A DNA stretch of 64,000 nt. Source: Candidatus Neomarinimicrobiota bacterium. GTDB taxonomy: Bacteria > Fidelibacterota > UBA2242 > B5-G15. The position numbers and the translations under genes are program-made. Shown here piece by piece: positions 1-64,000 of the stretch. The stretch is taken from assembly GCA_017656425.1 (NCBI GenBank), contig JACDNV010000007.1, positions 1-64,000 of the forward strand, written 5' to 3'. Numbering within the stretch: the stretch's first letter is position 1; every line of letters begins with the position of its first letter. The notes under the pieces are model-generated. The model had not been told where the DNA came from, did no database searches, and saw only the letters and a program-made list of their open reading frames with translations.

Positions 1-30
1 CCTTCAGCGACTACGTTAATACAAGACGTT
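1..30 (+). repeat. tail of a 201-bp tandem repeat unit (cut by window edge)
   Basis: These 30 bases match the last 30 bases of the 201-bp unit that follows directly. The array at the left edge therefore holds at least two tandem units. This partial copy ends in the cgttaataca variant, as does the internal unit of the second array at 13447-13647. Confidence 0.85.
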
Positions 31-231
31 AAGCGCAAAGCCTCAATGCAGAATGCAAAATGCAAATTGAAAAATGCAAAATCGCCTTTTGTCAGATTTG
101 GCTTTTGTATTCAAAATGTAGACAGAAATAAATTTGACTTTTGCACTTTGCAATCTTCATTTTGCAATTGCCGTAAGGCTATCTTGCCCTTCGGGAAATC
201 GCCTTCGGCGACTTCGTGAATACAAGACGTT
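31..231 (+). repeat. 201-bp structured tandem repeat, unit A
   Basis: This is a full unit from aagcgcaaag to acaagacgtt and matches the units at 13447-13647 and 13648-13848 base for base apart from scattered substitutions. A tgca-rich left arm near 45-75 is nearly complementary to the arm near 140-165. The right end carries short hairpins: gccGTAAggc, cccTTCggg and cgccTTCggcg. The unit overlaps the 3' end of the methyltransferase gene at 179-922 and supplies its last codons and stop. No transposase is visible nearby, so it may be a non-autonomous element; that is inference. Confidence 0.9.
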
Positions 232-922
232 TATTACGACTTTTCATTTTTTCAATATTATATTTTTTAGCTATAACTATGAATTGTTGCGAGAAGAATG
301 TTTTAAATAATTTAGTTAGTGAATAAGTGAAAAGATCATAACCAGGGATTTTAGATAGCAATCTACCTATTAGAGCATTGTATAATGTTAGTAAATGAAG
401 TCCAGGAGTTACATCTATTTCGATTATTTTTAATCCTGCATTATTGAATATTTGCTTTATTGTTTTAAGTGTAAAAAATCTCAAATGGTATTTTGATAAT
501 ATACCGTTTTTCTGATAATCAAACCTGCCAAATAATAAATTTAATCGTATAGCCCAGTTAGCTACATTTGGCATTGAGGCGACAATTCGTCCTTCGTTTT
601 TTAAATAAAGGACGAATTTCTTTAATGTTTTTTCTGGATTTTTTAAATGTTCAAGGATATCTCCAAATAAGATGACATCGAAATAGTTAACTGGAAAGGG
701 GAGAGTATCTAATGTTTCGACATCCCCAACTATAACTTTGCTACAATAACGTTTTGCGAATTCAGCATCGTTTTTGTTGATTTCTATACCAGTTACATCG
801 CAGTTTTTCTCGCACAACAATTTTGCAACATGACCTTTGGAACAACCTACATCTAATACCAGGCTATTATCAGGAATATGGTAAACAACTCTTCCCCATG
901 CATCATATTTATTTAGGCTCAT
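179..922 (-). CDS. class I SAM-dependent methyltransferase, C-terminus rewritten by repeat
   Basis: A 247-residue Rossmann-fold methyltransferase. Motif I is LDVGCSKGH (residues 23-31), the acidic ribose-binding turn is GIEIN (45-49), and GDILEHLKNP (87-96) is the usual post-II motif of the Methyltransf_11/23 group. A good ribosome site (gagg) precedes the ATG at 922. The substrate cannot be read from sequence; its place at the end of a surface-polysaccharide locus suggests a sugar or lipid-linked intermediate (inference). The last 17 or so residues (KRLVFTKSPK...) and the stop codon come from the 201-bp repeat, so the native C-terminus was probably lost or replaced. The methyltransferase core is intact and could still work. 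A separate promoter may lie at 1151-1179. Confidence 0.8.
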   Translation of the reverse strand: MSLNKYDAWGRVVYHIPDNSLVLDVGCSKGHVAKLLCEKNCDVTGIEINKNDAEFAKRYCSKVIVGDVETLDTLPFPVNYFDVILFGDILEHLKNPEKTLKKFVLYLKNEGRIVASMPNVANWAIRLNLLFGRFDYQKNGILSKYHLRFFTLKTIKQIFNNAGLKIIEIDVTPGLHLLTLYNALIGRLLSKIPGYDLFTYSLTKLFKTFFSQQFIVIAKKYNIEKMKSRNKRLVFTKSPKAISRRAR

Positions 923-1240
923 CTAATCCTCATTAGATTTTATTTTAAATTTAAAGGTTTGCAGAAGCTATATTTCCTTTATTAAAATAAAAATATATTT
1001 CTACAGCTCCGCTTTTGTCAGTCACAGCTGCTAACATCAAATCATTTAATCTTTAATTTGCAAAGAATTTATCCCTATTTCAACTTAATTATAGAAGAGA
1101 GTTGTTTTGTCTTTAATCCCTGATGTAAAAACCCAGATTCGTAATTGCATTTTGTAAAACAGGTATTAATAGGTGTCAAGATAAAATTTATGTTCATTGA
1201 AAAATGGCGCTTAATTATTTACATAAAGATCGAAATAGTT
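923..1240. other. 318-bp intergenic region with a possible promoter and gene debris
   Basis: No gene is convincing here. On the minus strand there is a candidate promoter (1151-1179), a 40-codon open frame at 1075-1197 without a ribosome site, and a short open stretch near 960-1050 encoding ...AAVTDKSGAVEIYFYF. That stretch loosely recalls NuoC/EchD-type hydrogenase subunits and may be a relic. This is the only gap of its size between the polysaccharide genes, which otherwise abut or overlap. Confidence 0.4.
1151..1179 (-). promoter_or_regulatory. candidate sigma70-type promoter for the 179-922 methyltransferase
   Basis: Read on the minus strand, TTGACA (1174-1179) is followed after exactly 17 bases by TACAAA (1151-1156). 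The -35 is perfect; the -10 matches 4 of 6. It lies about 230 bases upstream of the methyltransferase start, in the only sizeable gap of the locus. Confidence 0.4.
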
Positions 1241-2323
1241 CTATAGTTTTTTCTGGTAGTAAAATTCAGCCAATATTGATGACAAGATTGCCTTGATAAG
1301 ATGAAAAAATCTCGATGCTAAATTATTATAATCGCATTTTATTTCGGGATATATGCGATATTGAATAAGTTTATAGAAGTCAGAATTTGATGTTGAATCT
1401 GACTTTTTCATTTTAAGAAGAATATTCCTTGCAAATGCATAATATAGAAAAGCTGGGTAAGAAATTTCTGTAAATAATATCGATATGAGTTTCTCTGGTA
1501 TATTTATATAGTTTATTGAGGGAAGGTTTAATCTTATTTTTTCTTTAAGGAATTTGTAAATAGGTATAAACGTGTGCATCAAATGGAAATTATCTATAAT
1601 TGAAATCGTGGTAGATAAATTTTCATATTCCAGTGATTTTTTTAGAAGATAATATATATCAATAATGTCAAAAGGATGTATAGGGAGAAAGTCGTTATGA
1701 TGATAAAAGGTATGATATAGTCTATATACGAGAGATATATTAAAAGAGGGGATAAGAATTTTGAATTTATCAAAATCATAAAAGTTGCAGGATTTTATTA
1801 GATATTCAATTATAGAATTTTCGGGAACATTGTTAACAGGGAAGAAATGAAGATCAAAAGTTACCATTCTGTCTTTTGTCTGGATAACTGTTCGATTATA
1901 ATTTTCTGAAACTATTTGATAATTTTTAAAGATCAATTTAATAATTTTTTCCTTTCTATTTCTTTTGAGCAATAGATCAATGTCTTTTGGAAGGTAACCA
2001 TCATAGTTATTCCAGTATGGACTAATCAATTGGATACCACCTTTAAAAATTATTAATTCTTCACCCTGCAGAATTTCTAAGAAATTTCTTAATTCAGCTT
2101 TAAAATATTTTTTTCTGAGGATATCTAATTCCCTTGAATTCTGTAAAAGTTGGCTTAGAATACCTGAATTTAATTTAATACTTTTCTGCTCAACATGATA
2201 GGCGATAAAGGGTAGTATTTCATAGTTTTCAAAGTATTCAAAATTATTTTCTATCTCGATGGGTTTTAAAGCTACAGTTTTACTGGTAATAAGGTTGAAA
2301 ATGGTTTTTAGGGGATGATTCAT
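1241..2323 (-). CDS. NTP_transf_5-like nucleotidyltransferase family protein
   Basis: A 360-residue protein with the hallmarks of the uncharacterised nucleotidyltransferase family NTP_transf_5: FKGGIQL (residues 93-99), then KDIDLLLK (113-120) with paired aspartates expected to bind metal, then TFDLHFF (about 155-161) supplying a third acidic residue. The rest is helical and unassigned. Members of this family often sit beside HprK-related kinases and PqqD-like proteins in polysaccharide/exosortase loci and in some lasso-peptide clusters; here the same neighbours follow upstream. It starts inside the end of the 2320-3444 gene (4-base ATGA overlap), indicating translational coupling. The substrate is unknown. 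Confidence 0.7.
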   Translation of the reverse strand: MNHPLKTIFNLITSKTVALKPIEIENNFEYFENYEILPFIAYHVEQKSIKLNSGILSQLLQNSRELDILRKKYFKAELRNFLEILQGEELIIFKGGIQLISPYWNNYDGYLPKDIDLLLKRNRKEKIIKLIFKNYQIVSENYNRTVIQTKDRMVTFDLHFFPVNNVPENSIIEYLIKSCNFYDFDKFKILIPSFNISLVYRLYHTFYHHNDFLPIHPFDIIDIYYLLKKSLEYENLSTTISIIDNFHLMHTFIPIYKFLKEKIRLNLPSINYINIPEKLISILFTEISYPAFLYYAFARNILLKMKKSDSTSNSDFYKLIQYRIYPEIKCDYNNLASRFFHLIKAILSSILAEFYYQKKL

Positions 2324-3444
2324 AGGGAAGTATTTATTAATTCTATTAGTAGCTTTGTTAATTCTTTTTTATCTTTGATGGATAAATCAGAATCATAGAT
2401 TTTTCTATATATTTCGTCTACCGATGAGTATCTATCAACACTCTGGATGATATTTAATAAAAACTCCCCTTTTTTATTTAGAGATAATTTATACTCCTTT
2501 CCAGTTGGTACGAGAAAGGAGGGGGCTATGAAAGAATTCTTAAATGTATTGAATTCTTGATGTATGTCCTTATAAGTTACTGCCCACTTAAAATTTATTT
2601 CGTCAGTTCTGGGTGATTCGTACGATAAAAGAGTCACTGTAACATACTCTCCTTTCTTTACATTCATTGTATGCCTAAAAGGAAAAAACATTTGTCCCCA
2701 GCTTGATATTCCTTTAAGAGGTGAATTGGAAAACTTATTGTCAATGGGGAAGATACAATCCCACCATGCTACAATCCCGTGAAGTATTCCATTATGTGTT
2801 ACAACAATATCTCCTTTAAATTTGAATGTAAATTCTTCATCCGAATTTATGTTTATCTTTTTTATACATTTTTCTTTACTTAGTAATTGTATGTTTTCAT
2901 CATCGAGGTAGTAGGGCAGGTTAAAGGCTAGTTTTGTTGTATAGCTCCAATCTATCTCATATAAGCGATCCTCTGTACTTCTCATTATATCAAGTTTTTT
3001 GTAAAAAGAATTTGCCTGGCAAAGGGCTATTTTTATTTCAAATTGATATGGAATAAAAGATCCATTCTTTTTTAGAAAGCGTTTTTTTGCATCGACTATA
3101 ACGTTTTTCAATCCAGGATACAAAAAAACTGGTGTATAATCTTCAAAAATAATATAATCAACAGTTTCGGGTAATTCAATTTCTGTTGAGTGCCCTTTCA
3201 AAAAGGTTATTCTTTCATACATTCCATTATTTCTGGCGATAGTCTTTGCAACTTCAATCAAATCAGTTTCTTCGATTGCATATGTAGCCTTTGCTCCTGC
3301 CATTGCCGAGAAAAATGAATACGTACCTAAAGCAGTTCCAATTTCAGCAATTACAGTGCTATTATTAACAACCTGAAATATTGAATTTCTAAAGGCTTCT
3401 ATTCTATTGTTTTCACATAATAGTTCTCTGTATTCGTGTATCAT
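2320..3444 (-). CDS. PRMT-like methyltransferase with PqqD-like C-terminal tail
   Basis: 374 residues. The N-terminus (LLCENNRIEAFRNSI) and the Rossmann core match the protein arginine methyltransferase pattern: motif I IAEIGTALGTYS (32-43), acidic AIEETD (56-61), LPETVDYIIFEDY (91-103) at the position of the PRMT double-E loop, and LKKNGSFIPY (124-133). Residues about 135-300 fit the PRMT beta-barrel region. Only the first glutamate of the double-E loop is evident (E101); the second is not. The last 60 or so residues (LSLNKKGEFLLNII...) look like a PqqD-type winged helix, a peptide-recognition fold in RiPP pathways. The gene lies 5 bases from the HprK-like gene and overlaps the nucleotidyltransferase gene. 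The target is unknown; a peptide or protein is the natural guess. Confidence 0.65.
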   Translation of the reverse strand: MIHEYRELLCENNRIEAFRNSIFQVVNNSTVIAEIGTALGTYSFFSAMAGAKATYAIEETDLIEVAKTIARNNGMYERITFLKGHSTEIELPETVDYIIFEDYTPVFLYPGLKNVIVDAKKRFLKKNGSFIPYQFEIKIALCQANSFYKKLDIMRSTEDRLYEIDWSYTTKLAFNLPYYLDDENIQLLSKEKCIKKININSDEEFTFKFKGDIVVTHNGILHGIVAWWDCIFPIDNKFSNSPLKGISSWGQMFFPFRHTMNVKKGEYVTVTLLSYESPRTDEINFKWAVTYKDIHQEFNTFKNSFIAPSFLVPTGKEYKLSLNKKGEFLLNIIQSVDRYSSVDEIYRKIYDSDLSIKDKKELTKLLIELINTSL

Positions 3445-3449
3445 TTTAT

Positions 3450-4277
3450 CTATTCTAAATTTTTAAAAAGGGTAGCTTCTTCTTCATCATTAAGAAAAAA
3501 GGGATGCTTAAATTTCATAAGGCGGTATTCAGCAAGGGTTAAAAGATCGTTGATAGATTCTAATAGTCGTCTTCTTATATTATAGGGATTATATACTACT
3601 TCAATAAAGTTATTGAAAATGTCAACAGCACCTGGTTTTTTTGTTCTTGTTTCATAAAAAGTGTCTATAAAGAAAATTTTTTCAATTGGATAAAATTTTA
3701 TTTTCGCTATTTTTCCAAAATAGGATGGATCGAGATAAATATATCCAGATACTTTTAAAAGTTTATCGTCAGGTAAATTGAACATTTCAATTATATCATT
3801 ATTAATTCTTGGCTTTAAAATAATATTTCTCACGACGGGGTATATTCTTTTCTTCTTAAGATCTATCATAACAAATTCGTCACCTGCAAATAGATAATCG
3901 TGATTTGCTAAAAATATACTCAGTGTTGTTTTTCCTGATTTTGCCGGTCCAGCAAACAAATGTGCTTTACCATCTTTTATTAGACATGCTGAATGTATAA
4001 TAAGTTTATCTTTGTTTTTTGTGAGGAATTCGTTGATTATCTTAGTTTCAATATCATAGACAATGTTTGATATTTTTCGGTTTCGGTTAACTACTCTATT
4101 GTTTTTTGTGATTACATATTTATCACATTCTTTTTGTATTATGTATTTTGGTTCGTCTTTCTTATTGGTATATCTTGAGTGATACTTAAAAACATATTCC
4201 CTTATTAACGGTGCTATTTCATCTTCGATTGCGATGGTTATGTTTGCGTTTGCGATTTTAATATTGATTGTTTTCAT
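3450..4277 (-). CDS. HprK-related P-loop kinase
   Basis: 275 residues resembling the C-terminal kinase domain of HPr kinase. IIHSACLI (93-100) precedes the Walker A GPAKSGKTT (110-118), followed by FAGDEFVMID (130-139), where the DE pair fits the catalytic/metal position. The N-terminal 90 residues are unlike the HprK regulatory domain and resemble those of HprK-related proteins of PqqD-containing systems. Characterised relatives in lasso-peptide clusters phosphorylate a C-terminal serine of the peptide; whether this one modifies a peptide, a sugar or a protein is not known. It overlaps the PqqD-like gene by 4 bases (ATGA), so the two are probably made together. Confidence 0.7.
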   Translation of the reverse strand: MKTINIKIANANITIAIEDEIAPLIREYVFKYHSRYTNKKDEPKYIIQKECDKYVITKNNRVVNRNRKISNIVYDIETKIINEFLTKNKDKLIIHSACLIKDGKAHLFAGPAKSGKTTLSIFLANHDYLFAGDEFVMIDLKKKRIYPVVRNIILKPRINNDIIEMFNLPDDKLLKVSGYIYLDPSYFGKIAKIKFYPIEKIFFIDTFYETRTKKPGAVDIFNNFIEVVYNPYNIRRRLLESINDLLTLAEYRLMKFKHPFFLNDEEEATLFKNLE

Positions 4278-4561
4278 TTTTCTTTAAGTTTTACAAGATG
4301 ATTGTCTATCATTTCCTTAATCGAGTTTTTAACTATGTCAATTATACCGTCATTTATATTGTTAAAATCTTCTTTTAGTGAGTTTATTATGTTTGAAACT
4401 GTGTTCTTGCCATCGCATAGAGTCCAGATATAAGCAGCGGTATTGTTCAGAGAAAATATTTTTTCTTCATTAGGGTTATATAAAATTATTCCGTCATCTA
4501 CTTCCTTTTCTAGTATGTCTTCATTCCTTATTGGCATTGAATCTAAGCTGATACTTTTCAT
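4274..4561 (-). CDS. PqqD-like small protein (peptide-binding fold)
   Basis: 95 residues with the PqqD-family profile: GIILYNPNEEKIFSLNNTAA (25-44) followed by YIWTLCDGKNTVSNIINSL and a helical tail ending in LVKL. PqqD proteins bind leader peptides and pass them to a partner enzyme, often a radical-SAM/SPASM protein; such an enzyme is encoded in this locus at 11078-12244. In the HPr-rel-type systems a PqqD protein stands beside an HprK-related kinase, as here. No leader peptide was recognised in the window. Confidence 0.7.
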   Translation of the reverse strand: MKSISLDSMPIRNEDILEKEVDDGIILYNPNEEKIFSLNNTAAYIWTLCDGKNTVSNIINSLKEDFNNINDGIIDIVKNSIKEMIDNHLVKLKEK

Positions 4562-4562
4562 G

Positions 4563-5999
4563 TTAGACAGTCCCGAGTTTTACCATTTTAATTTCATCTT
4601 CAATACTTTTCAATATTCTCTTTTCTTCTTTTTCAATAGTTGGGAACGACTGTACTAATCCGCATAATAACCAATATGGTTCCATAATCCTTACTATAAT
4701 AAATGTATTTGCACCAATTGAATGAAAGATCATTGCAACAGTGCCAATAATAAAGCCCTGAGCTATGGCTTTAAAAAAAGGTATTTTTGTTTCATCCTTC
4801 ATTTTTTTTGTTTGTTTTATTATTGAATATAAAAGATAAATAAATGTAGCGAGTCCTACCAGTCCAGTTTCAATCATAACTCTAATAAACTGGGCGTCAA
4901 GAAAGCGCCAGCCTGTAATTCCATACCCAAAAAGAGGGTGCTTTTTTATATCCCTGAAAGCCTTTTTCCAGCTTCTTAGGCGTTCAGATGCGGATGGATC
5001 AACAACTATTCCGCCTGGTAGCTCTTCTTGAAGACTCCTTGCCCATCCCTGTTGTTCCTTAAACGTGTATTTGATTCGATCTACCACCGTTTGCGGTAGA
5101 ATATATGGTGCAAGAAAGATAAATGCCACGGTAAAAGCAAGCACTATGTACCTTCTTTTGCTGATTATAATATAGCTAATAATTACTGGAACCGTTGCAA
5201 GCCATGATCCTCTTGAGTTAGTAAGTAATAATGGTACTATTGATAATAAGGTAACAAAACTCAATAATTTTCTTAATATGGGTCTTGGATAAGACTTTGG
5301 AGGTAAATTTAATATAAGACTCATATTTAGAGACATTAAAAGGAGAATATATCCTCCTAGTGTATTAGGTTCACCTTCCTGACCTTCAAATGGTGCCGTA
5401 AGTCTTTGACCTGTGGGTATTTGTGACAACGCGATTAAAATTACCAGTAAAAAAGTTATCTGCATGGAGATAATAAATCGTTCTACCTGTTTTTTAGAGT
5501 GAACCTGATTAGCCACCATGAAATAAATCATGAAATACTCAATATATTTAAGGATGAAAAATGCACCCCTTAGCGGATTAACTCTACCTGCTAATACACC
5601 GAGGGCAGTTGCGATGAAACATGCTATCAAGTAGTAAGATATTGGGACATTAAGGGGAGTTTTTCGAAAAATCCCAAGTTCCTTATAGATTGCCATTTTG
5701 GCTAACCATGTAAATATTATTACTGATAATATTATATCGTCGATTCTAATTGTAATTCCTTCTCCCCTTGTGGTTCTTGCTCCAAGTTCAGGAGATAGTA
5801 GCATTGAGAATATCAGGATGTATATTGCAAAGTCAGTATTTATAAAAGTGAATATTAATATACCCCCTCCAATTGCAGCTACAATAGCAAAAACAGGATC
5901 GATTTTAATAAGAAGATAGGCAATAAGAAGAGTAATTGGAATAGTTAATATTATTACTATTTTATTTATTTGATTTTCCTGTAAAATAGTATTGCGCAT
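4563..5999 (-). CDS. O-antigen ligase/polymerase family membrane protein (Wzy/WaaL-like)
   Basis: 478 residues with about ten to twelve hydrophobic helices and a large loop at roughly residues 305-350, typical of the Wzy_C/O-antigen ligase family. The loop and its edge hold the characteristic ...GIT.WRFLDAQFIRVMIETG pattern before the last helices. It would polymerise or ligate lipid-linked repeat units on the outer face of the inner membrane. It lies between the small membrane protein and the PqqD-like gene with one-base gaps, in the same unit as the Wzc- and Wza-like genes, which supports polymerase over ligase. The specific glycan is unknown. Confidence 0.75.
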   Translation of the reverse strand: MRNTILQENQINKIVIILTIPITLLIAYLLIKIDPVFAIVAAIGGGILIFTFINTDFAIYILIFSMLLSPELGARTTRGEGITIRIDDIILSVIIFTWLAKMAIYKELGIFRKTPLNVPISYYLIACFIATALGVLAGRVNPLRGAFFILKYIEYFMIYFMVANQVHSKKQVERFIISMQITFLLVILIALSQIPTGQRLTAPFEGQEGEPNTLGGYILLLMSLNMSLILNLPPKSYPRPILRKLLSFVTLLSIVPLLLTNSRGSWLATVPVIISYIIISKRRYIVLAFTVAFIFLAPYILPQTVVDRIKYTFKEQQGWARSLQEELPGGIVVDPSASERLRSWKKAFRDIKKHPLFGYGITGWRFLDAQFIRVMIETGLVGLATFIYLLYSIIKQTKKMKDETKIPFFKAIAQGFIIGTVAMIFHSIGANTFIIVRIMEPYWLLCGLVQSFPTIEKEEKRILKSIEDEIKMVKLGTV

Positions 6000-6000
6000 T

Positions 6001-6309
6001 CTATAGACTGTCAGTTTTGCTATTGTACAAAATAGTTTTATATTCTTTATCCCAGTCTGGATTTAATTTTTTTCTATAGGTTTCTTCATATTGCTTTTGT
6101 AATGCAGTTTCTTTTTTTACTGCTGAACCATCGTAATTAATGTTTTTACCATTGCTCATTCTATTATAGGCATATTCCATGATATTTGGAAGTTTTGTCG
6201 TAGTTATACTCAATAGAAAACCTATTGGAATTGCAATGGTAACAGTAAAAATAATAGTCTTCTTTTCATAATAGGTCATTCTTCTCTTATGTTTCCTTTT
6301 TGTAATCAT
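6001..6309 (-). CDS. small single-pass membrane protein, function unknown
   Basis: 102 residues: a very basic N-terminus (ITKRKHKRRMTYYEKK), one membrane helix at about 18-38 (TIIFTVTIAIPIGFLL), and a charged C-terminal part of about 60 residues rich in lysine and tyrosine. By the positive-inside rule the tail is outside the cytoplasm. It overlaps the Wzc-like gene by 4 bases and lies 1 base before the Wzy-like gene, so it is made with both and may be an accessory of the polymerase/co-polymerase complex. No family recognised. Confidence 0.6.
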   Translation of the reverse strand: MITKRKHKRRMTYYEKKTIIFTVTIAIPIGFLLSITTTKLPNIMEYAYNRMSNGKNINYDGSAVKKETALQKQYEETYRKKLNPDWDKEYKTILYNSKTDSL

Positions 6310-9300
6310 TTTGCTTGGTTAATTATAGAATTTAATTGTGAAAATAGAAAGTTTTCTGCCATTTCAGTATTTTTAAATCTTCCAAGATATAATCTATATC
6401 CTTTAATTTCTCCAGAATTATTATAGATTTTTTTAATATTGGCAAATTCATCATATTTCAAATTCTGAAGTTTCCCTTTTGCTTTTGATAGGGATTTATA
6501 TTCGCCGATAAAGATTGTATAGCCTAGATTTAATGGAATAAATTTACCCATTATACCGTGAAACATTAATGTTGGTGCCGCTGATTTTGCCTCTTCTGGT
6601 GTTGAGAAGTTACCAAAGCATACCAGAAATTTGTTAAAACCGGAAATTTGAAAATTTGGAATAATAACTGCATCTATTCCAATATTTGATAGCTCGTTTT
6701 TATAATTTATGGCTTCCTCTTCATCTGAAAATGATTTAATTAGCAGGGTAAATGGTCTATTTAATTTTATGATTTTACTCTTGAAACTTTGTAATTTGTT
6801 TATTTGTAAGTTATCCTCGTTAATGTATTCTATTCTGTAGGGTTTCGTGACTGTTTGTTGCAAGGCTGTGATTGTCTGCTGTGAGATTTGTCCTTTCTTA
6901 TCAATTTGCTCCGTGTGTATAATTTCTTGCTCTTTTTTTGTCTGGCTTGCCGGCTGACTTATTGGGGGGATTCCGCTCTGAGTTTTAACAGTTAAAGAAG
7001 TGTCTTTACTTACAAGGTTCGGAGGCAGTGCCTTTTGACTTTCTGTTTTTTTAATCAAATTTATTAACATAGAGCCCATTAATATAAGTGATATTAATAC
7101 TACACTCAATCCCATGATTTTTAGTTTTCGTAGCCTTTTAAGGAAAGTATCGGAAGGGCTAGTTGGTGGCTTAAGAAATTGCCTTTTAAGGAAAGCAACG
7201 ATTTTATTTTTTTGCTCTTCCTCTTCACTTCCGTATGTATAGTAATATTCATAGGAATACTTATATGTATAGTAATCAGCACTTACATCTGCTCTCATAC
7301 CGTTTATAACAACTCCCATGACGTCTGACTTTAACATATCAAGTTGTGATTTTGCTCTTCTGAGTGTACCTCTTGATACTTTTCCCTGATAGTAGGCGAT
7401 TATTGTGGTGTCAACTTTAGTACTCAGTATAGTGGCATCTGTCGCTTGCATAATTGGTGATGTGTCAAGAATTATTATGTCATATTTGTTTTTGAGATTT
7501 TCTATAAGTTCATCTATAAATCTTGAGGCAAGTATCTCAGAGGGATTTCTTTCTGATTTCCCTGCGGGGAGAATATTTAAGTACTCTATTCCAGGGATAG
7601 ATTCGTCGCTTAGAATTTCAGTTGCCATAGTTCCTGTTATCAAATCCGACATTGTTCTTATGGTTTCATCGGGTTCTGCTCTTTTTAAGATTATATCTGT
7701 GAGTCCTGGTTCTCTATCAATACCAAAGATTTTTGAGATTTTTGGTCTTCTAAGATCTGCCTCAATTAAAAGTGTGTTTAATCCAATCTGAGCCATCGAT
7801 ACAGCCAGATTAACTGCAATGGTTGTTTTTCCTTCTGCTGCGACAGAACTTGTAATAGAAATTGTTTTATAACCCTTGTCCATTAATCCGAAGTGAATGT
7901 TAGTTCTTAAAGATCTAAAAGCTTCAGCCATTGTGCTTTTTGGATTAAAATGCGAGACGACACGCGCTTGCATTTCCAGAATGTCCTGAGTAATAGGGGT
8001 AGTTATTTTAGATTCAAGAGATTTTATATGTTCTTCCATATCAACATGAGGAATAACTCCGAGAACTGTTGTGTCAAGTGTTTTCTCGATTTCATCAATA
8101 GTAGAAAAGGTGGTATCCAGGGTTTCTGCAACAAAAGCCAGAATAACGCCAAGAATAAGACCAAGAACAATACCAACTGCAGTTGTAGGACCTACATTCG
8201 ATGGATTGATTGGAGAAGTAGGGAGGAAAGCAGGTCTTAAAAGATAAACCTCCTGGACCATTTCGGATTTCCGAATTAAAGCATCTTGATATTTTAATTG
8301 AAGTTCTTCATATATTTTTGTGTTTACGCTTAATTCCCTTTCTAGGTCAGCAAGTGTTAAGGCATATAATGGGAGATTTCTATATTCTTCGTCCAAATTT
8401 TTCCATTTTTCATATAATATCTGTTCGTTATTCAACAATGATTTTCTATAAGCTTTTAATTCTTCTACGAATCTATTTTTTAAACTTGAAATCTGGGATT
8501 TTATATTTTTAATGATTGGGTGCTCTTCAGTGTAATAATTTGAATATTGTTGGAGACGATCTTGCAGATTACTTAGCCGGGCTTGAAGAGAGTTTAGTAG
8601 TGGTGTAGGATTATTTAACATGACTTTTACTGAAGTGTAATATAAATAATCAGGATTTGAGTTTATTTCAGCAATAAGATTGTCTATCTGTTTAATATCA
8701 TTTCTTATTGCATCTAAATCTGCTTCAACTTTTGTTAGCTCAGCCAGTAGCCTTGAAGAACTATTATCAAGAGTAATAAATCTATGTTTAGATCTATATT
8801 CTCTGACCTTTCGCTCTGTTTCTTCCATTGCTCTTTTAGCATTGTCAAGTTGGGTTTTTATTGTTTCCAATGCTTGAGTAATCTGTTTATTTCTTTCTTT
8901 GAAACTCTCTTTAACATAGACTTTTGCAAGTGCATTAGCAAGATCTCTTGCTTCATATGGGTTGGGGCTTTTTACAAGAATATTTATTATATTGGTATAA
9001 CCTTCTTGCTCTGTTTTTACTTTCCCTTTAAGTCTTAAAATAATAGAAAACAGTTTTGGATTATTGCGAATTTCGTCCGATGTTAAATTTGAATCAATTA
9101 AGCCCATAGCTTGAGCTGCTTTCTCAATTATCGGATAGCTTTTTATTTCTTCTGCCCTTGTAGCAAGGTCGTCGCCGCCACTCCAATAGTAGTTATATAG
9201 TCCGGCTAAAGAAGTTATTTTCTCTATTTTTAAGCTTGCTACAGCTTGATAAATTGGTTCAGGTCTATTCATTAAGGCGAAGATAAAACTAAACATTCCC

Positions 9301-9386
9301 AACAATATTACCGTTGTAATTACAATAATGCGTTTCTTTTTTATTATTCGCCAATAATCTCTTAAACTTAATTCATATTGTGGCAT
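6306..9386 (-). CDS. Wzc-type polysaccharide co-polymerase/BY-kinase fused to two SPOR domains
   Basis: 1026 residues. Wzz region 1-420 with membrane helices at 19-38 and 402-420 and a long periplasmic coiled coil (about 165-380). BY-kinase domain 480-700 with Walker A SSVAAEGKTT (513-522), Walker A' LLIEADLRRP (539-548) and Walker B DIIILDTSP (636-644). A tyrosine cluster of nine Tyr lies at 705-718, the usual autophosphorylation tail. Most such proteins end there. This one continues with a third membrane helix (757-778) and two SPOR-like repeats (about 879-950 and 956-1020), which should therefore lie in the periplasm and bind peptidoglycan glycan strands. It would control chain length and export with the SLBB protein encoded 11 bases upstream. 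Confidence 0.85.
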   Translation of the reverse strand: MPQYELSLRDYWRIIKKKRIIVITTVILLGMFSFIFALMNRPEPIYQAVASLKIEKITSLAGLYNYYWSGGDDLATRAEEIKSYPIIEKAAQAMGLIDSNLTSDEIRNNPKLFSIILRLKGKVKTEQEGYTNIINILVKSPNPYEARDLANALAKVYVKESFKERNKQITQALETIKTQLDNAKRAMEETERKVREYRSKHRFITLDNSSSRLLAELTKVEADLDAIRNDIKQIDNLIAEINSNPDYLYYTSVKVMLNNPTPLLNSLQARLSNLQDRLQQYSNYYTEEHPIIKNIKSQISSLKNRFVEELKAYRKSLLNNEQILYEKWKNLDEEYRNLPLYALTLADLERELSVNTKIYEELQLKYQDALIRKSEMVQEVYLLRPAFLPTSPINPSNVGPTTAVGIVLGLILGVILAFVAETLDTTFSTIDEIEKTLDTTVLGVIPHVDMEEHIKSLESKITTPITQDILEMQARVVSHFNPKSTMAEAFRSLRTNIHFGLMDKGYKTISITSSVAAEGKTTIAVNLAVSMAQIGLNTLLIEADLRRPKISKIFGIDREPGLTDIILKRAEPDETIRTMSDLITGTMATEILSDESIPGIEYLNILPAGKSERNPSEILASRFIDELIENLKNKYDIIILDTSPIMQATDATILSTKVDTTIIAYYQGKVSRGTLRRAKSQLDMLKSDVMGVVINGMRADVSADYYTYKYSYEYYYTYGSEEEEQKNKIVAFLKRQFLKPPTSPSDTFLKRLRKLKIMGLSVVLISLILMGSMLINLIKKTESQKALPPNLVSKDTSLTVKTQSGIPPISQPASQTKKEQEIIHTEQIDKKGQISQQTITALQQTVTKPYRIEYINEDNLQINKLQSFKSKIIKLNRPFTLLIKSFSDEEEAINYKNELSNIGIDAVIIPNFQISGFNKFLVCFGNFSTPEEAKSAAPTLMFHGIMGKFIPLNLGYTIFIGEYKSLSKAKGKLQNLKYDEFANIKKIYNNSGEIKGYRLYLGRFKNTEMAENFLFSQLNSIINQAK

Positions 9387-9397
9387 AATTTACTCAT

Positions 9398-10624
9398 TTA
9401 AATCTTACCTTTTAAAATTAAATAAGTTATTGTCGACGCATAAATAAGATTTATGATTGTTCTAAGTGGGTCAATCTTTTCTGCAAATTGATATAGAAAA
9501 CTCTGTTTTCTGCTGGGTACTATAATTCTATCGCCATTTTCAATTAAAACATTTCTTCTATCATCTCTTTTGTATAGATAATCGTGCATATTAAAATGTA
9601 TTATTTTACCATTAGCCCTTGTAATAGTTATTTTTTTATAATCTGCATCGCTAGTCAAACCTCCTATTTGTGCTAAAAATTCAGCAACCCTAACATTTCC
9701 TCTTATAGGATAGACGCCAGGTCGGTTTACTGCTCCAAAAACAAATACATTTCTGGAGCTTATCTCCTTGACATTTATATTGACATAGGGGTTTGAATAG
9801 TAGTTTTTTGCTATTTCTCTAATTTTGTCTTCTGCTTTTTTTATGGTAAGTCCACCAATTTTAACTGCTCCTAATAGATTATGGTAAATGTTTCCATTTT
9901 CATCTATTGTGTAAATATCGGGTGTTTCACTTGATTTCCCACTTAACTCTGCTTCTGATAAAGTTAGCTCTATTACGTTTCCGTATTTTAGAATATAATT
10001 TTTTGTCCCAGTTTTAAATAATTCCTCTGGCGAAACCCTTGGTACAATTATTTTATCACCTTCCTGTAATATTACATTCTGCGATTGGTCGTTTGAAAAA
10101 ATGTATTTATCCATATTAAAAAAGAGTGTAGAACCATCTCTTCTACTAATTATAATTTTTGTAATGTCAGCGTCGGGAGTAGTTCCCCCTTTCTGGATAA
10201 TAAATTCTGCCACTCTAGTATCCGGGGTTATAGAATATACGCCTGGGTTGTATACCTCTCCGTATAACAGTACACTTATCTTTCTTTTCTGATATATTGA
10301 TAGCCTTACTTTAGGGTCATTAAAGTATTTGCTGAACTTATCCCGTAAAAGAATCGTCAATTCTGGCGATGTATATCCTGATACTTTTATATATCCAATT
10401 AATTCATGCAGAATATAGCCATCGGAGTTTACAGTGTAAATATTGGACCTTTCGATTGGTGAACCATCACGTCCTATATCAACGTAAAGTATTTCAAGCT
10501 TATCACCTGGATGAATAGGATAATTTTCATCGTTGATTGCATAATCAACACTATTCTGAGAAAATAATAGCATATTAATACTTAAATTTAGTATTAGAAT
10601 AATAAAATATTCTTTGGATTTCAT
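9398..10624 (-). CDS. Wza-like polysaccharide export protein with duplicated Poly_export-SLBB module
   Basis: 408 residues with an N-terminal signal sequence (about 1-22, ending LLFSQ) but no lipobox cysteine. Two similar halves follow. Each has a Poly_export motif (HPGDKLEI near 38-45; KYGNVIELTL near 214-223) and an SLBB domain with matching phrases: LYGEVYNPGVYSI and FGAVNRPGVYPI, TRVAEFI and VRVAEFL, GDKIIVP and GDRIIVP. A hydrophobic stretch at about 389-405 ends the protein. It should form the outer-membrane or periplasm-spanning exit channel for the glycan. It lies 11 bases before the Wzc-like gene. Confidence 0.85.
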   Translation of the reverse strand: MKSKEYFIILILNLSINMLLFSQNSVDYAINDENYPIHPGDKLEILYVDIGRDGSPIERSNIYTVNSDGYILHELIGYIKVSGYTSPELTILLRDKFSKYFNDPKVRLSIYQKRKISVLLYGEVYNPGVYSITPDTRVAEFIIQKGGTTPDADITKIIISRRDGSTLFFNMDKYIFSNDQSQNVILQEGDKIIVPRVSPEELFKTGTKNYILKYGNVIELTLSEAELSGKSSETPDIYTIDENGNIYHNLLGAVKIGGLTIKKAEDKIREIAKNYYSNPYVNINVKEISSRNVFVFGAVNRPGVYPIRGNVRVAEFLAQIGGLTSDADYKKITITRANGKIIHFNMHDYLYKRDDRRNVLIENGDRIIVPSRKQSFLYQFAEKIDPLRTIINLIYASTITYLILKGKI

Positions 10625-10642
10625 GCCTGCCTACAATTTATA

Positions 10643-11005
10643 TCATTTGTATATAAGTTTTGCAAGTATACTGGTTTCCAGATATTCAAGATCAATTGGT
10701 TTTACTACATAATCTGAAGCACCCATTTCCATTGCCTTTAAAGCTGTTTTTTTGTCTATTACACCGGTAACCATAATAACGTCAATTTTCGAGTTTAACT
10801 CTTTTACTTTTTTTAAAACATCAATACCGCTGGCATCTGGGAGTCTTATGTCAAGCAGTATTATGTCCGGTTGAAAAGAAGTAATCTTTTCATATGTTTC
10901 ACTTGCCGATTGTGCAGAATCTACCTGATATCCTCTTTCTTTAAGGAACTCCTTTAGTAATTCGATAATTTCTAACTCATCATCTACTACAAGTATTTTT
11001 TTCAT
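10643..11005 (-). CDS. stand-alone CheY-like response regulator receiver
   Basis: 120 residues forming a complete receiver domain and nothing else: acidic pair D8/D9, phospho-acceptor D52 in ILLDIRLPD, switch T80 and K102 in YVVKPID. With no output domain it must act by protein contact or as a relay. It is 18 bases before the export gene, so it probably travels with the polysaccharide operon and may tune it. No histidine kinase lies in this arm; the nearest is at 30601. Confidence 0.85.
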   Translation of the reverse strand: MKKILVVDDELEIIELLKEFLKERGYQVDSAQSASETYEKITSFQPDIILLDIRLPDASGIDVLKKVKELNSKIDVIMVTGVIDKKTALKAMEMGASDYVVKPIDLEYLETSILAKLIYK

Positions 11006-11035
11006 TTTTTAATAACCTCGCTCTTTTAATTTAAT

Positions 11036-11065
11036 GATAAAAAAGTGGTTAGTCAATTAACTAAC
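11036..11065 (-). terminator. possible Rho-independent terminator after the radical-SAM gene
   Basis: On the minus strand, gttagtt-aatt-gactaac (11048-11065) forms a 7-bp stem (one G-T pair), followed three bases later by six T residues. The stem is A/T-rich, so it may be a weak terminator or attenuator between 11078-12244 and the response-regulator gene. Confidence 0.4.
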
Positions 11066-11077
11066 AAATACATACCT

Positions 11078-12244
11078 CTAATATCGGAAGAATTCTGTGC
11101 AACCTTTAGAACATACAGGGAATTTTTTTACTTTTTTAATATATGCACGGTATTCGGTATATTTTTTTGAGTTCCAGATTTTACGAAAGCTATTATGCCT
11201 AATATTGCCGATTGTATAATTCATTGTATGGTATGGCCTGATGCTACCATCGGGAAAAATATATGCAGTCATCCAGAGACTCATACATCTGTTTTTGTAT
11301 GTCTTAGATATAAACTCTCCGCCTGAGTACCAATCTCTTATTTCTTCTATTGATAGATTAGGAAAGAAAGAGACGCCAATGTTATATTTCTTTTGTTTTA
11401 TTGTTTCAATTTGGCTTATTAAATATTCAGCATCAATAGCTACTGGATTTCCGTAGGCAAATCCAATCCAATCAGTAGGCTTCTGTCCAAATTTTTTTTC
11501 AAAAAAATTTATAAAATTAATAACCGTGTGTTTTTTTAAGAAAAGTAGGTGATGAAATGTTATCATTTTTGTGCCGATTGACTCTGCTACTTTAATTATT
11601 TCTTCAAGATTTTTATAGTTTAATTCATTTATCGTAGTGTTTATGTTTACGACTGGTTTTTTTTTGCCGTACTTCTTCTTTAGATTGTTAAGATATTTAA
11701 ATCCCTCGATCGTTTTTTTGAAAGTTCCTGGCACTCTTCTGATTTTATCATGTATTTCCTCGGGACCATCAAGAGAAAATATTATTTCATCTATTCCAGA
11801 GTTTACGATATCAACGGCATATTTTTTTATAAGTGTGCCATTTGTCACTATATTACACCTTAATCCGTTTCCTTTTATGATTTTTACTATTTCAATCCAG
11901 TCAGGATGAAGCATCGGTTCGCCACCAAATAAAGTGAAATTGGTTTTATGCATTTTTACATCTTTTACAGTTCTTTCTACATCCTCTTTTGTTAGAATAA
12001 GCTTTAAGACGCTTTTTGAAAAATTTTTAAATGCTCCATCCTCTCCCCACTGCCCACACATGAAACATCTCAGATTACATTTAAAAGTAAGAAAAAGTGA
12101 TATAGTTTCTGGGTAGTAGCTTTTTCCGTTGGATAAATGATAAAATCCAACTCCCATTAGTCTGTGAAAGAGGTTTATTAAAGCATATTCTGGTTGTGCT
12201 AAGGCTTTTTTAATTGCCCTTAAGAGATTTTTTCTTGGTACCAT
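11078..12244 (-). CDS. radical SAM protein with degenerate SPASM-like C-terminus
   Basis: 388 residues. The radical-SAM cluster motif is KCNLRCFMC (C56, C60, C63), with GGEP at 107-110 binding the methionyl end of SAM and a TIM-barrel pattern after it. The C-terminus (about 318-388) has the SPASM outline (C320, YIFPDGSIRPY, IGNI, C378, C382), but the cysteine normally following PDG is a tyrosine (Y338), so it can bind at most a reduced auxiliary cluster. SPASM enzymes modify peptides, and a PqqD-like partner gene lies in the same locus (4274-4561), but a non-peptide substrate is also possible. It lies between the cNMP/FHA gene and a weak terminator. Confidence 0.75.
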   Translation of the reverse strand: MVPRKNLLRAIKKALAQPEYALINLFHRLMGVGFYHLSNGKSYYPETISLFLTFKCNLRCFMCGQWGEDGAFKNFSKSVLKLILTKEDVERTVKDVKMHKTNFTLFGGEPMLHPDWIEIVKIIKGNGLRCNIVTNGTLIKKYAVDIVNSGIDEIIFSLDGPEEIHDKIRRVPGTFKKTIEGFKYLNNLKKKYGKKKPVVNINTTINELNYKNLEEIIKVAESIGTKMITFHHLLFLKKHTVINFINFFEKKFGQKPTDWIGFAYGNPVAIDAEYLISQIETIKQKKYNIGVSFFPNLSIEEIRDWYSGGEFISKTYKNRCMSLWMTAYIFPDGSIRPYHTMNYTIGNIRHNSFRKIWNSKKYTEYRAYIKKVKKFPVCSKGCTEFFRY

Positions 12245-12252
12245 TATTTAGT

Positions 12253-13023
12253 TCAAATAGTTATTTTAAATTTAAATGGTGAACGGATGCTGCCCAATGT
12301 TATTATGTTTTCACCCTCTTTTAGATCTGTTTTATAAATATTTGTTTCGCCCCCAATTTTTTTATCATTTACAATTGTGCCAAGACTACTACCTCTATCA
12401 AGAACATAGAATATTCCATTGAGATAATTAATGGACATGTGGTTTCTTGATACATTGTAGGGTGGTTTATCCTCAATATAAAGGTCATTTTCAATAAATA
12501 TGTCCTTGCTTCTTAGTCTTGTGTCCCTCCCTATTTTAAACGGGAATTTTTTGATTTCTATCTTTTTATCCCTAAGAGCTTTTTTACTTTCTTCTGTTAA
12601 TCCTTCTATTGTGATTGTTGGAATATCTTTTTCTGAAATTGATTTTACATCCATCCGTAATTTATCTTCCAGTTCTGCAACAAGCTCATTAGTCTGTCTT
12701 AATCTTTCAATTAAGGTTTTCATTATTGGAATTACAAACCTGGATTTGTCTCCAAGAATTCTCGAAAAATCTTCTCTTTTTATTTCGTCCACTATTACTT
12801 TTGTCTTTGCTCTTACCGATGCTGTACGGGGACTATCTTCTATCAATCCCAATTCTCCGAAGATATTTTCGGCTTCTATTTCAGCAAGTTTAATTTCTCC
12901 ACTATTTGTTTTCTTTGTAACCTCTACCACTCCTGATTTTAAAATATAAGCAGTTGAGCTAATTTCTCCTTCCTTGATTATAACGCTACCTGGTTCAAAA
13001 TATATTTCTTTCATATCAGCCAA
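12253..13023 (-). CDS. cyclic-nucleotide-binding domain fused to FHA domain
   Basis: 256 residues. Residues 1-118 form a cNMP-binding domain with GSVIIKEGEISSTAYILKSG (12-31) and the phosphate-cassette-like ENIFGELGLIEDSPRTASVR. A short coiled region follows, then an FHA domain (about 155-256) with KIGRDTRLRS, NVSRNHMSINY and DRGSSLGTIVN, the phosphothreonine-reading loops. It has no DNA-binding or enzyme domain, so it looks like a cytoplasmic signal integrator joining a nucleotide signal to Ser/Thr phosphorylation. It lies 8 bases from the radical-SAM gene and is probably co-transcribed with it. Confidence 0.85.
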   Translation of the reverse strand: MADMKEIYFEPGSVIIKEGEISSTAYILKSGVVEVTKKTNSGEIKLAEIEAENIFGELGLIEDSPRTASVRAKTKVIVDEIKREDFSRILGDKSRFVIPIMKTLIERLRQTNELVAELEDKLRMDVKSISEKDIPTITIEGLTEESKKALRDKKIEIKKFPFKIGRDTRLRSKDIFIENDLYIEDKPPYNVSRNHMSINYLNGIFYVLDRGSSLGTIVNDKKIGGETNIYKTDLKEGENIITLGSIRSPFKFKITI

Positions 13024-13446
13024 CCTTGGTTATAATTTAAAATTTTCACAATAATTATCTACAAAAATTTATATTTAATAAATTAATTTAAAAATAATAA
13101 TCATTTTGATATCTATAAGGATCGCCTAATTATTTGCAATGACTTTAGAATACTAACAGTTTTTTTAAGATTATCTGATCTTGTAATTGCATCTCTTATT
13201 TTTGATGTGTTTGGTATCCTTATTAATATATTGGGAAAGGTGCTTTTTCATAATTTTATTAATTAATTCGGGCTCATGATTTTTAGATACGTAAAAATTT
13301 ATCCGAAGGATTTCTTTGAGATATGAAGATTAAGTATATCTCCATTTCCTATTACAGGGATTTTTGAAACTCTCTTTAACTTTTTTATTATATCTCAGTC
13401 AGCAGGTTTAGAATACGGGTCTTTTGCTGTCCTACCATGAATTGTT

Positions 13447-13647
13447 AAGCGCAAAGGCTCAATGCAGAATGCAGAGTGCAAATTGAAAAATGCAAAATCG
13501 CCTTTTGTCAGATTTGGCTTTTGTACTCAAAATGTATACAGAAATAAATTTGACTTTTGCACTTTGCAATCTTCATTTTGCAATTGCCGTAAGGCTATCT
13601 TACCCTTCGGTAAATCGCCTTCGGCGACTTCGTTAATACAAGACGTT
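13447..13647 (+). repeat. 201-bp structured tandem repeat, unit B (internal type)
   Basis: First of two units inserted in the dus pseudogene, in the same orientation as unit A. It differs from units A and C at a few sites: acccttcggt instead of gcccttcggg, tgtatacag instead of tgtagacag, and cgttaataca instead of cgtgaayaca. It shares the last of these with the partial unit at 1-30. The ttacc/ggtaa change keeps the hairpin paired. Confidence 0.95.
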
Positions 13648-13848
13648 AAGCGCAAAGGCTCAATGCAGAATGCAGAGTGCAAATTGAAAAATGCAAAATC
13701 GCTTTTTGTCAGATTTGGCTTTTGTACTCAAAATGTAGACAGAAATAAATTTGACTTTTGCACATTGCAATCTTCATTTTGCAATTGCCGTAAGGCTATC
13801 TTGCCCTTCGGGAAATCCACATCGGTGACTTCGTGAACACAAGACGTT
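13648..13848 (+). repeat. 201-bp structured tandem repeat, unit C (terminal type)
   Basis: Second unit of the array, directly abutting unit B and ending at acaagacgtt, where dus sequence resumes. It shares the tgtagacag, gcccttcggg and cgtgaa variants with unit A, the last unit of the other array. The final hairpin is altered (cacATCGgtg) but can still pair. Confidence 0.95.
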
Positions 13849-14421
13849 ATAGCTTTTATAAATTCTTCTGCAATTATGTTTTTATAATCCCATCCTATTC
13901 TTGCTTTTACTGTGACCGAGGCTGGGGCATTCTTGGCTGTCTTATAACAAATTTTGTAGGCTTTTTCTATGTCCTTTAAAAGTGCTGCGCCAGCTCCCTT
14001 TTTGAACACCTTTTTTACAGGACAGCCCATATTAATATCTATTATATTAGGCTTATAATTTTCATATAATATTATTGCTGCTTCTGAAATCGTAGTTGGG
14101 TCGTTGCCAAAAATTTGTATCCCAAAAGGTCTTTCGCTTTTTGAAAATATCAGATATTTTTCAGACTATTTAGTGTTATGTGTGATCCTAGTTCGGATAT
14201 AGTAAGCTTTGCACCATATTTTTTGCATATTGCACGGGATGTAAAATCAGTATACTCAGCCATAGGGGCAAGTACAAGGGGTGGTTTTATTTTTATATTA
14301 CCGATTTTGAGTAAATATTTCATTTTATAATACCAGTAATCCATAAAATTTTAAATATTATATTTGTTTATAAAAGTATTATTTGATAAAATTTGCGTTT
14401 GAAAATTGAAGGAGATAAGCA

Positions 14422-14613
14422 ATGTCGAAAGTATGTGAAGTTTGTGGTAAAAAGCCTCTATTTGGAAATAATGTAAGTCATGCCAATAATAAAACTAAGA
14501 GAGTATGGAATCCCAATTTGCAGCGCATTAGAGTAAAATTGCCAGATGGTCAGGTCAAGAGGATAAAAATTTGCGCGTCATGCTTGAAGAAGAAAGATAT
14601 AGTTCGTCCATAG
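14422..14613 (+). CDS. rpmB: 50S ribosomal protein L28, zinc-ribbon form
   Basis: 63 residues, normal length for L28. CEVC (C5, C8) and CASC (C51, C54) are the two zinc knuckles of the C+ form. [19 protein letters not shown] is the signature centre. A strong ribosome site (aaggagat) stands before the ATG and a good terminator follows. It is monocistronic and convergent with ftsZ, a lone plus-strand gene in the minus-strand arm. Confidence 0.95.
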
Positions 14614-14633
14614 TATTTTATATAGTTTTCTTA

Positions 14634-14667
14634 AATGCCCTGGAAAAAATCCAGGGCATTTTTTTTA
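14634..14667 (+). terminator. Rho-independent terminator of rpmB
   Basis: A perfect 10-bp stem aatgccctgg/ccagggcatt with loop aaaaaat is followed by a run of T to 14667. The minus-strand reading has no T run after the stem, so it serves rpmB, while it lies just beyond the ftsZ stop. Confidence 0.9.
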
Positions 14668-15828
14668 TTTATATATCTTCTTTTTAAGAAAGGATGGAAT
14701 ATAATCGCTTTCTGCAATTGGCTTTTCCTGCTCGAACGAAAATGTAAGATTCGTAGGTTTTTCTGTTCTTTTAACGTCAGGCGTTATATCAGACGATATT
14801 TCCTTTTGTAATGATGAAATAAATGCTTCTGCGTTCATATCCTCGTTAACCTGTTGAACTTTTTTCATATTTCCATTGAATCCAGTAGCAATAACTGTTA
14901 CCATAATTTCATCTTTTAGGCTTTCATCTATTACCGCACCAAAAATTATTTCCGCATCCTTTCCTGCCTCTTCAGTTATAATCTGACATGCTTCATTGAC
15001 TTCAAAAATATTGAGGTTTTCACCGCCAGTTATATTTATCAATATTCCACTGGCACCTTTTATACTTACATCATCAAGCAGTGGGCTAGATATAGCCATT
15101 TGGGCAGCGAGAGAGGCTCTTTCTTCACCTTTTGCAACTCCAGTTCCCATTACTGCATCGCCAGCATCTTTCATTATAGTACGGACATCAGCAAAATCTA
15201 AGTTGATTATCCCATGTCTGTTGATTAGGTCTGAAATACCACGAGTTGCTTGATGTAGTACACTATCAGCTACCTTAAAGGCTTCTTTAAAGCTTGTATT
15301 TCTATCAACTATCGATAAAAGCCTTTGGTTAGGGATTACAATCAAAGTGTCAACATAATTTCTTAATTCCTTAATACCAGATTCAGCTCGTTGCATTCTT
15401 CTGGACCCTTCAAACAGAAAGGGCTTTGTAATAATTGCAATTGTCAGTAATCCAATCTCTTTTGCAATCTGTGCAATAATGGGAGATGCTCCGGTACCAG
15501 TACCTCCTCCCATACCTGCAGTTATAAAGACCATATCAGAGTCTTTAATGGCATTAGCTACAAGCTGTCTATCCATTTCCATTGCCTGCTTCCCGATGTC
15601 TGCAACTGCACCAGCACCAAGTCCTTTTGTTATTTCCTTACCAATTTGAATTTTAATCGAAGCTTTATTATACTCCAGGTCCTGGGCATCTGTATTGACA
15701 GCAATGAATTCGACACCAGAGAGATTTTGCTCAATCATTCTGTTTATTGCATTTCCACCTGCTCCACCTACTCCAATTACCTTAATCCTTGCTTTTTGAT
15801 TTGAAAAGTCATCAATTTCGAATAACAT
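14665..15828 (-). CDS. ftsZ: cell division protein FtsZ
   Basis: 387-residue tubulin-like GTPase that forms the division ring. The nucleotide-binding loops are VGVGGAGGNAINRM near 18-31, the signature GGGTGTG at 107-113 and the synergy-loop phrase NLDFADVRTIM. A variable linker ends in the conserved C-terminal peptide SDYIPSFLKKK, the docking site for FtsA. The ribosome site aggaggg precedes the ATG. It is the last gene of the dcw cluster, 21 bases after ftsA. Confidence 0.97.
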   Translation of the reverse strand: MLFEIDDFSNQKARIKVIGVGGAGGNAINRMIEQNLSGVEFIAVNTDAQDLEYNKASIKIQIGKEITKGLGAGAVADIGKQAMEMDRQLVANAIKDSDMVFITAGMGGGTGTGASPIIAQIAKEIGLLTIAIITKPFLFEGSRRMQRAESGIKELRNYVDTLIVIPNQRLLSIVDRNTSFKEAFKVADSVLHQATRGISDLINRHGIINLDFADVRTIMKDAGDAVMGTGVAKGEERASLAAQMAISSPLLDDVSIKGASGILINITGGENLNIFEVNEACQIITEEAGKDAEIIFGAVIDESLKDEIMVTVIATGFNGNMKKVQQVNEDMNAEAFISSLQKEISSDITPDVKRTEKPTNLTFSFEQEKPIAESDYIPSFLKKKIYK

Positions 15829-15849
15829 AACTCCCTCCTTTTAAATATT

Positions 15850-17088
15850 TTAAAGTATTTTTTTTAATAGATTTTCTAGCCATTTAAATTTTCTTTTCTT
15901 AAAAGACTTTGTTTGTGTTAGTGATTTTTTACTTAATTCACCAAAGCATCTTAATAATCCTAGACTCGCTGCAAATTCAGGCTTTTTTAGCTCATCGGGC
16001 ATTTCACTAAATCCATAGGGTAAGCCTGTTCTTGATTTCGTTTCAAAGACCAATTCTGCAAGTTCATCAATTCTTTGAAGATTTGCTGTTCCTCCAGTAA
16101 TTACCACAGGGAAGGTTCTATAGAAATTTAAATTTGCCTTTCTGCATTCATTTTTTATATCACTGAAGATTTCTTCTACTCTTGGTTCTATATAGGAGGC
16201 AAGAGTATACTTTGTTATAGATATTTTTGAACCGTTTATAAGTTCAATTTGTATTTCCTTATCCTTGTGCTTTTCATTTGGGATTGCTGATCCATATTCC
16301 TTTTTTAAATTTTCAGCTGTACTCAATGGGATCTGCATCAGATAGGCAATATCGGTAGTAATATTTTTGCCAGCATTATTTATAATACTGGTCTGATAGA
16401 TTCCACCTGAGTAAAATACCGATAGTTTTGTATTATCACTTCCTATATCAATGAGAATGGCACCTAATTCCATTTCATCTTTATATAATGTTCCATATGC
16501 TGAAGCAAGTGAATGGGAAAAGAATTGTGTCACCTTTACTCCTGTATTTTCAATGCTCCTTTTTAAATTGATTGCACTTGTATAGTTATAAGCAATTAAA
16601 TGAATCCGGGCTTCAAGTCTTCGGCAGGACAGATTTATTGGATTTTTTATTCCCGATTGATTATCAAGAACAAATTCTTGAGGAATAAGGTGTAATATTT
16701 TCCAATCAACAGGCAAATCTATCGCCTTTGCGTGTGATATTAATTTGTCTATATCTTCCTCATTTACCGTTTTAAGTAAATCGGAATCAGATGAATGTTC
16801 GTCAATTATAACAGCGCTACTTGTGTTTAATCCTTTTATATGATCTCCTGATAAGGTTGCGATACAGAGTTCAGTATGCAGATTTGCCATTTTCTCTGCA
16901 TTATCAATTGCCGTTGATATACTATCTGTTGCTTCAAAAATATCAATTACCTGGCCATTCTTTATCCCTCTGGAGTTCGCTGTTCCAAAACCCAATATGG
17001 TAGGCTCACTCTGTTCGTTGATTTCTGCAATTACAACTTTTATCATTTGACTTCCTGCATCAACTGCCATTATGATATTGTCGTACAT
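15850..17088 (-). CDS. ftsA: cell division protein FtsA
   Basis: 412-residue actin-like ATPase that tethers FtsZ to the membrane. MAVDAGSQMIKVVIAEI (phosphate 1), LIDIGSDNTKLSVF (phosphate 2) and VVITGGTANLQRI (adenosine motif) are in order, with the 1C domain between. The last residues (KWLENLLKKIL) form the amphipathic membrane-targeting helix. It lies 7 bases after ftsQ. Confidence 0.96.
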   Translation of the reverse strand: MYDNIIMAVDAGSQMIKVVIAEINEQSEPTILGFGTANSRGIKNGQVIDIFEATDSISTAIDNAEKMANLHTELCIATLSGDHIKGLNTSSAVIIDEHSSDSDLLKTVNEEDIDKLISHAKAIDLPVDWKILHLIPQEFVLDNQSGIKNPINLSCRRLEARIHLIAYNYTSAINLKRSIENTGVKVTQFFSHSLASAYGTLYKDEMELGAILIDIGSDNTKLSVFYSGGIYQTSIINNAGKNITTDIAYLMQIPLSTAENLKKEYGSAIPNEKHKDKEIQIELINGSKISITKYTLASYIEPRVEEIFSDIKNECRKANLNFYRTFPVVITGGTANLQRIDELAELVFETKSRTGLPYGFSEMPDELKKPEFAASLGLLRCFGELSKKSLTQTKSFKKRKFKWLENLLKKIL

Positions 17089-17095
17089 TCGTCTT

Positions 17096-17857
17096 TTAAC
17101 CTCTGGTCCTTTTTTCTCTAACTATAATTTGTTTCTTCCATCTAAGATCAATGTAACGAAAGCTAGAGTAGATATTTTTAATACCTGCTTTTTGCTGAAA
17201 GTTTGATAATACTTTTAGTTTATAATCCCAGTTACCTTTCCCAAGATATATTGGAACGCCTTGATCTATTGTTATTAATTTAAATTCTTTATCTTCAATT
17301 ACAAGTTCTGATAAGTGTTTGTAAATTGATGGATAATTATATTTTGCATTTTTTATAAGTTGTATAGCTTCTACTAAATCTTTATTCTCAATCATTTGTA
17401 AAAGTCTGATTTTTAGTTTTTTATCTGAATTGTAGCTAATTATTGGAATATTTAAATGTATTTTTGCTTTCGGTAGTGGTAGAAGTGTAAGGTCTTCATC
17501 TACCACGTATAATCTGTCAAGTTTCAGGAAACTTAACGGTTCCCTTTCTTCAATCCTTATAAGTATTGTTGAAGGGAAGATTTTTGAAACGGAAGCGACC
17601 TTGACATATGGTAGATCTGATAGCGATTTCTGAAGTGAATCAGTATGAATTAAAAATATATCTTGTGATATATATTTTTTTGATATTTTTAGTATATCTT
17701 CTTTTAATGTGATGTGATTTCCTGTTATATATATGTTTTTAATATTAAAAATTTCCAAGTATTTGCACCAGTATAAAGAAAGATAGATAATACTTGTAAA
17801 AATAGCTATGAATAGTAGAATTTTTATAGTCGTTATAATTGATTGTAGTACATTCAT
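17096..17857 (-). CDS. ftsQ: cell division protein FtsQ (DivIB type)
   Basis: 253 residues: short cytoplasmic N-terminus, one membrane helix (about 11-31), then a POTRA domain beginning FNIKNIYITGNHITLKEDIL and an FtsQ-type beta domain (SLSDLPYVKVASVSKIFPST, then IRIEEREPLSFLK). It links the periplasmic FtsBLQ complex to the division synthase. It lies one base after murC and just before ftsA; murB and ddl, often found next to it, are absent. Confidence 0.92.
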   Translation of the reverse strand: MNVLQSIITTIKILLFIAIFTSIIYLSLYWCKYLEIFNIKNIYITGNHITLKEDILKISKKYISQDIFLIHTDSLQKSLSDLPYVKVASVSKIFPSTILIRIEEREPLSFLKLDRLYVVDEDLTLLPLPKAKIHLNIPIISYNSDKKLKIRLLQMIENKDLVEAIQLIKNAKYNYPSIYKHLSELVIEDKEFKLITIDQGVPIYLGKGNWDYKLKVLSNFQQKAGIKNIYSSFRYIDLRWKKQIIVREKRTRG

Positions 17858-17858
17858 A

Positions 17859-19238
17859 TTAATCTTTTGACAATCTCTCGACGAGTTTATTGTTTATTTT
17901 CCATACATCACCAGCACCAAGGGTTATTATCATATCATTCTTTTGTATCATTTTAGTAATTAGCTCAGGCAGAATTTCTCTATCTTCAACGTAGTGAACT
18001 TTTTGATGTCCATATCCCTTTAATGCATCGAAAATCAACTTGCCTGTTACACCATCTATTGGCTCTTCACGAGCAGGGTAAACATCTAAAACTATTGCAA
18101 TATCGGAAAGAGTAAGAGCTTCGGCGAACTCTTTATAAAAATCTCTGGTTCTTGAATATAAATGTGGTTGAAATATTGAAATTATTCTTCTATTCCAACC
18201 GGTTTTAGCAGCGTATAACGTTGCTTTAATTTCACTTGGATGGTGAGCATAGTCGTCAACTACCACTACTTTATTGTCTTTATAGGTAATTTCAAATCTT
18301 CTGTGTACTCCAGTGAATTCCTCTAGAGCTGATTTTATTGTTTTCATATGTATGTCATATTGAAGTGCGACTGATATAGCAGCAAGTGAGTTTTTTATAT
18401 TATGAATTCCAGGAACATTTAACCTGAAATTACCAATTGTTTTTCCGTTTGTTGAATAGACTTTATATCTGCTAGTATTTTCCTTTAGAAAAATTGAGTT
18501 GGCGTACAAATCTGCGTCTGGAGAAAGCCCATATGTAAAAACAGGTTTCTCGAAATTTTGAATTATCCTTCTATTTGCTGGTTCGTCAAGACATATGGTG
18601 ATGGAGCCATAGAATGGAACACTATTGGCAAATTGAGTGAAAGCTTTTTCAATATCATCTAAGGAAGTATAGCAATCGAGATGTTCTGCCTCTATAGTTG
18701 TGATTATTGCGTTGGTTGGATTAAGTTTTAAAAATGATCTGTCAAATTCATCCGCCTCGACTATAATGTAATTTCCTGACCCAGGCCTTGTCGGGCTACC
18801 GAGGCTTCTTACCACTCCGCCAACTATAATGATGGGATCAAATTTTGCTGCGGTAAATATTTTCCCAATCATGGATGTAGTTGTTGTTTTACCATGAGTG
18901 CCAGCTATTGCAATACTTACAGGTTTTAATTTCAATAATTCTCCAAGCATTTCAGCTCGTCGCATAATTGGTATGTGCTTTTTCTTTGCAGCCTGAAGTT
19001 CTGGATTTCCAGGTTTTATTGCTGATGAATAGACTACAACATCGCATTTGTCCAGATTTTCCTCTTTATGACCATAATGAATTTTAACCCCCATCTTTTC
19101 CAATCTGAGAGTATTTTCTGATTGAACAAGATCAGAGCCTGTTATTTTAAATCCCCAATGTACCAGAAGCTCAGCAATTCCGCTCATACCTATGCCGCCA
19201 ATACCGATAAAATGTACTTTTTTAATTTTTCCAAACAT
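17859..19238 (-). CDS. murC: UDP-N-acetylmuramate--L-alanine ligase MurC
   Basis: 459 residues. The N-terminal UDP-binding fold has HFIGIGGIGMSGIAELL (9-25); the ATP-binding loop is AGTHGKTTTTSMIG (112-125); VVDDYAHHPSEIKATL marks the C-terminal ligase domain. It adds the first amino acid of the peptidoglycan stem peptide in the cytoplasm. It overlaps murG by 17 bases, so the two are translationally coupled. Confidence 0.97.
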   Translation of the reverse strand: MFGKIKKVHFIGIGGIGMSGIAELLVHWGFKITGSDLVQSENTLRLEKMGVKIHYGHKEENLDKCDVVVYSSAIKPGNPELQAAKKKHIPIMRRAEMLGELLKLKPVSIAIAGTHGKTTTTSMIGKIFTAAKFDPIIIVGGVVRSLGSPTRPGSGNYIIVEADEFDRSFLKLNPTNAIITTIEAEHLDCYTSLDDIEKAFTQFANSVPFYGSITICLDEPANRRIIQNFEKPVFTYGLSPDADLYANSIFLKENTSRYKVYSTNGKTIGNFRLNVPGIHNIKNSLAAISVALQYDIHMKTIKSALEEFTGVHRRFEITYKDNKVVVVDDYAHHPSEIKATLYAAKTGWNRRIISIFQPHLYSRTRDFYKEFAEALTLSDIAIVLDVYPAREEPIDGVTGKLIFDALKGYGHQKVHYVEDREILPELITKMIQKNDMIITLGAGDVWKINNKLVERLSKD

Positions 19239-20361
19239 AATTTTCCACGTGCTCCATTATTTTTTTTGCTATTAAATCTGCAGTATTGTTCTTATAGAAT
19301 TTTCTAATATTTTTACTCATTTTTGCCATTTTCTGTGGCTCATTTAATAGTTCCGAGATTATATCATATAGTTTCTCTGTTTTTAGTTCGTATTGCAATA
19401 CGACACGTGTGGCCCCTGCCCTTTCAAAAAGTCTAGCATTTATTTCTTGATGATTTCCAGCAGCTGTAGGAAGAGGGATCAAAATAGCGGGTTTACCAAA
19501 ATAGGAAAGCTCTGCAAGAGTAAGAGCACCTGATCTTGAAACTACCAGATCGCATGAAGAATATGCAAATTCAATCTGGTGTATAAAAGGTGTCAGGTGA
19601 ATTCTTTTAACTTTCTGGAATTTTTCTTTTAGGTAAAAATAATTTTTGATACCGGTTTGCCATATGAATTGACAATTTAAGTTTTCAATATATTTCAAAA
19701 TATTTCTTTCCCAATACTTATTTATTGCTGCAGAGCCCTGACTACCACCGAAAATAAAGATCGTTTCAAATTTTTCGTCTAACTCAAAGAACTGCATAGC
19801 AAGATTTCTGTCGATAGGTTTTAAAGAAGATCTGAGTGGGATACCTGAATAGAAAGTATTTGGGATATATTTTTCTGTTTCCTTAAATGATGTAAATGTG
19901 ATTTCTGCGTGTTTTGAGTATCTCTTTGTTACCCAACCCGGGGTAACATTTTGTTCCTGCAAAAAATAGGGTTTCTTCATTAGCTTTGCTATGGAAAGTA
20001 CTGGAGCAGAGACGTAACTTCCTGTTCCAATGATGACATCTGGTTTGAACCAAAGAAATATTATATAACATTTGATATAACTTGCGAGTATTCTCAACGG
20101 AAGAACGGAATTCCTAAAGATATTTTTAAGATTGAATCCTCTCTGGAAACCACGGATAGGAATAAATTTTACAGGGAGATTAAGTTCCTTCAATACTACT
20201 TTTTCTATTCCCTTTTTAGTACCAATAAATAGAAACTCATTTTTTATATTATTGCTACAGCAAATCTTATGTATTGCCTCATATATGGCAATAGCTGGGA
20301 ATAGATGACCGCCTGTACCTCCGCCTGCAAATATTATTTTTAGTTTTTTATCCTTATACAT
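19222..20361 (-). CDS. murG: MurG, lipid II-forming N-acetylglucosaminyltransferase
   Basis: 379 residues, GT28 family. FAGGGTGGHLFPAIAI (11-26) is the acceptor-side glycine loop. GGSQGSAAIN is the second glycine loop and VVSRSGALTLAEL with PTAAGNHQEINA forms the UDP-GlcNAc site. It makes lipid II from lipid I at the inner face of the membrane. It overlaps ftsW by 8 and murC by 17 bases. Confidence 0.97.
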   Translation of the reverse strand: MYKDKKLKIIFAGGGTGGHLFPAIAIYEAIHKICCSNNIKNEFLFIGTKKGIEKVVLKELNLPVKFIPIRGFQRGFNLKNIFRNSVLPLRILASYIKCYIIFLWFKPDVIIGTGSYVSAPVLSIAKLMKKPYFLQEQNVTPGWVTKRYSKHAEITFTSFKETEKYIPNTFYSGIPLRSSLKPIDRNLAMQFFELDEKFETIFIFGGSQGSAAINKYWERNILKYIENLNCQFIWQTGIKNYFYLKEKFQKVKRIHLTPFIHQIEFAYSSCDLVVSRSGALTLAELSYFGKPAILIPLPTAAGNHQEINARLFERAGATRVVLQYELKTEKLYDIISELLNEPQKMAKMSKNIRKFYKNNTADLIAKKIMEHVENYVWKN

Positions 20362-21475
20362 ATTCCACCGTCAAAGTAATTTTTTCTTCCTTCGCTTTAA
20401 TTTTCTTTGAAATATTAATTAAAATTGCCATAGCTGATAAATTGTACATCATTGCTGATCCACCATAACTTATAAACGGTAGTGGCAATCCAGTTACTGG
20501 AAGGAGATTTACCACGACGGCAACATTTAAAATAAAATACATAAAAATACTTATAGAAAGTCCAAGTCCGAGTAGCTTACCAAAGGTATTGTCAGTTTTT
20601 ATAGATACTCTGATGCAATTGATAAATAGTATTAGAAACAATACCATAATAATTGACGTACCGATAAAGCCAAATTCCTCTCCCAAAACAGAGAAGATAA
20701 AATCAGTGTGGGGATTTGGTAGATACATGTTTTTTTCTATACTTTTACCAATTCCTTTACCAAAGAGACCGCCATTACCCAGGGATATTAAGGATTGCAT
20801 TATTTGATAATTGCCGTCAGCTTTGCCCTTTTCTGGTGAGATAAATAATAACACTCTACTTAGACGATAAGGCTCTATCAGGATAAAAATCAAAGAGCTG
20901 ATGGCAAATAAGCCAAGGAGAATTAATATGTTTTTTAGATTTACATTTCCAATAAATAAGATAGTTAAGCAAATAATGAAAATGGCTGCTGATGTACTAT
21001 AGTCTTTTTGCAAAATGATTAAAAATAGGGTAATAAATATTATTGACGAAATAAATAGAAACTTTTTTATATCAATACTGACTGATTCTTTATATTTATC
21101 TATATAGTATGATATAAAAATTATGAGAGTTAATTTAGAAAATTCAGAAGGTTGAATCCTTATCGGACCAATCGTTATCCACCTTTTTATTGTCCCTTTG
21201 TTCATTACGAAGCATAAAACTAGAAGGATAAAGGATAAAAAAACGAAGAGATAAGTTATCCTCTTTAAGAATCTGTAGTCCAAAAAAAGGAAAAAGAAAA
21301 ATAATGGCAATGCAGCCAGTATTTTTAAAATCTGTTGTTTTATTAAATAGTTTGGATCATTGTATTTTTCTGTGGATAAATATGAGCTGGCACTATATTG
21401 AACAATTATACCTAATACTAGAATTATTAAAAGTAGCATTATAAGATTTTTCGGGTAATTCCTATTATTTTGCAT
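20354..21475 (-). CDS. ftsW: SEDS-family peptidoglycan glycosyltransferase FtsW
   Basis: 373 residues with about ten membrane helices. IRIQPSEFSKLTLIIFISYY and GLPLPFISYGGSAMM are SEDS signatures, and the NPHTDFIFSVLGEEFGFIG loop carries the conserved aspartate region. It polymerises lipid II at the septum together with FtsI, also encoded in this cluster. It lies between murD and murG, overlapping both. Confidence 0.95.
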   Translation of the reverse strand: MQNNRNYPKNLIMLLLIILVLGIIVQYSASSYLSTEKYNDPNYLIKQQILKILAALPLFFFFLFLDYRFLKRITYLFVFLSFILLVLCFVMNKGTIKRWITIGPIRIQPSEFSKLTLIIFISYYIDKYKESVSIDIKKFLFISSIIFITLFLIILQKDYSTSAAIFIICLTILFIGNVNLKNILILLGLFAISSLIFILIEPYRLSRVLLFISPEKGKADGNYQIMQSLISLGNGGLFGKGIGKSIEKNMYLPNPHTDFIFSVLGEEFGFIGTSIIMVLFLILFINCIRVSIKTDNTFGKLLGLGLSISIFMYFILNVAVVVNLLPVTGLPLPFISYGGSAMMYNLSAMAILINISKKIKAKEEKITLTVEYV

Positions 21476-22853
21476 ACATACTCTTCAAAATTTTTACACA
21501 GTTTATGAAGTCATTGCCTCTTTCTTCGAAATTTTTATACATATCAAAACTTGCACAGGCAGGTGATAGTAAAACTATATTCCCTTTATCCGCAGATAGA
21601 AATCCGCCAATAACAGCGTCGAACATTGATATTGCCTCTTTGCATGGGATATATTCCTTAAATATATTTGTTATTTTGCTTTTACATTCCCCAATGGCAA
21701 TTATTTTCTTTACTTTTCCTTTGATAATAGGTTTCAGCTCTTCAAAATTTGCTCCTTTATCTTTACCTCCGAGTATCAATATTATTGGCTTATCCAACCC
21801 TCTGATAGCATATTTTACTGAATCAATATTTGTTGCTTTTGAATCGTTATAAAATTTTACTCCTTTAATGCTATCAACGTACTCCATTCTATGTTTTAAT
21901 CCAGTTAATGTCATTATTATTTTTTTTAAATGTTTGCGACTATTTGATATAACCATATAGGCATTTAAACTTGCAAGCAAATTATATGTGTTGTGTTCAC
22001 CAGGCAATCGGAAATCCTTTCTTTCAGCAATTTTTACTTTATCTATTGTTATAAAGGTGTCGTTCTCGAAAATAATAGGTGATCCTGTGTTTTTATGAAT
22101 AGAGAAGGGGATAATATTTGGCTTTGAAGGTAATCTTTCTTTCAAGATTGGATCGTCGTCATTGTAAATATAGTAATCGTTTTTATCCTGATTTTTATAA
22201 ATATTTAATTTTGCTCTTATATAATTATTAAAGGTTTTATGTCTATCAATGTGATCAGGGGTAATATTCATTACAATACATATAAATGGCTTAAAATGCT
22301 TGATGTATTCCAGCTGGAAACTGCTTATTTCAAGTACGATTATAGTATCATCGTTAAATGTATCACCATTTTTTACTATCTTGGAATAGGGGATTCCAAT
22401 ATTTCCACCGTAATAAACGTTATAACCTGCCTTGCTAAGTATCTGGTATAGTAGGTAGGTGGTTGTGGATTTCCCATTTGAGCCAGTGACAGCGATAATT
22501 TTATGTTTATAACTGAACCAGTATGCCAGTTCAATTTCACTGATTATCTCTATTTTCCTAGATTTAATTTTTTTAATAATGTCGCTATCGGATGATATCC
22601 CTGGACTAACAATTACCAAATCGCTTTTAAGCACTTCATCACTGTGCCCACCTGTTTCTATTTTAACACCTGCATTTATTAAAGATTTTAATTCGGCATT
22701 ATCAAATATTTTTTGTTTTATTTCTGACAGTAAAATACTTTTGCATTTTCCAGCGAGTAAAAAAGAAGCCCAGATACCACTGGTACCAGCTCCAAGGATT
22801 GCTACCTTTTTATGCTCCAGTTCTTCTATTTCTTTCTTAACTTTCTCACTCAT
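21465..22853 (-). CDS. murD: UDP-N-acetylmuramoylalanine--D-glutamate ligase MurD
   Basis: 462 residues. KVAILGAGTSGIWASFLL starts the UDP-binding domain, AVTGSNGKSTTTYLLY is the ATP loop, ITPDHIDRHKTFNNYIRAK the metal/carbamoyl-lysine region, and YNDSKATNIDSVKYAI starts the C-terminal domain. It adds D-glutamate. The gene overlaps mraY by 4 and ftsW by 11 bases. Confidence 0.97.
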   Translation of the reverse strand: MSEKVKKEIEELEHKKVAILGAGTSGIWASFLLAGKCKSILLSEIKQKIFDNAELKSLINAGVKIETGGHSDEVLKSDLVIVSPGISSDSDIIKKIKSRKIEIISEIELAYWFSYKHKIIAVTGSNGKSTTTYLLYQILSKAGYNVYYGGNIGIPYSKIVKNGDTFNDDTIIVLEISSFQLEYIKHFKPFICIVMNITPDHIDRHKTFNNYIRAKLNIYKNQDKNDYYIYNDDDPILKERLPSKPNIIPFSIHKNTGSPIIFENDTFITIDKVKIAERKDFRLPGEHNTYNLLASLNAYMVISNSRKHLKKIIMTLTGLKHRMEYVDSIKGVKFYNDSKATNIDSVKYAIRGLDKPIILILGGKDKGANFEELKPIIKGKVKKIIAIGECKSKITNIFKEYIPCKEAISMFDAVIGGFLSADKGNIVLLSPACASFDMYKNFEERGNDFINCVKILKSMYAK

Positions 22854-23953
22854 AATAATTTGAAACTGCTTAAGCTGATTAAAGCCAGTAATATTCCAAT
22901 TATCCAGAATCTTATGACTATTTTCGTTTCAGGCCATCCCTTAAGTTCAAAATGATGATGTAAGGGTGCCATAAGAAAAACCCTTTTCCCTTCTCCATAT
23001 TTTTTCTTAGTGTATTTGAAATAGGTTACTTGAATTAATACACTGGCTGCTTCAACAACAAATATCCCGCCGAGTAATACGAGTAATATTTCCTTTTTGG
23101 CCAGTACGGCAATGGTACCTATAGCTCCACCGAGAAATAGGCTTCCAGTATCTCCCATGAATACTTCTGCTGGTTTACAATTAAACCAGAGAAATCCCAG
23201 CAAGGCGCCGGATAATGCCATAGAATAGACAGTTAATTCACCAGAGCCAGGTATATAAATAGTATTTAAGTAACTGCTAAAATCAACACGGCCGGTGATG
23301 TAACAAATAATAGACAATGTAAGTGATATAATGCCAACGAGTCCAGTTGCTAATCCATCGAGTCCATCGGTAAGGTTGACTGCGTTAGAAGTTCCTGTTA
23401 TCACAACGGCAATGAATATTATATAGAACAATCCAAAATCAACATTGGCATTTTTCAAAAAAGGTATAGATGTGATTGAATTATATTCCTCAAAGTGATT
23501 GCAAAAGTAAATAAATAGTCCAAGAGCTAAGCCAAATGTTAGCTGACCTATTAGTTTATACTTTGCAACAAGTCCGTCTTTGTATCCCTTAACAGATTTT
23601 AAGTAGTCGTCGATAAATCCAATCAGCCCCATCCAGATGGTTGCTATAAGAATAATAATTGTATAAACGTTGGATAGATTACCCCATAGAAGCATAGATG
23701 TTAGTACTGAGATTAAAATTATTATACCGCCCATAGTTGGGGTGCCCTGCTTGGATAGGTGAGTAGATGGACTATTATGTCGTACAATTTCACCGATTTG
23801 ATTCTTCTTTAGGTATTTTATTATAGCGGGTCCAATTAGAAAGCTTAAAAGAAGAGCAGTTATCGCTGACATTGCAGCTCTAAATGTGATATAATGGAAA
23901 ATATTAAATGGGCTGAAAAGGTTTTTTAAAGGATATAAAAATTCGTAAAACAT
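22850..23953 (-). CDS. mraY: phospho-N-acetylmuramoyl-pentapeptide transferase MraY
   Basis: 367 residues with about ten membrane helices. The catalytic loops are all present: TPTMGGIIIL, GFIDDYLKS, NAVNLTDGLDGLATG, FMGDTGSLFLGG and APLHHHFELKGWPE. It makes lipid I by moving the MurNAc-pentapeptide to undecaprenyl phosphate. It directly abuts murF. Confidence 0.98.
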   Translation of the reverse strand: MFYEFLYPLKNLFSPFNIFHYITFRAAMSAITALLLSFLIGPAIIKYLKKNQIGEIVRHNSPSTHLSKQGTPTMGGIIILISVLTSMLLWGNLSNVYTIIILIATIWMGLIGFIDDYLKSVKGYKDGLVAKYKLIGQLTFGLALGLFIYFCNHFEEYNSITSIPFLKNANVDFGLFYIIFIAVVITGTSNAVNLTDGLDGLATGLVGIISLTLSIICYITGRVDFSSYLNTIYIPGSGELTVYSMALSGALLGFLWFNCKPAEVFMGDTGSLFLGGAIGTIAVLAKKEILLVLLGGIFVVEAASVLIQVTYFKYTKKKYGEGKRVFLMAPLHHHFELKGWPETKIVIRFWIIGILLALISLSSFKLL

Positions 23954-25318
23954 CTATACACCTTTCATTATGTATTCAATTATTTCCTCCATTTTACTTC
24001 CTCTTGAGCCTTTTATTAATATCAGGTCACCTTTTTTTATATTTTTAATTACTGCATTTGCCAATTCTATTTTATTTTCGTAGTGGTATGCTTTCTTGAA
24101 TCCTAATTCCTTGGCTCTTAGATAGCTATGATATGCGAGATTTCCAGTGCAGTAGAATTCGTCTATATTGGACCTCGAAATTTGAGTCCCAATTGATTTA
24201 TGGGCTTTAATTGAGTGTTTTCCAAGCTCAAGCATATCACCAAAGATAAAAATTTTCTTACCTCCCGTATTCATCAAGTTTAACGTTTCAATTGATGCAG
24301 AAGTTGAATCTGGATTGGCATTATATGTATCATCGATTATTTTGATGCCATTGAAATCAGTTATATTGAATCTTTGCGGATCAGGCTCAAGTTTACTTAG
24401 TGCTTCTATTATAGCCTCATCTTCGATGGTGAAGCTTTTAGCGACTGTATATGCAGTGAGAGCATTATAAACTGAAAATCTGCCTGGTGTTGATATTTTG
24501 ATTATGTGACTATTTAATTTGATAGTGGCTCTACCAAAGTTATCGAATTCCAAAATTGTTGCGTGATAGTCACATTTCTTTCTTTTTATGCCATAGGTAA
24601 TTTTTTTCGCAGATGTATCTATTCTCACTATGTAAGGATCATCCATATTTACATATGCTATTCCACTCTCTGGCAAAATTTTAAACAGGCTCCCTTTTTC
24701 CTCAGCTACGCCTTTTTTTGAACCAAAAAACTCAATATGTCCATAGCCTATATTTGTAATAAGGCCATGGGTTGGTTTTAAAATATCGCACAGGTAGGCG
24801 ATTTCTCCTGGTTTATTGGTACCTATTTCTACTATGCTGATTTGGTGATTCCTATTTAGGGATAAAATGGAAAGGGGCATCCCGATATGGTTATTGTAAT
24901 TGCCAATTGTTGTATGAACATTGTATTTTGTTGAAAGCACAGTGAAAATAAACTTTCTACATGTTGTTTTCCCAGCCGTTCCGGTGATTGCTAGTCTTGG
25001 TATGTCAAATCTTTTCAAATAAAATTTTGATAGAGTTTGCATAGCTTTTAGTGGATCGTCTACTATCCAGAACGGCATGCTTTTGAATCTATCTTTATTT
25101 TTTTCAAACCAGAGCTTACTTACAACACATAGAGAGGCACCATTTTCAAAGGCATCGCTGATAAAATTATGTCCATCTGTATTTTCACCCACGAGTGCAA
25201 AAAATATATCTCCTTTTTTAAGAATTCTGGTGTCTATAGAAGCTCCTGTTGCGTATCTGTAAAAGTTTTTTAATTCTCCAAGCCTGGTTTCTTCTATTAT
25301 TTCTTTTGTAATCATCAT
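23954..25318 (-). CDS. murF: UDP-MurNAc-tripeptide--D-alanyl-D-alanine ligase MurF
   Basis: 454 residues. DGHNFISDAFENGA lies in the N-terminal domain, AITGTAGKTTCRKFIF is the ATP loop, EIGTNKPGEIAYL follows, and IIDDTYNANPDS is the C-terminal signature. It adds D-Ala-D-Ala to complete the stem pentapeptide. The D-Ala-D-Ala ligase gene (ddl) is not in this cluster. Overlaps murE by 4 bases. Confidence 0.96.
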   Translation of the reverse strand: MMITKEIIEETRLGELKNFYRYATGASIDTRILKKGDIFFALVGENTDGHNFISDAFENGASLCVVSKLWFEKNKDRFKSMPFWIVDDPLKAMQTLSKFYLKRFDIPRLAITGTAGKTTCRKFIFTVLSTKYNVHTTIGNYNNHIGMPLSILSLNRNHQISIVEIGTNKPGEIAYLCDILKPTHGLITNIGYGHIEFFGSKKGVAEEKGSLFKILPESGIAYVNMDDPYIVRIDTSAKKITYGIKRKKCDYHATILEFDNFGRATIKLNSHIIKISTPGRFSVYNALTAYTVAKSFTIEDEAIIEALSKLEPDPQRFNITDFNGIKIIDDTYNANPDSTSASIETLNLMNTGGKKIFIFGDMLELGKHSIKAHKSIGTQISRSNIDEFYCTGNLAYHSYLRAKELGFKKAYHYENKIELANAVIKNIKKGDLILIKGSRGSKMEEIIEYIMKGV

Positions 25319-26784
25319 TCTTTTAATATATTTTTTACTACTTCAAGATCGCTAAAAGGAGATCTAACACCATTTATTTCCTGATAATCTTCGTGACCTT
25401 TGCCAAGTATTGCTATTATATCATTGTCAGTCGAGATTTTAATTGCATGAGTAATAGCTTCTTTTCTATCTTTAATTACGGTAAATAAGTTTTTATTTTT
25501 AAAGCCTGCCATTATGTCGTTAATTATGAGATCAGGATTTTCAAACCTTGGATTATCGTTTGTAACAATGCAGAAATCAGAATATTTCTCTGCTATTTTT
25601 GCCATTTTAGGTCTTTTTTTTCTATCTCTATTCCCACCGCAACCGAATACAGTTATAAGTTTTCCATTTTTATTTTTAATATTGATGATTGAGCTAAGTA
25701 CATTTTCAAAAGCGTCGGGTGTATGAGCATAATCGATTATAATTCTGGGTTTGCCTGGAATTCTGAACTCCTGAAATCTTCCTGGTATATTTTTTACATC
25801 TAAAATTGCAGATGATATAATTTCTTTATCCAGACCTATTAATCTTGCACACGAGGAAGCTGCTAATATGTTGTAAAGATTAAACTTTCCGGAAAGGGCG
25901 GATTTAATTGTTATCTTATCTGAACCACTTTCTATTATACCATTTATTCCTTCATTATAAGTTGTTGATACAGACCATTTAAAATCAGCATTACTATTGT
26001 ATAGAGAGTAAGTATATACTTTACCCCGAGATCCTTTTATAAAAATTTTAAAGAACCGATCATCTATATTTATAAGACAATATTTATTATAATTGGGCAT
26101 TTCGAATAATTTTAATTTAGCTTTTACATAATCTTCTATTGTTTTATGAAAGTCGAGGTGGTCCTGAGAAATATTAGTGAAAATTACGAAATCAAATTTT
26201 ATAGAATCTACTCTGTGAAGAGCTAAGGAATGGGAGGATACTTCCATTACTACATATTCTATTTTGTTTTTTATATATCGATTTAAGATTGATTGTATTT
26301 GCAGGCTATCTGGAGTAGTAAGTCCCAGCTTATAATTTTCTCCTTTTAGTGTATATCCCAATGTACCAATAGTTTCAGCAGTATATCCAGCTTTTCTTAA
26401 TATATTTGATAATAAAATTATTGTTGTGGTTTTACCATTTGTTCCTGTTACACCAATTATCTTTAGCTTTTTAGATGGGTTATCATAGAAATTTGCAGCG
26501 ATTTTTGAGAGAGCACTGCGAGTGTTTTTTACTTTTATCTGTGGGACATTGACATTATCAATAAACTTTTCTACGATAAGTAACGATGGTTTTTTTTGAA
26601 TAACATCGGAGATAAAATTGTGTCCATCGTGTTTTAGTCCCTTCACCGCAATAAAGGCAAAACCTTTTTTAACATCTCTTGAGTTATCCGTTATACCTGC
26701 GATTTTCTCCGGTAGATGGCCTCTTAATTCATATTTGAGATCTCTTAATATTTTTTTTGTTTCAACTGTATAATTATTAGTCAT
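25315..26784 (-). CDS. murE: UDP-MurNAc-tripeptide synthetase MurE, diaminopimelate type
   Basis: 489 residues. VTGTNGKTTTIILLSN is the ATP loop, TPDSLQIQSILN follows, and IIDYAHTPDAFENVL begins the C-terminal domain. TNDNPRFENP contains the DNPR motif that marks enzymes adding meso-diaminopimelate rather than lysine, so the wall is predicted to be of the DAP type. It overlaps ftsI by 8 bases. Confidence 0.96.
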   Translation of the reverse strand: MTNNYTVETKKILRDLKYELRGHLPEKIAGITDNSRDVKKGFAFIAVKGLKHDGHNFISDVIQKKPSLLIVEKFIDNVNVPQIKVKNTRSALSKIAANFYDNPSKKLKIIGVTGTNGKTTTIILLSNILRKAGYTAETIGTLGYTLKGENYKLGLTTPDSLQIQSILNRYIKNKIEYVVMEVSSHSLALHRVDSIKFDFVIFTNISQDHLDFHKTIEDYVKAKLKLFEMPNYNKYCLINIDDRFFKIFIKGSRGKVYTYSLYNSNADFKWSVSTTYNEGINGIIESGSDKITIKSALSGKFNLYNILAASSCARLIGLDKEIISSAILDVKNIPGRFQEFRIPGKPRIIIDYAHTPDAFENVLSSIINIKNKNGKLITVFGCGGNRDRKKRPKMAKIAEKYSDFCIVTNDNPRFENPDLIINDIMAGFKNKNLFTVIKDRKEAITHAIKISTDNDIIAILGKGHEDYQEINGVRSPFSDLEVVKNILKE

Positions 26785-28744
26785 ATTCTTTTAACTTTAT
26801 CAAACATTTATCGTTTGGTTTTACTATAGATCCTGGTTTAATGGATTGATAATAAACAACTCCTGAACCATCAATCTCAATGTCCAGGTTCAGACCTACT
26901 ATTAAATTTAACGATTCTCTTAGAGTTTTCCCTATCAGATTTGGCATTCTATTTGACAATGAATAAGTAATTAATAATGGCTTTTCATTTTTTTGATAGT
27001 TATAGCTATTATTTTGGCTAGTTATTTTTTCATTGTTCTTAATTTTATTTTCTACAAAGTTGGTGAGATTGTCATCTATATTAATAATTCTTTTAAAAAC
27101 ATCTCTAACGACAGGAGCAGATACATATCCACCTGTATGATATTTTCCTCTTGGATTGTCCACGACTACGACGCAAAGGTATTTCGGATCCTCGACAGGG
27201 GTGAAACCTACAAAGTTCGCGATATAATCTCTTTTACTGTATTTGCCATCTATTACTTTTTGCGCCGTACCAGTTTTGCCAGCAATTTTAATACCTTTAA
27301 TGCTTGCATGTATACCAGTCCCTTCCTCGACAGTTAATTCAAGCATACTCCTTAGTTTAAGCGAAGTTGTCTTACTTGTAACTTTTCTTATTAGCTCCGG
27401 TGAAAAATCTTTTACTTTTATATTATCTGGTGAGATAATTTGACGTACAATTATAGGTTTCATCAAATATCCACTATTAGCAATAGCACAATAAGCGCTT
27501 GCTAATTGAATCACCGTTGAACATATTCCTTGCCCAATTGAGACCTGAGCCAGGGTTATTTCGTTCCAGTCTTCTAATTCATGAACGATTCCATTTTCTT
27601 CACCTGGTAGATTTACCCCCGTTTTTGTTCCGAAGCCAAACCTTAGAAAGTATTCATAGAGTTTTTTCTTACCAACTTTATGAGCAATTTTTATAGTACC
27701 AATATTGCTGCTTTTCTCTATCACCTCGGAAAATTTTAAGGTTCCGTAAGGCTCTGCATCATGGATTATTATATCTCCTATTGTTATCTTTCCATATTCA
27801 CAAAAAATTGTATCATCAGGTTCTATCTTTTTTTCTTCGAGAGCTGCTGCAGCAGTGATTATTTTAAGGGTGGAACCTGGTTCGAAGATATCTGTGATTG
27901 AGCTTATTTTTTGATTTGCTATAGGGTATTTTCCCGGTCTATTGGGGTCGTAGGATGGAACTGAAGCTATTGCCAGTATTTCTCCTGTTTTTGGGTTCAT
28001 TATGATACCCATTGCTTTGTCGGCTTTATTAACCTGATATGCGGTTTTTAATTCCTCATATAGAATTGTCTGATATTCTTTATCCAATGTAAGATATATA
28101 TCGTTCCCATTTATAGCCTTTTTAATCTTTTTTACAGAGGCAGGGATTACTCTGCCAAATCCATCCTTTAGGATGATTTTCCAGCCAGGTACACCTCTTA
28201 GTATTGGATCATATTGTAGTTCCAAGCCACAAAGACCTTTATTTTCAGTGCCGACAAAACCTATTACATGAGCAAATATGTCCTTATAGGGATAATATCT
28301 ACGATACTTTTTTTTTATTTCGATTCCCTGAGTTCTTATTGAGTCGATATATTTTTCATTTATTTTGTCTATTGTTAATTCCTTTTCAATCCAGACAAAA
28401 GTTTTTTTATTATTAATAAGGTTGTAATAGTAGCTTATTGGTTTTCCTGTTAATTTACTAAGATTTTCGGCTATTTTTTTCTTATCTGTTATTAAGTATG
28501 GATGTGCAAAGATAGAATAAGTTAGAATATTCATTGTTAGAGGATTCCCATTTCTGTCAAAAATTGTTCCTCGAATTGGTTCTATAATTTCTTTTTCTGT
28601 TGATTGTTTGAGACAAATCTCTTTATAACAGTTACTATCAATAATCTGAATTATAAAAAGTTTTATTAGTATAGTAGCCCAAAAGAATATTAGAATTGTT
28701 AAAACAATTCCAGCTCTAAATTTTATAATCCTGCTATCCACCAT
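26777..28744 (-). CDS. ftsI: division transpeptidase FtsI/PBP3 with C-terminal PASTA domain
   Basis: 655 residues: one membrane helix (about 12-32), a dimerisation region, then the transpeptidase with the active-site STLK near residue 291 (EPGSTLKIITAAAALE), SSN near 345 and KTGTAQKV near 491. The C-terminal 60 or so residues (MPNLIGKTLRESLNLIVGL) form one PASTA domain, more usual in Gram-positive and some FCB enzymes than in proteobacterial FtsI. It cross-links septal peptidoglycan with FtsW. It overlaps ftsL by one base. Confidence 0.95.
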   Translation of the reverse strand: MVDSRIIKFRAGIVLTILIFFWATILIKLFIIQIIDSNCYKEICLKQSTEKEIIEPIRGTIFDRNGNPLTMNILTYSIFAHPYLITDKKKIAENLSKLTGKPISYYYNLINNKKTFVWIEKELTIDKINEKYIDSIRTQGIEIKKKYRRYYPYKDIFAHVIGFVGTENKGLCGLELQYDPILRGVPGWKIILKDGFGRVIPASVKKIKKAINGNDIYLTLDKEYQTILYEELKTAYQVNKADKAMGIIMNPKTGEILAIASVPSYDPNRPGKYPIANQKISSITDIFEPGSTLKIITAAAALEEKKIEPDDTIFCEYGKITIGDIIIHDAEPYGTLKFSEVIEKSSNIGTIKIAHKVGKKKLYEYFLRFGFGTKTGVNLPGEENGIVHELEDWNEITLAQVSIGQGICSTVIQLASAYCAIANSGYLMKPIIVRQIISPDNIKVKDFSPELIRKVTSKTTSLKLRSMLELTVEEGTGIHASIKGIKIAGKTGTAQKVIDGKYSKRDYIANFVGFTPVEDPKYLCVVVVDNPRGKYHTGGYVSAPVVRDVFKRIINIDDNLTNFVENKIKNNEKITSQNNSYNYQKNEKPLLITYSLSNRMPNLIGKTLRESLNLIVGLNLDIEIDGSGVVYYQSIKPGSIVKPNDKCLIKLKEYD

Positions 28745-29055
28745 TACTCTTCCTGCTGATTTATAACCACAAGTAGGGTTTCTGGCTTTGGAATTACCAT
28801 TCCTAATTTGTCCTGTGCTATTTCCTTAATTCGATCAGGTCCTGAAAGTCTTTCTATTTCTGCTGAAATTATGTTGTTTTGTGTGATTAATTTTGCCCTG
28901 ATTTCCTGTAGTCTGGTTATTTCTGCGTTTAGAATCCTTATTGTGTTTCCTACATAAATGTACTGAAAAAGTAAAAACATAATTACGATGAATGCAAAAA
29001 GTGATGGTGGAATTTTGTTGAGAAAATTAATTGATGATTTCCTGCGTTTTTTCAT
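28744..29055 (-). CDS. ftsL: FtsL-like septum-formation protein
   Basis: 103 residues: basic N-terminus, one membrane helix (about 17-37) and a leucine-zipper-like coiled coil (ILNAEITRLQEIRAKLIT) ending in the DRIKEIAQDKLGMVIP phrase common in FtsL/FtsB proteins. Sequence alone does not separate FtsL from FtsB; the position between rsmH and ftsI is the classical ftsL slot. Confidence 0.85.
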   Translation of the reverse strand: MKKRRKSSINFLNKIPPSLFAFIVIMFLLFQYIYVGNTIRILNAEITRLQEIRAKLITQNNIISAEIERLSGPDRIKEIAQDKLGMVIPKPETLLVVINQQEE

Positions 29056-29981
29056 TAATTTAATCGCTCCGCTGCTCTTAGTTTTGCGCTCCTGGCATTG
29101 GGATTTTTTTCAATCTCATTTTTTCCAGGAGTGATGTGTTTTCGAGTTAAAATTTTAATTGTTTTTTTGTGATTGCAGGTACATATAGGAAAATTATCCG
29201 GGCATATACAGTCAGTTGACTCGGTTTTAAAAAAGTTTTTTACTATTCTATCTTCAATAGAATGGTAGGAAATTATTACAATTCGTCCACCGGGATTCAA
29301 AATCGAAATTGATTGTTCAAGCAAAGCCTGTAGGTTTTCCATTTCTTTATTTACATGTATTCTAATAGCCTGGAAGATACGACTCAATGTTTTGGTTAAA
29401 AATGGTTCTGGAGCAACTCTTTTTATAATTGAGACAAGTTGACCCGTAGTTTCTATCGGTTGAGTAGCCCTTTCTTTAATAATTTCCCTTGCTATTTTAG
29501 CAGCATATCTGTCCTCGCTATACTTTTTTAATTCTGACTTAAGTTCTTCAAACGGTGCATTATTTAGGAAGCTTCTTGCGGTATATTTTTGCGAAGTTAT
29601 AAATCTCATGTCAAGTGGTTCGTCTTTCTTATATGTAAAACCTCTTCCCGAGGAATTCAGCAAGAAATTTGATAACCCCAGATCAACAAGAATACCATCA
29701 AGTTTCGTATATCCATTTGTGAATATTATTTTTTTTATATTTTTAAAATTATCATTGGCATAGATAATGTTGTTCATGTTTTTGAATCTATTTTTGCAGA
29801 TATCGAGAGATTGTTCATCTCCATCAATAGCTATTATAACCGCATTTTTTGAAAGATGTTGTGAAATTGCCTCTATATGACCTCCAGTGCCTGCAGTGCA
29901 ATCAACGTATACACCGTCAATATTGTTGATTAAATATTTGACAGTTTCATTTACAAGTACAGGAACGTGATAATTGGCCAT
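29055..29981 (-). CDS. rsmH: 16S rRNA (cytosine-1402-N4)-methyltransferase RsmH
   Basis: 308 residues, usual length. HVPVLVNETVKYL begins it, YVDCTAGTGGHIEAI is the SAM-binding loop, LVDLGLSNFLL follows, and RGFTYKKDEPLDMRF, FQAIRIHVNKE and ISYHSIEDRIVKNFF are family signatures. It methylates the ribosomal P site. It overlaps mraZ and ftsL by one base each. Confidence 0.97.
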   Translation of the reverse strand: MANYHVPVLVNETVKYLINNIDGVYVDCTAGTGGHIEAISQHLSKNAVIIAIDGDEQSLDICKNRFKNMNNIIYANDNFKNIKKIIFTNGYTKLDGILVDLGLSNFLLNSSGRGFTYKKDEPLDMRFITSQKYTARSFLNNAPFEELKSELKKYSEDRYAAKIAREIIKERATQPIETTGQLVSIIKRVAPEPFLTKTLSRIFQAIRIHVNKEMENLQALLEQSISILNPGGRIVIISYHSIEDRIVKNFFKTESTDCICPDNFPICTCNHKKTIKILTRKHITPGKNEIEKNPNARSAKLRAAERLN

Positions 29982-30430
29982 CAGAGTAAATTCTCCATAT
30001 TTTGATAGAATTCATCATCTAATTCTTGATTTGTCTCATGATGATTGTTTAATGTTTCTGGATCCCATATTTCGATTGAGTTTAGCACCCCAATCAATAT
30101 TGCTTCATTTTTAATATTAGCGAAATCAAGCAGATTCTGGGGTATAGTTATTCTTCCCTGTTTATCGCATTTTAATCTAACAGCAGTTCTACATACATTT
30201 CGAATAAAAGCCCTGTACTTTTTGTTAGACCTAGGCAATTTCATCATTTTTTCTGCAAAATCATCCCATTCTGATGATGGATAGGCGATAAGACATGGAT
30301 CAAATCCTTTAGTCACAACGAAAACAGGTTCAGAATCGGGATATTCCCACTTCCTAAATCTTGCGGGGATAATGATTCTTCCTTTTTCATCTATGTTTGC
30401 TTTGCTTTCTCCTGAAAAATAGTTAATCAT
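29981..30430 (-). CDS. mraZ: MraZ transcriptional regulator of the dcw cluster
   Basis: 149 residues with two AbrB-like DNA-binding halves: ANIDEKGRIIIPARFRKW (12-29) and KCDKQGRITIPQNLLDFA. MraZ forms a ring that binds short direct repeats in its own promoter and represses the division cluster. Such repeats are seen at 30467-30482, directly behind a consensus promoter. The upstream sequence gtgag is a plausible ribosome site. Confidence 0.95.
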   Translation of the reverse strand: MINYFSGESKANIDEKGRIIIPARFRKWEYPDSEPVFVVTKGFDPCLIAYPSSEWDDFAEKMMKLPRSNKKYRAFIRNVCRTAVRLKCDKQGRITIPQNLLDFANIKNEAILIGVLNSIEIWDPETLNNHHETNQELDDEFYQNMENLL

Positions 30431-30466
30431 TATCTCACCGACTATCTGGGATTATATGGGAAATTG

Positions 30467-30482
30467 CACCACATTACACCAC
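30467..30482 (-). promoter_or_regulatory. probable MraZ operator, two direct repeats with 10-bp period
   Basis: On the minus strand gtggtg occurs at 30482-30477 and again at 30472-30467, exactly one helical turn apart, immediately downstream of the -10 box. Known MraZ sites are TGGG-type repeats separated by 5 bases; here the core reads TGGTG. The spacing and position fit autorepression. Confidence 0.65.
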
Positions 30483-30483
30483 T

Positions 30484-30512
30484 ATTATAAAACATTTTGG
30501 GATATATGTCAA
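30484..30512 (-). promoter_or_regulatory. consensus sigma70-type promoter of the dcw cluster
   Basis: Read on the minus strand, TTGACA (30507-30512), 17 bases and TATAAT (30484-30489): both hexamers and the spacing are perfect. It drives mraZ and probably the whole cluster to ftsZ, because the genes abut or overlap without a terminator. Confidence 0.9.
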
Positions 30513-30553
30513 GTAATTATTTATATTTACAGCTTTGATTTTTAAAATTGTTC

Positions 30554-30582
30554 TTGTGTTTATAAAATAAAATTTTTATAAT
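30554..30582 (+). promoter_or_regulatory. candidate promoter of the sensor kinase gene
   Basis: TTGTGT (30554-30559), 17 bases, then a perfect TATAAT (30577-30582) 18 bases before the ATG at 30601. The -35 is poor. It is divergent from the dcw promoter, with about 41 bases between the two -35 boxes. Confidence 0.5.
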
Positions 30583-30600
30583 CAGGAAAATTGAGTAAAT

Positions 30601-33600
30601 ATGAGTAGAAGTATATATACTTGCCATTCTAACTACGAAGCTATTAAAAAAATTATCTTTGTTTCCATAATCTTTTTTAACCTTCTGTATCCTAAGTATA
30701 TCTATAGAGTAAAACATTACGATGTTTTTAACGGATTGCCCGATAATAGAGTTGTTTGTATAACACAAGATTATCATGGATTTATCTTTATAGATACTCC
30801 ATCTGGTATAAGTAGATTTGATGGGTATCAATTCTATGAATATAATATCAAAGGATTACCCGTTGCTACAAATAGGTTAGTCTCTAACATTTTTCCAATT
30901 AACAGGGAAAAATTACTTGTTGGTACTTTTGGAAGAGGATTATATGTGTTTAATTATCGAAAGGAGGAACTTGAAGAACTTAAAATTTTCGTTCGTGATA
31001 GTGTTAATGTTGACACTAAGTCATTAAATGTAACTTCCATTAGCAAGTATAGCGATAATAGTTTAATAATAAGTACATTGCAAAATGGTATATATTTATT
31101 TAATCATATTAATAATTCCTTTGAGAAATTGAATTTTAACAAAACTAAGGAATTCGATTTTAGCAAGATTTTGATTAATTGTGTAAAAACAGATCGAAAT
31201 GGGAATTTATATATAGGTACTTTAAACAATGGACTTATTATATACAGTAAAGATACAAAAGAGATTGAAAAGTATGAGTCAGAAATTTTTTGTAAAATAT
31301 TTGATATTTATGTAGATGAAAATGATAGTATTTGGTTGGCTACAGATTCTGGTTTAGTTAAGTTCAATCCGAAGTTTAGTAGATTCACCTATTATCCGCT
31401 AATATATAGAGATAAGAAATTCAAGGATTGTTTAATTTACTCTATAGATAAGCAAGGGGATAGTCTTTATCTTGCTGTGCAGTCTCTTGGAGTCTTTATT
31501 TTCAATATCAGGAGTAAAAGCTTTGAATCTGTATTCGATCAGGTAGATTTCGGAGGTGAAAAGAGACCTAATAGTATAAACGAAATTTACATTGACTCAT
31601 GGGGTAATATATGGCTTGGTACATATGATGAGGGATTATGGGTATTAAGTAAAAAATTAAAATTTAAAAATTTTAATATTGCAAGTATCTTAAAATCAGA
31701 AAAAGTAAGGCGTATCAACTCTATTATATATCAAAAAGGAGTATGTTGGATAGCTACTCAAATTGGATTGATAAAATTGGATACTCATAGAAAAAGAGTC
31801 GATTATATAGAATTACCAGATTGTCCTGAAGATTCTGTAAAAGCTGTTTATACACTTTATTTGGATAAAGAAAGTTTACTTATTGGTAGATACAGTTGCT
31901 TACAGATTTTGGATTTAAGGGATATGAGTATTGAAAATATCGATATTCCTTCCAGATATTTTAGGAATGGAAAGATAGGAGTTATATGGGATATTAATAA
32001 GGACAAAAAGGGCAACTACTGGTTAGCAACACTTGGGACTGGAATAATAAAACTCGATAGTAATTTGGCATTTGTGAGGGCTTATTCTTTAGGAGAATAT
32101 GGAATCGATAATTATATAGCCTCGATTGAAATAGATGAAGATGGTACTATATGGGCTGGTACAAATATATCAGGTATAATCAATTTGACTGAGACAGGGG
32201 ATATAATAAAAGAATATAACCTTAATTCTAAACCTCACTTAACTGATGAGTATATTACATCTATGCTTATTGACAATGACGGAGATATTATTATTGGCAC
32301 ATATCTTGGGGGATTGAATATAATCAAAAAGGATGGGAGTATTTTGTATTTCAATAAAAGAAATGGATTGGCTTCTAATTTTGTAGTTGGAATTACTCAA
32401 GATGGTATGGGGAATATATGGATAAGTACGGATAGAGGAATATCAAGACTAAATATTAAGGATAAATATATTGTAAATTTTGATATAAATGATGGTGTGG
32501 AATTTTATTTAAAAAGAGATAAATATCCTGCCAATTTGTATGGTAGTGGGATAACATTTGCACTCGATGGTAGTGTGTGGGTTGGCGGTATAAATACAGT
32601 TACATATTTTAATCCAGCAGATATTTCTTCATCTCTTTCGAGCTATGAGGTGAAAATATCATCTATTAGCATTACAGATAGGGATGGTAAACAAAGAAAT
32701 ATCCCCTTTATAAATGACACTTTAGAGCTCAGTTATAAAGATAAGTTTATAAGAATAAATATTTCAGCGTTGGACTATTACGACCCTTTAAAGTGTCAGT
32801 ATCGTTATACTTTTAAAGGAATGAGATCGGACTGGATAAATGTTGGTAATACAGGAACATTGACATTCTCAAATCTAAGACCAGGGAAGCACAGACTATT
32901 TATTGAATATCTAGACTATCGTGGTATAAAGACAGATAAGATTAAAGAAATTTTAGTAAAAGTAAGCCCTCCATTTTATAGCACATGGGGCTTTCGTACT
33001 ATGGCAACTATTGGTTTAATACTTCTTGTGATAATTGCAATACAGCTTCGGGTAGCATCCATTAGAGCACAAAATATTAAGCTTGAGAATCTTGTAAAAA
33101 TAAGAACGGAGGAACTATGTAAAAAACAGGATGAACTATTAAAAGCATATGGTGAACTTGAAGATAAGGTTAAAGAGCGGACAAAGGAATTACAGGAATT
33201 AAATAAGCAACTACTGAAAGAGATTGAGATAAGAAAATTTATTGAAGATGTATTACGAGAAAATGATAATTTGATAAGGTCTTTGCTCGATGCAGCCCTT
33301 GATTCAGTAATAATGGTAGATAAAGAGGGTAAAATAATTGCACTAAATCAAACTGCAGCTAATATGTTTGGATTACAGAGAAGCTATTTAATAAGTGCCA
33401 ACATTTATAAATTTAATTTCTTTAATATTACGAAATCTACAATAGATGAGATAATTACTAATAAGACTCCAAAAGTATGCCATATTGAATTTGATAACAA
33501 ATTTTACGAGAGATATTTTTATCCCATATGCAGTCTTCAAGGTGATGTTGATAAGGTAGCAATATTCATAAGAGATATTACTGATTTAAAAAAGGCAGAA

Positions 33601-34800
33601 ATTATCCTGCTCAGACATAAGGAGGAACTTGAAGAGCAAGTAAAAAAGCGAACTGAGGAGCTGGCTAAGATAAACGAAGAGTTAAATAGAGAAATTAATA
33701 GAAGAGCTAAGTTTGAAAAAGAGTTAAGGGAGAGCGAAGAAAGATTCAGATATTTGTTTGAGAATGCTGATGATTTGATATGGTTGGTGGATGTGGGAGG
33801 TAAATTTCGAATTGTGAACAGGTTATTTTTAAATGTTCTTGGCTATAAAAGACATGAATTAATAGGGAAAAAGAATAATCGTTTTATTGAAGAGAGTTAT
33901 AAGCAGCTTTACCAGAGTTATTTTAAGGAAACTGTAAAAGGTCAAACTCGTGAATGTGAGATAAAGGTTTTATCAAAGAGGAAAGAGGAAATTGTTTTAT
34001 GGATAAAGATGGTACCTATTAGAGATCAGGAGAGAGTAGTTGGCGTGTTTTTCATAGGTAGGGATATAACACAATTGAAAAAGAATGAAGAGGAACTGAT
34101 GAAGGCTGAAGCCAGAAAGAGAGAGAGTTTCCGTGAGTTTACATTGAAACTTGCACACGAGATGAAGAACCCGTTAGCTAGCATACGAAGCTCGGCTCAA
34201 ATCTTATCAAGAATGAACAATGAGATGCAAAATGAAAGATATAATAGGCATATAAATGTAATAACTCGTAATGTGGATATATGTAATAAGATAATAAAAG
34301 ATTTGTATAATTATACGAGCGAGGTAAAAGCTGATCTTAGGCGTCTTGATGTTAAAAAGATTGCTGAAAGGTTGAGTGCAGAAATAGAAAAATATCAAGA
34401 GGAATTTCCTGAGATTAAATTTAGTGTTAATTTAAAAGCGGACGATGTGAAAATTGTTGGAGATGAGGAAAAACTGCTTCAGGCATTTCAAAACGTAATT
34501 ACTAACGCTATTGAGTCTATTTCAGGTAGAGGAAAGGTTGATATAGTTATATCAAGTTCGGGAGACAAGTATAAGGACGAATATGTAGAATTTATTTTTA
34601 CAGATAGTGGTTCGGGTATTGATAAAAAAGATGTTGATAAAGTTTTTAATCCTTTTTACTCTTCTAAGGCTACTGGATTTGGACTTGGTCTTTCAATTGT
34701 AAAAGAAATTATTGAACTTCATAAAGGAATTATTAATTTAGTATCAGAAAAAGGCAAAGGGACAGTAGTGACTATATTAATCCCTATATACAAAGGTTAA
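30601..34800 (+). CDS. Reg_prop/Y_Y_Y periplasmic sensor histidine kinase with two PAS domains
   Basis: 1399 residues. A signal/anchor segment (about 18-34) is followed by two seven-bladed-propeller-type regions made of Reg_prop repeats, each with a phrase such as GNIWLGTYDEGLWVL or GTIWAGTNISG (about 40-680). Next come a Y_Y_Y domain (about 700-780), one membrane helix (about 800-818), a coiled coil, PAS domains at about 890-1000 and 1047-1160, HisKA with LAHEMKNPLASIRSSAQ (His near 1186) and a HATPase (NVITNAIESISG, DSGSGIDKKD, GFGLGLSIV). The sensor half resembles hybrid two-component sensors of Bacteroidota that read glycans, but the receiver and AraC parts are absent. The partner regulator follows after 4 bases. 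Confidence 0.9.
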   Translation: MSRSIYTCHSNYEAIKKIIFVSIIFFNLLYPKYIYRVKHYDVFNGLPDNRVVCITQDYHGFIFIDTPSGISRFDGYQFYEYNIKGLPVATNRLVSNIFPINREKLLVGTFGRGLYVFNYRKEELEELKIFVRDSVNVDTKSLNVTSISKYSDNSLIISTLQNGIYLFNHINNSFEKLNFNKTKEFDFSKILINCVKTDRNGNLYIGTLNNGLIIYSKDTKEIEKYESEIFCKIFDIYVDENDSIWLATDSGLVKFNPKFSRFTYYPLIYRDKKFKDCLIYSIDKQGDSLYLAVQSLGVFIFNIRSKSFESVFDQVDFGGEKRPNSINEIYIDSWGNIWLGTYDEGLWVLSKKLKFKNFNIASILKSEKVRRINSIIYQKGVCWIATQIGLIKLDTHRKRVDYIELPDCPEDSVKAVYTLYLDKESLLIGRYSCLQILDLRDMSIENIDIPSRYFRNGKIGVIWDINKDKKGNYWLATLGTGIIKLDSNLAFVRAYSLGEYGIDNYIASIEIDEDGTIWAGTNISGIINLTETGDIIKEYNLNSKPHLTDEYITSMLIDNDGDIIIGTYLGGLNIIKKDGSILYFNKRNGLASNFVVGITQDGMGNIWISTDRGISRLNIKDKYIVNFDINDGVEFYLKRDKYPANLYGSGITFALDGSVWVGGINTVTYFNPADISSSLSSYEVKISSISITDRDGKQRNIPFINDTLELSYKDKFIRINISALDYYDPLKCQYRYTFKGMRSDWINVGNTGTLTFSNLRPGKHRLFIEYLDYRGIKTDKIKEILVKVSPPFYSTWGFRTMATIGLILLVIIAIQLRVASIRAQNIKLENLVKIRTEELCKKQDELLKAYGELEDKVKERTKELQELNKQLLKEIEIRKFIEDVLRENDNLIRSLLDAALDSVIMVDKEGKIIALNQTAANMFGLQRSYLISANIYKFNFFNITKSTIDEIITNKTPKVCHIEFDNKFYERYFYPICSLQGDVDKVAIFIRDITDLKKAEIILLRHKEELEEQVKKRTEELAKINEELNREINRRAKFEKELRESEERFRYLFENADDLIWLVDVGGKFRIVNRLFLNVLGYKRHELIGKKNNRFIEESYKQLYQSYFKETVKGQTRECEIKVLSKRKEEIVLWIKMVPIRDQERVVGVFFIGRDITQLKKNEEELMKAEARKRESFREFTLKLAHEMKNPLASIRSSAQILSRMNNEMQNERYNRHINVITRNVDICNKIIKDLYNYTSEVKADLRRLDVKKIAERLSAEIEKYQEEFPEIKFSVNLKADDVKIVGDEEKLLQAFQNVITNAIESISGRGKVDIVISSSGDKYKDEYVEFIFTDSGSGIDKKDVDKVFNPFYSSKATGFGLGLSIVKEIIELHKGIINLVSEKGKGTVVTILIPIYKG

Positions 34801-34804
34801 GAGG

Positions 34805-36205
34805 ATGAAAGAAAAGATATTAATAGCTGATGATAATGTTGATACACGGGATAATATAAAGGAGATACTGGAAGAAGCAGGGTTCTTAGTTGATACAGTA
34901 GATAACGGTGAAAAAGCTGTGGTTACGGTTCTTAATGATGATATTGATTGTCTGATCCTTGATATGAAAATGCCTAAGAAAGACGGCTGGCAGGTATTAA
35001 CCGAAATTAGGTCATTAATTGATGCTGGACTGGTTGTAATAATAATTACAGCCTATGGAGATATATCGAGCGCAGTAAGAGCAGTGAAAATGGGAGCCTA
35101 TGATTTTATTGAAAAACCTTTTGATAATGATGTGTTATTGATGACGGTAAAGAGGGGATTGGAAAATGCTCGTTTAAAGAAAGAGGTAAAGAGTCTTAGA
35201 AAAAAGGTCTACGCAAAGGGTGAGCTGGAAGAGATATTTGGTTCAAGTTCTGCTATTAGGAAAGTAATAGAGCAGATTAATATTGTAGCGGAAACAGACA
35301 TTACTGTTCTTCTGTATGGTGAAACTGGCGTTGGTAAGGAAGTAATAGCAAATTTTATTCATAACAGAAGTAAAAGAAAAGATAAAAGGTTTGTGCCAGT
35401 AGATTGTGGAGCAATACCTGAGAACCTTATAGAAAGTGAATTATTTGGATTTGTTAAGGGAGCATTTACAGGGGCTGTGGAGACGAAGCCGGGAAAATTT
35501 GAAATGGCTGATGGAGGTACATTATTCTTAGATGAAATAGGTAATCTTCCATTATCCCAACAGCAGAGGTTGTTAAGGGTTGTCGAAACAAAGAAAATTT
35601 TACCAATAGGTTCAAAGATGGAAAAAGAAGTCGATGTCAGAATCATCGCTGCAACAAATAGGGATTTAAGTAAGCTTGTTGAGGAAGGTAATTTTCGTCA
35701 GGATTTATATTATAGGCTTGTGGAGTTTGTAATAGAAATACCACCTTTACGTGAAAGGTTAGAGGACATACCGCTGATTGTGAATAATCTAATAAATGAA
35801 GCTAGCAGAGAGCTGGGGAAAAGGGTAACGGGAATTTCCAATAGAGCCATAGATAAAATCATTTCTTACAGCTGGCCTGGGAATATCCGTCAATTAAGGA
35901 ATGCCATTCGGAGAGCCGTACTCATTTGTGATGGAATAATAGAAGAGAATAATATTATTTTGAGTTATGAGAAAAAACCTGAGTTAAAAGGATTTGATTT
36001 TAGCTGTATTGATATTATAGAGCCAGATAAAAAGTATGTTGATGTGTTACATGAAGCTACTGAAAAAATGGATAAAATTTTAGTGGTAAAAGCTTTAAAA
36101 ACAGCGGGAGGGAATATTTCGAAAGCAGCTAGAATTTATGGAATTGATCGGACAAATTTTTATCGCAAATTGGATAAATATGGTATAAGAAATAACAAAG
36201 GCTAG
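34805..36205 (+). CDS. NtrC-family sigma54-dependent response regulator
   Basis: 466 residues. Receiver domain 1-118 with D10/D11, phospho-acceptor D53 (LDMKMP), T/K switch (IIITAYGD, FIEKPFD). AAA+ domain with Walker A GETGVGKE (about 173-180), GAFTGA (about 219-224), the loop that contacts sigma54, and an arginine-finger region. The C-terminal Fis-type helix-turn-helix is NISKAARIYGIDRTNFYRKL. It is the obvious partner of the sensor kinase encoded 4 bases upstream. It implies sigma54-dependent targets; no clear -24/-12 site was identified in the window. Its stop codon shares CTAG with the convergent gene. Confidence 0.95.
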   Translation: MKEKILIADDNVDTRDNIKEILEEAGFLVDTVDNGEKAVVTVLNDDIDCLILDMKMPKKDGWQVLTEIRSLIDAGLVVIIITAYGDISSAVRAVKMGAYDFIEKPFDNDVLLMTVKRGLENARLKKEVKSLRKKVYAKGELEEIFGSSSAIRKVIEQINIVAETDITVLLYGETGVGKEVIANFIHNRSKRKDKRFVPVDCGAIPENLIESELFGFVKGAFTGAVETKPGKFEMADGGTLFLDEIGNLPLSQQQRLLRVVETKKILPIGSKMEKEVDVRIIAATNRDLSKLVEEGNFRQDLYYRLVEFVIEIPPLRERLEDIPLIVNNLINEASRELGKRVTGISNRAIDKIISYSWPGNIRQLRNAIRRAVLICDGIIEENNIILSYEKKPELKGFDFSCIDIIEPDKKYVDVLHEATEKMDKILVVKALKTAGGNISKAARIYGIDRTNFYRKLDKYGIRNNKG

Positions 36206-36738
36206 TCCCTTTTTATTTCCCAAATTTTTTCACCGAAGAAATACCATGGTAGTCTACCTTCATCACATTTGTCAGGTTCGGTGGAAAAGTAGTAGTTGGT
36301 AAAATAAATAATTCTTGATGGTGAATTTTTTAAATTCCTACAGCCGTGTGCCACACCTGGAGGTATGACCACTAACCTTGGCTTACCACCACCGAGAGTT
36401 AATCTGAGTATATTTCCCTCTGTTGGGGAAGCTTCTCTAACATCAGCTAAAACCAGTAATATTTTATCAGATGGTGGAGTGAACCAGATATCTGTTTGAA
36501 TTTTGTGTACGTGAAATGCTTTAATACAACCTGTATCAATTTCACTATAATTTACCTGTCTGAGGTCAAAGTCACCGATATTTTTTTTAATTTCTTCTCC
36601 TAATCTCATCAGTTCAATCAAACAACCAGATTCATCAACATTGCTTACTAATTCAATAACTTTTACATCTTTAATTGTTACCTTTTTTAAATAATCCTGT
36701 AATACATAAGCTTTTTTGGCATCTTTGTTCAGTTCCAT
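36202..36738 (-). CDS. dTDP-4-dehydrorhamnose 3,5-epimerase-like cupin protein
   Basis: 178 residues of the RmlC/dTDP-sugar isomerase family. IKAFHVHKIQTDIWF holds the substrate-site histidine region, KILLVLADVREASPTEG the central strand, and VVIPPGVAHGCRNL the second family signature. It would epimerise a dTDP-keto-sugar; rfbD lies far away at 59274, and rfbA/rfbB are not in the window. The only minus-strand gene of the right arm, it ends tail-to-tail with the regulator gene. The ribosome site gaggg precedes the ATG. Confidence 0.75.
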   Translation of the reverse strand: MELNKDAKKAYVLQDYLKKVTIKDVKVIELVSNVDESGCLIELMRLGEEIKKNIGDFDLRQVNYSEIDTGCIKAFHVHKIQTDIWFTPPSDKILLVLADVREASPTEGNILRLTLGGGKPRLVVIPPGVAHGCRNLKNSPSRIIYFTNYYFSTEPDKCDEGRLPWYFFGEKIWEIKRD

Positions 36739-36796
36739 TCAATCCCTCATTTTTCTGCGTAGAAATTAATTAAGCGATATATAAATTACAACCTGA

Positions 36797-38068
36797 ATGT
36801 ATCTTGGAATTTATATGAAGAGAATAGCATTAATTTTTATCATAGGCAGGGAAAATAAATACAGTGTAAATAGCTTAGTAGGTGCTATTGAATCCTTTGA
36901 CGATAATTTTTTTGATATATTCGTAGTTGATTATAGAAAGCAGGATGTTTGCCAGGGAATAAACAGAATTTCAGTGAATTATAATACTTTGGTATTTGCA
37001 TTTTCTTTTATGACTCATCAATACTGGGATATAAAAAATTTAGTAGAGGAATTAAAGTCAACATTTAGAGATGCTATTTTTGTTTGTGGTGGTCCACATG
37101 CATCGGGCAAACCTGAGAGTGTTGCAACTCTCGGATTCGATTATGTTTTTATTGGTGAATCGGAAATAACTTTTAAAAATTTTTTCCAGAATATTTTAAA
37201 CAGTATGGAAGGTGATTTGTCAAAGCAAGGGAATAAAGATGGTGTATCATTTATTACTTCTGTTCAATTTGTAAATCTAAATGAGTTTAGCCCTGTATCG
37301 ATCAAATATAATAGATTTGGACCCATAGAAATCTCTCGTGGCTGTCCCTATAGATGTGCTTACTGTCAGACGCCGTCAATATTTGGTAGAAATATTAGAC
37401 ACAGGGATATTGAAAGTGTTATTGATATAGTTAGACATATGGTTTTTTTAGGTATGAAGGATATTCGATTTATAGCACCTAATGCTATTGCTTTTGGTTC
37501 TGAAGATGGAATTAAAATAAATTTGGATAAAGTTGAGAATCTTCTATATTGCGTTAGAAAAGAAATTGGTGAAGATGGGAGGATATTTTTTGGTTCTTTT
37601 CCCTCAGAGATCAGGCCCGAGAATATTTCAATAGATGCGATTAAACTTATAAAATCGTATTGTAATAATAAAAATATTGTTATTGGAGCACAAAGTGGTA
37701 GTTCAAGAGTTCTTAAGTTATTAAAAAGAGGTCATACTGTTGAAGATGTTATAAATGCAGTGGATATAATAATATCAAATGGTTTGAATGCTAATGTCGA
37801 TTTTATTTTTGGGTTACCATTCGAAAAGGATGAAGATGTTGAAGTTACGATTAAATTTATCAGTAAACTTGTAAAGATGGGTGCAAGAATTCATGGTCAC
37901 TATTTTTTGCCATTGCCAGGAACGGTTCTGGAGAGAGAAACATTGAAAATATTTGAAAAATATGAAGATTTTATTCATAAAGAGTTATTGCCCAATGGTC
38001 ATATTTTTGGAAACTGGGAAAGGCAAAAAGAATTGAGTTATAAAATTCATGAATTATTATTATATTAA
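36797..38068 (+). CDS. B12-binding-domain radical SAM protein (MJ_1487-like)
   Basis: 423 residues. An N-terminal cobalamin-binding-type fold (about 1-150, with VCGGPHASGKPE at 96-107) is followed by a radical-SAM domain with EISRGCPYRCAYC (C183, C187, C190) and a TIM barrel including IGAQSGSSRVLKLLKRGH. The histidine of the classical cobalamin motif is not obvious. The pattern fits the B12-binding/radical SAM family typified by archaeal MJ_1487, whose reaction is unknown. A second in-frame ATG at 36815 gives MKRIALIFII, which may be the true start. Upstream is a divergent 58-base gap, downstream the tRNA. Confidence 0.7.
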   Translation: MYLGIYMKRIALIFIIGRENKYSVNSLVGAIESFDDNFFDIFVVDYRKQDVCQGINRISVNYNTLVFAFSFMTHQYWDIKNLVEELKSTFRDAIFVCGGPHASGKPESVATLGFDYVFIGESEITFKNFFQNILNSMEGDLSKQGNKDGVSFITSVQFVNLNEFSPVSIKYNRFGPIEISRGCPYRCAYCQTPSIFGRNIRHRDIESVIDIVRHMVFLGMKDIRFIAPNAIAFGSEDGIKINLDKVENLLYCVRKEIGEDGRIFFGSFPSEIRPENISIDAIKLIKSYCNNKNIVIGAQSGSSRVLKLLKRGHTVEDVINAVDIIISNGLNANVDFIFGLPFEKDEDVEVTIKFISKLVKMGARIHGHYFLPLPGTVLERETLKIFEKYEDFIHKELLPNGHIFGNWERQKELSYKIHELLLY

Positions 38069-38103
38069 AAAAATATAATCATATTGCTTTTTGAAGCTTT
38101 TCA

Positions 38104-38132
38104 TTGAATGTAAAATCATCTTTAATTAAATT
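38104..38132 (+). promoter_or_regulatory. candidate promoter of tRNA-Val and the following operon
   Basis: TTGAAT (38104-38109), 17 bases, TAAATT (38127-38132); each hexamer matches 4 of 6. Transcription would begin about 18 bases before the tRNA. Confidence 0.35.
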
Positions 38133-38156
38133 TATTAGGTTTTTTGTATACAATAT

Positions 38157-38230
38157 GGGCGGTTAGCTCAGGTGGTTAGAGTGCTTGCTTGACATGCAAG
38201 AGGTCACTGGTTCGAGTCCAGTACCGCCCA
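38157..38230 (+). tRNA. tRNA-Val (anticodon GAC)
   Basis: 74 bases fold as a cloverleaf: acceptor gggcggt/accgccc, D arm gctc/gagt, anticodon stem cttgc/gcaag with loop ttGACat, T arm ctggttcgagtccag, discriminator A. The CCA end is not encoded (next bases are cgg). It lies 63 bases before thrS. Confidence 0.95.
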
Positions 38231-38293
38231 CGGTTTTTACTATACGTAGAGGTAGGATATTGTTAAGAGAAAAAAGAAAAAGGGAAAAAGGAT

Positions 38294-40216
38294 TTGAAAA
38301 AGAAAAAGACGGTAAATATAACTCTACCGGATGGATCAAAGATAGAAACGGAAGCTGAGACCAAGATTTCTGAGGTTGCGAAAAGACTTAGTGATAAACT
38401 ATATAAAAAATCAGTAGCTGCTAAAATAGATGGAAAGTTAGTTGATTTATCAGCCGAAATAAGAGAAGATTGTAATCTGAAGATAATTACTTACGATGAT
38501 CAGGAAGCCCATGAAATAATATTACACACAACTTCTCATGTCATGGCTCAGGCAGTAAAGAGATTATATCCTAATGCAAAAATTGCAATAGGACCTGCTA
38601 TCGAAAATAGATTTTATTATGATATCGATGTAGATCCCCCAATTAAAGACGAAGACCTTCCGAAAATTGAAGTGGAGATGAGAAAAATAATTGCAGCTGA
38701 TTATCCAATTGAAAGAATTGAGATGTCTGTTAAAGATGCTATCGAGTTTTTTGCAAAAAAGGGGGAGATATACAAAGTTGAGATTTTGAACGAAGATATA
38801 GAGGAAGACACAGTTTCTTTATACAAACAGGATGATTTTGTTGATCTTTGTCGCGGTCCTCACTTACCGTCAACTGGAAAAGTAAAAGCTTTTAAACTTT
38901 TGAACGTAGCTGGTGCCTACTGGAGGGGTGATTCAAGGAATAAGATGTTGACCAGGATTTATGGAACCAGCTTTCCCTCTAAGGAGAAGCTTGATGAATA
39001 TCTCCATTTTCTTGAAGAGGCAAAAAGAAGAGACCACAGACGAATTGGGAGAGAACTCGAACTATTTGATATAAATGATTCTGTAGGAGCTGGTCTGGTA
39101 TTATGGTTTCCAAAGGGTGCAATGTTACGAAGAACTATCGAGAATTTGTGGATTGATGAGCATCTTAAAAGAGGTTATGAGCTAGTGGTAACACCACATA
39201 TTGGTAGATCCAGGATGTGGGAAATAAGTGGACATATTGGGTTTTACCGGGATTTCATGTTTGAAGCTATGAAGGTGGAAAATGATGAGTATTTTGTTAA
39301 ACCTATGAATTGCCCTTACCATATAATGATATATAGATCTAAAATAAGAAGTTATAGGGATTTGCCCGTAAAGTATGCAGAACTTGGAACGGTATACAGA
39401 TATGAATTGAGCGGAGTTCTCCATGGATTAATGAGAGTAAGGGGATTTACTCAGGATGATGCTCATATTATTTGTACTCCTGAACAGCTTGATTCTGAGA
39501 TTGAAAATCTTGTAGAATTTTCCATAGACTTTCTTAAGAAATTCGGTTTTAAGGAATTTGACATTTTTGTTTCTACAAGACCTGAGGAGAAGTTTACAGG
39601 TAATATTCAGATGTGGGATGTGGCAACATATTCGCTTAAGAAGTCTCTTGAGAAGCTTGGTATTGAATACAAAATCGATGAAGGTGGTGGAGCATTCTAT
39701 GGACCGAAGATAGATATTAAGATAAGGGATGCATTAGGTAGATACTGGCAGTGCACTACTATACAATTTGATTTTAATCTGCCAGAAAGATTTGATATGT
39801 ATTACATTGCCGAGGATGGAACAAAGCAGAAGCCTTATATGATACATAGAGCTATTCTCGGATCGATTGAAAGGTTTGTTGGAATATTGATAGAGCATAC
39901 TGCGGGGGATTTCCCTGTTTGGCTAGCACCTGTCCAGGGGATTGTATTGCCTATTACTGATAAACAGAAGAATTATGGATACAGAGTGTATGAATTCTTT
40001 AAGGAACATGGGGTAAGGATTGAGATGAATGATAAATCTCAGACTATTGGGCAAAAAATAAGAGAGTCAGAATTACAGAAAATCCCTTTTATGTTTATTT
40101 TAGGCGAGAGAGAAGAAAATGAAAATAAAATTTCTGTGAGAAGAAGAAAAAAAGGTAACCTTGGGTCCTATAGCTGGAAGGAGACTTTAGATATTATAAA
40201 ACAGGAACAAATATAG
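38294..40216 (+). CDS. thrS: threonyl-tRNA synthetase
   Basis: 640 residues, full length. TGS domain 1-65 (VNITLPDGSKIE), editing domain with HTTSHVMAQAVKRL (HxxxH) and the C/H pair in DLCRGPHLPSTG, class II core with NCPYHIMIYRS and motif 3 HRAILGSIERFVGILIEH, then the anticodon-binding domain. The start is a TTG with aaaaagga in front. It is first of a thrS-infC-rpmI-rplT-pheS-pheT string, a classical arrangement. Its stop lies within the ribosome site of infC. Confidence 0.97.
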   Translation: MKKKKTVNITLPDGSKIETEAETKISEVAKRLSDKLYKKSVAAKIDGKLVDLSAEIREDCNLKIITYDDQEAHEIILHTTSHVMAQAVKRLYPNAKIAIGPAIENRFYYDIDVDPPIKDEDLPKIEVEMRKIIAADYPIERIEMSVKDAIEFFAKKGEIYKVEILNEDIEEDTVSLYKQDDFVDLCRGPHLPSTGKVKAFKLLNVAGAYWRGDSRNKMLTRIYGTSFPSKEKLDEYLHFLEEAKRRDHRRIGRELELFDINDSVGAGLVLWFPKGAMLRRTIENLWIDEHLKRGYELVVTPHIGRSRMWEISGHIGFYRDFMFEAMKVENDEYFVKPMNCPYHIMIYRSKIRSYRDLPVKYAELGTVYRYELSGVLHGLMRVRGFTQDDAHIICTPEQLDSEIENLVEFSIDFLKKFGFKEFDIFVSTRPEEKFTGNIQMWDVATYSLKKSLEKLGIEYKIDEGGGAFYGPKIDIKIRDALGRYWQCTTIQFDFNLPERFDMYYIAEDGTKQKPYMIHRAILGSIERFVGILIEHTAGDFPVWLAPVQGIVLPITDKQKNYGYRVYEFFKEHGVRIEMNDKSQTIGQKIRESELQKIPFMFILGEREENENKISVRRRKKGNLGSYSWKETLDIIKQEQI

Positions 40217-40230
40217 GAGGGGCAAAAATA
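40214..40230 (+). promoter_or_regulatory. ribosome site and AUA start codon of infC, overlapping the thrS stop
   Basis: The sequence tag-gaggggcaaaa-ata puts a strong aggagg 7 bases before ATA (40228-40230). The first three bases are the thrS stop. Known infC genes use rare codons (AUU in E. coli) so that IF3 limits its own translation; AUA fits that logic. Confidence 0.75.
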
Positions 40231-40734
40231 GAAAGAGATTTAAGAGTTAATGAGCGTATTAGAGTTCCAAAGGTTAGGTTAATAGATGAGAATGGAAAAC
40301 AAATTGGAATTGTTTCAATACAGGAAGCTCTCCGATATGCAGAGGAGAGAGACCTTGACCTAGTCGAGGTTGCACCAAATGTTGATCCACCTGTTTGTAA
40401 GATAATGGATTATGGAAGGTATAAATATCAGCAGCAGATAAAAGATAGAAAAGGGAAAAAGGCGCAACATATTATAAAAATTAAGGAGTTACGATTGAGA
40501 CCGAATATTGACAAAAATGATTTGAGACTTAAGTTGGAAAGAGCCAAAGAGTTTCTTCAGGAAGGGAATAAAGTAAAATTTACACTATTGTTTCGAGGAA
40601 GGGAGCTTGCTCATACAGAATTAGGATATGAATTAATGAAAAATGTATGTGATGAACTCTCAGAAATCGCAAATATTGAAAGACCACCTAGGGGTGAGGG
40701 GAGAACAATTGTAGCAGTATTAGGTCCAAAATAG
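40228..40734 (+). CDS. infC: translation initiation factor IF-3, predicted AUA start
   Basis: 168 residues counted from the ATA codon at 40228. The family N-terminus is complete: RVNERIRVPKVRLIDENG, then LDLVEVAPNVDPPVCKIMDY, then the C-terminal domain with KELRLRPNIDKNDL and RPPRGEGRTIVAVLGP. The first in-frame ATG (40405, MDYGRY) would delete the whole N-terminal domain and has no ribosome site, so it is not the start. No ATG, GTG or TTG stands at the expected place. IF3 discriminates against non-canonical starts, so this codon probably gives autocontrol. Confidence 0.95.
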   Translation: MERDLRVNERIRVPKVRLIDENGKQIGIVSIQEALRYAEERDLDLVEVAPNVDPPVCKIMDYGRYKYQQQIKDRKGKKAQHIIKIKELRLRPNIDKNDLRLKLERAKEFLQEGNKVKFTLLFRGRELAHTELGYELMKNVCDELSEIANIERPPRGEGRTIVAVLGPK

Positions 40735-40745
40735 GAGAGATTGTT

Positions 40746-40943
40746 ATGTCAAAAGTCAAAACAAGAAGTTCAGCTAAAAAAAGGTTTATAAAAGTTACTG
40801 CTTCAGGTAAAATTAAAAGAGCAAAAGCCAACAAATCGCATCTCTTGACTGGTAAAACTTCAAAGAGGAAAAGAAAGCTTCGTAAAGCTGATTATATATC
40901 TGCCAGTGATAAGGAAAGAGTTAAGAAGATGTTGCAAATATAG
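40746..40943 (+). CDS. rpmI: 50S ribosomal protein L35
   Basis: 65 residues, normal length. [20 protein letters not shown] and [16 protein letters not shown] are the L35 signatures. The ribosome site is aggaga. It lies 11 bases after infC and 20 before rplT. Confidence 0.97.
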
Positions 40944-40963
40944 TTAAAAAAAGGAGAATAGCA

Positions 40964-41311
40964 ATGCCCAGAGCAAATAGTTCTGTACCAAGACATAAAA
41001 GACATAGAAAAATAGTGAAGATGGCAAAAGGAGCATGGGGAGCAAGACATCGAACCTATGTAAATGCCAAAGATACCGTTGAAAAAGGGTTACAATATTC
41101 ATATAGAGATAGAAGAACAAAAAAAAGAAATTTTAGACGATTATGGATTGCTCGAATTAATGCTGCCTCTCGTGCATACGGGATACCTTATAATAAATTT
41201 ATCCATGCTTTGAAAGAGAAAGGAATTCAGATAGATAGAAAAGCACTTGCTGAGATGGCAGTAAATGATCCTGCAGGATTTGAAAAACTTATTGAAACTG
41301 TTAAGGCATAG
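40964..41311 (+). CDS. rplT: 50S ribosomal protein L20
   Basis: 115 residues. [20 protein letters not shown] begins the long RNA-binding tail; [20 protein letters not shown] is the globular-domain signature. The strong site aaggag precedes the ATG. L20 is a known repressor of this operon in other bacteria, but I could not make out an L20-binding leader here. Confidence 0.97.
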
Positions 41312-41316
41312 AAATA

Positions 41317-42336
41317 ATGAATATACAACATAGAATCGATGAAGTACGTAAATCCTTTCATGACGATATAAATAATTGTGAATTAACCCCACAGAAACTG
41401 GAAGAATTAAGAATAAAATATTTAGGGAAAAAGGGGTTTATACAATCACTATTTAAATTGATACCAGAATTGGATATCCCTGAGAGAAAAGAATTCGGTA
41501 GAAGTTTAAACTCTTTAAAAAATGAAATTATAGAAAAAATAGAGTTTCTAAATAGAAAAGTAAAAAAGAAGGTTTCAAGTGAAGAGTATTTTGATCATAC
41601 ATTACCAGGAATATCCTATGGTCCAGGACGATTACATCCTGTTTCTCTGACTATGCGGGAGATAATATTAATATTTCAGGAAATTGGTTTTGGAATAGAA
41701 TTCGGTCCTGAGGTTGAATCTGATTTTTATAATTTTGAGGCTCTAAATTTTCCTGAAGATCACCCTGCAAGAGATATGCAGGATACGTTTTATATTAATG
41801 ATAAAATTTTGTTGCGAACACATACATCTCCAATACAGATTAGGGTGATGCAATCTAAAAAACCACCTATACGTATTCTTGCGCCAGGAAGAGTTTTTAG
41901 GAATGAGTCTATAAATGCAAGAAGCTACTGCGTATTTCACCAGATAGAAGGTTTATGTATAGATAAGAATATTAGTTTTGCAGAATTGAAAGGGGTGCTG
42001 GGGTATTTTGCAAAGCGCTATTTTGGTAAGGATGTTGAATTGAGATTCAGACCAAGTTTTTTCCCGTTTACAGAGCCGAGTGCTGAGGTAGATATATCCT
42101 GCTTTATATGTGGTGGCAAGGGATGTAAAGTGTGCAAAGAGACAGGCTGGCTTGAAATACTCGGATGTGGTATGGTTGACCCTAATGTATTGAAAATGGT
42201 TAATATAGACCCGGAGAAGTATTCAGGATATGCTTTTGGAATGGGCTTGGAGCGTATAGCAATGTTAAAATATGGTATTGATGATATCAGATTGTTTTAT
42301 GAAAATGATATAAGATTTTCAGAACAATTTTATTAA
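41317..42336 (+). CDS. pheS: phenylalanyl-tRNA synthetase alpha subunit
   Basis: 339 residues. The N-terminal coiled coil (about 1-85) binds tRNA. Class II motifs: HPVSLTMREIILIFQEIGF (motif 1), GRVFRNESINARSYCVFHQI (motif 2) and YAFGMGLERIAMLKYGI (motif 3). A CFICGGKGCKVCKETG stretch with four cysteines may bind zinc. pheT follows after 5 bases. Confidence 0.97.
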   Translation: MNIQHRIDEVRKSFHDDINNCELTPQKLEELRIKYLGKKGFIQSLFKLIPELDIPERKEFGRSLNSLKNEIIEKIEFLNRKVKKKVSSEEYFDHTLPGISYGPGRLHPVSLTMREIILIFQEIGFGIEFGPEVESDFYNFEALNFPEDHPARDMQDTFYINDKILLRTHTSPIQIRVMQSKKPPIRILAPGRVFRNESINARSYCVFHQIEGLCIDKNISFAELKGVLGYFAKRYFGKDVELRFRPSFFPFTEPSAEVDISCFICGGKGCKVCKETGWLEILGCGMVDPNVLKMVNIDPEKYSGYAFGMGLERIAMLKYGIDDIRLFYENDIRFSEQFY

Positions 42337-42341
42337 TCAGT

Positions 42342-44735
42342 ATGAAAGTTAATATTTCCTGGTTAAGAAAATATGTTGATTTTGATTTTGATCCTTCAAA
42401 GCTTGCAGATTTGCTGACGTCTGTAGGGCTTGAGTCAAATCTTACTTTTGATATTGGAAAATTAGATAATGAAATTGTCGTAGGTGAAATAAAAAAAGTA
42501 TATAAGCATCCTAATGCAGATAAATTGTATGTGTGTCTTGTTGATGACGGCAAAGGTGAATATCATGTAGTTTGCGGTGCACCCAATACACGAATCGGTA
42601 TAAAATCCGCATTTGCCAGAGTTGGTGCTAAACTTCCTGATGGACGAAAGGTAAAAGAGGTAACGATTAGAGGAATCAAATCCTACGGTATATTATGTGC
42701 TGAAGATGAGCTTGGTATCTCCAATGATCACTCTGGCATAATAGAATTTCCAGCAGATGTTGATATAGGTATCCCAGTAAAAAATATTTTTGAAGAAATT
42801 GGAATAGTAGTAGAAATCGATTTAACTCCGAATAGACCTGATTGCACTTCACATATAGGAGTAGCAAGAGAAATATCTGTAATTACCGAAAATAAATTAA
42901 AAATACCAAAAGTCGAATTAAAAGAGGGTTCGAAAAAAATTACTGATGAGGTAGGTGTTAAGATTGTAGATACGGAGGGATGTCCAAGATATGTTGCTAG
43001 ATTGATCAAGGGTGTGAAAGTAGCCGAATCCCCCGAATGGTTGAAAAGTTATCTGAGAAGTGTTGGAATACATCCAATTAATAATGTTGTAGATGCTGCG
43101 AATTTTGTAATGATGGAAACAGGCCAACCGCTGCATACCTTTGATTTTGATAAACTAGAGGGAGGCAAAATTGTAGTTAGAAAGGCTAAATCCGGAGAAA
43201 AAGTTGTAACCCTTGAGGGAAAAGAAGTTGAATTAAACGAATCTGTGCTCTTAATATATGACTCTCGTAAACCTGTCGCTATAGCGGGAATTGTAGGATT
43301 ACAAAATTCAAAGGTAGATGAAAATACAGAAAATATCTTAATTGAAAGTGCTTACTTTAACCCTCTGACAATAAGGAGAGCTTCTAAAAGTATAGGCATA
43401 TCAACTGAGGCATCTTACCGATTTGAACGTGGGATCGATGCTGACGGACAGATATACGCTGCCAATAGGTTAGCCCAATTAATACTTGAATATGCTGGTG
43501 GTGACTTGTATGAGGGTATCGTAGATTGCAATCCAGTAAAGATTGAACCAAAAGAAATTACACTTAGGTATAGTAAAGTAAATTCTATTGTTGGTTGCAA
43601 AATCAATAAAGAGTGGATTAGTAAGAAACTTATTCTACTTGGTTGTAAGATTCTGAATAAAAATGAGTCTGAAATTAAGATACTTGTTCCAACTTTTAGA
43701 CCAGATCTTGAGCGTGAGATAGATATGATTGAAGAGATAGTCAGGATTTATGGAATGGTGAATATACCGCCTAAGCTGGAAACTGTTGTGTACCCTATTG
43801 TTGAGAAGAACAACAGGTACGAATTAATTGAAAGGTTGAGGGAATATTTATTCTCATGTGGTCTCATCGAGGTTTATTCTAATTCACTAATTTCGAAGAG
43901 TCTACTTAAAGTCTCGTTTGATGAGACTGAGGGTATCAGGTTAAAAAATCCATTAAGTTCAGATATGGCATATTTGAGAACATCATTAATTCCTGGCCTG
44001 TTGAAAACTGCACAGTTAAATATTTTCCGAAAAAATAATAACCTGCGTCTTTTTGAACTAGGGACTGTTCATAAGGTCAGTCAGAGCTCAGAATTTGGAG
44101 ATGAAGAGACATTAAATTTTGGAATATTATTGACCGGTAATATCCGAGAAAAATCATGGTTAGTAGGGGAGGAGAAATCCTCTTTGTTTCATCTTAAAGG
44201 TATACTGGAGAATATTTTAGGATATTTTGGGGTTAAGGATGTCGAATATTCATATAGGAATTATCAAAAAGGGTACTTTAGCCATATAATTGACGTTTAT
44301 TATAAAAGCGATAAGTTTGTAAGTATTGGAGAGTTAAATAGGGACTATCTCAACAGAATATGGGATATTCAACAACCAATTTATATAATGGAAGGAAGTG
44401 TAGATTTTATATTACAACATAGTAATTTCAATATTAGATATGAACAGCTACCAGTATTTCCAGCTATTGAAAGAGATTTATCAATTGTTGTTGATAAGAA
44501 AGTAAAAGTAGCTGACGTTGAGAGGGTTATAAGAAAATATGGGACAGATTTGCTAAAAAATGTAAAATTTTATGATATTTATACAGGGAAAAGTATTGAA
44601 AAAGGTTTAAAAAGTTTTACATTTAATATAGTTTTTAGATCAAATGAGCGTACTCTGAAAGATGAGGAAGTAGATATTATAATGGAAAAAATAGTTGATA
44701 GGCTTGGAAAAGAGTTAAATGCAAGGTTAAGGTAA
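42342..44735 (+). CDS. pheT: phenylalanyl-tRNA synthetase beta subunit
   Basis: 797 residues, usual length. B1 domain with MKVNISWLRKYVDFD; the EMAP/OB tRNA-binding domain at about 40-150 (VCGAPNTRIGIKSAFARVGA); the B3/B4 editing region (VDAANFVMMETGQPLHTFD); the B5 domain (EIDMIEEIVRIYG); and the C-terminal ferredoxin-like anticodon-binding domain (LPVFPAIERDLSIVV, KSFTFNIVFRSNERTL). It forms the (alpha-beta)2 enzyme with PheS. Confidence 0.97.
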   Translation: MKVNISWLRKYVDFDFDPSKLADLLTSVGLESNLTFDIGKLDNEIVVGEIKKVYKHPNADKLYVCLVDDGKGEYHVVCGAPNTRIGIKSAFARVGAKLPDGRKVKEVTIRGIKSYGILCAEDELGISNDHSGIIEFPADVDIGIPVKNIFEEIGIVVEIDLTPNRPDCTSHIGVAREISVITENKLKIPKVELKEGSKKITDEVGVKIVDTEGCPRYVARLIKGVKVAESPEWLKSYLRSVGIHPINNVVDAANFVMMETGQPLHTFDFDKLEGGKIVVRKAKSGEKVVTLEGKEVELNESVLLIYDSRKPVAIAGIVGLQNSKVDENTENILIESAYFNPLTIRRASKSIGISTEASYRFERGIDADGQIYAANRLAQLILEYAGGDLYEGIVDCNPVKIEPKEITLRYSKVNSIVGCKINKEWISKKLILLGCKILNKNESEIKILVPTFRPDLEREIDMIEEIVRIYGMVNIPPKLETVVYPIVEKNNRYELIERLREYLFSCGLIEVYSNSLISKSLLKVSFDETEGIRLKNPLSSDMAYLRTSLIPGLLKTAQLNIFRKNNNLRLFELGTVHKVSQSSEFGDEETLNFGILLTGNIREKSWLVGEEKSSLFHLKGILENILGYFGVKDVEYSYRNYQKGYFSHIIDVYYKSDKFVSIGELNRDYLNRIWDIQQPIYIMEGSVDFILQHSNFNIRYEQLPVFPAIERDLSIVVDKKVKVADVERVIRKYGTDLLKNVKFYDIYTGKSIEKGLKSFTFNIVFRSNERTLKDEEVDIIMEKIVDRLGKELNARLR

Positions 44736-44739
44736 TCAG

Positions 44740-44940
44740 GTGGAAAATTTTTATAAATTAGAAAGTAAAATAAGGGAGTTAATAGCCAGGTATAATAATT
44801 TAAAGGAGCAAAATAGGAGGTTAGAAGAAAAAGAAGTTAGTAGTAGTGGTATTACAAAGGAGGAGGTAAAATCAGCAATAGATACTGTGAGACAAAAAAT
44901 TCATAATATGATCGAGATGCTTAATGAAATTGGAGTTTAA
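44740..44940 (+). CDS. short coiled-coil protein, ZapB-like in context
   Basis: 66 residues starting with GTG (44740) after aagg. Residues 4-32 form a coiled coil (YKLESKIRELIARYNNLKEQ) and a second helix covers 40-62. Small coiled-coil genes between pheT and zapA are frequent and several are cell-division accessories; the function here is inferred from position. It lies 4 bases after pheT. Confidence 0.6.
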   Translation: MENFYKLESKIRELIARYNNLKEQNRRLEEKEVSSSGITKEEVKSAIDTVRQKIHNMIEMLNEIGV

Positions 44941-44975
44941 TATGAGTTTAACTGCTTTTGGCGGAGAAGAAATAA

Positions 44976-45275
44976 ATGGATAAATCACAGGAAAATTTAG
45001 TAAGAGTAGTCATTTTCGGTCAGGAATATATGATAAGGGGGAAGGCTGATTCTGGCTATATTCAGAAAGTGGCAAAATATGTAAATGATAAAATGGAGGA
45101 GGTGGAATCTGCTGTGTCCTCTATTCATACTCCATTGAAAATAGCTATTCTTGCGGCAATGAGTATAACGGATGAGTTATTTTCATTAAAGAATAAAAAG
45201 GACAAAGAAACTGAAGAGATAAATAAAAGGTCGGAAGGATTAATAGAAGAAATTGAAAGTGTGCTAAAAGAATAA
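44976..45275 (+). CDS. zapA: cell division protein ZapA
   Basis: 99 residues with the ZapA head (VRVVIFGQEYMIRG, then YIQKVAKYVNDKMEEVESA) and a coiled-coil tail (FSLKNKKDKETEEINKRSEG). ZapA cross-links FtsZ filaments. The ribosome site is ggag. The place after pheST is the usual one. Confidence 0.9.
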   Translation: MDKSQENLVRVVIFGQEYMIRGKADSGYIQKVAKYVNDKMEEVESAVSSIHTPLKIAILAAMSITDELFSLKNKKDKETEEINKRSEGLIEEIESVLKE

Positions 45276-45341
45276 ATTTTGCCTCTATATAAAATTTCCG
45301 ACTTAAGCAGTTAAACTCTGATAAAAATGTGGAGTGGTAAC

Positions 45342-46886
45342 ATGATAGGAAATATACTCTTTGGGATTGCAGGACTAATTATTGGAGCAATTGCATCAAT
45401 ATTTATTTATATAAGTATTTTAAAGAGATCAAAAAGCACTGCAGGGGAGATAATAGAGGGGGCCAAAAAAGAAGCTGCGGACATTATAAAAGAAGCCAAA
45501 ATAGAAGCAAAAGATGAAGCTTATAGGATAAAGCAAAAAGCTGAAGAAGAATATAGGGCAAAGCTAAAGGAAACAAGGGAGCTTGAGAAGCAGCTTGTAA
45601 AGAGAGAGTTTGAACTCGATAAAAAGCTTGAAGTAGCTCAGAGGAAATTAGAGGATATTGAACAGAAAGAGAAGCAGATTGATCAAAGGGAAAAAAGATT
45701 AACTGAAGAAGAGAAGAGAATTCATGAGATCATTGAGATGCAAAATGAGAAACTGGAGAAAATTGCTGGCCTGTCAAGAAATGAAGCAAAAGAGTTATTG
45801 ATGAATAACCTACTTGAAGAAGCCAAAAGAACTGTTGCTAATCAGGTAAGAGAAATAAAAGAGAGAGCCATTACCGATGCAAATAGAGAGGCAAGAAACA
45901 TTATAATAAATGCAATTCAGAGATCAGCAGCAGATCATACTGCAGAAACAACAGTCACTGTCGTCAATTTACCAAACGATACAATGAAAGGTAGGATAAT
46001 TGGTAGGGAAGGTCGAAATATCAGGCATTTTGAGGCGTTAACTGGAGTTGAGATAATAGTAGATGATACACCAGAGGCAGTAGTATTGTCAGGTTTTGAT
46101 CCCATCCGCAGAGAAATAGCAAGGATTGCCCTTGAGAAACTGGTACAAGATGGTAGGATTCATCCAGCGAGAATTGAGGAGGCAGTTGAAAAGGCAAGGG
46201 AAGAAGTAGATGAGTCAATTTTACACGCTGCTGAAGAAGCTATTGATGAGGTTGGTTTGCCACCGTTTCATCCTGAAATGATGAAATTGATAGGTAGGTT
46301 AAAATATAGAACCTCTTATGGACAGAACGTATTAAAGCACTCAATTGAGGTAGCGTGGCTATCTGGTTTGATGGCATCAGAGCTTAGATTGAATGGTGAA
46401 CTTGCAAAGAGGGCTGGATTTCTACATGACCTGGGGAAAGCAATAGACAGAAACGTTACAGGAACCCATGCAATGATAGGTGCTGATCTGGCAAAGAAAT
46501 ATGGAGAGGAGCAGATAATTGTAAATGCAATTGCTTCTCACCACGAAGAAGTTGAGATGGAATCTCCCTATGCTGTACTAGTTCAGGCTGCCGATGCAAT
46601 AAGTGGCTCGAGAAGGGGTGCTCGTGGAGATACACTCGAGAATTATATTCAGAGACTTGAAAAGCTTGAAGAAATAGCAAAGTCTTTTGAGGGTGTATCT
46701 AAGACTTATGCTATACAGGCAGGACGAGAAGTAAGAGTTATTGTTGAGAACGAAATTGTTGATGATGTAGGAGCGGATAACCTGGCTGAGGAAATTGCCA
46801 GTAAGATACAAAGAGAACTAAATTATCCGGGGCATGTGAAAGTGGTTGTAGTGAGAGAACATAGAAGTATAAGCTATGCAAAATAA
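45342..46886 (+). CDS. rny: ribonuclease Y
   Basis: 514 residues from the ATG at 45342, which has ggagtgg in front; an earlier in-frame ATG at 45327 has no ribosome site and would add five residues. Membrane helix 1-25, a long charged coiled coil (about 30-195), a KH domain ([19 protein letters not shown]) and an HD domain ([23 protein letters not shown]). It is the membrane-bound endoribonuclease that starts mRNA decay. The 3' end overlaps folD. Confidence 0.95.
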
Positions 46887-47769
46887 TTATATATTACTTG
46901 ATGGAAAGATCGTTTCGGAGCATTTAAAAAAGTCTTTTTCGGAACGAATTTCTAAACTGAAGAGAAAGGGTATATTGCCTGGGTTAGCGGTAATACTTAT
47001 TGGTGATGATCCAGCATCACAGGTATATGTGCGTAATAAAGAAAGGGACTTTATAAAACTTGGGCTAAATTCAAGAGTTTTTAAATTCGATAAAAAAGCT
47101 AAAAAAGAAGACATTTTGTCTTTAATCGACCATCTTAATAAGAATGATGAATATCACGGTATCCTTGTCCAATTACCATTACCTGAGGGTATAGATGAGT
47201 TTGAAATTGTGAGTGCTATTTCTCCAGATAAGGATGCGGATGGGCTTCACCCATATAATATCGGTACAATGACAACAGGTAGAGAATGCCCCTTCCCCTG
47301 TACCCCACATGGTATTTTGAAGATTCTGGAATTCTATAATATAGATCCAGCAGGAAAACATGTTGCTATTGTTGGTAGGAGCAATATCGTTGGTAAGCCT
47401 CTGGCAATACTTTTAATGCAGAAAAGAAATATGGGAAATGCAACAGTAACTGTCTGTCATTCAAGAACAGAAAATTTAAAAGAAATAACAAGGACAGCTG
47501 ATATATTGGTAGCAGCAATTGGAAAACCTGAATTTATAAAAAGGGAACATATTAAAGATGGTGTTGTAATAATTGATGTTGGGATAAACAGGGTTGAGGA
47601 TAAATTGAGTAATAAAGGATATAGATTGACAGGTGACGTAGATTTTAATGATGTTTTAGATAAGGTAAGTGCTATAACTCCTGTACCAGGTGGTGTTGGG
47701 CTTATGACAAGAACAATGTTAATACATAACACTCTATACTTGGCTGAGAAAAAGGCGGGTTTAATTTAA
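46876..47769 (+). CDS. folD: bifunctional methylene-THF dehydrogenase/cyclohydrolase FolD
   Basis: 297 residues. [14 protein letters not shown] holds the catalytic tyrosine/lysine region, [11 protein letters not shown] and [14 protein letters not shown] the folate site, [16 protein letters not shown] the NADP site and [18 protein letters not shown] the C-terminal signature. It interconverts 5,10-methylene- and 10-formyl-tetrahydrofolate. It overlaps rny by 11 bases. Confidence 0.97.
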
Positions 47770-47779
47770 AGGAGTTTAC

Positions 47780-48235
47780 ATGGATTGCTTTGAAGTTTTG
47801 AGGAAAAATTCCATAACACAGGGGATGCTCGATGATGAAGTAAAGAAGCTGGGTGAACTATTTCATAGAAAAAATGCGAAGAAGGGAACTATTATTATTA
47901 AAGAAGGGGAAAAAAGCAGTGAGTTGTTTGTAATAGATACCGGAAGGGTGTCAGTTCAGGTACTCTCCACGCAATTGCCTAGTGAAAAAGAGATCATTAC
48001 ATATTTAAAAGATGGTGACGTGATTGGTGAGTTTTCTTTTATTGATGCTGCACCTCGTTCAGCTACTGTTGTAGCTGAAGAAGATACCAGATTATTTTAT
48101 GCAAATTACCTAGATTTGCATAGATTTCTGGATAAGAATGAGCATATTGGTTTTCTATTTTATAAAAATATTTCGAAAATATTAACCTCGAAGTTAAGAA
48201 ACATGAATCTTGGTATGCGGGATGCACTTTTATAG
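47780..48235 (+). CDS. stand-alone cyclic-nucleotide-binding domain protein
   Basis: 151 residues consisting of one cNMP-binding domain: KGTIIIKEGEKSSELFVIDT, then DGDVIGEFSFIDAAPRSATV, the phosphate-binding cassette, and a C-terminal helix. It has no DNA-binding or enzyme part, so the partner is unknown. It is related in fold to the N-terminal half of the cNMP/FHA protein at 12253-13023. The strong site aaggag precedes the ATG. Confidence 0.85.
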   Translation: MDCFEVLRKNSITQGMLDDEVKKLGELFHRKNAKKGTIIIKEGEKSSELFVIDTGRVSVQVLSTQLPSEKEIITYLKDGDVIGEFSFIDAAPRSATVVAEEDTRLFYANYLDLHRFLDKNEHIGFLFYKNISKILTSKLRNMNLGMRDALL

Positions 48236-48252
48236 TTTTTAATCTGAGGGAA

Positions 48253-48849
48253 ATGATGGCAATAAATGAATTTATTAAATTGATAAGAAGTAGAAGGACA
48301 ATTAGGCAATTTAAACAGGATGAGATTCCTTTGGAAATATTAAAGGAATGTGTGGAATCTGCTAGGCTAGCTCCTTCGGCGAGTAATCTACAGCCAATCA
48401 AGTATTTATTAATAACAGATAGAGAGAAGGTTAAAAGAGTATTTCCACTATTAAGATGGGCGGCATATATTACTCCAAGGGGCAATCCGGAGAAGGGAAA
48501 AGAACCTGTCGGATATCTCGTTATTTTGATTGATAAGAATATAAGAAGTAAAGGTTATGAGTATGATGTCGGGGCAGCTGTGGAAAATTTCATTTTGAGT
48601 GCACTGTCTTATGGGATTGCTACATGCTGGTTATTATCTGTTGATAGGGAAAAGTTAAGGGAAGAGTTTCAAATACCTGAAAACTTCATTATAGATACTG
48701 TTGTTGCATTTGGTTATCCTGCGGAGACCTCTGTCATTGAGGAATCAAAAGATGGTAATATTAAGTACTGGAAGGATGAAAAAGATGTTTTTCATGTTCC
48801 AAAACGTCCCTTGGAAGAGATTCTATTTATAAACAGTATGAAAGGATAA
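48253..48849 (+). CDS. nitroreductase-family FMN oxidoreductase
   Basis: 198 residues. RSRRTIRQFKQDEIP (13-27) is the FMN-phosphate-binding start; ARLAPSASNLQP and the GAAVENFILSALSYGIATCW phrase are family signatures; FGYPAE lies near the C-terminus. The physiological substrate cannot be told from sequence. A second in-frame ATG follows at once (48256). It precedes lgt by 3 bases. Confidence 0.88.
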   Translation: MMAINEFIKLIRSRRTIRQFKQDEIPLEILKECVESARLAPSASNLQPIKYLLITDREKVKRVFPLLRWAAYITPRGNPEKGKEPVGYLVILIDKNIRSKGYEYDVGAAVENFILSALSYGIATCWLLSVDREKLREEFQIPENFIIDTVVAFGYPAETSVIEESKDGNIKYWKDEKDVFHVPKRPLEEILFINSMKG

Positions 48850-48852
48850 AAT

Positions 48853-49608
48853 ATGTATCCTGATCTATTCAAAATAGGTCCCCTTGTTATTCACACATAT
48901 GGACTGATGATGGCGATAGCTTTTTTGGTATCTTATTTTCTATTGAAGAAGGAAACGAAGAAAATTGGCGATAGCCCTGATTTTGCCGCTAATATGGTTT
49001 TCTGGGCAGCGATTGGAGGACTTGCAGGCGCAAAACTATTATACGCTTTAGAGAACATTAAATATACGGTCCAGGATCCCATCGGTGTTATTTTTTCTGG
49101 GGCTGGGTTAGCATACCAGGGTGGACTCTTGGGCGGTACATTAGCTGTAATATTATTTTTGAAAAAGAATAAAAGAAATATTGGAGTTTACGCTGATATA
49201 GTAGCACCAATTCTGTTTATTGGTCAGGCTATTGGTAGGATTGGATGCTTTTTTGCTGGTTGCTGCCATGGAGTTGAGTGCAATCTACCGTGGGCTGTCA
49301 GATTCCCTAATGCTATTCCACCTGCTGAAGGTCCGGTTCATCCAACACAATTATATGAGGCTATATATAATACAACGATGTTTTTTGTATTACGTAGATT
49401 AAGACCAAAATTTAAAGATAGGAATTGGACTATTTTTTCTCTTTATCTCATATTTGCTGGTGCAGAAAGATTTTTAATAGAGTTTATCAGGGTTAACCCG
49501 GTAGTATTTCTTGGGTTGACCATGTTTCAATATATATCACTCTTGATGGTAATAACGGGAGTAATCATTCTTCTGAGCTTGGCTAAACCAAAATCAAAGA
49601 AGAGTTAA
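48853..49608 (+). CDS. lgt: prolipoprotein diacylglyceryl transferase
   Basis: 251 residues with seven membrane helices. The signature region reads GRIGCFFAGCCHG, then PVHPTQLYEAIYN and AERFLIEFIRVNP. It transfers a diacylglycerol to the lipobox cysteine of prelipoproteins, such as the lipoprotein encoded at 58238-59254. Confidence 0.95.
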   Translation: MYPDLFKIGPLVIHTYGLMMAIAFLVSYFLLKKETKKIGDSPDFAANMVFWAAIGGLAGAKLLYALENIKYTVQDPIGVIFSGAGLAYQGGLLGGTLAVILFLKKNKRNIGVYADIVAPILFIGQAIGRIGCFFAGCCHGVECNLPWAVRFPNAIPPAEGPVHPTQLYEAIYNTTMFFVLRRLRPKFKDRNWTIFSLYLIFAGAERFLIEFIRVNPVVFLGLTMFQYISLLMVITGVIILLSLAKPKSKKS

Positions 49609-49634
49609 AATATTAAATAACAGGATAAAAAATT

Positions 49635-50495
49635 ATGAATTCAATAAAAGTTGCGTTTGCAATTGCAGGAGTTATTTTATCAATATCTATTGCACAGAGT
49701 TTTGTTGTGAAGGGGACATTGCAGGTAAAAAATGTTGATGGGAAGGAATTTACTGGTATAGCAGGAAATAGCTTTGGCGATATTTATTTAATTGAATCAA
49801 ACTATGATGAGGTATATCATGTGAATAGAAGGGGAGAAATTATCAGAATAGCAGGAGGTATTGGTTGGGATCATTCCAATCTTGATGGACCATCGGATAT
49901 TGTTTGCCCAGATGAGATAAATATATTCATCGCAGATTATTTTAATGGTAAAATTAAGCATTTTGATAAAGAGCTAAATTTTATTAGTGAGTTCCCCATA
50001 GACAATTCCTTTACCCTTACCTACCCACTGTCTGTGGATTATAGCAAAGACGGTTTCTTTTTTATTTTGGATGGGGATAAGAATGAGGTGATAATATCTG
50101 GAACAAAAGCGACTAAAATATATCAATTGGGGAGTCCGGAATATGGAGAGTTTAAGCTGTTTAACCCTTTAAAAATAAGAGTTGATAGTAGAAAAAATGT
50201 TTATGTTCTTGAGAGAAATTCTATAAAAATTTTCAAATTTCCTGTTGCTCCTTCTAAGCTTATTAAATTGGATAAAAAAGAAAATCCAATTGATATGACC
50301 ATTGTAATCGACTATGTAATAGTATTGTGTGGAACTATGAAGTATTTCATAATAAAAAACAAAATTTTAAAAGAGGTAAATCTAGGTGAACTTGGTATTA
50401 AAGATACTATCGTAAGTATTTCTGGAATTTCAAATCGGATGCTATCCCTTACAAGAGATGGGAAAATCTACATATTTGAATTAATTAATAAATGA
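49635..50495 (+). CDS. secreted NHL-like beta-propeller protein
   Basis: 286 residues. Signal peptide about 1-22 (ending SIAQS). The rest is a run of short repeats of the NHL/six-bladed propeller type: LDGPSDIVCPDEINIFIADY, LTYPLSVDYSKDGFFFILDG, LFNPLKIRVDSRKNVYVLE. No catalytic residues recognised. It is exported and probably periplasmic or surface-bound. Its stop overlaps the start of the large outer-membrane gene (ATGA), and an Omp85 gene follows, so the three are likely to work together. Confidence 0.7.
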   Translation: MNSIKVAFAIAGVILSISIAQSFVVKGTLQVKNVDGKEFTGIAGNSFGDIYLIESNYDEVYHVNRRGEIIRIAGGIGWDHSNLDGPSDIVCPDEINIFIADYFNGKIKHFDKELNFISEFPIDNSFTLTYPLSVDYSKDGFFFILDGDKNEVIISGTKATKIYQLGSPEYGEFKLFNPLKIRVDSRKNVYVLERNSIKIFKFPVAPSKLIKLDKKENPIDMTIVIDYVIVLCGTMKYFIIKNKILKEVNLGELGIKDTIVSISGISNRMLSLTRDGKIYIFELINK

Positions 50496-53400
50496 ATAGA
50501 TTAACGAGACTTATTATAATATTAGCTCTATTTTTTGACTATAATACCTTCTTCCAAATATCGGATATAGATACCTTTGAGGTTCATGCAGATTTAGATA
50601 CTATCTATCTTAAAAATAAAAATATTATCCCATCAAGTGTACACATTATCTATCGGTGCGATTCTTTGAAATTGGCTATTGATAGTTTTAAAGTAAATTC
50701 TATCGAAGGTTTAATTTATGATATTAATTTTAATAAAGATACAGGGATTTTTATTATTGAATACAAATATCTTGATTTAGATTTTGATTTACGTAGTTTA
50801 AAGATTGTAAGCCAATCTCCTGAAATAATATATGATGCTAAAAAGAGTGACAAAAGTGTTTCAGTTGCTGGTCCGAAGGAGTTTAATATAGTAAAATCCG
50901 GAAATATTTTCAGACGAATAACTTTTAGCACCAATTCTGGTATTTCGATGTCGTCGGGATTAAATCTAAAATTGAGTGGAGAGCTGGCTGATGGGATTAT
51001 TATAAATGGGGTATTATCTGACCAAAATATCCCAATTCAGCCAGAGGGAAATACCCAGGCAATCAGTGAGGTAGACAGGATTTTTCTGGAAGCTAAATTG
51101 GGGAGAAGCAAAATTGTACTTGGCGATATTGATTACTCAGTAAATAGAGGAAGATTATTTAATTATAACAGAAAAATTCAGGGTATAAATTTTCATAGTA
51201 ATCTGAAATATTGTGAGGTTGACGGCTCCGCGGCAGTTTCAAGAGGAGAATACAACACAAATTATTTCCTTGGGCAGGATGGTAATCAAGGCCCTTATCA
51301 ATTGACAGGTAAGAATGGTGAAAAAGCTATAATTGTTCTTGCTGGGACGGAGCGAGTATGGCTCGATGGAAGAAAACTTCAAAGAGGAGAAAATGCCGAT
51401 TATATAATTGACTATTCAACAGGACAAATTACTTTCACTCCTAATGTTGTTATAACTTCAAATTCAAGGATTACCGTGGATTTTCAGTACTCGGATTTAT
51501 TTTATAGTAAGAATATTTTATCTGGAAACATAAATCTATCCGGGCTGAGTGATAAATTAGCATTTTCCTTCTCAGCTCTACAGGAGAAAGATGATAAAAA
51601 TAATACTATCGGTATACAGCTTACTAAAGATGATTATAAGAGAATGAAAACTGTTGGAAGTGGGGGGGAGAGGATATTTGTTAGTACGATAAAAAAAGAT
51701 TCAAATGGTGCATATATACTGAACGATTCTGTCCTTGTCTATGTCGGGAATGAGAATGGTAGCTATTCGGCGGCTTTCTATAATATTGGTAAAAAGGGTA
51801 GTTACAGGAAAGTTTATTCAGATAATGGATATTATTTTGAATATGTTGATAAAAATGATCCCTTGGTTTCAAACGAATTGAAAGAAGAAGCTGTATATTC
51901 TCCAGCCAGACCTATTAAGCTGCCGTCAAGTAAAAATTTTTATCATACCAGTCTCATATACAAGCCGTCTAATAAATTCAATGTCAATGGCGAGTTTGCT
52001 ATATCTAATTTTGATCGAAATATTGCCTCAAGCCTAGACGATGGGAACAATATCGGCTCAGCATTAAATCTATCTATGAGAAGAATAATAGACTTACAAA
52101 ATTTTGGAAAGACGATATTATGGACAGGTATTAGATCATCGGATAAGAATTTTCGTTCTGTTGTCAGAGACAGAGAGGTAGAATTTAAAAGAAAGTGGAA
52201 TCTCAAGAGTGACACAACGGTGGGTGAAAAGATAATCGAGGCTGGCATAGATTATTCACTGAATAATAATTTTGATTTTTCAATTGAGGGTGGTCATCTA
52301 AAATCGTTTGAAGCAAACAGTAATAGATTAAATATCAAATCCAATTTTGATTTGTTTAATAACATTACCTTTAATTTTAACAGAGAAAATATCAGATCAA
52401 TTTTACCACGCAATGAGAACTGGATCAGGGAAAACTATACACTCGGGTATAAGTGGATAACATACAGTTATTGTAGTGAGCTGAAAAAAAGTCCTTTAAT
52501 AAAGAATAGCTTTTTCTTTTATAAAAATTCTTTATCATACATAAAGCAAACCAGAACCGGTTTGAAATATAGTATCGTGCTTTCTGACAGATTGGATAAA
52601 ACCAAGATTGAATCGGGCTGGAAGAAGGAATCATATCTACATTATGCCAAATTTAGTATGCTTTTTAATAAACCCGGGTTATTTAATTCTGATTTTAATA
52701 TGTATTTCCAGAGGAAAAAATATTTTGATCAGGCGCAGTCTGATCTGAGTGCAATTATTGGTCGATGGGTTATTAAGATTAGACCCCGGAGAAAACCAGT
52801 TTCTTTATCATCTGTAATAGAACTTGGGCGGAAAAATATGGTAAAAAAGGAGAAGTTGTATATAAAAGTTCCGATGGGGCAGGGAAACTATATTTATGAC
52901 TCAACATATTCAGAGTTTATTCCAAGAGAGAATGGTGATTATATTCTGAGAATAATCCCTTCAAATGAAAAAGAGCCTGTAAATGACGGAAAGTTAAATC
53001 TTAATGTTCTGGTTGGTGGACACCTGCTGAAATCTTCTGGTTTCATTTCTCACCTAAGGTACATTGGTAGTATAAGGCTCCAAAATAGAGTGAAAGATGG
53101 TTTTTCAGAACTTTTTAAAATTAGAAATAGTGTTAATAGAATAATATATATAAAAAATGAGCTGAGATATAATGGGAATAGAATAAGCGATTTATCAATT
53201 GGAATTATAAATAAAGATAATTCAGGTAATCTCGATGTTCGAGGATATGAAGAATACAGGCAGAAAGAAATATATATTAAAATTAGAAAGAATGTTTCTG
53301 GAAACATCAGTAATGAAACTATCTTAAAAAATAAAAGAGTGGAAAGATTTGCAGAATATAATGCACTGGTTAATAGAAAACTTAATATTTATGATTTAAG

Positions 53401-53779
53401 TAATAGTATTATTTTCCTTATTGGCGATTACGATAAAATGAGTTTCAAATATTCCTTTGTTTCAGGTCGGCAGGAGACCTACAATAAGATAAAGGCTATA
53501 AAAAGTAGCTTTAGATTTAGTTACGATAAGAAAGTTGGAGATAAGGGTGTAGTGGGAAGTTTTATAGAGATAATAGATGTAAAAACTAATAGCGGGGAAA
53601 AAAGTGTCCCATGGGAAATAAGTAATGGTAGAATGGTAGGATGTACATTTGGATGGGGGCTTAACTTCATGCGTACCTATAAAGATATTTTAAATCTAAG
53701 GCTGAGATATGAGGGGTGGATAGAGCCTGTAATCGGTAATTATCAAATAGGGGGATTGGATATTGGTGCGGTTCTTTAA
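50492..53779 (+). CDS. large SprA-like outer-membrane/surface protein, function unknown
   Basis: 1095 residues. Signal peptide about 1-22. An N-terminal domain (about 25-160) is followed by a region holding DGNQGPYQLTGKNGEK, VLAGTERVWLDGRKL and IIDYSTGQITFTPN (about 263-325), phrases seen in big uncharacterised surface proteins of FCB bacteria and reminiscent of SprA. The remaining 700 residues are alternating hydrophobic/polar strands with aromatic girdles, as in a beta-barrel. It overlaps both the propeller gene (4 bases) and the Omp85 gene (17 bases). A role in surface display or secretion is inference. Confidence 0.65.
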   Translation: MNRLTRLIIILALFFDYNTFFQISDIDTFEVHADLDTIYLKNKNIIPSSVHIIYRCDSLKLAIDSFKVNSIEGLIYDINFNKDTGIFIIEYKYLDLDFDLRSLKIVSQSPEIIYDAKKSDKSVSVAGPKEFNIVKSGNIFRRITFSTNSGISMSSGLNLKLSGELADGIIINGVLSDQNIPIQPEGNTQAISEVDRIFLEAKLGRSKIVLGDIDYSVNRGRLFNYNRKIQGINFHSNLKYCEVDGSAAVSRGEYNTNYFLGQDGNQGPYQLTGKNGEKAIIVLAGTERVWLDGRKLQRGENADYIIDYSTGQITFTPNVVITSNSRITVDFQYSDLFYSKNILSGNINLSGLSDKLAFSFSALQEKDDKNNTIGIQLTKDDYKRMKTVGSGGERIFVSTIKKDSNGAYILNDSVLVYVGNENGSYSAAFYNIGKKGSYRKVYSDNGYYFEYVDKNDPLVSNELKEEAVYSPARPIKLPSSKNFYHTSLIYKPSNKFNVNGEFAISNFDRNIASSLDDGNNIGSALNLSMRRIIDLQNFGKTILWTGIRSSDKNFRSVVRDREVEFKRKWNLKSDTTVGEKIIEAGIDYSLNNNFDFSIEGGHLKSFEANSNRLNIKSNFDLFNNITFNFNRENIRSILPRNENWIRENYTLGYKWITYSYCSELKKSPLIKNSFFFYKNSLSYIKQTRTGLKYSIVLSDRLDKTKIESGWKKESYLHYAKFSMLFNKPGLFNSDFNMYFQRKKYFDQAQSDLSAIIGRWVIKIRPRRKPVSLSSVIELGRKNMVKKEKLYIKVPMGQGNYIYDSTYSEFIPRENGDYILRIIPSNEKEPVNDGKLNLNVLVGGHLLKSSGFISHLRYIGSIRLQNRVKDGFSELFKIRNSVNRIIYIKNELRYNGNRISDLSIGIINKDNSGNLDVRGYEEYRQKEIYIKIRKNVSGNISNETILKNKRVERFAEYNALVNRKLNIYDLSNSIIFLIGDYDKMSFKYSFVSGRQETYNKIKAIKSSFRFSYDKKVGDKGVVGSFIEIIDVKTNSGEKSVPWEISNGRMVGCTFGWGLNFMRTYKDILNLRLRYEGWIEPVIGNYQIGGLDIGAVL

Positions 53780-55217
53780 AGTAATTATCATATTAATTTT
53801 TATATTTTACATAAATATTTTTGGGAGAGAGTATAGAATAGGGAAAGTATTCATAGAATATTTTGGAAGAGATACCGTTGATTTTTCCGGAATATCAATA
53901 CTGGATGATTATGTAAGTATTAAAGCCAGTCAGGAAACCATATTGGAGCTGATGAATCATTTAAAGAACTGGATATACGATAATAATGGTTATGAAACTT
54001 TTATATCCGTTGAGAATATAAATCCGACTTTGACTGATTCTGTTGTTTATATTAATCCAAAATTAAAAGTCATGGTTAATAAGAGAATTGTTGTAGATAG
54101 TATTCTTGTAAAAGGGGTGAATGATAGACTAAAAAAAATACTTGTTACCAAGTTCAAAGAGTTTATTGGTAAAAGTATGAACTCGGATGAGAAGATAGCA
54201 ATGAGAAAAATCATTAGTAATTATAAGTTTATCAAGCTGGCGAAAGAACCTGTTATTGTGAAAAGTATAGATGGAAAGAATTGTCTTTATATAGAATTGG
54301 AGGAAGCAAGAGAGAATAAATTTCTAGGATCATTAGCATATGTTCCCAGGAAAGGGACGACTGATGGATACTTCACAGGTAATTTTGAAATGAATCTACA
54401 CAATTTTTCCGGTCTCGGTAGGAAGATTGAAATCTCATGGATGAGATTAAATCAATATTCTCAAGAGTTAATGGTGTATTATTTTCAACCATTTGTATTA
54501 CAGAAATATATATTTTTTGATTTAAAGTTTTCACAGGTTTTAAGAGATACACTTTATGTTTTACGCAGTTTTTATTTTTCCAGTGGTAGGTCTTTTAAAA
54601 ATGTTAGATTAGGTTTTATACTTGGTGGGATGGAAGGGATGCCAACGAAAAGTGGTAAAAAATTATTAAATGAGACAAGCAATCGCGAGCGAAGCCTGGG
54701 GATAAGTTTTTTCATAAATACTCGAAATAATGATAAAAATCCAAAAAAAGGCTATTTTGTCACAACTAATTTGTTGGGTAATTATAGAAACTATATGGGT
54801 GATAAGAGTTATGGTTATTCTATAGAATTGAATTATGATTTTAATATGAGCATAAGTTCCTTTGTTTTTAATTTAAATGGTTTATTGGGGAAAAAATGGG
54901 TAAATTTAGAAACCCCTTTATATACAGATTATTTCTGGGTAGGGGGTGCAAGGGATTTAAGAGGCTATGCTGAGGATTTTTTTAAAGGGTTAACTGTATT
55001 TGTGACATCTTTCGAAATTAGAAAATTGCTTGGACTATATTCTAGAGTTTTTATGTTTACAGATTTAGGCTATATAGATGGGGTAATTCCATACTCCTAT
55101 GGCTTTGGTATGATGTTTAATTCGAGAGTTGGTATAGTCGGGCTTACATATGCTCTTGGGAAAGATGATACATTTTCAACTGCCAAAATTCATCTTGTCT
55201 TAGAGAATAGATTTTAA
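53763..55217 (+). CDS. Omp85-family outer-membrane protein (BamA/TamA-like)
   Basis: 484 residues. Signal peptide about 1-20, one POTRA-like domain (about 90-150: KRIVVDSILVKGVNDRLKK) and a C-terminal beta-barrel with the Omp85 signature VGGARDLRGY and a terminal aromatic residue (ENRF). BamA has five POTRA domains and is longer; this is a short member, perhaps dedicated to the barrel protein encoded just upstream. The start is TTG (53763) or GTG (53766), with aggggga in front, inside the upstream gene. Confidence 0.85.
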   Translation: MVRFFKVIIILIFIFYINIFGREYRIGKVFIEYFGRDTVDFSGISILDDYVSIKASQETILELMNHLKNWIYDNNGYETFISVENINPTLTDSVVYINPKLKVMVNKRIVVDSILVKGVNDRLKKILVTKFKEFIGKSMNSDEKIAMRKIISNYKFIKLAKEPVIVKSIDGKNCLYIELEEARENKFLGSLAYVPRKGTTDGYFTGNFEMNLHNFSGLGRKIEISWMRLNQYSQELMVYYFQPFVLQKYIFFDLKFSQVLRDTLYVLRSFYFSSGRSFKNVRLGFILGGMEGMPTKSGKKLLNETSNRERSLGISFFINTRNNDKNPKKGYFVTTNLLGNYRNYMGDKSYGYSIELNYDFNMSISSFVFNLNGLLGKKWVNLETPLYTDYFWVGGARDLRGYAEDFFKGLTVFVTSFEIRKLLGLYSRVFMFTDLGYIDGVIPYSYGFGMMFNSRVGIVGLTYALGKDDTFSTAKIHLVLENRF

Positions 55218-55220
55218 GCG

Positions 55221-57326
55221 ATGAAGAGGAAATCCTTAGAAGAGAAAATAATAAAATACTTAAAAAATAATAGAGGTAACTTTATTAAACAGAGAAGTAT
55301 TTTTAAAGCTATTGGTGATTCCAGAGTAGATTATAGTATTTTTAAAAAGGTTATAAAAAGACTTAGTGAAAAGGGAAGAATTGAAAGAGGCAGGAAGCAT
55401 ACATTCAGATATCCAGATATGGATGAGAAAACAGTCACAGGAACTATTACACTGAAAAGCAAGGGCTTTGGTTTTGTCAAAACTGACAGTGGAAATGAGA
55501 TTTTTATAGGTAGTTACGATATATTGAACGCATTCGATGGTGATAAGGTTTTGGTTCATGTTTATAAAAAGCAAAAAGGTAAATTACCAGAGGGGAAAGT
55601 TGTAAAAATATTGGAACGAGCGACTAAAACGTTCTATGGAACCTTAAAAAGGAGAGGTGGTAAATTTTATCTCTTACCTGAAAAACCTGAACATCCAACA
55701 GAAATATTGATTACCAATAAAATACCAGGGATGAAGGATGGGAAACTTGTTGAGGTTAAAAATCTTAGATGGGATGATCCGAACGCTTATACCACAGGAG
55801 AAGTTGTAAAGATAATTGGAGATTTTAAATCGCCATACAAAGACATCGAGGTTGTAATAAAGATGTTCGATTTGCCTAGGGAATTTCCCAAGGCACTATT
55901 AAAAGAGGTCGATGAATTGGAGAATCCCAATATAACAGAGGAGTTAAAGTACCGTAAAGACCTAAGGGATAAGGAGATTTTTACAATTGACCCTATTAAT
56001 GCAAGAGATTTCGATGATGCTGTGTCTATTGAAATAAATGAAAAGGGGAATTATTTGCTGGGAATACATATTTCTGATGTTAGTCACTTTGTGAAGCCGG
56101 GGACACTTCTTGATAGAGAAGCATTGAAAAGGGGCTTAAGTGTCTATTTTGCTGAAACGGTTATACCGATGTTGCCGGAAAGGCTGTCAGGTGATCTTTG
56201 TAGTCTGAAACCTGGAGAAGAAAGGCTTACAATTACGATTGATATGGAGCTAGATCGTAAAGGGAATTTGCTCAATTATGATATTTATCAAAGTGTAATT
56301 GAATCAAAGAGAAGGTTTACTTATGAAGAAGTTCAAGAGATCATAGACACAGGAAAGGGCGATTTTGCCGATACTTTAAAACTAATGAGGGATGTTTCAA
56401 AGCTATTATATGATAAAAGGAGAATGACAGGCAGTATAGATTTTGATATTCCTGAACCAGTATTTGAGATGGGGCGTGAAGGTATACCGCTAGATATTAG
56501 GCCGAGTATACGCCTTGATAGCCACAGACTTATAGAAGAGTTTATGTTGTTAGCAAATAAGACTGTTGCAGAGCATATTTCTATTACAAGAAAGAGTGAG
56601 AAGTTACCTTTTATATATAGGGTTCATGAAAAACCGTCTGAGGAAGCTATAAATAATTTATATGATATCCTTGCAAGGTTGGGTTTATCCATGAAAAAGC
56701 CTGAGCAATTTAATCCATCTGATTTGCAAGAAATTCTTGAAAAGGTTGAAAAATTTCCATTTAAAAATCTAGTAGAAATACTTGCATTGCGATCTATGGC
56801 AAAAGCTAAATATTCTACAAAGCCAATTGGTCATTTTGGTCTCGCGTTTAAATACTATACGCACTTTACCTCGCCAATACGAAGATATCCAGATTTAATG
56901 GTTCATAGGCTGTTGAAATATTATGAGGAGAAAAGAGGGAAAGAGGAGATAAGACTTTTGCGCCGTAGATTAAGAAACATTGCAAAAAAATCATCCGAAA
57001 ATGAGTTGAAATCTTTAGAAGCAGAAAGAGAGTACATTAAAATTAAACAAACCAGGTTTTTAAAGAATAAGATAGGGGATCGTTTTAAAGGTATTATTTC
57101 TGGTATTGCCAATTATGGATTTTTTGTAGAAATATCGGATTTTCTTGTTGATGGTTTTGTTCATGTAAGAACATTATATGATGATTACTACGTCTATGAC
57201 GGTGAAAATCATGCTATTGTTGGTAAAAAATATGGTAAAAAATACAGGTTGGGAGATATTGTAGAGGTGATAATTAAAGAAGTTTCGATTGAGGATAGAA
57301 GAATAGATTTAGAAATTACCCATTAA
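55221..57326 (+). CDS. rnr: ribonuclease R
   Basis: 701 residues. An N-terminal winged helix (about 1-70), cold-shock domains (KSKGFGFVKTDSGNEIFIG), the RNB nuclease domain with the metal-binding TIDPINARDFDDAVSIE, and a C-terminal S1 domain (FKGIISGIANYGFFVEI). A processive 3'-5' exoribonuclease that degrades structured RNA. It lies 3 bases after the Omp85 gene and 4 before a methyltransferase. Confidence 0.96.
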   Translation: MKRKSLEEKIIKYLKNNRGNFIKQRSIFKAIGDSRVDYSIFKKVIKRLSEKGRIERGRKHTFRYPDMDEKTVTGTITLKSKGFGFVKTDSGNEIFIGSYDILNAFDGDKVLVHVYKKQKGKLPEGKVVKILERATKTFYGTLKRRGGKFYLLPEKPEHPTEILITNKIPGMKDGKLVEVKNLRWDDPNAYTTGEVVKIIGDFKSPYKDIEVVIKMFDLPREFPKALLKEVDELENPNITEELKYRKDLRDKEIFTIDPINARDFDDAVSIEINEKGNYLLGIHISDVSHFVKPGTLLDREALKRGLSVYFAETVIPMLPERLSGDLCSLKPGEERLTITIDMELDRKGNLLNYDIYQSVIESKRRFTYEEVQEIIDTGKGDFADTLKLMRDVSKLLYDKRRMTGSIDFDIPEPVFEMGREGIPLDIRPSIRLDSHRLIEEFMLLANKTVAEHISITRKSEKLPFIYRVHEKPSEEAINNLYDILARLGLSMKKPEQFNPSDLQEILEKVEKFPFKNLVEILALRSMAKAKYSTKPIGHFGLAFKYYTHFTSPIRRYPDLMVHRLLKYYEEKRGKEEIRLLRRRLRNIAKKSSENELKSLEAEREYIKIKQTRFLKNKIGDRFKGIISGIANYGFFVEISDFLVDGFVHVRTLYDDYYVYDGENHAIVGKKYGKKYRLGDIVEVIIKEVSIEDRRIDLEITH

Positions 57327-57330
57327 TTAA

Positions 57331-58236
57331 ATGTTGAGATTGGAAAATATAAATTGCCCTTTATGCAAATCTGGAAAAAGTATATTTTTCCTAAGTACAT
57401 TTGATCGGTTTGATAAGGATAAAGAAAAAATATTCAGGATTGTAAAATGTGGAAGGTGCGGTCTTATTTTTCTTAATCCGAGAGTACCATTTACTGAAAT
57501 TTCACAATATTATAGTAGTGAAAATTACGACCCCTTCATTTCAATTGAGAAAAGTTTTGATATAGCTTCTATTATTTATAAATCAATAAGAAATATTAAT
57601 TTACGAATCAAATATCACCTTGTTAGTAGTTATAAGAGAAGTGGCAAGATTCTTGACTATGGAACTGCTACTGGAGAGTTTTTAGAGACTATGAGACAAA
57701 AAGGCTGGGAAACATATGGTGTTGAATTGGATGATAAAAGTTGTGAATTTGCAAATAAGAAGGGATTAAATGTTTATAAAAATATAAATGAAATAGAGGT
57801 CTCTAAAAAATTTGATGTAATTACCATGTGGCATAGCCTGGAACACATTCATGAGCTTAATGAGACAATTAAAAATATAATAGAGAGATTAAATGAGAAT
57901 GGTTTCCTTATAATTGCAGTTCCCAATATTGAATCCTATGGTTTTAACGTATATAAAGAACATTGGATTGCCCTTGATTCTCCTAGACATCTTTACCATT
58001 TTACCTACAGGACAATTAAGTTTTTATTTAAAAAATATAATATGGATATTTTCAATACACACATATTGCTTTTTGATACCTTTTATAATCATATTAAGAG
58101 CTTTCTATTATTGAATACAAAATTGTTTGACTTATATTATCTTTTGGGTAATTTAATAGCTGAATTATTAATGGCTTATTTTGAATCTAAGAGGTTTGCA
58201 TCAACTTTAATTTATGTATTAAAAAAGGTTGAATGA
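57331..58236 (+). CDS. class I SAM methyltransferase with N-terminal zinc ribbon
   Basis: 301 residues. Four cysteines (C9, C12, C40, C43) in CPLC and CGRC form a zinc ribbon, followed by FLNPR, a pattern common in methyltransferases of sugar and cell-surface pathways. The Rossmann domain has ILDYGTATGEFL (motif I), YGVELDDKS and MWHSLEHIHE. The substrate is unknown. The neighbouring rfbD and glycosyltransferases suggest a glycan step. Confidence 0.8.
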   Translation: MLRLENINCPLCKSGKSIFFLSTFDRFDKDKEKIFRIVKCGRCGLIFLNPRVPFTEISQYYSSENYDPFISIEKSFDIASIIYKSIRNINLRIKYHLVSSYKRSGKILDYGTATGEFLETMRQKGWETYGVELDDKSCEFANKKGLNVYKNINEIEVSKKFDVITMWHSLEHIHELNETIKNIIERLNENGFLIIAVPNIESYGFNVYKEHWIALDSPRHLYHFTYRTIKFLFKKYNMDIFNTHILLFDTFYNHIKSFLLLNTKLFDLYYLLGNLIAELLMAYFESKRFASTLIYVLKKVE

Positions 58237-58237
58237 T

Positions 58238-59254
58238 ATGAAAAGTAAAATACTGATTATTGTTGGGATGATTGTACTTGTTCTTTCTTACTCCTGTGAT
58301 AGACAAAAATATGCGAAAGGACCTCTGGACGTGATTTATGTCCTAGCGGATGATGAATCTAAGAAGGAATTAAAAACAGTAATTGATACTTTAGGGACGT
58401 ATGGTATAAGAACTCCAAAGTTTCAAGCTTTCTATGATGTAAAATGGTTTACTTTCAGGGATATTCCCTTTGTTAAAGAATATCATCATGTTGTTATAGT
58501 TGCTAACTTGAATAATGAAGTAGGCGAAGAAATTGCAAGGAAGTTATTGAATCCTAAACAATTTAAGGATGCAGAGCGAGATAGTTTGAATATCTTTTTC
58601 ATAAAAGATTTATGGGTGAAAGATCAAGCGGTTATTTTCATTGCCGGTAAAGATTTTCAAAAATTAAGAAGAGCTATATCATCAAATGTTGGGTGGATTT
58701 ATCGAAAGATTGATGAAAATTTTGTAAATATATCAAATAAATATATCTTTAAATATGGTGAACAAAGAAATTTGTCTCGTTATTTATGGGGTAAATATCA
58801 TTGGACAATGAGAATACAGCATGATTATATGATAGTGCATGAGTATGAGGATAAGAATTTTGTCTGGCTTGGAAGAGGTTTCCCTTATCGATGGATATCG
58901 GTTAGCTGGGCAAATGGTTTTGAACCTAAATGGTTGACAGAACCAGGTTTATTTGAAAGGAGGAATAAAATCGGTGAAATTTATGGTGGGATAGGTACTG
59001 ATAAGAGATTCCTTGGTTTTTACTGGACTGAATTTGCAGGATATAATGCATTAAAAATGTATGGACTCTGGTATCATAAAAAAGAAGCAAAAGGAGGACC
59101 GTTTGTAACCTACTCTTTTTACGATGAAGAAACTGATAGAACATTTATTATAGATTTATTAGTTTTTGCACCGGGAGAAAAGGTAACCCTTATTTTAAGA
59201 CAGGCTGATTTGATGATAAGGACTTTTACAACGAAACCTGATTTTAAATTATAA
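58238..59254 (+). CDS. DUF4837-like lipoprotein
   Basis: 338 residues from the ATG at 58238, which has aaggttg in front; a TTG three codons earlier overlaps the upstream stop. A hydrophobic signal ends in LSYSC, a lipobox variant of the kind seen in Bacteroidota, with the cysteine at residue 20. The mature part resembles the DUF4837 family (VIYVLADDESKKEL at the start; later WMRIQHDY-type and FVWLGRGFPYRWISVSW phrases). Function unknown; membrane-anchored in the periplasm. Confidence 0.65.
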   Translation: MKSKILIIVGMIVLVLSYSCDRQKYAKGPLDVIYVLADDESKKELKTVIDTLGTYGIRTPKFQAFYDVKWFTFRDIPFVKEYHHVVIVANLNNEVGEEIARKLLNPKQFKDAERDSLNIFFIKDLWVKDQAVIFIAGKDFQKLRRAISSNVGWIYRKIDENFVNISNKYIFKYGEQRNLSRYLWGKYHWTMRIQHDYMIVHEYEDKNFVWLGRGFPYRWISVSWANGFEPKWLTEPGLFERRNKIGEIYGGIGTDKRFLGFYWTEFAGYNALKMYGLWYHKKEAKGGPFVTYSFYDEETDRTFIIDLLVFAPGEKVTLILRQADLMIRTFTTKPDFKL

Positions 59255-59273
59255 GATTAGCTCAGGGAAGGGG

Positions 59274-60155
59274 ATGAATATACTGATAACTGGCGCCAAT
59301 GGAATGTTAGGTGAAAAATGTTTTCATATACTATCTGACAAATTTTCTGTAATTACAACTGATTTGGGTGAAAAATGCCTTTATTCAGATGATGCAGCAT
59401 ATACGAGGCTTGACATTACCGAAGAGAAGAGTGTTATTGAGTTTATCAGGGAATTGAAACCTGATGCAGTTGTAAACTGTGCCGCATATACCGATGTAGA
59501 TGGAGCAGAAAAAAGTCGTGAAATAGCTTGGAACGTAAATGTTAAAGGGGTTGAAAATCTGGTAAAGGCTATAGAACCTATTGGAGCTCATTTGATACAT
59601 ATTTCAACTGATTATATATTTGATGGTGTAAATGGTCCTTATTCTGAAAATGATCCTCCTTCACCAATAAACTATTACGGTTTAACGAAATATGAAGGTG
59701 AAAAGATTGTGCAGGTATCGAACATTCCATGGACTATTGTAAGAACGAATGTTCTTTTTGGTAATAGTAAATATCAGCAGGCGAGCTTCGTTAGCTGGGT
59801 AATTAGAAAAGTGAGTAATAGAGAAGTGATATATGTTGTTAATGATCAATATGGCAATCCTACATGGGCAAATGCTCTTGCCGAGGCTATATCTGCTATT
59901 CTTGAGAAAAAAGCTTTGGGTTTATATCATTATGGTGGGAAGGATTATATAAATAGATTTTCTTTTGCTCTAGAAATTGTTGCTGTATTTGATCTCGACC
60001 CTAAATTTGTAAAACCTACTACAACCAAAGCCTTGAATCAAGTGGCAAGAAGACCATATAGGGGCGGATTAGCGGTAGAAAAAATCAAGAGTGAATTAGG
60101 AGTAAGAATTTATTCAATCAGAGAAGCATTAGAAGCGATGAAAAGAGGACTATAA
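59274..60155 (+). CDS. rfbD: dTDP-4-dehydrorhamnose reductase
   Basis: 293 residues, SDR fold. MNILITGANGMLGEKC (1-16) is the NADPH loop, NCAAYTDVDGAEK and YYGLTKYEGE (catalytic YxxxK) are signatures. The last step of dTDP-L-rhamnose synthesis. The probable 3,5-epimerase is separate (36202); the two other pathway genes are not in the window. Confidence 0.9.
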   Translation: MNILITGANGMLGEKCFHILSDKFSVITTDLGEKCLYSDDAAYTRLDITEEKSVIEFIRELKPDAVVNCAAYTDVDGAEKSREIAWNVNVKGVENLVKAIEPIGAHLIHISTDYIFDGVNGPYSENDPPSPINYYGLTKYEGEKIVQVSNIPWTIVRTNVLFGNSKYQQASFVSWVIRKVSNREVIYVVNDQYGNPTWANALAEAISAILEKKALGLYHYGGKDYINRFSFALEIVAVFDLDPKFVKPTTTKALNQVARRPYRGGLAVEKIKSELGVRIYSIREALEAMKRGL

Positions 60156-60157
60156 GG

Positions 60158-60877
60158 TTGAAGTCTCTTGTAATAATTCCTACGTATAATGAAAAGGAAA
60201 ACATAAAAGTAGTTATTGATAAGGTCAATGCACTCGGTATTGATATTGATATTCTTGTTGTTGATGATAATAGCCCGGATGGTACGGGGAAAATTGTAAG
60301 TGACTTGGCAAAAGAGAATTCTCGCATACATTTAATTGGAAGGAAGGGTAAGCTTGGATTGGGTTCTGCTTACGTTGAAGGTTTTAAATGGGCATTGAGT
60401 CGTGACTATGAATATATTATAGAAATGGACGCCGATCTATCTCATAATCCTTTCGATATACCAAGGCTATTGAATAAAAGTAAAAAAAGTTATGATGTAG
60501 TAATTGGGTCGAGATATTGTGACGGGGTAAATGTTGTACATTGGCCAATAAAAAGGTTGATATTAAGCTACGGTGCAAATAAATATACAAGAATTGTAAC
60601 TGGCTTACCCGTTAAAGATTGCACTGCTGGGTTTGTTTGTTATAAAAGGGTAGTACTGGAAAATATAAATTTTGAGAAAATAAAGTCTACTGGCTACGCA
60701 TTTCAAATAGAAATGAAGTATAGGGCATGGAAAAAGGGCTTTAGTCTGGTAGAGATACCTATTATATTTGAAGAGCGCACAGAAGGCAAGTCGAAGATGA
60801 CAAAACATATCATATACGAAGCGGCATTAATGGTCTGGAAATTGAAAATACTAAGTATTTTGGGGCTGTTAAAATAA
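60158..60877 (+). CDS. GT2 polyprenol-phosphate mannosyltransferase-like protein (DPM1-like)
   Basis: 239 residues. VIIPTYNEKENI, VVDDNSPDGTGKIV and EMDADLSHNP are the donor-site motifs of dolichyl/polyprenyl-phosphate mannosyltransferases, and VIGSRYCDGV with DCTAGFVCYKR follow. It has no C-terminal membrane domain. It would charge a polyprenyl phosphate with a sugar. The start is TTG (60158) with agagga in front, 2 bases after rfbD. Confidence 0.88.
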   Translation: MKSLVIIPTYNEKENIKVVIDKVNALGIDIDILVVDDNSPDGTGKIVSDLAKENSRIHLIGRKGKLGLGSAYVEGFKWALSRDYEYIIEMDADLSHNPFDIPRLLNKSKKSYDVVIGSRYCDGVNVVHWPIKRLILSYGANKYTRIVTGLPVKDCTAGFVCYKRVVLENINFEKIKSTGYAFQIEMKYRAWKKGFSLVEIPIIFEERTEGKSKMTKHIIYEAALMVWKLKILSILGLLK

Positions 60878-60886
60878 TAAATTAAT

Positions 60887-62947
60887 ATGGATATCTCCGT
60901 AATAATAGTTAGTTATAATGTTAAAGAATTTCTGTACCAGTGTATATTATCTCTTAAAAAGGCGATTGAAGGGCTTGAATCAGAAATAATTGTAGTTGAT
61001 AATAATTCGATTGATGGTACTGCTATAATTATTGAGAAGTATTTTCCAGATATATTACTGATAAAAAACAAAGAGAATCTCGGCTTTGGTAAAGCCTGTA
61101 ATCAGGCATTAAAGCTGGCTAAAGGTGAGTATATATTATTCATTAATCCAGATACTATAATCCAGGAAGATACGATAAAGGTAATGCTAAACTTTTTTAG
61201 AGAGCATCCTGACGCAGGTGCAGCTGGATGTAAAATATTAAATTCTGATGGGACATTGCAGCTTTCCTGCAGACGTAGTTTCCCTACGCCATTTGTTGCT
61301 TTTTCAAAGCTTGTTGGACTGAGCCGTCTTTTCCCAAAAAGTAATGTATTCGGGAAGTATAATTTGACTTACCTTGATCCTGATAAGGTGTATCCCGTAG
61401 ATGCTATTAGCGGTTCTTTCATGATGATAAAAAGAGAGGTATATGACAAAGTTGGTGGTTTCGATGAAAGCTTCTTTATGTATGGTGAGGATCTGGATTA
61501 TTGCTACAGAATTAAAGAAGCTGGATGGAAAATCTATTATGTGCCATATACAAAAGTAATTCATTACAAGGGTGAAAGTGCAAAGCTTGCCAATTTTGAT
61601 AATATAATTACATTTTATAAAGCAATGGATATATTTGTTAGAAAATATTATAGTAGGAGTTATTCACTGGTTACTGATGTCATCTTAAGATTTGGGATAT
61701 TATTAAGGGGTATTATTTCTTTTATAAGCAAGATAATAAAGAAATATTTTACAGTTTTTATCGATTCAATTTTTATTATTGCAGGTATTCTACTAGCACA
61801 TAGATTCCAGACAAGACCATTACCTCCTTATGGAGTTCTTTTTTCCTTAATAGTTATCTACATAATGGTATGGCTTGGGACAGGGTATGTGATTGGGTTA
61901 TACAACAAAAAGGAATTATCATATTCACGTGCTTTTGTTGCTTCGTTTACAAGTTTTTTAATCTCTATCTTTATTAACCTGATTCTTAAGAATAGTTTAT
62001 ATTCGCCAAGGTTTCTCATCTGGAGTTTTATACTGGTTAGTATTTTGTTACCAGGGTGGAGACTTGCTGTAATAGTATTACAGCGAAGAAGATTGATTTC
62101 TCTTAAATCTGTTTTATCTAAAGCGTTGCTTTCCCGTCGTGTTATAATTGTAGGTGCTGGTGAGGAGGGAAGAAGAATAGCAGATAGATTGCATAAGCAT
62201 TTGGAACTTGGTTTTGAGATTATTGGATTTGTTGATAAGGAATTTTATCCTGAAAGAATAGGTAATTTCCCTTTCCTTGGTACAATAAATGATTTAAAGG
62301 AAATAATAAAAATATATAAAGCTACGGAATTGATTTTTACTCTCGATAAATTTAATAATAATGAAATACTTGATATAATTGATTCTATTAAAGATGTTAA
62401 AATAAACGCGAGGATAGCCCCCAGAAAACTTGATTATATTATTGGTAAGTCAAGCGTAGAGAAAATTGAGGATATCCCTCTAATTGATGTAGATTACAAC
62501 ATTTATAGACCGATAAATAAGATTTCAAAAAGATTGTTTGATATAATTATATCTCTTCCAATGAGTATTATTGTTAGTTTAATGTTACCATTTTTCTACC
62601 TATCAGGAAAGAGGCTTTCGAAGAAAAAGTTTATCGGGATGGATGGGCATTATTTTACTGGCTATATTATTGGTAGCAAAAACAGTAATAAAGCCACAAA
62701 GCTGGAAAGACTGCCTCTATTTTTCTCTATATTAAAAGGTGATATGAGTGTTGTTGGTAATGAATTATTAATAGCTGATAATAATAATGTTTATCTGAGA
62801 TGTAAGCCGGGATTAACTGGGCTGGCTCAGTTACAGAAAAATTTTTATAATAGCAAAAGTTTGAATAATTATGAATATTATTATATGTTAAATCACTCGC
62901 TATTTTTAGATATTGAGATTATTATAAAAGCTTTATTAAAAGTCTGA
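60887..62947 (+). CDS. fusion of GT2 glycosyltransferase and polyprenyl phosphoglycosyltransferase-like domains
   Basis: 686 residues. The N-terminal GT2 rhamnosyltransferase-like domain (1-235) has VSYNVKEFL, VDNNSIDGT, FINPDT and MYGEDLDYCYRI. About four membrane helices (about 285-400) follow, then a CoA-binding-3-type Rossmann domain (RRVIIVGAGEEGRRIADRL near 416) and a bacterial-sugar-transferase-like domain (about 545-686: SKRLFDIIISL, GDMSVVGNE, KPGLTGLAQLQ). In normal phosphoglycosyltransferases the catalytic pair is Asp-Glu (DELPQ). Here the place reads LERLPLF, and the PRP motif after VVG is lost, so the C-terminal activity may be changed or absent. Confidence 0.85.
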   Translation: MDISVIIVSYNVKEFLYQCILSLKKAIEGLESEIIVVDNNSIDGTAIIIEKYFPDILLIKNKENLGFGKACNQALKLAKGEYILFINPDTIIQEDTIKVMLNFFREHPDAGAAGCKILNSDGTLQLSCRRSFPTPFVAFSKLVGLSRLFPKSNVFGKYNLTYLDPDKVYPVDAISGSFMMIKREVYDKVGGFDESFFMYGEDLDYCYRIKEAGWKIYYVPYTKVIHYKGESAKLANFDNIITFYKAMDIFVRKYYSRSYSLVTDVILRFGILLRGIISFISKIIKKYFTVFIDSIFIIAGILLAHRFQTRPLPPYGVLFSLIVIYIMVWLGTGYVIGLYNKKELSYSRAFVASFTSFLISIFINLILKNSLYSPRFLIWSFILVSILLPGWRLAVIVLQRRRLISLKSVLSKALLSRRVIIVGAGEEGRRIADRLHKHLELGFEIIGFVDKEFYPERIGNFPFLGTINDLKEIIKIYKATELIFTLDKFNNNEILDIIDSIKDVKINARIAPRKLDYIIGKSSVEKIEDIPLIDVDYNIYRPINKISKRLFDIIISLPMSIIVSLMLPFFYLSGKRLSKKKFIGMDGHYFTGYIIGSKNSNKATKLERLPLFFSILKGDMSVVGNELLIADNNNVYLRCKPGLTGLAQLQKNFYNSKSLNNYEYYYMLNHSLFLDIEIIIKALLKV

Positions 62948-62953
62948 GGGAAT

Positions 62954-63910
62954 ATGTCTGATATTATTTTGGATTTTGAAAGACCAATATTAGAATTAGA
63001 AAAAAGAATTCAAGATATGAAAAATCTTGCTGAAGCGAATGGTCTCGATCTATCAGTTGAAATAAGGAGACTGGAAGATAAACTGCAAAAACTTATTAGA
63101 AAAACTTATGCAAATCTTAATAGATGGCAGAGAGTTCAGCTTGCCCGTCATCCAAATAGGCCATATACACTGGATTATATTTCGAGGATATGTTCTGATT
63201 TTATAGAGGTACATGGAGACAGATACTTTTCTGACGATAAGGCGATTGTTACAGGATTTGGAATTATAGATACCTATAAAGTTGTTATTATTGGACATCA
63301 AAAGGGTAGAAGCACAAAGGAAAATCTTTTTAGAAATTTTGGAATGCCACATCCAGAGGGTTATAGAAAAGCCCTTCGGGCAATGAAACTTGCAGAAAAA
63401 TTTAATAAACCTGTGGTTTCATTTATTGATACACCCGGAGCATATCCTGGTATAGGAGCAGAGGAGCGGGGACAAGCAGAAGCTATAGCGAAGAATCTTT
63501 TTGAGATGTCAAGGTTGAGAGTTCCAATTGTAATCGTGGTTATTGGCGAAGGAGCAAGTGGTGGAGCATTGGGCATTGGAGTAGGAGATAGGATATTGGT
63601 TATGGAGAACACATGGTATTCTGTTATATCACCTGAGGGGTGTGCATCGATTCTATTTAGAGATGCTTCAAAATCGCCTATAGCAGCCGAAGCTATGAAA
63701 GTAACAGCTCAGGATCTTAACGAACTTGGAATAGTCGATGAAATTATACCCGAACCAATCGGGGGAGCACACAGGGATTATGACCTGTCAGCTCAAAATG
63801 TCAAAAAAGCAATATTGAAACATTTGAGAGAACTTATAAAAATTCCAGTTGATAAGCTTATTAGTGATAGAATAGAAAAATACAGTAGAATGGGTTCATG
63901 GGATGAATAG
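62954..63910 (+). CDS. accA: acetyl-CoA carboxylase carboxyltransferase alpha subunit
   Basis: 318 residues. [60 protein letters not shown] and [16 protein letters not shown] are the family signatures. With AccD it transfers the carboxyl group to acetyl-CoA, the first step of fatty-acid synthesis. Its stop overlaps the next start by 8 bases. Confidence 0.97.
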
Positions 63911-64000
63911 ATTCATTTATAACTATAGAGTAAGATATAAAGATATTGATAAAATGGGAGTAATGTATTATTCAAGATATTTTGAAATATTTGAAGAAGC
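63903..64000 (+). CDS. 4HBT/YbgC-like acyl-CoA thioesterase, cut by the window end
   Basis: The frame opens at ATG 63903, inside the end of accA, and reads [20 protein letters not shown], the start of hot-dog thioesterases, where the aspartate of DxDxMG is catalytic. Only 32 codons are visible. The overlap with accA suggests coupling to fatty-acid metabolism. Confidence 0.8.

Follow-up and report, generated by a model that had tools for sequence, protein, structure and literature searches.

We identified a module of four genes on the minus strand of the window (the whole stretch of DNA analysed, 64 kb in length, from a Candidatus Neomarinimicrobiota genome), running from position 4561 to position 1241. 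Its first gene (4274-4561) encodes a PqqD-family protein of 95 amino acids, a discrete RiPP recognition element (RRE) that matches PF05402 with 45.4 bits (cut-off 23.4). This gene overlaps by 4 bases the gene of an HprK-related kinase (275 amino acids; 3450-4277), which is followed after a gap of 5 bases by the gene of a PRMT-fold methyltransferase (374 amino acids; 2320-3444; PRMT_C, 48.1 bits, cut-off 27). The latter overlaps by 4 bases the gene of a nucleotidyltransferase-fold protein of the NTP_transf_5 family (360 amino acids; 1241-2323; PF14907, 37.3 bits, cut-off 31.2) with a GG...DID motif. All four open reading frames and the spacing between them had been described in an earlier note on this DNA and were confirmed here.

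The module is the 3' end of a compact, tightly packed operon that runs from 13023 to 1241; the longer part upstream of the module is absent from the earlier note. Starting from 13023, this operon encodes, all on the minus strand, a cNMP/FHA protein, a radical SAM/SPASM protein (11078-12244; PF04055 and PF13186, CxxxCxxC motif) that could be a further maturase, a response regulator receiver protein (10643-11005), a Wza-type polysaccharide export protein (9398-10624; Poly_export and SLBB domains), a Wzc-type chain-length determinant and tyrosine autokinase with SPOR domains (6306-9386), a small protein with one transmembrane (TM) helix and an invariant GSAV(R/K)xET motif (6001-6309), which is a conserved member of the operon, and a Wzy/WaaL-type O-antigen ligase or polymerase (4563-5999; PF04932) directly upstream of the module. 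The position of the radical SAM/SPASM gene is conserved in four other loci (L022, L024, L026, and L031). The gene spacing suggests that 13023-1241 is a single transcript; when the operon was scanned for promoters and terminators, sites were no more frequent than in shuffled sequences. Neither an asparagine-synthase-like cyclase nor a B2 protease is encoded among the operon genes from 1241 to 13023, in agreement with the earlier view that the locus is not an ordinary lasso cluster. An archaeal-type signal peptidase I and an MsbA-like transporter were likewise not found among these genes, none of which was recognisable as encoding a leader peptidase or a dedicated exporter.

The PqqD protein, which carries the motif D-G...LNxxAaxIW..CDG, is conserved in 10 loci. 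The kinase matches the HprK_rel_A model (TIGR04352) with 46.7 bits, below the curated cut-off of 200. In structure, its AF2 model resembles PEPCK and HPr kinases, indicating a PEPCK/HprK fold. H95, the P-loop residue K116, D133, and E134 correspond to the His-Lys-Asp-Asp motif with Glu in the last place, and the kinase shares invariant residues across 11 homologues. The NTP_transf_5 protein had been counted as part of the module and credited with nucleotidylation. Within the order to which the window's genome belongs, its gene is in place at the end of the module in just two genomes, that of the window and G001; it was therefore rejected as a component of the conserved core in the phylum. Its studied relative PsmN is linked instead to the addition of a hexose to phosphoserine, and nucleotidylation was not shown for it (PMC9266682).

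The PRMT-like enzyme consists of a PRMT core (residues 1-295) and a helical tail (approximately 322-373). Its sequence can be aligned with that of Hmt1/PRMT1 (E 6e-23), and a Foldseek search with the AF2 model, which has a mean pLDDT of 77, retrieved PRMTs with an E value of about 1e-24. The SAM motif EIGxALGTY is present and E58 and E101 are retained; Glu34, Gly36, Gly40, Glu58, and Glu101 are invariant in the 11 aligned members from the order. In contrast, where the second Glu of the double-E motif is expected, these proteins have P, E, N, R, A, D, K, or S, and the THW motif is replaced by (S/T)WGQ, with loss of the His. Motifs were also compared over 47 aligned homologues. Because the second Glu and the THW His are absent, arginine is an unlikely substrate, and the PRMT-like assignment made earlier does not imply arginine methylation. 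A survey of Planctomycetota genomes showed that solitary PRMTs mostly keep both Glu residues and THW, and that those linked to an HprK-type gene mostly do not, L100 being an exception. A long N-terminal extension of the PRMT open reading frame in L037 was discarded as a frame artefact, as the HprK gene fills that stretch in another frame.

The earlier note had also proposed that the tail of the PRMT-like protein resembles PqqD. The Pfam PqqD model does not match the protein of the window and matches the tail only weakly in 3 of 21 members of the clade (E down to 0.032). A profile-profile comparison (hhalign) of the tail with PqqD gave a score of 31.7 (P 1.1e-5), which agrees with the proposal; no other part of the PRMT alignment scored above 14.4, and none of 100 column shuffles above 16.1. 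The match covers the PqqD helices (about 322-373), where the AF2 pLDDT is just 43-71, and the N-terminal hairpin lies outside the match. The tail is best called a truncated PqqD-like winged helix, as judged from its sequence profile.

The PRMT-like gene was found in 13 of the 23 genomes of the order, and strong matches to the HprK-like kinase came from the same 13; no PRMT-like gene was detected at E < 1e-10 in the other 222 genomes of the phylum that were searched. In several of these draft genomes the module is located at contig ends. Outside the phylum, the PqqD-HprK-PRMT trio recurs in Planctomycetota (loci L069-L071, and L072, which is interrupted by a contig end). Co-occurrence of the genes in other genomes, on which the earlier note had made its interpretation depend, is thus seen both within the order (13 genomes) and in two Planctomycetota lineages. 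The PRMT-like enzymes of both phyla form one group (support 98/95) in a midpoint-rooted tree in which L069 has a long branch. A short open reading frame directly follows the PRMT gene in all four Planctomycetota loci, as two tandem copies in L069, and adjoins the NTP_transf_5 gene in L069-L071; the gene order in L070 and L071 is PqqD, HprK, PRMT, short open reading frame, NTP_transf_5. The encoded short proteins have in common S(K/R)R(D/E)FL..K, YxxPx(I/V), and P(S/T)xP, and their leader is similar to the RRE motif of the precursors of lasso peptides and of Linear Polyphosphorylated Peptides (LPP). Conserved short open reading frames near homologues were what the earlier note had suggested to look for; in the window itself, no linked short open reading frame was present. 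More distant PRMT-like enzymes are encoded in lasso-type clusters, two of which (L073 and L075) contain an asparagine synthase and lasso-leader-like open reading frames, and one (L076) an asparagine synthase and PqqD.

A module of linked genes with a PqqD fold and an HprK-type kinase, adjoining polysaccharide genes, as described earlier, is well supported. The substrate could be a protein of the polysaccharide machinery, for example the one-TM protein (6001-6309) or Wzc, in which case the module would control polymer length or export and the trans-encoded peptides described below would be unrelated to it. The PqqD gene, and with it the trio, directly follows Wzy in every locus with both on the contig, and the protein with the GSAV(R/K)xET motif is encoded in the same operon, as this explanation would predict. 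However, the one-TM protein starts with a basic N-terminus, and its conserved part, located beyond the TM helix, is probably periplasmic and would be separated from the cytoplasmic enzymes. In addition, the module in Planctomycetota adjoins unrelated genes and has the short open reading frame in place of the one-TM protein. We consider modification of a polysaccharide-machine protein unlikely; that the module acts on a peptide, as the earlier note had it, is probable.

A linked precursor was looked for in the window itself, where the module region contained no suitable short open reading frame and the 64 kb no match to A10 or A12. When unassigned short open reading frames of the Marinimicrobia loci were compared with one another, the only matches were intergenic and came from near relatives. 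A profile of the Planctomycetota short open reading frames, in contrast, identified a family of peptides of 58-85 amino acids in the order of the window (E 2e-7 to 6e-4, 12 genomes), and the two sets match each other in hhalign with P 1.2e-11. The genome of the window encodes one such peptide on another contig (C1:247392-247601):

MEEEKQKNIDKDRREFLKRMASSSIFVPPVIKSFSLLQISTWWWWTGHHHHHRWRTNEPPPPPPPPTPQ

The absence of a precursor noted earlier thus applies to the window, where none is linked to the module, and not to the genome, where a candidate is encoded in trans. This peptide contains a W-T-x-H-x-H core and poly-Pro, and an FxxPxI motif with Phe instead of Tyr or Trp. Among 12 aligned members, R13, R14, F16, L17, K18, F26, P29, I31, F34, L36, W45, T46, H48, and H50 are invariant. 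Of the 245 genomes searched with the profile of the family, 14 of the 23 from the order gave 98-132 bits; elsewhere the score did not exceed 20 bits, and the 222 other genomes of the phylum had no family member.

In this phylum the peptide gene and the module are not linked. Of the genomes of the order, 10 have both module and peptide, three the module only, four the peptide only, and six neither (one-sided Fisher P 0.086); across the phylum P is 1.5e-12, a value confounded by shared ancestry, as both are confined to one order here. Because the association within the order reaches only P 0.086, in draft genomes with modules at contig ends, we keep the peptide as a candidate, the leading one for the substrate of the module.

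The peptides are also partly Tat-like (up to 18.2 bits with TIGR01409), and could therefore be plain Tat substrates. The RR-FLK peptides would then be ordinary Tat-exported surface peptides that have only the signal in common with the Planctomycetota proteins, and the module would modify some other leader-bearing peptide. The weak match to the Tat profile, the four genomes with a peptide in which no module was detected, and the neighbours of the peptide genes, which encode lipoprotein-like proteins, beta-helix proteins with sorting domains, or ThyX rather than RiPP enzymes, would fit this explanation. Nevertheless, the peptide profile gives no more than about 17 bits with long Tat-like proteins elsewhere, compared to about 100 for the family. 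When only the 26 residues that follow FLKK are compared, the score is 19.7, whereas shuffled versions reach 13.0 at best, and the likeness to the Planctomycetota proteins therefore extends beyond the Tat motif; moreover, the peptides were found by starting from open reading frames that are linked to the module in Planctomycetota. This makes the Tat explanation rather improbable, somewhat more so than modification of the polysaccharide machinery. The least probable alternative, to which we give little credence, is that the enzymes act on sugars or lipid-linked glycans as sugar kinase, sugar O-methyltransferase, and nucleotidyltransferase and decorate the capsule directly with PqqD as a scaffold, as the exopolysaccharide operon with its adjoining Wzy and glycosyltransferases might suggest, since PqqD folds are known peptide binders, the PRMT-like enzyme itself bears a PqqD-like tail, and related enzymes are also encoded in lasso-type clusters and at loci that have no polysaccharide genes.

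On balance, we lean towards the reading that the module is a RiPP-type peptide-tailoring unit within an exopolysaccharide operon, related to LPP systems, and that the peptide encoded in trans is its likely substrate. In studied LPP and lasso systems the RRE binds the YxxP region of the leader and raises the activity of the HprK-type kinase (PMC10368454), which phosphorylates a hydroxyl residue, sometimes repeatedly (PMC13381572, PMC9266682, PMC10368454). In the present system, computation shows the gene content and its conservation, the folds, the lost arginine-binding residues and, in Planctomycetota, a linked short open reading frame with homologues in the order of the window. The scheme that follows goes further: in it we infer that the peptide is the substrate, which of its residues are modified and in what sequence, and whether and why the product is exported, and its chemistry is predicted. 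The discrete PqqD protein would bind the leader of the short peptide through the [Y/F]xxPx[I/V] motif, and the HprK-like kinase would phosphorylate a Ser or Thr of the peptide, the best candidate being the invariant Thr of the W-T-x-H-x-H core. The kinase of LPP clusters modifies Ser only, an S3T variant remaining unphosphorylated (PMC13381572), whereas the core residue here is Thr, which speaks against this assignment. The Phe in the leader motif of the window genome's candidate, and the lack of a recognisable leader peptidase or exporter gene in the operon, weigh against the reading as well. The PqqD-like tail of the PRMT-fold enzyme would bring it to the peptide, where it would methylate some group that is not arginine; the phosphate may, in those genomes that have the NTP_transf_5 protein, receive a sugar or nucleotide from it. 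After modification the peptide would be linear and probably exported, a guess based on its Tat-like leader, which would place export after modification, and would serve the cell surface built by the same operon.

If true, this would extend phosphorylated-peptide RiPP systems (LPP, paeninodin-like) to Neomarinimicrobiota and Planctomycetota, add to them a PRMT-fold methyltransferase that has lost its arginine-binding residues, and mean that a precursor can be encoded far from its enzymes. It also provides concrete proteins and a peptide with which to ask why such modules recur in polysaccharide loci. Possibly, although we suggest this only tentatively, these systems represent a new subclass of RiPPs. 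Its peptide, encoded in trans, of twin-arginine type and with Trp-Thr-His and poly-Pro, would be acted on jointly by an HprK-type kinase and by a PRMT-fold enzyme that is repurposed from arginine and has its own PqqD-like tail, and the modified peptide would be tied to capsule assembly.

Several known systems resemble the module in part. HPr-rel-A and SynChlorMet (ScmC/ScmD) of NCBIfam, which combine PqqD with an HprK-related kinase, gave the best sub-threshold matches, but the scores are far below the cut-offs (46.7 against 200, 56.5 against 100, and 17.1 against 125). With PRMT1, Hmt1, and CARM1 the methyltransferase shares the whole PRMT fold, the residues of the SAM site, and the first Glu of the double-E motif; it differs in that the second Glu is not conserved, the THW His is absent, and a PqqD-like tail is added. 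Lasso clusters of the paeninodin/pseudomycoidin type (PMC9266682, PMC10368454) contain a B1-like PqqD protein, an HprK-like kinase, and NTP_transf_5, and the lasso-type clusters L073, L075, and L076 include related PRMT-like enzymes, but the operon in the window is without cyclase and B2 protease and the candidate peptide is not lasso-like. A similar organization is that of LPP clusters, which phosphorylate a peptide with a YxxPxV leader and also have a discrete RRE, an HprK-like kinase, and an NTP transferase, no macrolactam cyclase, and a location in capsule loci (PMC13381572). The earlier note knew of no arrangement that includes a PRMT-like enzyme with its own PqqD-like domain; the combination of PqqD, HprK, and NTP transferase without a cyclase in capsule loci is known from the LPP clusters, and the PRMT-like enzyme is the new element. 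The leader motif corresponding to YxxPxV is YxxPx(I/V) in the linked open reading frames of Planctomycetota and FxxPxI in the trans-encoded candidate, and the kinase keeps H95, K116, and D133 of the LPP His-Lys-Asp-Asp motif, has Glu134 in the last position, and agrees in fold. In contrast to LPP clusters, the operon of the window has no recognisable gene for an archaeal-type signal peptidase or an MsbA-like transporter, the candidate precursor is encoded in trans with an RRxFLK leader, an additional PRMT-fold enzyme is present, and other phyla are involved. A combination of PqqD, RRE, or lasso peptide with an arginine methyltransferase or PRMT was not described in the literature searched, which was mostly open-access. 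As far as these searches show, what is new is that a PRMT-fold enzyme has lost the arginine-binding residues and carries a PqqD-like tail, that such a module occurs in these phyla, and that a candidate precursor is encoded in trans.

Close to the head of the exopolysaccharide operon, the window encodes a radical SAM/SPASM protein (11078-12244, minus strand), which shares 53-60% identity with its counterparts at other loci of the order. PqqD is a frequent partner of SPASM enzymes. Further along the operon, a protein of 102 amino acids with one transmembrane segment is encoded on the minus strand between the Wzc and Wzy genes (6001-6309). Pfam and NCBIfam gave only weak matches to this protein and no family, and two motifs, GSAV(R/K)xET and Y..IL.N, are invariant in it across eight loci. 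The window also contains three copies of a 231-base repeat (1-231, 13417-13647 and 13618-13848), two of which stand in tandem within an apparent interrupted dus-type gene.

Elsewhere in the same genome, a second PqqD-family gene was found on contig C4, adjoining a gene for a multi-transmembrane protein that resembles an OPT-type transporter. On contig C1, the candidate peptide gene is flanked by two related lipoprotein-like genes, and close to it lies the gene for a 1366-amino-acid beta-helix protein that bears a secretion sorting domain.

PRMT-like genes were also observed in other surroundings. At locus L083 (4744-4884 and 6339-7415), such a gene adjoins a short ORF, PYRAPRVSTERIYERYGLACGK, and also lies beside a gene whose start resembles a radical SAM protein. 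Three lasso-type clusters of Planctomycetota (L073, L075 and L076) each encode a PRMT-like enzyme with a PqqD-like tail, and an HprK-like kinase is present in two of these three PRMT-carrying clusters.
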